Source of the DNA: Gammaproteobacteria bacterium
GTDB taxonomy: Bacteria; Pseudomonadota; Gammaproteobacteria; Pseudomonadales; Litorivicinaceae
DNA: 32,294 bases
Direction: 5' to 3'
Assembly (NCBI GenBank): GCA_009922705.1
Contig: RFUY01000006.1
Coordinates: 1 to 32,294 of the forward strand
The notes under the pieces were generated by a model. It was not told the origin of the DNA. It ran no database searches and saw only the letters and a program-made list of their open reading frames with translations. Each line of letters opens with the position of its first letter. Positions within the stretch are counted from its first letter, which is position 1. Positions 1-32,294 of the stretch are shown here, in pieces. The position numbers and the translations under genes are program-made.

Positions 1-1602
1 ATGCCAATGGGTCCACCAAGATCCTGGATGGTTGGTGGCCGACTCTAGCCATGCGTCTGCCGTTGAGCCCAGCGTGCCATCGGTCCAGTAATTGCGTTTG
101 TTTTTTGCCGGTGGATTGATCACGCCCGCAATGTGTCCAGAGCCTCCGAGAACGAAAGTGGTGTCGCCACCCAAGAGCTCCGTGCCAATGAAGGTGGTTT
201 TCCATGGCGCAATGTGATCTTCGATTGCGCTGAAGAAATAGGCTGGAACTTTGACCTTGCCAAGGTCAATCCCCTTGCCGCAGCAGGTAAATCCGTCGGG
301 CTTCGCCAGGTTGTTCTCGACATACATCTCACGGATGTAGGTGTTGTACATGGTCGCTGGCAGGTTCGTTGGATCCGAGTTCCAATAGAGAATATCAAAG
401 GGCGGCGGTGTTTTTCCTTTCAAATAGTTGTTCACCACATACGACCAGATCAAATCGTTTGAGCGCAACATATTGAAGCCCAAGGCTAAACTCTTGCCGG
501 ACATGAATCCGTCTTTTTGGATCTGTTGCGCGCGCAGCTCAACCTCGTCCTTGTTCAGGAATATGCCGAGTTGGCCTGGGTCTGAGAAATCTAACAAGGT
601 CGTTAGGAAGGTCGCAGAGCCAATACTGGCATCCCGCTTTTTCTGCATCACACCCATCGCTGATCCCAGAATGGTGCCACCCACACACCAGGCGACTGCG
701 TTGAGTTTCTTCTCACCGGTGATGTCTTTCGTGACGCGGATCGCTTCAAAAATCCCATCGTTGACGTAGTCGTCCCAGCCAATGTCTCGATATTCTGGGG
801 TTGGGTTTGCCCATGAGATCAAGAACACCGTGTTGCCTTGGTCCACACACCATTTGACGAACGAGTTTTCTGGTTGCAGATCTAGGATGTAAAACTTATT
901 GATACAGGGCGGGACGATCAGCAATGGGCGCTTGTGGACCTGTTCAGTGGTCGGCGTGTATTGGATCAGTTCAAACAAGTGGTTTCGAAAGACGACAGAA
1001 CCCTCGGTGACAGCAATGTTTTCACCCAAGACAAACTTTGACTCATCCGTCATGGTGATCCGCCCTTTTTCGAGATCTGCGAGCAGATTTTGAAAGCCAT
1101 CAACAAGGCTCTGTCCCTTCGTTTCGACGGCTTCATGCAACACCTCGGGGTTCAGTGCTGCAAAGTTCGCAGGACTCATCGCATCGATAAAGTACTGTGC
1201 ATAAAACTTCAATTTCTCCTTGTCGGCGCCCTCAACCGGGATCGCATCGGTCGACTTGGACAAGACATCCGAGGTCAGCAAATACGACTGCTTGATGAAG
1301 TCGAAGATGGGATGACTATTCCACTGCTCGGAGTCAAAGCGACGGTCTTTGGGCGGCGTGAAACTGAAACTGCTCTGCATCAGATCGGTCCAAAGTTTGA
1401 ACTGCGTCTGTTGATACTGTGTCACCATCTCAAACCACGCTTGCGGGTTAGTCCAGGGTTGCATCACCAGTTCGGTCCAGACAGAGGTGAGATTTTTTAG
1501 AATGGCCGCTGTGTCTTCAGAACGCATCAGCCCCTGCATCAGGCGCTTACTTTCTGCATTCATGGTTTCGAACAGTTGTTCCGGTGCTTTCTGATCAGTC
1601 AC
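1..1602 (-). CDS. phaC: Class I poly(3-hydroxyalkanoate) synthase, C-terminus cut off by the window edge
   Basis: This enzyme polymerises (R)-3-hydroxyacyl-CoA into polyhydroxyalkanoate at the granule surface. I translated the minus strand by hand because the ORF track omits genes running off the edge. From the GTG at 1602 there are 534 open codons to base 1. The lipase-like box reads AWCVGGT with the nucleophile at Cys306. The other triad residues fit Asp462 (EDHIAPW) and His490 (GSGHIAGVINPP). The segments ILYWNSDPTNLP and PPCINKFYILDL are typical of class I synthases. Class I enzymes are usually about 570-590 residues, so some 40-60 are missing. The GTG start is chosen because AAGGGAG lies 7 bases upstream and no better start is in frame. 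phaB lies 101 bp upstream on the same strand. An aromatic residue two before the catalytic Cys is normal, but Trp there is less common than Tyr/Phe (from memory). Confidence 0.96.
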   Translation of the reverse strand, partial: MTDQKAPEQLFETMNAESKRLMQGLMRSEDTAAILKNLTSVWTELVMQPWTNPQAWFEMVTQYQQTQFKLWTDLMQSSFSFTPPKDRRFDSEQWNSHPIFDFIKQSYLLTSDVLSKSTDAIPVEGADKEKLKFYAQYFIDAMSPANFAALNPEVLHEAVETKGQSLVDGFQNLLADLEKGRITMTDESKFVLGENIAVTEGSVVFRNHLFELIQYTPTTEQVHKRPLLIVPPCINKFYILDLQPENSFVKWCVDQGNTVFLISWANPTPEYRDIGWDDYVNDGIFEAIRVTKDITGEKKLNAVAWCVGGTILGSAMGVMQKKRDASIGSATFLTTLLDFSDPGQLGIFLNKDEVELRAQQIQKDGFMSGKSLALGFNMLRSNDLIWSYVVNNYLKGKTPPPFDILYWNSDPTNLPATMYNTYIREMYVENNLAKPDGFTCCGKGIDLGKVKVPAYFFSAIEDHIAPWKTTFIGTELLGGDTTFVLGGSGHIAGVINPPAKNKRNYWTDGTLGSTADAWLESATNHPGSWWTHWH

Positions 1603-1647
1603 AAGTCGACTCCCTTCGGATTTGGATGAGGCAAAGTGATACAAGCC

Positions 1648-1670
1648 GCACAGTGTATTGTGCAGTGCAA
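1648..1670 (-). promoter_or_regulatory. TGC-rich inverted repeat upstream of phaC, possible PhaR-type operator
   Basis: On the minus strand this reads TTGCACTGCACAATAC followed by ACTGTGC. It holds a perfect GCACA/TGTGC inverted repeat (1648-1663) preceded by a further TTGCAC/TGCACA element. It lies about 46 bp upstream of the phaC GTG and just after the phaB terminator. PhaR repressors of the PHB cycle are known to prefer TGC-rich sites, which makes this a reasonable operator candidate. No phaR gene is visible here, so the assignment is inference. Confidence 0.35.
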
Positions 1671-1695
1671 TAAAAAGAAAGGGGAGGTACTCCCC
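1671..1695 (-). terminator. Rho-independent terminator after phaB
   Basis: Read on the minus strand, a perfect 6-bp stem GGGGAG/CTCCCC with a 3-base loop is followed directly by TTTCTTTTTA. It begins 9 bases past the phaB stop. This suggests that phaB transcripts end, at least partly, before phaC, and that phaC has its own promoter in the remaining 70 bp. Confidence 0.75.
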
Positions 1696-1703
1696 AATCT
1701 TGG

Positions 1704-2450
1704 TTAGAACATATGCTGGCCACCATTGATGGCAAGGTTAGAGCCGGTCACGAAGCCTGCTCGCTCACTGGCTAAAAAGCCGACAGCGTAGGCAATTTCT
1801 TCAGGGTTCCCTAAGCGGCCGACAGGGATCGAACTTGCGATTTTGGCCAAGATTTCTTCACCGATCGCAGCCACCATCGAGGTCATGATATACCCCGGAC
1901 TCACGGTATTGACCGTGACCCCTTTGCCAGCAACTTCCTGCGCAAGACTCTTGGTGAAGCCGTGCATCCCTGCCTTTGCAGCGGCATAGTTGGCCTGTCC
2001 AAATTGGCCTTTTTGGCCATTCACGGAGCTGATGTTGACCACCCGACCCCATTGTTCCTCGAGCATGCCATTGATGACCAAGCGGGTCATGTTGAACACC
2101 GACCTGAGGTTTGCATTCATCACTTGATCCCACTGCTCGAGGGTCATTTTACGGAATGTGGAGTCACGCGTGATCCCGGCGTTGTTCACCAGGACATGAA
2201 TGTTGCCGTATTTCGCGACGATGCCTTCTACACATTGCCGCGCGGACTCTGAGTCAGAGACATCACCATAGGCCACGTCAATGTGATAGCCGGCTTCTGC
2301 CTGTTCAGCGGCCCAGGCCTGAGCCTTGTCGTGGTTCCCGCCGGAGTTGTAGCCGGCGATGACTTGGAAACCATCGGCTGCCAATTCGCGGCAAATGGCC
2401 GTCCCAATTCCACCAGTCCCGCCTGTGACGAGTGCAATGCGCTGTGTCAT
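1704..2450 (-). CDS. phaB: Acetoacetyl-CoA reductase (NADPH-dependent, SDR family)
   Basis: PhaB reduces acetoacetyl-CoA to (R)-3-hydroxybutyryl-CoA, the monomer used by PhaC. The 248-residue length is typical. Visible SDR features are the Rossmann motif TGGTGGIG near residue 9, NNAG (about 88-91), a Ser-Tyr-Lys active site (NISSVNG, then YAAAKAG) and the PG motif (VSPGYIMT). The ending NGGQHMF and the stretch GQKGQFGQANYAAAKAG resemble PhaB more than FabG. The start at 2450 has GAGGAC about 6 bases upstream. It is the first gene of a phaB-phaC pair; no phaA thiolase lies between them. FabG-like ketoacyl-ACP reductase is the alternative, made unlikely by the neighbouring phaC. Confidence 0.93.
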   Translation of the reverse strand: MTQRIALVTGGTGGIGTAICRELAADGFQVIAGYNSGGNHDKAQAWAAEQAEAGYHIDVAYGDVSDSESARQCVEGIVAKYGNIHVLVNNAGITRDSTFRKMTLEQWDQVMNANLRSVFNMTRLVINGMLEEQWGRVVNISSVNGQKGQFGQANYAAAKAGMHGFTKSLAQEVAGKGVTVNTVSPGYIMTSMVAAIGEEILAKIASSIPVGRLGNPEEIAYAVGFLASERAGFVTGSNLAINGGQHMF

Positions 2451-2514
2451 AGTGTGTCCTCATCGAGTTATCGTTGTCTCTAAATTACGAACTGATTCAA
2501 GGACGCAAGCAACC

Positions 2515-2802
2515 ATGACTGACCAAAAGTCGCTTGATCCATTAGTCGCAGTCACCATCGATGCCTCGGGACTCCGCTGCCCTGAGCCCGTGATGTTGAC
2601 GCGTAATGCCCTGCGCAAACTGCAACCGGGTGAGCAATTACGATTGATTGCGACTGATCCATCCACGTGTCGGGATATTCCCACATTGTGTCGATTTATG
2701 GGACATACGTTAGTGAGTCAGACTGAGCTGGATCAATCGTACGAGTTTGTCGTTGCCCGTGCCGGGGAGAGCCCACAGGCGGACAACAGATCCTGCCAGT
2801 GA
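2515..2802 (+). CDS. tusA: Sulfur carrier protein TusA
   Basis: TusA carries persulfide sulfur from IscS-type cysteine desulfurase towards the TusBCD/TusE/MnmA relay for 2-thiouridine in tRNA, and it also feeds other sulfur pathways. The protein has the signature LRCPEPVML with the sulfur-accepting Cys at residue 22, and the tail DPSTCRDIPTLCRFMGH aligns with the E. coli protein. The track lists a longer ORF from 2359, but the family N-terminus is near MTDQKSLD, and AAGGA lies about 11 bases upstream of 2515. At 95 residues it is about 14 longer than E. coli TusA. The extra C-terminal residues lie in the 70-bp tail-to-tail overlap with the DUF3080-type gene. It is divergent from phaB with 64 bp between starts. 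Confidence 0.93.
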   Translation: MTDQKSLDPLVAVTIDASGLRCPEPVMLTRNALRKLQPGEQLRLIATDPSTCRDIPTLCRFMGHTLVSQTELDQSYEFVVARAGESPQADNRSCQ

Positions 2803-3764
2803 CGAATATGGGTAGACATGGCGGCGCTGTATGTGGCGTGGGTCCCGGCAGGCAGTTGGAGGAGTTGATCGAGTCGAGCCTCCAGTGTGTTGGGTAACTC
2901 GAGGGGTTTTGCAATCGGGTTCCACAGCGCATCGAGCGCACGTTGATAGCGTTGAATGTCCGCAAGATGTGGTTGTACCGTCGTCGCAAAATAGGTTGTC
3001 ACGAAGCTTTGTAGTCGGCGTCCCTGTTCTGTTGGTGTCCCGAGGGGACAGAGGGTTGGCTTCGCCAAGCGCTGTGCTTGGACTTCATTGGCCGTGTGTA
3101 GCAGCGTGAGGGTATCGAGCGTTAAACGGCGCAGTTGTCCATGGACACGTGTGGACTCGAGAGTGGCCAATGCGGATTCAAAGGCCGATTTTTGCGCCGA
3201 TTCGGGACCGGTCTTGTCGTCGAGACCCAGCAACGCAAAGCGTCGAACCTCGACGAATGCCACTTGATAGCGCTCCCATGCGTCAGCTAAAGAGGCGTCT
3301 CCAGAATCAAGGCTGGAGTGCAGGGCATCGGCAGTGTCGCTCGCAAAGAGCAGATTCCAGAGCGCTGTTTCTCGATCTTTGGCCTTATTGAGTTGGGCTG
3401 CTTGGAGCCAATCGGGCGTCTCTGGCGTCTGCTCAACGCACGCCGCCAGCCCCACGCTAAGTTCCCACTCGTACAAAAATTGTTGGGACGCCGCTTTTTG
3501 TCGTCCCAGCGATGAGTTGCGCTCTGCAATCAGGGGCACCAAACCGCAGGGCCCGAGCTTAAGGGCTTCTGTGATGGCGATCCGTGTGTCACTCAGAGCG
3601 CGGGGCTTGGGTTGGCTCCTCACAATGGTTTGTGGTGGGAGGTCGGGAGTCTCGAGTTGCAGTATGCGGCTGAGCCGTGAGAGGTACTCCTCAGCATCCA
3701 GTGTCTCCCGGCGCTCGCTGCAACCTGCGAGCACGAGCAGTAGCGCAATCCAGGCTAGACGCAT
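2733..3764 (-). CDS. DUF3080-type lipoprotein of unknown function
   Basis: This 343-residue protein starts with a lipoprotein signal peptide: MRLAWIALLLVLAGCS, with the lipobox LAGC and Cys at residue 15. It should therefore be lipidated and membrane-anchored, with Ser-Glu after the Cys. The remainder is mostly helical. The stretch CGLVPLIAERNSSLGR, followed by a tyrosine-rich helix, recalls DUF3080 proteins of pseudomonads; I base this on memory, not on a search. No catalytic motif is evident. The start overlaps the end of epmC by 10 bp, so the two are probably co-transcribed. Its 3' end overlaps tusA by 70 bp on the opposite strand. Confidence 0.8.
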   Translation of the reverse strand: MRLAWIALLLVLAGCSERRETLDAEEYLSRLSRILQLETPDLPPQTIVRSQPKPRALSDTRIAITEALKLGPCGLVPLIAERNSSLGRQKAASQQFLYEWELSVGLAACVEQTPETPDWLQAAQLNKAKDRETALWNLLFASDTADALHSSLDSGDASLADAWERYQVAFVEVRRFALLGLDDKTGPESAQKSAFESALATLESTRVHGQLRRLTLDTLTLLHTANEVQAQRLAKPTLCPLGTPTEQGRRLQSFVTTYFATTVQPHLADIQRYQRALDALWNPIAKPLELPNTLEARLDQLLQLPAGTHATYSAAMSTHIRHWQDLLSACGLSPARATTNSYD

Positions 3765-4231
3765 GCAGAGAGCGCGCGGAGTACGCGAGCGGCAGTTGGC
3801 GGCATCGATGCTTGTAAGTGCGCTCTGGCGTCTCGGATCTGATCTAAGAAGACGCCAGGATCTGGGCGCCCCGAGAAGTCATCACGACTGGGCGAGAAGG
3901 GCAGGCCCACACACTCGCAGAACAGCCACTCAAGTGCTTGTGGCCGCACTTCGGCCGCTTCAAAAGCCGCTTGTTCGGTGATGGAACGTCCCTCAGGCGC
4001 ATACCAATAGCCAAAGTCGTCTTCGGTCCGTCGTTTGTCGCCAGCCAAGCAGTAATGCGCGAGCTCATGGAGTAGACTTCTCGGGTAATCCGATCGAAAT
4101 TGCAGGCAGCCGGGTTTGCCGTCCCGTGGTGCACGGTAAAACGGTTCTGGATGTCCACCCTCGATCTGCAACTCAGGCAGCGCAGAGTGCAGGATGCGGA
4201 TTAGTTGCGCGCAGTATTCAGCATCAGTCAT
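3755..4231 (-). CDS. epmC: Elongation factor P hydroxylase EpmC
   Basis: EpmC (YfcM) hydroxylates the lysylated lysine of elongation factor P, the last step of EF-P modification. The 158-residue product matches the family in the motif HELAHYCLAG (metal-binding HExxH-like, residues 55-64), DFGYWYAPEGR (72-82), FEAAEVRPQALEWLFCE and VGLPF. The track begins further upstream at 4369, but alignment with E. coli EpmC supports the ATG at 4231 (MTDAEYCAQLIRIL). No clear Shine-Dalgarno sequence precedes any of the candidate starts. The gene is read out of the region shared with the divergent membrane protein gene and overlaps the downstream lipoprotein gene by 10 bp. epmA, epmB and efp are not in the window. 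Confidence 0.92.
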   Translation of the reverse strand: MTDAEYCAQLIRILHSALPELQIEGGHPEPFYRAPRDGKPGCLQFRSDYPRSLLHELAHYCLAGDKRRTEDDFGYWYAPEGRSITEQAAFEAAEVRPQALEWLFCECVGLPFSPSRDDFSGRPDPGVFLDQIRDARAHLQASMPPTAARVLRALSACV

Positions 4232-4244
4232 GGAGATAGTGTAC

Positions 4245-4718
4245 GTGTGGTGGCTCTGGATTGTCGTGGCCATGGTGTTGATTGCCGGGCCTATTTTTTG
4301 GGCGCGTCCGTCGCCGCGCGAGCGCCGGTTAGCCGCGTTACGCAGTGATGCACTGTCTCTCGGCCTCAAGATCTCGACTGAAATTGTCGATCCTTGGACT
4401 GCTGACCGTTTGAAGCAGGCAAAGATCTCAAATTATCGACTCATCACCATCAGTCACGGCCCACGGTTTCGGTTGTGGCGATTTCCAGGCCGAGACACCT
4501 GGACACCGACACCTCAGACCATTGGTCTTTCTGGGCGCGAGGGGCCAGTGTGGGCGTGGATTCAGGACCTGCCGGAGAGCATACGCAGTGTGCAGGTGAG
4601 CGAGACCGGGCTATCTGTCACGATTGATGAGGATATCCCCGGGTTGACGGCATCCGAGATCCATCAGCACCTCCAGGCCCTTAAGGCCTTGGTGCAGGCC
4701 TCAGCGGATGCGGACTGA
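4245..4718 (+). CDS. Small single-span membrane protein, function unknown
   Basis: The protein (157 residues from the GTG at 4245) has one N-terminal membrane helix (WWLWIVVAMVLIAGPIFW), then a basic cytoplasmic-side stretch RPSPRERRLAALR, then a soluble domain of about 120 residues without catalytic motifs. The shape resembles small anchor proteins annotated loosely as YajC-like in gammaproteobacteria, but I cannot name the family. The start is uncertain: GTG 4245 has GGAG about 9 bases upstream, while the ATGs at 4230 and 4194 have no clear ribosome site. The ATG at 4230 would interlock with the epmC start codon on the other strand. topA follows 107 bp downstream in the same direction. Confidence 0.75.
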   Translation: MWWLWIVVAMVLIAGPIFWARPSPRERRLAALRSDALSLGLKISTEIVDPWTADRLKQAKISNYRLITISHGPRFRLWRFPGRDTWTPTPQTIGLSGREGPVWAWIQDLPESIRSVQVSETGLSVTIDEDIPGLTASEIHQHLQALKALVQASADAD

Positions 4719-4770
4719 GTGCCTGGGTTGCGGCTGGCGATAAATTCGTGCTTGCATAAAAAACGACTTT

Positions 4771-4783
4771 GCATTTCAAATGC
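4771..4783. repeat. Perfect short inverted repeat upstream of topA
   Basis: GCATTT-C-AAATGC is a perfect 6-bp inverted repeat with a one-base centre. It lies 43 bp upstream of the topA start in an AT-rich 107-bp intergenic region that also holds TTGCATAAAAAACG. It could be a regulator site in the topA promoter. It is too tight for a good RNA hairpin and lacks a T-tract, so I do not call it a terminator. Confidence 0.4.
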
Positions 4784-4825
4784 GAGGCTTTGAGATTCAT
4801 CTAGATCTGGGACGCCCATTACCCT

Positions 4826-7393
4826 ATGGCTAAATCACTTGTGATCGTCGAATCGCCTGCCAAAGCGAAAACGATCAATCAGTACCTCGGCTCGAACTAT
4901 GTTGTGAAATCGAGCGTCGGACATATCCGGGATTTACCGACTTCCGGCGGGGGTACAGAGACCCGCGCAAAGCCGACCAAAAGCACTGCGCCGAAAGAAG
5001 AGCGGCAACGCGCTCAGTTGATCCGTCGAATGGGTGTTGATCCTGAACACCAGTGGCATGCCCGTTATGAAATTTTGCCGGGGAAGGAGAAGGTTGTCGC
5101 TGAGCTTAAAAAGCTCGCAGCACACGCTGACACCATTTATCTGGCGACTGACTTGGATCGTGAGGGAGAGGCGATTGCCTGGCACCTGCAGGAAACCATT
5201 GGGGGCGATCCGGAGAAATATCGGCGCGTGGTCTTTTCTGAAATCACCAAGTCTGCCATCACTGCTGCTTTTTCAAATCCCTCAAAGGTCAACGTTGATC
5301 GAGTCAATGCCCAACAGGCGCGCCGATTCCTTGACCGTGTGGTGGGTTACATGGTCTCCCCACTGCTATGGGCCAAGATTGCGCGGGGGCTGTCTGCTGG
5401 GCGCGTGCAGTCTGTTGCTGTTCGCCTGGTTGTGGAACGCGAGCGTGCGATCCGGGCCTTTATCCCCGTGGAGTATTGGGAGCTCTTTGCTGATTTGAAG
5501 TCTCAGGCAGCTGAGGCACGATTCCAGGTGGTTGAGTATCAGGGCAACGCATTTAAACCCACGACAGAAGCGCAGTCGATGGCGGCTGTTGCCACCTTGA
5601 CACAGGCTGCGTATCGGGTGCGAGAACGGGAGAGTAAGCCTGGGAAGACGCGTCCCCCAGCCCCGTTGATTACCTCGACACTCCAACAGGCAGCGAGCCA
5701 GCGGCTGGGATTTGGTGTGAAAAAGACCATGACTCTTGCGCAGCGGTTGTATGAGGCAGGTCTAATCACCTACATGCGAACGGACTCGACCTATTTGTCA
5801 CAAGATGCGATTGCGGCGGCGCGCGACTACATTGCTGGCGCCTTTGCGCCTGGGTTTTTACCGGAGACCCCTAATTTTTACGCCTCCCGAGAGAATGCGC
5901 AGGAAGCCCATGAGGCGATTCGGCCGACCAATGTTCATCGTCAGGCGACGACGCTGTCTGGCGTTGAGCGGGACGCCCAACGCTTGTACGACCTGATCTG
6001 GCGTCAGTTTGTGGCCTGCCAAATGACACCTGCCGAGTATCTCACTACCAGTATCCTTGTGGATGCTGAGGGATATGGACTCCGGGCGCGTGGCCGTGTC
6101 ACCACATTCCAGGGCTATCAGGCCGTGCTTCCGGTGCAGGGCAAGGGCGATGATGCGGCGGAATTGCCGAATGTAAAAGAAGGCGATGTGCTGACTCTCG
6201 AGGCGCTCGATCCCATCCAAAAATTCACCTCTCCTCCGGCGCGATACAATGAAGCATCGCTGGTGCGAGAGTTGGAGAAGCAGGGTATCGGTCGTCCCTC
6301 GACCTATGCTGCGATCATCACCACGATTCAAGAACGTGGGTATGTCGAAATGGAAGGGCGTCGACTTTTTGCAACTAAGATGGGCGAAATCGTCACCGAT
6401 CGACTGGTTGAGAACTTCAGTGATCTATTGAGCTATGACTTCACCGCAGGGATGGAAGATTCCTTGGATGGGGTCGCAGAGGGCCAGAAAGACTGGATTC
6501 AGCTCTTGAATGAATTCTATGCCCACTTCAAGGCCAATCTAGATCAGGCTGCGAGTGATGATGGGATGCGGCCGAATACGCCGACCTTGACCGACATTCC
6601 CTGTCCGAGTTGCGCCCGATCGATGATGATTCGGACGGCGACGACAGGTGTCTTTTTGGGATGTTCAGGCTATCAACTGCCGCCCAAAGAGCGGTGTAAA
6701 ACCACCATTAATTTATTGCCCGGTCATGAAGCGGTTCCGGAGGGCGACGAGGCCGAGACCCAGGCATTACGCGAGAAAAAACGGTGTCCACTGTGTGAGA
6801 CGGCCATGGAGGCTTACCTGTTGGACGCCACCCGTAAACTGCACATTTGTGGGAATAACCCAGATTGCACGGGCTATCTGGTCGAGGCCGGCCAATATAA
6901 GCTCAAGGGCTATGAGGGTCCGACACTTGAGTGTGATAAGTGCGGGTCAGAGATGCAGTTGCGAACCGGTCGGTTTGGTAAGTTCTTTGGCTGTACCCAA
7001 GCGGACTGCAAGAACACCCGTAAGTTGTTAAAGAATGGCCAAGCGGCCCCTCCAAAAATGGATCCCATTCCCATGCCTTGGCTCGCCTGCGTGAAAGTCG
7101 AAGACACCTATGTCCTGCGCGATGGGGCTGCGGGACTCTTTTTGGCCGCGAGTGGATTTCCGAAAAATCGAGAGACCCGAGCGCCGAAGGTGGCTGAGTT
7201 GAAAACGGTGGCGGAACAACTTGAAGCAAAATATCGGTACCTGCTCGAGGCGCCCGAGGTAGACCCTGATGGTCACCAGACTGAAGTACGATTCAGTCGG
7301 AAAGCGGGTGAAAGCTATGTGATGTCTGAGGCCAATGGGAAGCCGACCGGTTGGAAAGCGACTTACCAGAATGGACGTTGGGTGACACCCTAA
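4826..7393 (+). CDS. topA: DNA topoisomerase I (type IA)
   Basis: TopA relaxes negatively supercoiled DNA through a transient 5'-phosphotyrosine break. The 855-residue protein starts with the Toprim domain ([14 protein letters not shown], later [13 protein letters not shown]). The active site Tyr316 is in [10 protein letters not shown]. The gate motif [17 protein letters not shown] and the segment [21 protein letters not shown] are also present. The C-terminus carries three four-Cys zinc modules starting near residue 593 (CPSC, CPLC, CDKC pairs), followed by a further topoisomerase C-terminal domain. Length and domain order match the gammaproteobacterial enzyme. The start at 4826 agrees with the family N-terminus. 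The downstream small gene starts on the very next base after the stop, so the two are translationally linked. Confidence 0.98.
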
Positions 7394-7897
7394 ATGTCAA
7401 TCGCCCAAGCGCAGTCGCGCCTTCGTGAGTCACTCAGTAAATGTGGCGCATTGGTGGCGCTGGCGGATCGGGTCGAGACTCGCCTCGACCGACATGCGGT
7501 GGATGAGGCAATTCTTCATCAGATTGGCGCGACATTAGTAGCGCTATGCCAAACCATTGCCGAGTCGCATGGCATCAGCGCTTCGACAGTGCAGGGTTTG
7601 AGTAGTTTGCAGTCAACCTTGCGTGCGCGGCAGCTCACCTCTGTCGAAGCTGATTTTTTGGCGCGCGAGGCCTTAGCTGACGGTGGATGGTGGCCGCTGT
7701 GGCAGTCAGAATTAGAGCGAGTGATGCAGCCCAAACCGCTCGCCAAATCGGCGCCTGCGTATGGCCTGATCGGCTCAGACCGATCTGAGGCTTCTGATCC
7801 GGGATTACTGGCTGCTAGAGACACGCACTATCGAGCGTGGGTTGATGCTCTGCGCGGATTAATTCAGACGGTAGAGTCCACTCTGCTCGAGGCTTAA
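7394..7897 (+). CDS. Small soluble protein between topA and lexA, DUF6586-like
   Basis: This 167-residue protein is predicted soluble and largely helical, with no signal peptide, no membrane span and no recognisable catalytic motif. Its ATG follows the topA TAA without a gap, so it is very likely translated from the topA message. In Pseudomonas-type genomes the position between topA and lexA is held by a small protein of the DUF6586 family. Position and size fit, but I cannot confirm homology by eye. It converges with lexA, and the two reading frames overlap by 4 bp (7894-7897), leaving no room for a separate terminator. Confidence 0.75.
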   Translation: MSIAQAQSRLRESLSKCGALVALADRVETRLDRHAVDEAILHQIGATLVALCQTIAESHGISASTVQGLSSLQSTLRARQLTSVEADFLAREALADGGWWPLWQSELERVMQPKPLAKSAPAYGLIGSDRSEASDPGLLAARDTHYRAWVDALRGLIQTVESTLLEA

Positions 7898-8523
7898 GAC
7901 AGTTGGGTGCGAATCACCCCAACGGCAAGCCCTTCAATCATCAGTTGCTCCGGATCCCGAACTTCAATTGGGGGGTAGGCTGGGTTTTCTGCGATCAACA
8001 GTACGCGTGTTGGCTCAATCCGTAATCGCTTGACGGTCACTTCCCCGTCCACACGCGCAACGACGATGTCGCCCGTATTTGCATCGCGCCGCTTAAGGAC
8101 TGCGAGTAAATCACCATCCAAAATCCCGATCCCTTGCATCGAGTCACCACGAACAGTTAACAGATAGTCTGGTCGTGTGGCGAACAACTGTGGCTGTACA
8201 GGAACAATGCGCTCAATGTGAGCTTGGGAATCAATGGGCAAGCCGGCAGCGACACGACCGATGACGGGGAGGCCAATCTCTTGTGCCTCGGGCTCGTCGA
8301 GGTCAACCAGGCATTGAATGCCACGGGATGCACCATTGTGTAATCGAATCGCGCCACGACGCTCAAGCGCACGTAAGTGGGATTCTGCGGCATTCACCGA
8401 GCGGTACCCTAGGGCAGTCGCAATTTCAGCGCGAGTGGGTGGACGTCCATCCGTGCGGATTGCATCTTGGATCATCTCAAGCACGCGTGCTTGCGCCTTG
8501 GTGAGTCGAATCTCTGCGGTCAT
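7894..8523 (-). CDS. lexA: SOS regulator LexA, self-cleaving repressor
   Basis: LexA represses SOS genes and cleaves itself when stimulated by RecA filaments on single-stranded DNA. The 209-residue protein has the winged-helix DNA-binding domain (RPPTRAEIATALGYRS, then SHLRALERRGAI, residues 27-60). The self-cleavage site Ala93-Gly94 is in GRVAAGLPI, and the catalytic dyad is Ser128 (RGDSMQG) and Lys165 (EVTVKRL). All functional residues are present. The gene lies 22 bp behind argF on the same strand. A near-consensus LexA box ends one base before the ATG, which indicates autoregulation. No Shine-Dalgarno sequence precedes the ATG. Family alignment (LTKAQARVLEMIQD near the N-terminus) still supports this start. 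Confidence 0.97.
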   Translation of the reverse strand: MTAEIRLTKAQARVLEMIQDAIRTDGRPPTRAEIATALGYRSVNAAESHLRALERRGAIRLHNGASRGIQCLVDLDEPEAQEIGLPVIGRVAAGLPIDSQAHIERIVPVQPQLFATRPDYLLTVRGDSMQGIGILDGDLLAVLKRRDANTGDIVVARVDGEVTVKRLRIEPTRVLLIAENPAYPPIEVRDPEQLMIEGLAVGVIRTQLS

Positions 8524-8524
8524 G

Positions 8525-8540
8525 CTGGATAAATTAACAG
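8525..8540 (-). promoter_or_regulatory. LexA (SOS) box of lexA
   Basis: The minus strand reads CTGTTAATTTATCCAG, which matches the gammaproteobacterial SOS consensus CTGT-N8-ACAG at all but one conserved base and has the usual AT-rich centre. It ends one base before the lexA ATG and covers the candidate -10 element. LexA bound here would block polymerase at lexA. Confidence 0.8.
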
Positions 8541-8558
8541 TCTTTTCAGAGATTGCAA
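8531..8558 (-). promoter_or_regulatory. Candidate lexA promoter giving a leaderless transcript
   Basis: On the minus strand TTGCAA (8553-8558) and TAATTT (8531-8536) are separated by 16 bases. The -35 element lies within the last codons of argF and the -10 lies within the LexA box. Transcription would start about 7-8 bases beyond the -10, at 8523-8524, which is the lexA ATG itself. This is inferred from sequence only. Confidence 0.45.
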
Positions 8559-9481
8559 CCGATCTCTGAAATCTGCCCGAGGATCAAATACTCCATCAGG
8601 GCCTTTTGTGCATGCAGGCGGTTCCCGGCTTGTGTCCAGACCCATTTGGTGCGCGGGTCATCGAGCAGCGTGGCACTGATTTCCTCACCACGATGCGCTG
8701 GAAGACAGTGCAGGAACATGACCTCATCGGACGCTTTTTCCAAGAGTGATTCAGTGACTTGAAAGGGAGCGAGCGCGGCGCGACGCTCTCTGATCTCGGC
8801 CTCTTGGCCCATGCTCGCCCAGACATCTGTGGTGACCACCTGCGCACCTTGAACCGCGGCGACGGGGTCTGTGGAAAACTGCACTCGGCCCTGTCCGAGC
8901 GCAACCCAGTGTGGGTCAGGTTGGTAGGCAGAAGGTCCGGCAATGACCAGATCAAAGCCAAACAGACCGGCTGCCTCACAATAGGTTTGGCACACATTAT
9001 TGCCGTCGCCAATCCAAGCTACCTTTAAGTCTGCGAGTTGACCGAACTTTTCAAGCATTGTTTGGAGGTCTGCTAGGAGTTGGCAAGGGTGACAACTGTC
9101 ACTCAACCCATTGATCACGGGGATGTTGGAATACTGCGCGAAGGTTTCGAGTTTATCGTGCCGGTCAGTCCGAATCATGACCGCGTCGACCATCTCGGAG
9201 AGGACGCGCGCGGTGTCTGAGAGCGGTTCTCCGCGACCGAGTTGCGTGTCTGCTGGAGACAGGAAAATCGCTGTCCCACCGAGCTGATGAATCCCCGCCT
9301 CGAAACTCACACGAGTCCGAGTTGATGATTTTTCAAAAATCATTGCTAATACACGCTGTGGCAAGCTCAACACCGGACGACGCTGCTGATGGACATTTTT
9401 TAATGCAGCCGCACGCGACAGCACTTGAAAGTGCGTCGGTTGATCCAAATCGTTCAGAGTGAGAAAGTGTTGTGTTGCCAT
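8546..9481 (-). CDS. argF: Ornithine carbamoyltransferase
   Basis: The enzyme makes citrulline from ornithine and carbamoyl phosphate in arginine synthesis. The 311-residue protein has the carbamoyl-phosphate motif STRTR (53-57), HPCQLLADL (131-139), and the ornithine-site segments DVWASMGQE and HCLPAHRGEE (from 258). The track starts at 9487 (MCMATQ...), but the second ATG at 9481 is better spaced from the upstream GGA, so I use it. The isolated single gene and its length fit the anabolic enzyme rather than an arginine-deiminase operon enzyme. It is divergent from grxD, with 67 bp between starts, and 22 bp upstream of lexA. No arginine-regulator site is obvious. Confidence 0.96.
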   Translation of the reverse strand: MATQHFLTLNDLDQPTHFQVLSRAAALKNVHQQRRPVLSLPQRVLAMIFEKSSTRTRVSFEAGIHQLGGTAIFLSPADTQLGRGEPLSDTARVLSEMVDAVMIRTDRHDKLETFAQYSNIPVINGLSDSCHPCQLLADLQTMLEKFGQLADLKVAWIGDGNNVCQTYCEAAGLFGFDLVIAGPSAYQPDPHWVALGQGRVQFSTDPVAAVQGAQVVTTDVWASMGQEAEIRERRAALAPFQVTESLLEKASDEVMFLHCLPAHRGEEISATLLDDPRTKWVWTQAGNRLHAQKALMEYLILGQISEIGCNL

Positions 9482-9548
9482 GCACATGTTCCAGCAAAGC
9501 GGTGCAGTGTAGCATTGGACTCCCCATCAATCGAGATAGAGAACCTTC

Positions 9549-9869
9549 ATGAGCGTAATTGACACGATCAAGTCCCAAATCGAAGAAAATCCGGTGTTAT
9601 TGTATATGAAAGGAACCCCGAATCAGCCTCAGTGCGGGTTCTCGTCACAGACTGTGCAAGCGCTGATGGCGTGCAACCGGCCGTTTGCATTCGTGAACAT
9701 TCTTGAGCATCCAGACATTCGCGCCGAATTACCGAAGTACGCGGAGTGGCCAACCTTCCCGCAGCTGTGGGTTCAAGGTGAGCTGGTCGGCGGTTGTGAC
9801 ATCGTCCTCGAGATGTACCAGTCCGGCGAACTTAAGCCGATGATTGAGGCGGCGTCGCCCGAAGCTTAA
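9549..9869 (+). CDS. grxD: Monothiol glutaredoxin, Grx4 family
   Basis: This 106-residue protein carries the monothiol active-site motif CGFS (in PNQPQCGFSSQTV) and the class-defining MKGTPNQPQCGFS, WPTFPQLWV and GGCDIVLEM segments. Such glutaredoxins bind a glutathione-ligated [2Fe-2S] cluster with BolA proteins or as homodimers, and act in iron-sulfur cluster delivery. Length is typical of short bacterial forms. A GAGA-rich stretch precedes the ATG at 9549. The 3' end overlaps the opposite-strand sensor kinase gene by 38 bp. Confidence 0.96.
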   Translation: MSVIDTIKSQIEENPVLLYMKGTPNQPQCGFSSQTVQALMACNRPFAFVNILEHPDIRAELPKYAEWPTFPQLWVQGELVGGCDIVLEMYQSGELKPMIEAASPEA

Positions 9870-12800
9870 CTGTGAGCAGAGAGCGCAGTGCGGCAGGCTT
9901 GAGTGGCTTATGCAGCACTGCGGCTCCCACCTGACGGGCGCGTTGTTTCATTTCGTCATCGCGGTCTGCAGTAATTAAAATGCTGAGTAATGTGGGCTGT
10001 TTTTCAACAAGGTCAGCAATCACGTCCGTACCAAGAACTCCGTGATCGAGATGATAGTCCACGAGCGCAGCATCGAGAGGCCCGATGGTCGATTGGACCG
10101 CCAAGGCATCCGAGAGTGTCGACGCCGTGTGGATCGTCGCCCCCCAGCCGCCCAGCAGCGCTTGCATTCCCTGTAAAATCGAAGCGTCATTATCGATCAC
10201 CAGAATCTGTCGATCCTGTAGCGGTTTTGACAGTCCTGCATTCGCCTTCGAGCGAGGGCCATGCAGTGGCACAGGCGTACCCTCGGCTTTTGGAATACTG
10301 ATCCCGAAGTACGAGCCACGTCCAGGCGTCGAGCGTACTTCGAGCGTCAGGTGGAGCAAATCAAGAATCCGTTTTGAAATTGAAAGACCCAACCCCAACC
10401 CTTTTTGATCGGTTTGGACTCCCTCGGACAAGCGCTTGAACTCATCAAAGACTGAGGGCAGGTCATCCGCATGAATCCCAATGCCGGTGTCCCAGACTCC
10501 GACGGAGAGCATTGGGCCACGGGTGCGCATTGCGACTAACACCCGTCCACCGCGATTGGTATAACGGAGGGCGTTGGAAATAAAGTTTTGTAACACACGC
10601 CTGAGTAGCTTGGGGTCGGTGTGGACAACGCAGGACTCCATTCGGGTGGAGAAGCCGATCTGTCGGTCTTCGGCGATGACTCGGAACTCTTCATTGAGTT
10701 GACCAATCAGCTCTTGTAAGTCAAAGACAATCTCCTCTTTCTTGAACGCCCCTGCATCCAGTTTTGAAATTTCGAGAAGGGTTGAGATCAGGTTCTCTGC
10801 TGAGCCGAGTGCGCCCTCAAGGTGATGCGTCAGTTCCCTGATTTCTGCGGTTTCTGCGCGCTCAGACAGCGACGTACAGAACAGGCGAGCGGCGTTTAAC
10901 GGCTGTAACAGGTCATGGCTGGCCGCAGCCAGGAATCGTGTCTTCGAGACGTTGGCCTGCTCCGCAATGCGCTTTGCATCAGACAGTGCGATTTCTGTCG
11001 CGGCGCGACGTCTATTCTCATCGGCAAGTTGGCTGTTGACTTCCTGAAGCGCAAGGGTCCGTTCGATGACACGCGCTTCGAGAGTCTCGTTGGCTTCTTC
11101 GAGTGCACGCGTTGCCACATTTCGTTCGGTGACATCTTGGTAGAGCACAAAGATCCCTTGTACCTTCCCTGACTCATCCCGATGTGGGACATAGAGTGCT
11201 TCGTATTCTCGGTGCTCCCCAACGCGATCGACAGACACCTCGAAACGCTGTCTGCGGCCCTCAAGGGCGCGTTTTAGGTAGGGCTCCCGCGCGTTGAACT
11301 CGGCCTCTGAGAAGATTTCACGGTTTGGCTTTCCGATGACTTGTTCGCGCCACACACGCATCGTGCGTTCAAACGCTTTGTTAATGAATTGGATCCGTAA
11401 ATGTCGGTCGAGATACGCGATCATCGCTGGGAGGTTGTCGGTGTACACCCGAATCGCTTGTTCAGATTCCCGCAGCGCTTGCTCGGTCTGCTTATAGTTC
11501 GTCACATCAGAAAACGAGGTGACGAAGCCACCGTTTGGGGTGGGCTGTCCGATGATTTCTAAGGTGACTCCCGTGGAAAGCGTCACCTCACGGCGATAGG
11601 GGGTGCCGCGGTTTAAAAAGTCAAGCCGACGTTGCACCGCGGTTTCGATTTGCTCATCGGTGGTGTAATGCCCGATCAGGCCACTTTTCACGTTGTGGCG
11701 ATACAGATCGCCGATCGGACGGCCGACCGTGAGGAGGTCATCTGGGAAGTTGAAGATTTCCTGATATCGACGGTTCCATGCCACCAGTAATTGGTTCTGA
11801 TTGACCACGCTGATCCCTTGCGAGAGATGCTCGATCGATCGCCGTAACAGGTCTTGGTTAGACTGTGCGAGCTGTGAGGCCTCGTCGACGAGACTGACTA
11901 ACTCACCGACATGGATGCGCTGCCGTTGGCTGGCTGACCGAATCACGAGCCGTGCAGAAGAGTGGCCGATTTCCTGCGCCAAGGTATTTTCAATGGCTTC
12001 AACGAGCTCTGCGGGCGCTTGATGTCGAGGCGATAGGGTCGGGACTGCGCGCTCCACCTTGTAGGTATCGACTAAGCCTTGGACGCGCTCGGTCCCGAGA
12101 TAGCGACCGGCGAGCGCAATGAGATCGGCGACGGTGATGTGTTGTTTTAAGAACCGGCTAGAGCCGCCACGCGACCGAAACTGTGCATCCACAAAGGCGG
12201 CCGCCTGGATCCGATCGATCAGACGCGAGGTGGTGATCAGCGACACGCCAATGTAGGTGAGTAGGTTCAAGCCCAACGACAGGCCTACGCCAAAACTCAG
12301 CGTATCCACACCCAGTGCCGCTGCACTTGTTTTGACCCAAGAAATATTGGCGTCTAACTCCGGAATCACGAGTGTGAGTAGCCACAGCACGAGTCCAACG
12401 AGCAGGCTCGCTAGGGCTCCATTGCGGTTCCCACTTCGCCAGTACAATCCCCCTAACAGTGCTGGCGCGAACTGCGCTGCCGCGGCAAAGGCCACGAGTC
12501 CAATGGCCGCCAGGGTGCGTTCACTGGTTGCATTTTGATAATAGAGCCAAGCCAAGGCCATCACGGCGACAATGCACGCCCGTCGAATCGAGACGAGAAT
12601 CCAGGCTAAATCTGGGCGCTCACGGAATTGGTCTGGAGACGCCCGAAAGATCAGTGGAAGGACAATCTCGTTCGCAAGCATGATCGCCAACGCCAAGGTG
12701 GACACGAGAATCATGCCAGCGGCTGCGGAGAGCCCTCCGAGGAAGGCCAAGGCCGCCAAGGGATCATTGTTGAAGGCCATGGGTAGCAGCAGCACAAAGG

Positions 12801-13740
12801 CATCCGCCGGTGCGAGTGTCCCGAATTTCAGTAAACCTGCTGCAGCGATCGGGATCACAAATAGCGTAAAACCCAACAGATACAGTGGAAAAACCCATCG
12901 TGCAATACTTTGTGAGCGGGCATCCGGTGCCTCGACGAAGGTCACGTGAAATTGTCTCGGCAAACAAATGATGGCGAGTGCCGCTAAGACAAATTGTGTC
13001 AAAAGGCCCGCTTGGCTGAAGTCTGTGTTAAACACATTGGCGACTTGCGGGGCTGCCCGAGCCTGTTCAAACAGAGCATGGAAGCCATCAAAGAGTTCAA
13101 ACACGCAAAACAGACCGACCAATACAAAGGCCGCTAGCTTCACCAGGCTCTCAACAGCGATCGCAATCATCATGCCACGATGATGGTCACGACGTTGCCC
13201 TGGGAGACGTGTTCCAAAAAGAATGGCGAATAATGTCAATAACAACGCAGCAAACAACGCGGTATCAAGCGGCTCTGGCGCAATGGTTGCGGGAGCACCT
13301 GACATAATATTGAAGGTTTGACCGACTGCTTTAAGTTGTAATGCGATGTATGGAATGGTGCCAAACAAGGCAATGAGTGTGGTGAGCACGGCAAGCGCAT
13401 GGGATCGCCCGTAGCGTGCCGACATGAAGTCCGCTAGCGAGCCGATGTGGTGCGTGCGCACCACCGCCGCGAATTTCAGGATCACTGGCCAGCCAAACAA
13501 AAATACCGCGATTGGCCCAAGGTAAATGGGTGCAAAGGCCCATCCTGAGGCGGCTGCCGAGCCCACCGCCCCGTAGTAGGTCCAACTGGTTGCATAGACA
13601 CCAATGGACAGTGGGTAGACCCAATCGCTTGAGCGTGCACCACCAAAGGATGAGGTGTCACGATCCCCATGCCAGGCAATGATGAAAAGAACGCCCAGGT
13701 AGCCCAGTGACAGGATTGCTAGTTCCCACGGTGTTGACAC
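9832..13740 (-). CDS. CrbS/MxtR-like hybrid sensor kinase with Na+/solute symporter-type sensor domain
   Basis: This 1302-residue protein combines, in order: an N-terminal SLC5-like transporter domain with about 12-13 membrane helices (to about residue 500), a linker in the position of the STAC domain, two PAS domains (about 635-760 and 775-890), a coiled coil, a HisKA domain with phospho-acceptor His942 (AAASHDLLQPLNA), a HATPase domain (NFISNALRYT, DTGIGI, GLGLGLSISKRI) and a receiver with Asp1228 (ALVDYHLD) and Lys in LHKPLKP. The architecture is that of CrbS/MxtR sensors, which with a LuxR-type partner control acetate use; CbrA is similar but lacks the receiver. The start is GTG 13740, with AAGGAG 5 bases upstream, rather than the track's 13800. 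It is divergent from the symporter block. No partner response regulator gene is in the window. Confidence 0.9.
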   Translation of the reverse strand: MSTPWELAILSLGYLGVLFIIAWHGDRDTSSFGGARSSDWVYPLSIGVYATSWTYYGAVGSAAASGWAFAPIYLGPIAVFLFGWPVILKFAAVVRTHHIGSLADFMSARYGRSHALAVLTTLIALFGTIPYIALQLKAVGQTFNIMSGAPATIAPEPLDTALFAALLLTLFAILFGTRLPGQRRDHHRGMMIAIAVESLVKLAAFVLVGLFCVFELFDGFHALFEQARAAPQVANVFNTDFSQAGLLTQFVLAALAIICLPRQFHVTFVEAPDARSQSIARWVFPLYLLGFTLFVIPIAAAGLLKFGTLAPADAFVLLLPMAFNNDPLAALAFLGGLSAAAGMILVSTLALAIMLANEIVLPLIFRASPDQFRERPDLAWILVSIRRACIVAVMALAWLYYQNATSERTLAAIGLVAFAAAAQFAPALLGGLYWRSGNRNGALASLLVGLVLWLLTLVIPELDANISWVKTSAAALGVDTLSFGVGLSLGLNLLTYIGVSLITTSRLIDRIQAAAFVDAQFRSRGGSSRFLKQHITVADLIALAGRYLGTERVQGLVDTYKVERAVPTLSPRHQAPAELVEAIENTLAQEIGHSSARLVIRSASQRQRIHVGELVSLVDEASQLAQSNQDLLRRSIEHLSQGISVVNQNQLLVAWNRRYQEIFNFPDDLLTVGRPIGDLYRHNVKSGLIGHYTTDEQIETAVQRRLDFLNRGTPYRREVTLSTGVTLEIIGQPTPNGGFVTSFSDVTNYKQTEQALRESEQAIRVYTDNLPAMIAYLDRHLRIQFINKAFERTMRVWREQVIGKPNREIFSEAEFNAREPYLKRALEGRRQRFEVSVDRVGEHREYEALYVPHRDESGKVQGIFVLYQDVTERNVATRALEEANETLEARVIERTLALQEVNSQLADENRRRAATEIALSDAKRIAEQANVSKTRFLAAASHDLLQPLNAARLFCTSLSERAETAEIRELTHHLEGALGSAENLISTLLEISKLDAGAFKKEEIVFDLQELIGQLNEEFRVIAEDRQIGFSTRMESCVVHTDPKLLRRVLQNFISNALRYTNRGGRVLVAMRTRGPMLSVGVWDTGIGIHADDLPSVFDEFKRLSEGVQTDQKGLGLGLSISKRILDLLHLTLEVRSTPGRGSYFGISIPKAEGTPVPLHGPRSKANAGLSKPLQDRQILVIDNDASILQGMQALLGGWGATIHTASTLSDALAVQSTIGPLDAALVDYHLDHGVLGTDVIADLVEKQPTLLSILITADRDDEMKQRARQVGAAVLHKPLKPAALRSLLTVKLRATPPQSSA

Positions 13741-13881
13741 GTCAGCTCCTTCAATACGGCGAACATTCGCAGGCCGTGAACCCGCACATAATACGACCAA
13801 TGTTTAGATTTTTGGGCGATCAACAGGTGATACCTTTACCGTGCTTCCTTTTTTTAACGATAACGAGGGTGGAGAAGCACT

Positions 13882-14136
13882 ATGGATGAGCAACAAGCTC
13901 GGGCCTATTGGCAAGAGAACATCCGCACCATCATGCAACTATTGGTGGTCTGGTTCATTGTCTCCTATGGCTGTGGGGTCCTATTTGTGGATCTCTTGGA
14001 TACGATCGCCATTGGCGGTTTTAAGTTGGGGTTCTGGTTTGCACAGCAGGGGTCAATGTATGTCTTTTTGATCCTGATTTTTGTCTATGCAAAACGCATG
14101 AACACGATCGATGAAAAATACGACGTGCACGAATAA
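13882..14136 (+). CDS. DUF4212 small symporter subunit
   Basis: This 84-residue protein has two hydrophobic helices (IMQLLVVWFIVSYGCGVLF and GSMYVFLILIFVYAKRM) and an N-terminal WQEN segment, as in DUF4212 proteins. These are the small partners of VC_2705-type sodium/solute symporters. The ATG at 13882 follows GGTGGAG about 7 bases upstream. The large subunit gene begins 12 bp after this stop, so they form one operon. It is analogous in position to YjcH before ActP in E. coli, though the family is different. The 141-bp gap to the divergent sensor gene must hold both promoters; I could not assign elements there with confidence. Confidence 0.92.
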   Translation: MDEQQARAYWQENIRTIMQLLVVWFIVSYGCGVLFVDLLDTIAIGGFKLGFWFAQQGSMYVFLILIFVYAKRMNTIDEKYDVHE

Positions 14137-14148
14137 GGACAAAAAATC

Positions 14149-16065
14149 ATGGAACTACAAACTCTGATTTACCTGTTTGTCGGTGCGTCATTCGCACTGT
14201 ACATCGGGATTGCAATTTGGGCGAAAGCTGCCTCCACCTCTGACTTTTACATTGCTGGTGGCGGTGTCAACCCTGTGATGAATGGGATGGCGACAGCGGC
14301 TGACTGGATGTCTGCAGCCTCGTTTATTTCCTTGGCGGGGATTGTGTCGCTGCTTGGCCGTGATGGGACTGCCTACTTGATGGGTTGGACCGGTGGGTAT
14401 GTATTGCTGGCGATGTTGCTTGCACCATACTTGCGGAAGTTTGGGAAGTTTACAGTGCCCGATTTCGTGGGTGACCGTTACTACTCTGACGTCGCACGTA
14501 CCGTTGCGGTGATTTGTGTCATCTTCATTTCGTTTACCTATGTTGCTGGACAGATGCGCGGTGTGGGAATTGTGTTTTCACGGTTCTTGCAGGTCGACAT
14601 CGACACAGGCGTGGTGCTCGGGATGGCGGTTGTCTTCGTGTACGCCGTCTTGGGTGGCATGAAGGGGATTACCTACACACAGGTCGCTCAGTATTGCGTC
14701 TTGATTGTGGCGTATACGATCCCAGCGATCTTCTTATCATTGCAAATCACCGGTGACTTCCTCCCACAAATGGGTTTTGGTGGCACCATTGAATTTGCCT
14801 TTGATAATGGCGTTCGGGAAATTCCGGCAGGCACGTATGTGCTGCACGCACTTGATCAGTCGTTTAAGGATCTTGGCTTCGCCATTCCTTACACTGAAGG
14901 TCGTGCTGGGGTTTGGGATACCTTCCTTCTGACCGTTGCCTTGATGGCCGGTACAGCGGGTCTTCCACACGTAATTGTGCGGTTCTTCACCGTGCCACGT
15001 GTCCGTGACGCGCGGATTTCTGCCGGGTGGGCGTTGCTGTTCATTTCGATCCTTTACACCGTCTGTCCTGCAGTCGGCGCGTTTGGACGTTTGAACCTCA
15101 TCAAGAATCTGCAAAACAACGATTACGCTGCGTGGACACGTGAGTGTACATCGGAAGATCTTGCGAATATTCAGGCGGCACAGCGTGCTGGTCAGGATAC
15201 TGCGCGGATGCCTTGCCGCGGCCAGTGGTTTGCAACCTGGGAAAACTCAGGCTTGATCGCTTGGTTGGACAAGAACGGCGATGGCAAGATCCAAATCGCG
15301 AACGGCGGCGCTTTCAAGGGTAAGGCTGCTTACACCGGAGAGCGTGGTGCGTCCGGAGAGCGGTTGATTTCCAACGAAGCAGTGGCAACACCTGCTGGGC
15401 AAGCCGTCGGTAACGAAGTGGTCGTTGACCGCGACATTATCGTGTTGGCAAACCCAGAAATCGCGGCACTGCCGAACTGGGTGATTGCGTTGATTGCTGC
15501 AGGTGGTTTGGCGGCAGCATTGTCAACAGCGGCCGGCTTGTTGCTGGTGATTTCGTCCTCGATTTCACATGACCTGTTGGGTCGCGTGATTTATAAGGAT
15601 GAAGCGACAGGTAAGTCTAAGTTGTCAGAAGGGCAAGAATTGATGGCCGCACGGATTGCTGCCGCATTCGCCATTTTGGTCGCAGGCTATCTGGGGATCA
15701 ATCCACCAGGCTTCGTTGCTCAGGTCGTTGCGTTTGCATTCGGTCTGGCGGCAGCCTCGTTCTTCCCGGTTATTATCAACGGTATCTTTGATAAGCGGAT
15801 GAACAAGGAAGGCGCGATTGCCGGGATGGCCGTTGGTTTGACCTTGACCTTCGTCTATATCGTGTTGAACGTGTTTGTCGATTCTTCTGGAACCTACAAG
15901 ATCTTCTCGATTGAAGCGACAGGGATCGGCACGGTGGCCATGGTCATCCACTTTGTAGTGGCGTACTTCGTGTCTCGTGCGACTGCGGCTCCGCCACAGG
16001 AAATCCAAGACATGGTGGAAAGCATCCGGATCCCACGTGGAGCTGGCGACGCTGTTGCCCACTAA
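14149..16065 (+). CDS. Sodium:solute symporter, VC_2705/ActP-like (probable acetate or short-chain carboxylate)
   Basis: The 638-residue protein is an SLC5/SSS symporter with about 13 membrane helices. Family landmarks are STSDFYIAGGGVNPVMNGMA near residue 30, ADWMSAASFISLAGIV, YVAGQMRGVG, AGLPHVIVRFFTV and GGLAAALSTAAGLLLVISSSISHDLL. A large hydrophilic insert (about 325-440) lies between helices and contains DKNGDGKI at residues 374-381, an EF-hand-like loop. AAGGA lies about 9 bases before the ATG. Pairing with DUF4212 and with an acetate-type sensor suggests monocarboxylate uptake, most likely acetate; substrate is inference. A strong terminator follows at 16096. Codon use is plain and high-expression-like. 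Confidence 0.93.
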   Translation: MELQTLIYLFVGASFALYIGIAIWAKAASTSDFYIAGGGVNPVMNGMATAADWMSAASFISLAGIVSLLGRDGTAYLMGWTGGYVLLAMLLAPYLRKFGKFTVPDFVGDRYYSDVARTVAVICVIFISFTYVAGQMRGVGIVFSRFLQVDIDTGVVLGMAVVFVYAVLGGMKGITYTQVAQYCVLIVAYTIPAIFLSLQITGDFLPQMGFGGTIEFAFDNGVREIPAGTYVLHALDQSFKDLGFAIPYTEGRAGVWDTFLLTVALMAGTAGLPHVIVRFFTVPRVRDARISAGWALLFISILYTVCPAVGAFGRLNLIKNLQNNDYAAWTRECTSEDLANIQAAQRAGQDTARMPCRGQWFATWENSGLIAWLDKNGDGKIQIANGGAFKGKAAYTGERGASGERLISNEAVATPAGQAVGNEVVVDRDIIVLANPEIAALPNWVIALIAAGGLAAALSTAAGLLLVISSSISHDLLGRVIYKDEATGKSKLSEGQELMAARIAAAFAILVAGYLGINPPGFVAQVVAFAFGLAAASFFPVIINGIFDKRMNKEGAIAGMAVGLTLTFVYIVLNVFVDSSGTYKIFSIEATGIGTVAMVIHFVVAYFVSRATAAPPQEIQDMVESIRIPRGAGDAVAH

Positions 16066-16071
16066 TGACCT

Positions 16072-16087
16072 CCTGATCTTGATCAGG
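16072..16087 (+). other. Hairpin directly after the symporter gene
   Basis: CCTGATC-TT-GATCAGG is a perfect 7-bp inverted repeat 6 bases after the symporter stop. It has no T-tract of its own. With the adjacent terminator it would form a double hairpin at the 3' end, which could protect the message from exonucleases. Confidence 0.5.
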
Positions 16088-16095
16088 ACTTAACG

Positions 16096-16123
16096 AAAAA
16101 GGGCGCCAGTTGGCGCCCTTTTT
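16096..16123. terminator. Strong Rho-independent terminator after the symporter gene
   Basis: AAAAAGGGCGCCA-GT-TGGCGCCCTTTTT forms a GC-rich 8-bp stem flanked by an A-run and a T-run of five. It therefore works in the plus direction and is symmetric enough to act both ways. It separates the DUF4212/symporter operon from the DUF294 gene 33 bp further on. Confidence 0.92.
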
Positions 16124-16155
16124 CATGGCACGATAGGGCAGCTCTGGAGGAGACG

Positions 16156-18006
16156 ATGCAAGAGACACTCAATACCACGCTCCCACCCTTTGATTTACTG
16201 ACGGATACTCAGCTCTTAAGGATTCAAACCAGCTTATCCATCGAGTACTTTGATGCTGGGCAGTCCATTATCGCGGCTGGAAGCGAGCCGAAGGGGCTGT
16301 TCATTATTATCAAGGGTCAAGTCGAGGAGTATGACGAGTCGATCGAGGGGGATTTGGATGCCCGCCGCGTCGCACAATATTCCGAAGGCGATCTGTTTGG
16401 GTCACTCGCGATTCTGAAGGGCCAGGCGAAAGACCAGTATGTCGCCTTTGAAGAAACCCTCTGCCATGTACTGCCGGCCCCCGTGTTTCTAGATCTTGTC
16501 CGAGAAAACCCGGCGTTCCGCCATTTTTTCCATAAAGGCTTGGCCACCATGGCCAAGCAGAAAAGTCGAATGCCGGGTGGATTTTCGGGTGACGATTTCA
16601 GTTTAACCCGGGTGAAGGACAGCGTGATGCGCCCACCATTGATTGTCTCCGCTGACTGTGGGCTTCGGGATGTCGTGGTGGCGATGCGTGAACAGCACAT
16701 TGATTCCGCCTTGGTCGATTTTCCTGAGACGCCCGGTGCGTTCGGATTAGTGACTGGGACGGATTTGCTGAATGCCCTCGCTTTGCGAGGTGAGGCAGTA
16801 ACGACGCCGGTGGGTGCCATCGCCACTCGCCAGTTGGTTACTGTCGATGCGCATGATTTTCTCTTCAGCGCGTTGATCAAAATGACGCGCTTGCACATCA
16901 AACGTGTTGTGGTGATGGACCAGGGCACCGTATGCGGAGTCTCTGAACTCACAGATATTTTGAGCTATTTAACGGGACAGACCCACTTGATGGGTGTGCA
17001 GATTGAGAAAGCGCAAACGGTAGATGAGCTGAAAAAAACCTCTCAGGCACTCAATGCGCTGATCCGTAATCTGGCGGCAAAGGGCGTCAAGATCCGTTTC
17101 ATGATGGAGTTGCTCGCCGCATTAAATGGTCGTCTGGTCGCAAAGTTATACGAAATTACGATGCCGGATGAGGTGCTTGCGAATACCGCACTGACAGTCC
17201 TTGGCTCGGAAGGCCGGTGGGAGCAGATCGTCAAAACAGACCAGGATAATGCGTTGATCATTGCCGATGATTTCCATTGGCCGGATGCTGAAAAGCAGCG
17301 AGTATTGACGCAGTTTACGGAGGATTTGATTGCGATCGGATTTCCGCGTTGCCCCGGCGACATTATGGTCAGTAACCCAGAATGGGCGAGAACGATCAGC
17401 GACTGGCAAGCCGTCATGGGTCTCTGGCGGACAGACATGACAGAAGAGACGCAAATGAAGATGGCAATCACCCTCGATGGTCATTTTGTCGCAGGCAACA
17501 AGGCGTTGTTCTCAACCCTGTCTCACTGGATGCAACAGCATTTGCGGGGCAACGATATCTTTCTTGCGCACTTTGCACAGCCGGTGATGAGTTTTGCAGT
17601 CCCACTGACGTTGTTTGGAAATGTCCGGCAGGATTCGGCTGGGCTAGACATCAAAAAAGGGGGGATATTCCCCTTGGTCCATGGGGTGCGATCACTGTCT
17701 CTGAAGTATCGAGTGATGGAGACGAATACATACCGACGGATTGAGGCCTTGGTTGAACAAGGGGTCATTCACGAACGACTTGGCCGAAACCTTGAAAGCG
17801 CACTCTCGCTTTTCATGCAGTTACGGTTGGAGACGCAGTTGGCCCAGTTGGCTGAGGCGCGCAGCGAAGACGGGGCGGCGGTGACCCATAATCGGATTAA
17901 TGTGCGCGAATTGGATCGCCTCGATCGAGACTTGTTACGTGAGGCCTTACATGTCATCAAAGAGTTCAAAGAGTGGTTAGCGCTTGAGCTACATATTCGA
18001 GGTTAG
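16156..18006 (+). CDS. Cyclic-nucleotide-binding-like / CBS / DUF294 nucleotidyltransferase-like protein
   Basis: The 616-residue protein has an N-terminal CRP-like effector domain (about 20-130, GDLFGSLAILKGQ) without the usual Arg-Thr/Ser phosphate-binding signature. Two CBS domains follow (about 155-280), then a GlnD-like nucleotidyltransferase domain (DUF294) with GSEGRWEQ at 350-357 and DQD at 362-364, and a C-terminal DUF294_C helical domain. Homologues usually sit beside acetate-type symporter genes and a DnaQ-like exonuclease gene, as here. The molecular role is not established; a sensor or regulator of carboxylate transport or metabolism is the common guess. TGGAGGAG precedes the ATG. 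The next gene begins 3 bases after the stop. Trp355 replaces a normally small residue of the motif. Confidence 0.9.
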   Translation: MQETLNTTLPPFDLLTDTQLLRIQTSLSIEYFDAGQSIIAAGSEPKGLFIIIKGQVEEYDESIEGDLDARRVAQYSEGDLFGSLAILKGQAKDQYVAFEETLCHVLPAPVFLDLVRENPAFRHFFHKGLATMAKQKSRMPGGFSGDDFSLTRVKDSVMRPPLIVSADCGLRDVVVAMREQHIDSALVDFPETPGAFGLVTGTDLLNALALRGEAVTTPVGAIATRQLVTVDAHDFLFSALIKMTRLHIKRVVVMDQGTVCGVSELTDILSYLTGQTHLMGVQIEKAQTVDELKKTSQALNALIRNLAAKGVKIRFMMELLAALNGRLVAKLYEITMPDEVLANTALTVLGSEGRWEQIVKTDQDNALIIADDFHWPDAEKQRVLTQFTEDLIAIGFPRCPGDIMVSNPEWARTISDWQAVMGLWRTDMTEETQMKMAITLDGHFVAGNKALFSTLSHWMQQHLRGNDIFLAHFAQPVMSFAVPLTLFGNVRQDSAGLDIKKGGIFPLVHGVRSLSLKYRVMETNTYRRIEALVEQGVIHERLGRNLESALSLFMQLRLETQLAQLAEARSEDGAAVTHNRINVRELDRLDRDLLREALHVIKEFKEWLALELHIRG

Positions 18007-18009
18007 TGC

Positions 18010-18618
18010 ATGCCCTTGGCTCAATTAGCGCGACTGGCAGGTCGGTTTAAACATCGCAATTCGCCGTATCGTGAGCTCTTCATGCCTTACCGAGGCGATG
18101 AGGTTGTCTCGCTCGATTGCGAGACCTCTGGACTGGATCCAAAAACGGATGCACTGGTCTCGATTGGGGCCGTGATCGTGAAAGGACGTTCCGTACTCAC
18201 CGGCAGCCAATTACACGTGATGATTGACCATGGGGCGCACCTATCGGCGGAGTCAATTCGGATTCATCGGATCCGAAAAATTGATTTGGCGGCCGCGCAG
18301 TCACTCGAGACGGCCTTGGGCCAACTGCTGGCCTTTATCGAAAACCGTCCATTGCTGGGGTATAACCTGGCGTTTGATGTGAAGTTCTTAAATCGGGCGA
18401 TTGAGGCTAACTATGGCTTTCGATTACCGAACCGACAGATTGATCTCGCAGATGTGTATCGGCGCCAGATTGTGAAACGTCAGCCCGATGCGGTCCCGCA
18501 CCTCGGCTTTGATGAGATCTTAGCGGAGTTGAACTTGCCGGTCTTTGGCCGGCATACTGCGATCGGCGACGCAATCACGGTCGCCATGGCTTATGTGAAA
18601 TTGACAACTTCCCGATGA
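18010..18618 (+). CDS. DnaQ-like 3'-5' exonuclease (DEDDh family)
   Basis: The 202-residue protein has the three exonuclease motifs: Exo[12 protein letters not shown] (Asp and Glu metal ligands), Exo[14 protein letters not shown], and an ExoIII region [11 protein letters not shown] with the His and Asp of the DEDDh class. It resembles the polymerase III epsilon-like exonuclease found beside symporter and DUF294 genes. It is shorter than the replicative epsilon subunit and lacks an evident polymerase-binding tail, so it is probably not the replicative DnaQ. It starts 3 bases after the DUF294 stop and overlaps ttcA by 4 bp (ATGA), so it is in an operon with both. Confidence 0.9.
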
Positions 18619-19571
18619 CTCGATCCCATGACAATCAAGCGTTTCGCCGCGGTAAACGGCAGCAACGATTACGCCGCTTAGTGGGTGAAGCAATCGCTGA
18701 TTATCAGATGATTGAAGAGGGCGATACGGTGATGGTGTGCTTGTCAGGTGGCAAGGACAGCTATGCACTGCTCGACGTCCTGCACGCGCTGCGGCAGTCG
18801 GCGCCGATCACCTTCCATTTGATTGCTGTGAATCTCGACCAAAAACAGCCAGGATTCCCGGAAGATGTCCTGCCGACGTTTATGCGAACTCGCTACCCTG
18901 AGATTCCGTTTTATGTCATCGAGCGTGATACCTACAGCACCGTGAAGCGCCTGGTTCCTGAGGGAAAGACCACGTGCAGCCTGTGTAGCCGGTTGCGTCG
19001 CGGCACGTTGTACGGTTTTGCGGAAGCGCATGATGTGACCAAAATCGCATTGGGCCATCATCGTGACGACATTCTTGAGACGTTGTTCCTCAATCTGTTT
19101 TTTGGCTCAAAACTCAAAACCATGCCACCCAAGTTGGTCTCTGATGATCAGCGCCATGTGGTGATTCGTCCATTGGCTTACTGCCGCGAGGAAGATCTTC
19201 AGGCGTATGCCGAAGAACGCCAATTTCCGATTATTCCCTGTAACCTGTGCGGTTCTCAGCCAAATCTAAAACGTGCCGAGATCAAGGCCATGTTGGCGCA
19301 GTGGCAGCGACAGTTCCCGGGCCGCGTTGATAACTTGTTCCGTGGGCTTCAAGACGCGGTCCCAAGCCATTTATTGGATCGCTCGTTACACGCATTCGAG
19401 AGCCCTTCACCAGAGGCGCTGCTTGCCTTCCGTCGAGCGCACCCACTCGATCCGCAACGCCTGGATTCGGATCTGGGTGAGGGGGACCTTAATCCCTGGA
19501 GTGATCTGAGCGCCGTACAGCCTCAGACTCAGCTCATCGCGAGCACGGGTACGAGTGTCCAGACACCATAG
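18615..19571 (+). CDS. ttcA: tRNA 2-thiocytidine(32) synthetase TtcA
   Basis: TtcA thiolates cytidine 32 in certain tRNAs using ATP and an iron-sulfur cluster. The 318-residue protein has the PP-loop SGGKDS (44-49), the cluster-binding CSLC pair (Cys121 and Cys124) and the third-ligand region [31 protein letters not shown] is a family hallmark. The ATG overlaps the exonuclease stop by 4 bp. The C-terminal 30 or so residues are a variable tail; its last 43 bp overlap the opposite-strand SafE-type gene. Sulfur could be passed by a cysteine desulfurase; TusA in this window is not known to be needed for TtcA. Confidence 0.96.
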
Positions 19572-20224
19572 AGCATCAGTAAACTACCGCTGATTCGGTG
19601 GAGTTGTGCAGCCTTAATCTGTAACACAAGATGAGAGGCAAGATAGCCCGCGCCCAGCAATGCTGGCAGCGTACCCAGTCCAAACAATGCCATTTGAAGC
19701 CCTGCTTGCCCTGCATGGGCTGTCGAGGCGCTCCACAATAATGCCGAGTACACCAATCCGCAGGGGAGTAGTCCCCAAGTGAGTCCATACCGAAACGCGC
19801 GACCGAGGGTTGTCGGACGAAGTTTTGACTGCACACGATGTATCCAAGGGGAGATGAGCCGATAGCCCGCAGATTCGAGCCAGGTGACGCCACGCCACAG
19901 TTGGCTGACCCACAGTCCCATCAAGATCAACACAACCCCGGCGATTAGCCGTAAGACCAGCGTCATCAGACTGTGCGTTGTGCTGAGCCATCCACCGAGA
20001 GCGCCAAAAGCGATACCGAGAAGCAGATAGGTGGTGACGCGGCCGAGACTTGCGGCGCCAATACGTTGCCAAAATGGCCAGCCCTGACGCTGCCCTTCGG
20101 GAAGATTTAGGCTGAATGCAGCGGTAATCCCACCACACATCACCAGACAATGCGCAGACCCAAACAGTCCAATCAAGACTGCAGCGCCAGCACCCACTGG
20201 ATCTGTGCAGAGGCTACTGAGCAT
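19529..20224 (-). CDS. TauE/SafE-type polytopic membrane protein at the end of the cbb3 cluster
   Basis: The 231-residue protein has six or so membrane helices. An N-terminal motif [12 protein letters not shown] (from residue 22) contains two Cys and a His, and the internal repeat [16 protein letters not shown] is typical of the DsbD/UreH-like family annotated as sulfite exporter TauE/SafE. Homologues commonly lie next to ccoS/ccoI, and the Cys/His/Met-rich first helix suggests metal (copper) handling for cytochrome oxidase assembly; this is inference. The track begins at 20389, but the ATG at 20224 gives the family N-terminus and overlaps the ccoS end by 11 bp. The 3' end overlaps ttcA by 43 bp. 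Confidence 0.88.
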
Positions 20225-20432
20225 CAGAAGACGACTCTGTGGTGGATTTGGATCGGCCGCGATCGGCGAGAATCGCACGTTGGTGTAAGTCCTCGTCGTC
20301 GTCGAACAAGATGTCGCGTGCGGAACGATCGAGGTCATCGAACTGTTTTGATTTGACGGCCCAGCGAAAGGCCCAAATGGCCAGTGCAAGCAGCATGATT
20401 GAGAGCGGAATCAGCGCATAAATGACACTCAT
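20214..20432 (-). CDS. ccoS: cbb3 oxidase assembly protein CcoS
   Basis: CcoS is a short membrane protein needed to insert heme and copper cofactors into the cbb3 oxidase. The 72-residue product has one N-terminal helix (IYALIPLSIMLLALAIWAFRWAV) followed by the family signature KSKQFDDLDRSARDILFDDD. The track start at 20501 is too long; the ATG at 20432 (MSVIYALIP) overlaps the ccoI stop as ATGA. It overlaps the downstream SafE-type gene by 11 bp. Confidence 0.95.
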   Translation of the reverse strand: MSVIYALIPLSIMLLALAIWAFRWAVKSKQFDDLDRSARDILFDDDEDLHQRAILADRGRSKSTTESSSDAQ

Positions 20433-22789
20433 CGACTCAACCTCATCGCATTTAAGAGTACGCCCAAACTCGAGAGTGACATTCCGATTGCCGCAAGCCA
20501 AGGGGGCACCATCCCGGCCATAGCAAACGGCACTGCAATGCCATTATAGATGAAGACCCAAGTCATGCTTTGCCGAATCACTGCGCGTGTCTGGATGGAC
20601 TGCTCTCGGAGTTGATTCAGAGCCTCAAGACGTGGATTCAATAACACGGCGCCGGCGTGATAGCGGGTGAGATCAGCCGCATGGGTAAAGGTAATGCTTC
20701 CCTCGGCTGCGGCCAAGACAGGACTGTCGTTTAATCCATCACCGACCATGACGCGAGGCCCTGGCGTTTTGGAAAGACGGTTGAGCTTTCTTTCAGGGGT
20801 AAGCTCACCTTCGGCACCTATGATCCCGACTGCTGCGGCGACGGTCTTCACTCGAGCGATGCGATCTCCACTGATCAGGCGGGTCTCAATACCGTGCCCC
20901 TTGAGTCGAGCGAGCGCCGCCTTCGCGTCGCTACGAAGTCGGTCGTCCAGTGCCACCACAAGCGACATTTGACCATCGATTCGCAAACAAATCTGGAGCG
21001 CATCTGGATAGTCGCTGAGCCATTCGTCGGGGCGAGCGCTCTCCACGCGGACTTGATGTCCCTCCCAGACTCCGGAGACGCCCAAGCCGGGGTGTGATGT
21101 CGGGTCTGTGATGATGGCGGGCGCGATATCGGTGAACGCCTCGGCGATTGGATGTGCCGAGCTCAGCTCCAGCCCGCTCACGACAGACAACAGCACTTCG
21201 GTCTGATACCCAGCAGTCGGCACGGTGTGTGTTGTGAGTCTCTCAAATCGACCTTCAGTCAGCGTCCCTGTCTTGTCAAAAAACCATGTCTTTGCGGTTG
21301 CAAAGGCGCGCAGATGTGTTGGGTTGAGTAGCAAGATGCCTTGCTTACGGAGCGCATGAATACTTGCGGTCCATGCGGTCGGGATCGCGAGCGCCAGTGC
21401 ACAGGGACAGGTGACAACGAGCACAGATAAGGCATAGCTAAACGCCCGTTCGGGATCAGTGGGCCACCACAGGAGGGCGGTCAAACCAGACAATCCCAAG
21501 ACTGTTGCAATAAACACGCGGAGCACCGGTTCAATCCATCGAGTTTCCGGGGGTTTCACGGATTCAGCCTGGCGTACAAGATGATTGAGTCGCCCGAGAA
21601 AGGCCTGCTGTCCGATCCGAATCACGATGCCCTGAACGGGCGTGGGTCCATTGACCGAACCCGCAAGGATTTCGTCACCCTCGACTCGCTCGACCGGGGT
21701 GAACTCTCCCGTCAATGCCTGAGTGTCGAGCACAGCCTGTGCGGTATTGAGCCGAAAATCGACAGGGGTTTGCTGTCCACTGGCCAGTTGAATGTGATCA
21801 CCAGGCTTGATTTGATGGACAGGCGTTTGTCGATAGATCCCAGTCGATCCCCGTACAGCCAGAGTGAGTGGCATCGGACGCGCTTCGACTGGGGTATCGA
21901 TCACGCGATGTCGGGCGTGTAATTCAATGGCGCGACCAGTCAGCAAAAACAGGGTGAACATCGCGACTGAGTCAAAGTACACCTCCCCTGAGTTTAGGAG
22001 CGTCGCAATCACTGAAGCGCACCATGCAAGCCCGAGCGCTAGGGCGACGGGGACATCCATGCCGAGGGTGCGATGTCTAAGATCCCGAAAGGCCCCCTGG
22101 AAGAACGGGGCCGCGGAATAAAAGAGCACTGGGATCGAGACTAAAAGCGAGACCCAGCGTAAGAATTGGCGTTGGCCTTCCTCGATAAACTTGGTATCGC
22201 CGACATAAAGCGCAGTGGCAAACATCATCACCTGCATACTCCCGAGACCGGCGACCCCAATCCGCTTGAGCAGTTGGCGGCGGGCTTGGCGACGATCGTG
22301 GCGTGCTTTTTCGTCGGTCAGTACGGTGGCTGAATAGCCAAGCCCATCGAGCTGGGCGAGTAGTGGCGCCAACTTTAGGGTGTCTGGCCGATAGCGCAGG
22401 GTCAGTGTTTGTCTCGCAAGGTGCGCATGGCTGGCTATCACGCCTTCAGTCGCCGCCAAAATCCGTTCCAGTAACCAGGTGCAGGCAGCACAGCGGATTT
22501 GTGGAATCGACAGTTCGAGCTCAACAACGCCCTCGGGAAGCGGGAAGGTATAGGCTTGGATAAAACCAGGATCGTCAAAGAGTGACCAGTCGGCACGTTC
22601 CTCTGGTTTTGCGGTGGGGCGGTCGCGATACGCGTAGAACCGGTCTAGGCCTTGTGCCTGAATCCAGTCCAGGGCAGCCGCACAGCCGTGGCAACACAGC
22701 GACACACCGCGATTCTCGACCGTCCGGTGGTGGGTCTCATCGAGACATGCCTCACCACAATGAAAACAGGCTACTGGGTCAGGGGGCAA
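20429..22789 (-). CDS. ccoI: Copper-translocating P-type ATPase for cbb3 oxidase assembly
   Basis: CcoI (FixI) exports copper needed for the CuB centre of the oxidase. The 786-residue protein has an N-terminal Cys cluster (CFHCGEAC at residue 8, then CCHGC), a heavy-metal-associated domain with RCAAC near residue 100, the transport motif CPC at 461-463, the phosphorylation site DKTGT at Asp505, the TGE actuator motif, SAHPIA and GDGLND. These place it in the P1B copper ATPases, and the long N-terminal Cys-rich stretch is typical of CcoI/CtpA rather than housekeeping CopA. It overlaps ccoH by 11 bp and ccoS by 4 bp. The start at 22789 fits the CFHCG N-terminus. Confidence 0.96.
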   Translation of the reverse strand: MPPDPVACFHCGEACLDETHHRTVENRGVSLCCHGCAAALDWIQAQGLDRFYAYRDRPTAKPEERADWSLFDDPGFIQAYTFPLPEGVVELELSIPQIRCAACTWLLERILAATEGVIASHAHLARQTLTLRYRPDTLKLAPLLAQLDGLGYSATVLTDEKARHDRRQARRQLLKRIGVAGLGSMQVMMFATALYVGDTKFIEEGQRQFLRWVSLLVSIPVLFYSAAPFFQGAFRDLRHRTLGMDVPVALALGLAWCASVIATLLNSGEVYFDSVAMFTLFLLTGRAIELHARHRVIDTPVEARPMPLTLAVRGSTGIYRQTPVHQIKPGDHIQLASGQQTPVDFRLNTAQAVLDTQALTGEFTPVERVEGDEILAGSVNGPTPVQGIVIRIGQQAFLGRLNHLVRQAESVKPPETRWIEPVLRVFIATVLGLSGLTALLWWPTDPERAFSYALSVLVVTCPCALALAIPTAWTASIHALRKQGILLLNPTHLRAFATAKTWFFDKTGTLTEGRFERLTTHTVPTAGYQTEVLLSVVSGLELSSAHPIAEAFTDIAPAIITDPTSHPGLGVSGVWEGHQVRVESARPDEWLSDYPDALQICLRIDGQMSLVVALDDRLRSDAKAALARLKGHGIETRLISGDRIARVKTVAAAVGIIGAEGELTPERKLNRLSKTPGPRVMVGDGLNDSPVLAAAEGSITFTHAADLTRYHAGAVLLNPRLEALNQLREQSIQTRAVIRQSMTWVFIYNGIAVPFAMAGMVPPWLAAIGMSLSSLGVLLNAMRLSR

Positions 22790-23270
22790 GTCGCGTCACC
22801 CCCGCGAGCGGAAGACCGACACGGGAGGTGATTCGCCAACTTTCATCGGGCGGCATCAGTTGCACAATCCGAGCGCCGGGCGCCAGCGTGGCAATTGAGG
22901 CTTGAAAATACCCGTCGCGAAGGGCGATCAGCTCAAATTCGACATCGCCACGGGCAACCGTGGGATGTCGAAGTGCACCGGTGAGACGATCCACTGGCGT
23001 TGCGTTGCCGAAGTCGATTTGGACCACCACATCACCGGTGAGGTCATCAATCATTAAATCTGCGACGATCCCTAATCGCTGAGCTGCTGTATCCCGTGTT
23101 TTGACCTCGTTATACAGAACGCCTTGGCGGTAGTAGTCATCACTGACAAGACCATCACTGGTTCGGATTGCGACCCCCAACATACTGAAGCCCACAATCA
23201 TGGAGGCAATAATTGGGATCAGGAGTAGCCAAGGCCATGGCTCGCGGTACCAGGGGAGCGATTTTTCCAT
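22779..23270 (-). CDS. ccoH: cbb3 oxidase assembly protein CcoH (FixH)
   Basis: CcoH is a membrane-anchored assembly factor that associates with the cbb3 oxidase during maturation. The 163-residue protein has one N-terminal helix (PWLLLIPIIASMIVGFSMLGVAI), the family motif DDYYRQG, and a beta-rich periplasmic domain. Its ATG overlaps the ccoG stop by one base (TAATG), and its end overlaps ccoI by 11 bp. The order G-H-I-S is the classical fixGHIS order. Confidence 0.93.
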   Translation of the reverse strand: MEKSLPWYREPWPWLLLIPIIASMIVGFSMLGVAIRTSDGLVSDDYYRQGVLYNEVKTRDTAAQRLGIVADLMIDDLTGDVVVQIDFGNATPVDRLTGALRHPTVARGDVEFELIALRDGYFQASIATLAPGARIVQLMPPDESWRITSRVGLPLAGVTRLAP

Positions 23271-24685
23271 TAACGTCTATCCGGTCCAAGAAAGGTGGTG
23301 TCGACCCGTGCGTTGATGCTCGCATTTTGGGCTGCTTCCACGAGAAAAGTCACGGGTAAGCGTGGACTGACAATCGCGGACAAGGGCAGTTGTACCTGGT
23401 AGACAACGGTTTTGCTTTGACCGGCAGGAAGCTCGAGAAAGCTTGGACCGACAAGTCGTGCCCCGGGGCGATTTTCGAGTTCAATCTCGTAATGTGCATC
23501 GAATGCGGTCTTATTAAAGACGTGCAAACTGTAGGTGTTGGCGATGTCCCCAGATTTTGTTTCCGTAAATAATGCGCCACGATCACGGGTCACACTGATT
23601 TCAAGGGGCGCGATATGAGTGAGGGCATAGCCAAAGGCAACGACCATGACCACAAATGCAATCCCATATCCGAGAAGGCGGGGCCGTAACCACTGCGTCT
23701 TTCCACCAGCAAGCGTGTGTTCCGAGGCATAGCGAACCAAGCCGCGTGCGTAGCCCATCTTCTCCATCACGCCGTTACAGGCATCGATGCACAAGGCACA
23801 TTGAATGCATTCGTATTGAAGGCCGTCGCGGATGTCGATTCCAGTTGGACATACTTGGACGCAGAGTCCGCAGTCGATACAGTCTCCGTGGCTGTCTGTT
23901 TTCCCACCGATCCGCTTACGGCTCCCTCTGGGCTCTCCACGCACCGCATCGTATGCCACGATTAAGGTGTCTTTATCAAACATCACTGACTGAAAGCGGG
24001 CATACGGGCACATATGGATGCAGACTTTCTCGCGCATCCAGCCCGCATTGAGATAGGTGGCTGCTGTAAACAAACCGATCCAGGCATAGGCTGCAAGACT
24101 TGCCTGGCCTGTCCAATGATCGATGACAAGCGTACGGGCGGGTATGAAATAGGCGACAAAGGTAAAGCCGGTCGCCCAGGCAATACCGAGCCATAACAAG
24201 TGTTTGATCGATTTTTTCCGCAATTTCGTGCCCGAAACGGGAGATTTATCGAGCTTGATGCGTGCATTCCGCTCTCCCTCCGTCTGGCGTTCTATCCACA
24301 TGAAAATCTGTGTCCACACCGTTTGCGGACAGGTGTAGCCACACCAAATCCGTCCTCCAAAGACCGTGACAAGGAACAGGCCGAAGGCACAAATGATGAG
24401 AAGCCAAGACAGCAGCATGAGATCTTCAGGCCAAAAGGTCATGGCGAATACATGGAATTGTCGGTTCGGTAGATCAAACCAGACGAGTTGTCGGTCTCCC
24501 CACATCAGCCACGGCAAGAGGAAATACAACCCAAGCAGCACGATGCCACTATACAAACGGATCGATTGAAAAACCCCAGAAATTCCACGTGTATAAATCC
24601 CGGTTGTTGCGAGTGACACGGGAGTCGTGCGGCGGTCGGTCTCCGCCGCGTCAGTCGCTTGAACGGTTGGGATCCGTTCGCTCAT
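23270..24685 (-). CDS. ccoG: cbb3 oxidase accessory protein CcoG (FixG), polyferredoxin-type membrane protein
   Basis: CcoG is reported to act as a membrane cupric reductase supporting copper delivery to cbb3 oxidase. The 471-residue protein has several membrane helices, the motif CGYTCPQTVWTQIFMWIE, two 4Fe-4S ferredoxin motifs beginning at Cys269 (DCIDCGLCVQVCPTGIDI, then CIQCALCIDACNGVM), and a C-terminal Ig-like domain. Helix and ferredoxin order match FixG/RdxA. The start ATG at 24685 overlaps the ccoP stop as ATGA. Confidence 0.95.
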   Translation of the reverse strand: MSERIPTVQATDAAETDRRTTPVSLATTGIYTRGISGVFQSIRLYSGIVLLGLYFLLPWLMWGDRQLVWFDLPNRQFHVFAMTFWPEDLMLLSWLLIICAFGLFLVTVFGGRIWCGYTCPQTVWTQIFMWIERQTEGERNARIKLDKSPVSGTKLRKKSIKHLLWLGIAWATGFTFVAYFIPARTLVIDHWTGQASLAAYAWIGLFTAATYLNAGWMREKVCIHMCPYARFQSVMFDKDTLIVAYDAVRGEPRGSRKRIGGKTDSHGDCIDCGLCVQVCPTGIDIRDGLQYECIQCALCIDACNGVMEKMGYARGLVRYASEHTLAGGKTQWLRPRLLGYGIAFVVMVVAFGYALTHIAPLEISVTRDRGALFTETKSGDIANTYSLHVFNKTAFDAHYEIELENRPGARLVGPSFLELPAGQSKTVVYQVQLPLSAIVSPRLPVTFLVEAAQNASINARVDTTFLGPDRR

Positions 24686-25605
24686 TGCGCCGATCCAGAC
24701 TCCGCTAGTCTGCGTACGTACGCGGTCAGTAAGTGAATCTTGTCGTCACCCAGTCGAGCCTGACTGGGCATGACACCCTGGCGACCATTTCGCAGTGTCA
24801 GTTTGACGGATTCATGGATGGTGAGATTTGGCGCTTTGTACAACCAAACGTCATCGGTCAAATTGGGTGCGCCAAGGAGTTGATTTCCGGTTCCGTCAGG
24901 CATGTGACAGGCTGCACAGTAGGTTGCATAGTGCACTTGACCGGCTGTCGCAAGCGTTTGATCGTGGGCTCGACCCGATAAGCTCACAACGTAGTGCGCA
25001 GTTTCTTCAATTCCTTGATCGCCAAGGATGGTCAGCCAAGCAGGCATATTTGCAAGGCGGCCATTATGTAAAGTTTCGCTAATTTTCTCTGCGGAGCCGC
25101 CATATAACCAATCGGCATCTGTCAGGTTCGGAAAGCCATAGGCGCCTTGTCCTGCTGACCCGTGGCAGACCGCGCAATTATTGGAGAATAAACGCCCAGC
25201 AACCTCCATTGCAGATGGATCTGCAATGAGTTCATCCACCGATTGATCTCGAAACGCGGCAAAGATGGGTGCGTACTGTTGCTCGGCCGTTGCGATTTCG
25301 GTTTCATACTGCCCTGTGCTCGTCCATCCAAGCAGCCCCTGAAAGTTGCCCAGCCCTGGATAGAGCGCGAGATATCCCAAGCCAAACACAATGGTCAGCA
25401 GGAACTTCATGTACCACCAACGGGGGAGCGGGTTGTCATATTCCGCAATCCCGTCGAACTCGTGTCCCATGGTGTGTTCAGTTTCTTCTTTATAGGGCTC
25501 CGAGCGACGCACGACATAGATTAACCACAAGCACCCGAAGATGACTCCGAGTGTGATGACGGCGACCCATGCACTCCAAAAGCTGGGTAAGTCTTGACTA
25601 AACAT
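24682..25605 (-). CDS. ccoP: cbb3 oxidase subunit III, diheme cytochrome c CcoP
   Basis: CcoP transfers electrons from soluble cytochromes c to the oxidase core. The 307-residue protein has two N-terminal membrane helices (WVAVITLGVIFGCLWLIYVV and FLLTIVFGLGYLALYPG), then two c-heme domains, CAVCH at 144-148 and CAACH at 230-234, with Met axial-ligand segments (NMPAW, VMPSQ). The HEFDGIAEYDNPLPRWW segment after helix 1 is typical. The track start at 25707 is replaced by the ATG at 25605, which has AGGAG about 10 bases upstream. It overlaps the ccoQ end by 8 bp. Confidence 0.96.
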   Translation of the reverse strand: MFSQDLPSFWSAWVAVITLGVIFGCLWLIYVVRRSEPYKEETEHTMGHEFDGIAEYDNPLPRWWYMKFLLTIVFGLGYLALYPGLGNFQGLLGWTSTGQYETEIATAEQQYAPIFAAFRDQSVDELIADPSAMEVAGRLFSNNCAVCHGSAGQGAYGFPNLTDADWLYGGSAEKISETLHNGRLANMPAWLTILGDQGIEETAHYVVSLSGRAHDQTLATAGQVHYATYCAACHMPDGTGNQLLGAPNLTDDVWLYKAPNLTIHESVKLTLRNGRQGVMPSQARLGDDKIHLLTAYVRRLAESGSAQ

Positions 25606-25768
25606 CCGTGTGTCTCTCCTGTGTGCGGGGTGCCTCGTCGGCAAAGGGCAACTGTGCCGCAGCGTCAAATCGTGCCTTGTTACGAGGGTGAAACGCCCAC
25701 CAACCAATGGCTAGGGAAATCACCAACAGCGCGACCGATAACATGCCTAGAAAATCGTAGTAGCTCAT
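25598..25768 (-). CDS. ccoQ: cbb3 oxidase small subunit CcoQ
   Basis: This gene is too short for the ORF track. Translating between ccoO and ccoP gives 56 residues: MSYYDFLGMLSVALLVISLA, then a membrane helix continuing to GWWAFHPRNKARFDAAAQLPF, a form typical of CcoQ. It starts one base before (minus direction: just after) the ccoO stop and ends 8 bases into ccoP. CcoQ helps stabilise the oxidase, particularly the CcoP association. The position, the membrane helix and the HPRNKARFDAAA motif support the call. Confidence 0.92.
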   Translation of the reverse strand: MSYYDFLGMLSVALLVISLAIGWWAFHPRNKARFDAAAQLPFADEAPRTQERHTDV

Positions 25769-26377
25769 CTAGCGATCCTGCATCACACGGCCCAATCCTT
25801 GCAGGTAGGCCACAAGGGCATCGATTTCGGTCCGACCGCGCACGTCTTGCCGCGCAGATGCAATTTGCTCGTCGGTATAGGGGACCCCCATCGACTGCAT
25901 CAACTGCATTTTGCGAGCAGTGTCGCGTCCGTCCAAGGTTTGCTGGAACAGCCAAGGAAAGGCAGGCATGTTTGATTCTGGGACGACATCACGCGGGTTG
26001 TACAGGTGCACCCTGTGCCAGTCATCCGAGTACTTCCCGGCCAGTCGGGCAAGGTCTGGGCCTGTACGCTTCGAGCCCCAGAGAAATGGCCGTTCCCAGA
26101 CGCTCTCTCCAGCGACGGAGTAGTGGCCGTAGCGCTCGGTTTCGGCACGGAATGGTCGCACCATTTGCGTATGGCACACATGGCAGCCTTCACGAATGTA
26201 GATATCACGTCCTTCGAGTTCCAAGGCCGTCCACGGGGTCATTCCCTCGACTGGAGTCGTGGTTTTTTGCATATGGAATAACGGAACGATTTCCGCCAGT
26301 CCGCCAAAACTGATCACCAATAAAATTAGAACAGAGAGGACACCGACGCGTCGTTCGATATAGTCATGTGCTTTCAT
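25769..26377 (-). CDS. ccoO: cbb3 oxidase subunit II, monoheme cytochrome c CcoO
   Basis: CcoO carries electrons from CcoP to the CcoN catalytic centre. The 202-residue protein has an N-terminal membrane helix ([20 protein letters not shown]) and one c-heme motif CHVCH at 65-69, within the family signature [32 protein letters not shown] and [11 protein letters not shown], holding the Met axial ligand, are also typical. Most family members have CYYCH or CYNCH; here the middle residues are His-Val, which is a mild variant. It sits 9 bp after ccoN and abuts ccoQ. Confidence 0.97.
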
Positions 26378-26386
26378 GTCCGCTCC

Positions 26387-27826
26387 TTAGACAGTCTGTG
26401 GCTCAGGTGAACTCAGATCGCGGATCGAGTCCGCTTGCTTTGCCTGCTGCACAGTCAGCCAACAGTTATAGGCCATGATCAACATGCCGATGACGAAGAA
26501 AGCACCACCGATCACGCGAACAATCCAGCCTGGATAGCTCGCCGCGACTGAATCAACAAAGCTGTAGGTGAGCGTGCCGTCAGGATTCACGGCGCGCCAC
26601 ATCAGGCCTTGCATGATGCCGTTCACCCACATGGAGGCGATGTACAGTACAGTCCCGATGGTCGCTAACCAGAAATGCAGATTGATCAAGCGAACCGATG
26701 CCATTTGCACCAGCCCCAGTACTTTCGGTAGCAAGTGATACAGAGAGCCAATGGACACCATGGCAACCCAGCCCAGAGCACCTGAGTGGACATGTCCGAT
26801 CGTCCAGTCAGTGTTGTGAGAGAGCGCGTTTACCGTCTTAATCGACATCATCGGGCCTTCGAAGGTCGACATCCCATAGAACGACAGGGAGACCACCAGG
26901 AAGCGCAAGATTGGATCTGTCCGTAACTTATGCCACGCGCCCGATAGCGTCATCACGCCGTTAATCATACCGCCCCAGCTGGGAGCCAAGAGAATAAGCG
27001 ACATGACCATCCCGACGGACTGCGCCCAGTCTGGCAACGCCGAGTAGTGCAGGTGGTGCGCCCCAGCCCACATGTAGGTCGCGATCAGTGCCCAGAAATG
27101 GACGATTGATAACCGGTAGCTATAGACAGGTCGGCCAGCTTGTTTCGGGACGAAGTAATACATCATGCCGAGGAATCCAGCCGTTAAAAAGAAGCCGACC
27201 GCATTGTGTCCATACCACCACTGAATCATTGCATCCATGGCCCCAGAGTAGATGGAATAACTCTTGAATAGGCTGACGGGTAAGAAGGCACTGTTGACGA
27301 TATGCAGGACCGCGATCACAAGGATGAAGGCGGCAAAGAACCAGTTGGCAACGTAGATATGACTCGTCTTTCGCTGTGCGATTGTCCCGAGAAAAACGAT
27401 TGCATAGGACACCCAGACGGCGGCGATCAACAAATCAATTGGCCATTCCAGCTCGGCATACTCTTTGGTTGTCGTAAATCCGAGGGGTAGGGTGATGGCC
27501 GCTGCAACGATCACTAATTGCCATCCCCAGAATGTAAAGCGAGCAAGTGCTGGGAATGCGAGCGCCGTCTGACACGTCCGTTGCACACAGTAGTAGCTGG
27601 TTGCAAAGAGTGCGCAGCCGCCAAAGGCGAAGATCACGGCATTGGTATGCAGCGGTCTGAGGCGTCCGAAGTGCGAGTATTGCGATGCCAAGAAATCCGG
27701 CCAAACGAGCTGTGCCGCAATGAGCAGGCCAACCGTCATACCGACAATTCCCCAAACTACCGACATGATCGCGAACTGTCGCACAGTGCGATAGTCGTAG
27801 GCGGGGTGCGCAGAGACCTGTGACAT
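26387..27826 (-). CDS. ccoN: cbb3-type cytochrome oxidase catalytic subunit I CcoN
   Basis: CcoN holds heme b, heme b3 and CuB, and reduces oxygen to water at low oxygen tension while pumping protons. The 479-residue protein has 12 or so membrane helices and conserved ligands: His in RPLHTNAV, the CuB His in [13 protein letters not shown], the His pair in [14 protein letters not shown], and HVHSGALGW. It is the first gene of the ccoNOQPGHIS cluster, a complete structural and assembly set. AAGGGAAG lies about 8 bases before the ATG. The 212 bp upstream of the start is shared with the divergent cysB gene. Confidence 0.98.
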
Positions 27827-28038
27827 CCTGTATCTTCCCTTATCACTAAATCCAATAACGATAGTTTAATTGGTAATAACGTGCAGTAGTGCGTTTTCTG
27901 TTGTCTTTTTGGTTTGCACATAGGTCGTAGGACAGGTGCAAATCTATTGGCTGGTTATTATAAATGAGTGAGTTATGATAGTTCGGTTATAACGACTGTG
28001 TCATCGTTCCACATTGAGTTACGTCAAGATTAGTGTAA
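27827..28038. promoter_or_regulatory. AT-rich divergent control region between ccoN and cysB
   Basis: This 212-bp gap must hold promoters for ccoN (minus) and cysB (plus). I see an inverted repeat CCAAT-N12-ATTGG about 25-55 bp before the ccoN start, and TATGAT as a possible -10 for cysB near 27975. TTGAGTTACGTCAA lies at 28014-28027, an FNR/Anr-like palindrome with the outer TTGA/TCAA intact and both inner bases changed. No canonical TTGAT-N4-ATCAA site is present near ccoN. No gene was found in it. Confidence 0.45.
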
Positions 28039-29879
<1,841 letters not shown>

Positions 29880-29893
29880 GGTTTTTTGACAGC

Positions 29894-30721
29894 CTATCTG
29901 AGCGGCTTTCGCTTTCCAGTCATGGCAAGAATTCGAGCGCTGATCTCCTCAACAGACCGGTCGGTCGTACTGATAAAGGGAATCGCATGGCGACGATACA
30001 GGGCTTCTACTTCATTCACTTCATACTGACATTGCCGTAGCGAGGCATACCGCGACTCGGGGCGACGCATTTCGCGAATTGCTTGAAGGCGCTCTGGGTC
30101 AATGGTTAAGCCGAACAACTTGTGTTTGTGTTTTCGCAAAGAGTCGGGAAGGGCATCTTCACCTAGGTCATCCTCGGTGATGGGATAGTTCGCGATCTTC
30201 AAGCCATATTGCATCGCGAGATACAGACTGGTCGGGGTTTTTCCTGAGCGTGAGACCCCGATTAACACGAGATCTGCCTGATCGTAATACCGAATCCTCG
30301 CGCCATCGTCATTGTCGAGTGCAAAATTAACGGCATCGATACGACGACTATAGTGCCCATCGGGTGCGACGGAGTGGCTCACACCCACCGAATAGGATGA
30401 GCTTTGCCCCAGCGCGCGCTCGAGTGGTTTCAGAAAGGTCTGAAAAATATCTACCAAGAATCCATCTGCATTGGCCAGCACATCACGCACGTCCTGATTG
30501 ACAATGGTGTCGAACACAATCGGTTGATGCCCAAAGGTTTGTCCGGCTTGGTTGATTTCTTCGACGGCCTTCTTTGCCTTCTCAACCGTATCTATGTAAG
30601 GAAGGGTAATCTTCTCAAATTGCATGCTGCGGAATTGACTGAGTAATGCTTGTCCGAGGCCTTCGGCGGTGAGGCCGGTTCCATCGGAAATAAAGAACAC
30701 CGGACGAATGTCTGAGGCCAT
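29894..30721 (-). CDS. ppsR: PEP synthase regulatory protein (kinase/pyrophosphorylase)
   Basis: PpsR inactivates and reactivates PEP synthase by ADP-dependent phosphorylation and phosphate-dependent dephosphorylation of a threonine next to the catalytic His. The product has [22 protein letters not shown] at the start, a P-loop-like [15 protein letters not shown], and [11 protein letters not shown], as in the DUF299/PSRP family. The 275-residue length fits E. coli (277). The track start at 30853 is too far upstream. ATG 30721 has a weak GGA about 7 bases before it; ATG 30733 (MDQSM) is the alternative and would be almost without a leader if the AT-rich box at 30742 is its -10. It is divergent from its target gene, ppsA. 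Confidence 0.94.
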
Positions 30722-30740
30722 ACTTTGATCCATTTTCCCG

Positions 30741-30769
30741 TATAATATGCGGCTTAATTTAAACGCCGC
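30741..30769. promoter_or_regulatory. Divergent ppsR-ppsA promoter core with inverted repeat
   Basis: TATAAT (30741-30746) is a perfect plus-strand -10 element for ppsA, and the overlapping minus-strand TATTAT could serve ppsR. No good -35 is visible. Next to it, GCGGC-N11-GCCGC (30749-30769) is an inverted repeat with an AT-rich centre, TTAATTTAAA, in an operator-like position just downstream of the -10. The controlling protein is unknown. Confidence 0.45.
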
Positions 30770-30845
30770 CCTAGAGTCGCTGTGTTGGGTTCCCCTGCAG
30801 TCTGCGATACGGGCATGGAAGACACAAGACGGAAGGGGATTCCTG

Positions 30846-32294
30846 TTGGACAACTACATCCTTTGGTTTGATCAGCTTGGCATGTCAGATGTGGAGCGTG
30901 TGGGTGGAAAAAATGCCTCATTGGGAGAAATGATCTCTAATTTGGCCGGTGCAGGCGTGAGCGTACCAAACGGCTTTGCCACGACTGCGCACGCCTATCG
31001 TGAGTTTCTGGCGCATGAAGGGCTGGCGGATCGAATTAATGCGGCATTGGCGGCATTGGATGTTGAGGATGTGGTGGCCTTGGCGAAGACTGGTGCAGAG
31101 ATTCGGCAGTGGATTGTTGAGACTCCTTTCCAGCCTGCATTCGAAGAGGCACTGGCGAGTGCCTGGGCTCAAATGACGGCGACCAATGCGGAGATGAAGG
31201 TGGCAGTGCGTTCCTCAGCCACTGCGGAGGACCTTCCGGATGCGTCGTTTGCAGGGCAGCAGGAAACATTCCTGAATATTTCTGGGCTCGAGAACGTCCG
31301 GCATGCCGTCAAAGAAGTGTTTGCGTCCTTGTTCAATGATCGTGCGATTTCGTATCGCGTCCACCAAGGGTTCGCCCACGAATTGGTTGCCCTGTCGGCT
31401 GGGATTCAGCGCATGGTTCGGTCTGAAACCGGCGCGGCAGGGGTGATGTTCACGATGGATACCGAAAGTGGATTCCGTGATGTGGTGTTCGTCACGGCCG
31501 CCTATGGTCTTGGCGAAACCGTCGTCCAGGGTGCGGTCAACCCCGATGAGTTTTATGTGCATAAACCCACGTTGGCCGCGAATCGGCCAGCCATTTTGCG
31601 TCGAACCCGCGGGTCAAAACTCATCAAGATGGTGTATGCCGATTCATCGAAACCTGGACGTTCCGTGCAAACGGTGGATGTTGATCTGGCCGAGCGTAAG
31701 CGCTTCTGCATCACAGATGCTGAGGTCGAATCGTTAGCTCGTCAGGCCATGACTATTGAGGCGCACTACGGTCGTCCAATGGATATTGAATGGGCACGTG
31801 ATGGGGACGATGGACAGTTATACATCGTCCAAGCACGGCCTGAGACGGTGCAAAGCCAGCAAGATGGCCGGCAGATGGAACGGTTTGTCCTGAAAGAGAA
31901 ATCTGAAATTCTGGTACAGGGTCGCGCCATTGGTCAGAAGATCGGCCAAGGTCCCGTTCGATTAGTGAAAGATATTTCCCGCATGGATGAAGTTCAGCCA
32001 GGTGATGTCCTGGTGACAGACATGACCGATCCGGATTGGGAACCGGTGATGAAGCGTGCGTCCGCAATCGTGACGAATCGTGGGGGGCGGACCTGTCATG
32101 CAGCCATTATTGCCCGTGAACTTGGCATTCCTGCGGTGGTCGGTTGTGGTGACGCAACCGATGTCTTGACGTCCGGGACCGCTGTTACAGTGTCCTGTGC
32201 AGAAGGGGATACCGGAAACATTTATGCCGGGTCTTTGGCGTTCGATCATCGCGTCACGAGTGTCGATGCGATGCCACCGTTGCCCTTTAAGATC
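30846..32294 (+). CDS. ppsA: Phosphoenolpyruvate synthase, C-terminal part cut by window edge
   Basis: PpsA converts pyruvate, ATP and water to PEP, AMP and phosphate and opens gluconeogenesis from pyruvate. There are 483 open codons to the window edge. The N-terminal ATP-grasp segment [15 protein letters not shown], the ATP-binding region [47 protein letters not shown] and the phosphohistidine region [23 protein letters not shown] with catalytic His418 are all present. The Thr preceding the His pair is the expected PpsR target. About 300 residues are missing. The start is a TTG at 30846, chosen because AAGGGG lies 7 bases upstream and the family N-terminus begins there; no ATG is in position. 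Confidence 0.96.

Follow-up and report, generated by a model that had tools for sequence, protein, structure and literature searches.

A predicted leaderless lexA gene with overlapping LexA box, promoter and start codon in Litoricola

We propose that the SOS repressor gene lexA of the marine bacterial genus Litoricola is probably transcribed from a sigma70-type promoter with an extended -10 element that lies inside a single LexA box, yielding a leaderless mRNA whose synthesis is shut off by LexA itself. The promoter, with TGtTAATTT inside the box, would start the RNA on the A of the ATG or about one base away from it at most, and ribosomes would initiate on the 5'-terminal AUG of this mRNA, for which no Shine-Dalgarno sequence would be needed. 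LexA bound to a 20-bp operator would span the -10 element and the start site up to the first base of the start codon, a direct form of autorepression, and DNA damage would free the promoter through RecA-stimulated self-cleavage of LexA. The unlinked SOS gene dnaE2 appears to be built likewise. The control region that is usual for lexA in the order (two operators, a leader and often a ribosome site) appears compressed to about 20 bp, an element in which repressor site, -10 element, predicted transcription start and start codon overlap, and which recurs at dnaE2 and at the lexA genes of other families.

Operator, promoter and start codon at lexA

The window (the whole stretch of 32,294 nucleotides that was analysed) comes from a Litoricola MAG of 2 Mb in 366 contigs. 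It carries on the minus strand a gene (7894..8523, 209 aa, ATG at 8523-8521) that is lexA, encoding the SOS repressor with its DNA-binding and S24 peptidase domains: the product matches TIGR00498 (202.7 bits, cut-off 110.95) as well as PF01726 (from residue 6) and PF00717, both above their gathering scores, and shows 87% identity in a comparison with the lexA of a Litoricola sp. MAG. The upstream neighbour on the same strand is argF (encoding ornithine carbamoyltransferase, 8546..9487, TIGR00658 and NF001986 above cut-off), which ends with a TGA at 8548-8546. Past lexA, the plus strand carries topA and a weak DUF6586-like gene. The residue of the window LexA that aligns with Glu45 of E. coli LexA appears to be Ser (RSVNAAESHL).

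Across the start of lexA the minus strand reads ...GGTTGCAATCTCTGAAAAGACTGTTAATTTATCCAGC directly followed by ATGACCGCAGAG. The LexA box CTGTTAATTTATCCAG (8525..8540, minus strand) has one mismatch to CTGT-N8-ACAG and ends 1 nt before the ATG, the single base in between being a C (8524). Written as a 20-bp operator, the predicted site is GACTG-N10-CAGCA (8523..8542, minus strand), the last base of which is the A of the ATG; most relatives have TACTG...CAGTA, and the 20-bp consensus of E. coli LexA is TACTG-N10-CAGTA. CTGT-N8-ACAG is found at 19 sites in the window genome versus 25 for a reversed control, and because the motif is no commoner than this control its frequency alone was not used as evidence; it is the position of the box that is informative.

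Inside the box, TGtTAATTT (8531..8539, minus strand, hexamer TAATTT at 8536-8531) was the best sigma70-like site in the scan. Judged by its hexamer TAATTT is a weak -10 element, with three of the six consensus bases, yet it fits TANNNT and is preceded by the extended TGn element. It is separated by 7 nt from the A of the ATG, and the transcription start predicted from the -10 spacing is this A or the preceding base (8523..8524, minus strand). A -35-like TTGCAA (8553..8558, minus strand) stands upstream at a spacer of 16 nt and lies inside the 3' end of argF, as the C-terminus encoded by the window argF is 7 codons longer than that in G020, the nearest relative, and extends into the lexA promoter (8546-8580). 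TTGCAA is common only to the window and G020; the other members have TTCCNN or TTCACA at a spacer of 17, and the predicted -35 element of the lexA promoter is weak in most members. No Shine-Dalgarno match of at least 4 was found within 20 nt of the lexA ATG in the window. A sequence-only reading of the window had already noted the near-consensus box one base before the ATG, the missing Shine-Dalgarno sequence and the arrangement TTGCAA-N16-TAATTT with its start at the ATG, and its coordinates for these features hold.

Conservation of the lexA and dnaE2 starts in Litoricola

The window genome and 21 further genomes of the genus were compared, and lexA was recovered in 18. The genomes without a detectable lexA (G004, G010, G012 and G014, with a completeness of 60, 68, 91 and 87%, respectively) all carry dnaE2 with a box, so that lexA is probably absent from these assemblies rather than from the organisms. 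In all 18 lexA genes exactly 1 nt separates the box from the ATG, which is itself invariant, and the block before and at the start codon reads ACTG[ATG]TAATTT[AG]T[TAC]CAG[TC]ATG. Thirteen of the 16 box positions show no variation across the 18 genes, a conservation among related genomes and as such not independent evidence; in 40 lexA codons counted from the LTK motif, the third position varies in 40 of 40 and the nucleotide identity goes down to 61%.

TAATTT is invariant in all 18 genes, ends 7 nt before the ATG, a distance within the roughly 5-9 nt expected for the -10 element of a leaderless gene, and carries the TANNNT mark of a leaderless gene, which in its published in-silico form is a TANNNT about 10-12 bp before the start. 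Among the sigma70-like sites within 160 nt, the -10 element in the box (-13 to -8) ranks first in 17 of the 18 genes (window included) and second in the remaining one. The AT-rich bases that count towards the promoter score are also those of the box, so that conservation of the box alone would raise this rank. None of the 18 genes has an upstream Shine-Dalgarno match of at least 4. Between the predicted promoter and the ATG there is no room for a leader with a ribosome site, and none was found in the 18. The argF-lexA junction, which the sequence-only reading had proposed to compare in relatives, revealed neither a conserved alternative start nor a conserved Shine-Dalgarno sequence and kept its box-ATG geometry constant. 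With this geometry fixed in relatives and a second SOS gene of like design, the comparison supports the leaderless message that had been suggested, and with a 20-bp operator ending on the A of the ATG it also supports a repressor that would cover the -10 element, the start site and the first codon.

This second gene is dnaE2 (encoding an error-prone polymerase), which is not linked to lexA. In the window genome, CTGTATAAATAAACAG sits 1 nt before the ATG of dnaE2 (L214:394-1293, i.e. G000:C291:6393-7292, minus strand), and the distance from box to ATG is 1 nt in 19 of the 19 genus genomes that have dnaE2. The usual start region is CTGTATATAATTACAG-T-ATG, with a TATAAT that ends 6 nt before the ATG (a weaker TATAAA in the window genome), and the region from -60 to -20 is variable. 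The best NCBIfam match of the window-genome dnaE2 is PRK05672 (residues 2-279), as a fragment below the full-length cut-off; its frame breaks after 300 aa and resumes in another frame, the genes of relatives being open over about 1050 aa, and the break is either an assembly frameshift or a broken gene. Searching the 22 genomes with CTGNWWWWWWWWNCAGNATG (an AT-rich box followed after 1 nt by an ATG) returned 33 matches, all at lexA or dnaE2, of which one is a palindrome already matched and read again on the other strand; the control pattern returned 0 matches in the same 22 genomes.

Predicted LexA boxes are present and conserved at lexA, recA, dnaE2 and umuD of Litoricola. The one of recA is distant, and recA has a Shine-Dalgarno-like AGAAGGG. 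The boxes of lexA and recA (recA upstream regions L047-L063) often have the form CTGA...TCAG, and that of dnaE2 retains CTGT...ACAG. We also observed a single LexA box between the divergent umuD gene, with the Shine-Dalgarno sequence GGAGG, and an RNase J-family (beta-CASP) gene (L215:1-1078 in G000:C29, and near 171372 in G020:C6). The ATG of the RNase J-family gene is 3 nt from this box and has no Shine-Dalgarno sequence, and judged by this layout it may be a third gene of the same kind, which would place RNase J under SOS control.

Alternative readings of the lexA start

The orientation of argF, directly upstream of lexA and on the same strand in 18 of the 18 genomes, is what one would expect if lexA had a leader that works independently of a Shine-Dalgarno sequence. 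The message would then come from an upstream promoter, either by read-through from argF or from within argF, ribosomes would load on the unstructured RNA of the box, for instance via ribosomal protein S1, and the box would serve as a roadblock or control a minor promoter. The RNA of the box is indeed AU-rich, and starts without a Shine-Dalgarno sequence do occur in G020: in a survey of this genome (796 kb, with a home-made gene finder covering about 76% of the sequence) 71% of the genes had a Shine-Dalgarno match and about 29% had no match of at least 4. We nevertheless consider this explanation improbable, as the argF-lexA distance varies between clades (22 nt in the window, 43 nt in G020 and 36 nt in the other 16 genomes), no better conserved promoter is found in the 160 nt upstream of lexA, and dnaE2 has the same layout and yet a different, freely drifting upstream region. 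The sequence-only reading had left open translation through argF read-through, and the three distances give no support to a conserved mechanism of this kind. Among the 16 genomes that share the 36-nt gap, the last 18 upstream positions include 15 that are invariant versus 0 of the 10 just before them; the sequences being related, the Fisher value serves as a guide only. A gap that is constant in 16 of 16 despite a drifting middle is as a fixed spacing between -35 and -10 elements would give.

A promoter slightly further upstream, in the ATACTG or GATAAT register, would produce a leader of 3-15 nt without a Shine-Dalgarno sequence, i.e. a nearly leaderless message. We regard this as very unlikely: a GATAAT (5/6) does overlap the box in members with an A at box position 4, and a TATACT precedes the box in L013 and L015, but these hexamers vary (position 4 is A, G or T, and the window has GTTAAT and AAGACT), whereas TAATTT is invariant. 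Hardly credible is an erroneous start annotation, with LexA beginning downstream (e.g. at the ATG of codon 17) or further upstream behind an ordinary ribosome site, for although a simple start picker that rewards Shine-Dalgarno sequences took an internal ATG in G020, variation over the 10 codons that begin at the LTK motif is that of coding sequence (third positions in 10 of 10, second positions in 2 of 10), the match to the LexA DNA-binding domain runs from residue 6 and would lose its first helix with a start at codon 17, and upstream in-frame starts are unconserved, with an in-frame stop 24-63 nt upstream. Start-codon callers that rely on Shine-Dalgarno sequences can misplace lexA starts.

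The leaderless reading of lexA does not extend to the genome at large. TANNNT signals in G020 peak roughly 21-35 nt upstream of starts; the leaderless layout seems special to a few genes and not a genome habit in G020, and leaderless genes seem to be rare in the genus.

Known leaderless genes and other gammaproteobacteria

The E. coli lexA promoter has two LexA boxes, a leader and a Shine-Dalgarno sequence; its -10 element lies inside a box, and the gene is autorepressed. Litoricola lexA has in common with this type the kind of box sequence, the -10 element in the box and, as predicted here, autorepression, but differs from it in having a single box, placed 1 nt from the ATG, and neither a predicted leader nor a Shine-Dalgarno sequence. 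A leaderless lexA is already known as a kind, since tagging and a frameshift mutation showed that LexA of M. tuberculosis is translated from a start codon that coincides with the transcription start site (PMC2897130). That evidence is experimental, whereas for Litoricola we infer leaderlessness from sequence; moreover, M. tuberculosis is an Actinobacterium, a group in which leaderless messages are common, and the likeness drawn here concerns leaderlessness.

E. coli translates messages with a 5'-terminal AUG, and such messages bind 70S ribosomes. Two repressor genes, lambda cI and tetR, both translated from a 5'-terminal AUG in E. coli, served as leaderless standards in one study (PMC4965119). 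These are genes of a phage or a transposon, whereas Litoricola lexA is a chromosomal SOS regulator. Their operator geometry also differs from that of Litoricola lexA. According to a survey, leaderless genes of gammaproteobacteria belong mostly to the Xanthomonadales and Legionellales, and they seem to be rare in most gammaproteobacteria. Our literature search, with most subscription journals outside its scope, returned no description of such an arrangement at lexA or dnaE2 in gammaproteobacteria and no paper joining leaderless messages, lexA and the LexA box, or Litoricola and the SOS response.

Elsewhere in the order, a box was present in 87 of the 91 lexA upstream regions surveyed, and 66 of these regions had at least two boxes. 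The distance from the nearer box to the ATG is 5-15 nt in 44 of the 91 and at most 4 nt in only 4, namely in two f24 genomes (no Shine-Dalgarno sequence) and two f7 genomes (AAGG). The lexA gene of the sister genus has the Shine-Dalgarno sequence AGAGGA (L019 and L021). Wider pattern searches covered 369 genomes of the class and 392 of the order, and matches other than lexA or dnaE2 were discarded after reading. In f24 (3 genomes), f212, f208, f77 and f184 we found a lexA that has its box 1-3 nt from the ATG, lacks a Shine-Dalgarno sequence and carries TATAAT, TATATT or TATAAA ending 6-8 nt before the ATG; in f184 this near-ATG promoter scores just below a site that overlaps the ATG, and f77 has a further TATAAT, 22 nt before the ATG, with almost the same score. 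A similar dnaE2 occurs in f97, with the box 1 nt (G353) or 4 nt (G457) from the ATG. The lexA genes of f68, f56 and f110 were ambiguous and were left out of the count. A phage search for relatives of LexA yielded nothing relevant.

One could go further and regard Litoricola as having a dedicated leaderless SOS module, in which lexA and dnaE2 alone share the fused element of operator, promoter and start codon, and in which synthesis would depend on 5'-terminal AUG (70S-type) initiation, making SOS autoregulation and mutagenesis dependent on ribosome state, with similar lexA fusions having arisen several times in the Gammaproteobacteria. We offer this wider idea tentatively and hold it to be rather doubtful. 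The genes described here provide a natural collection in which one could ask if the timing and the depth of the SOS response are influenced by leaderless translation.

The lexA genes of f7 and f201, with a box 2-3 nt from the ATG, were not counted, their best promoters lying 28-90 nt upstream and, in f7, an AAGG occurring inside the near box. This AAGG of f7 (L194 and L195) stands 7 nt before the ATG and makes operator and ribosome site overlap, which is another compact solution.
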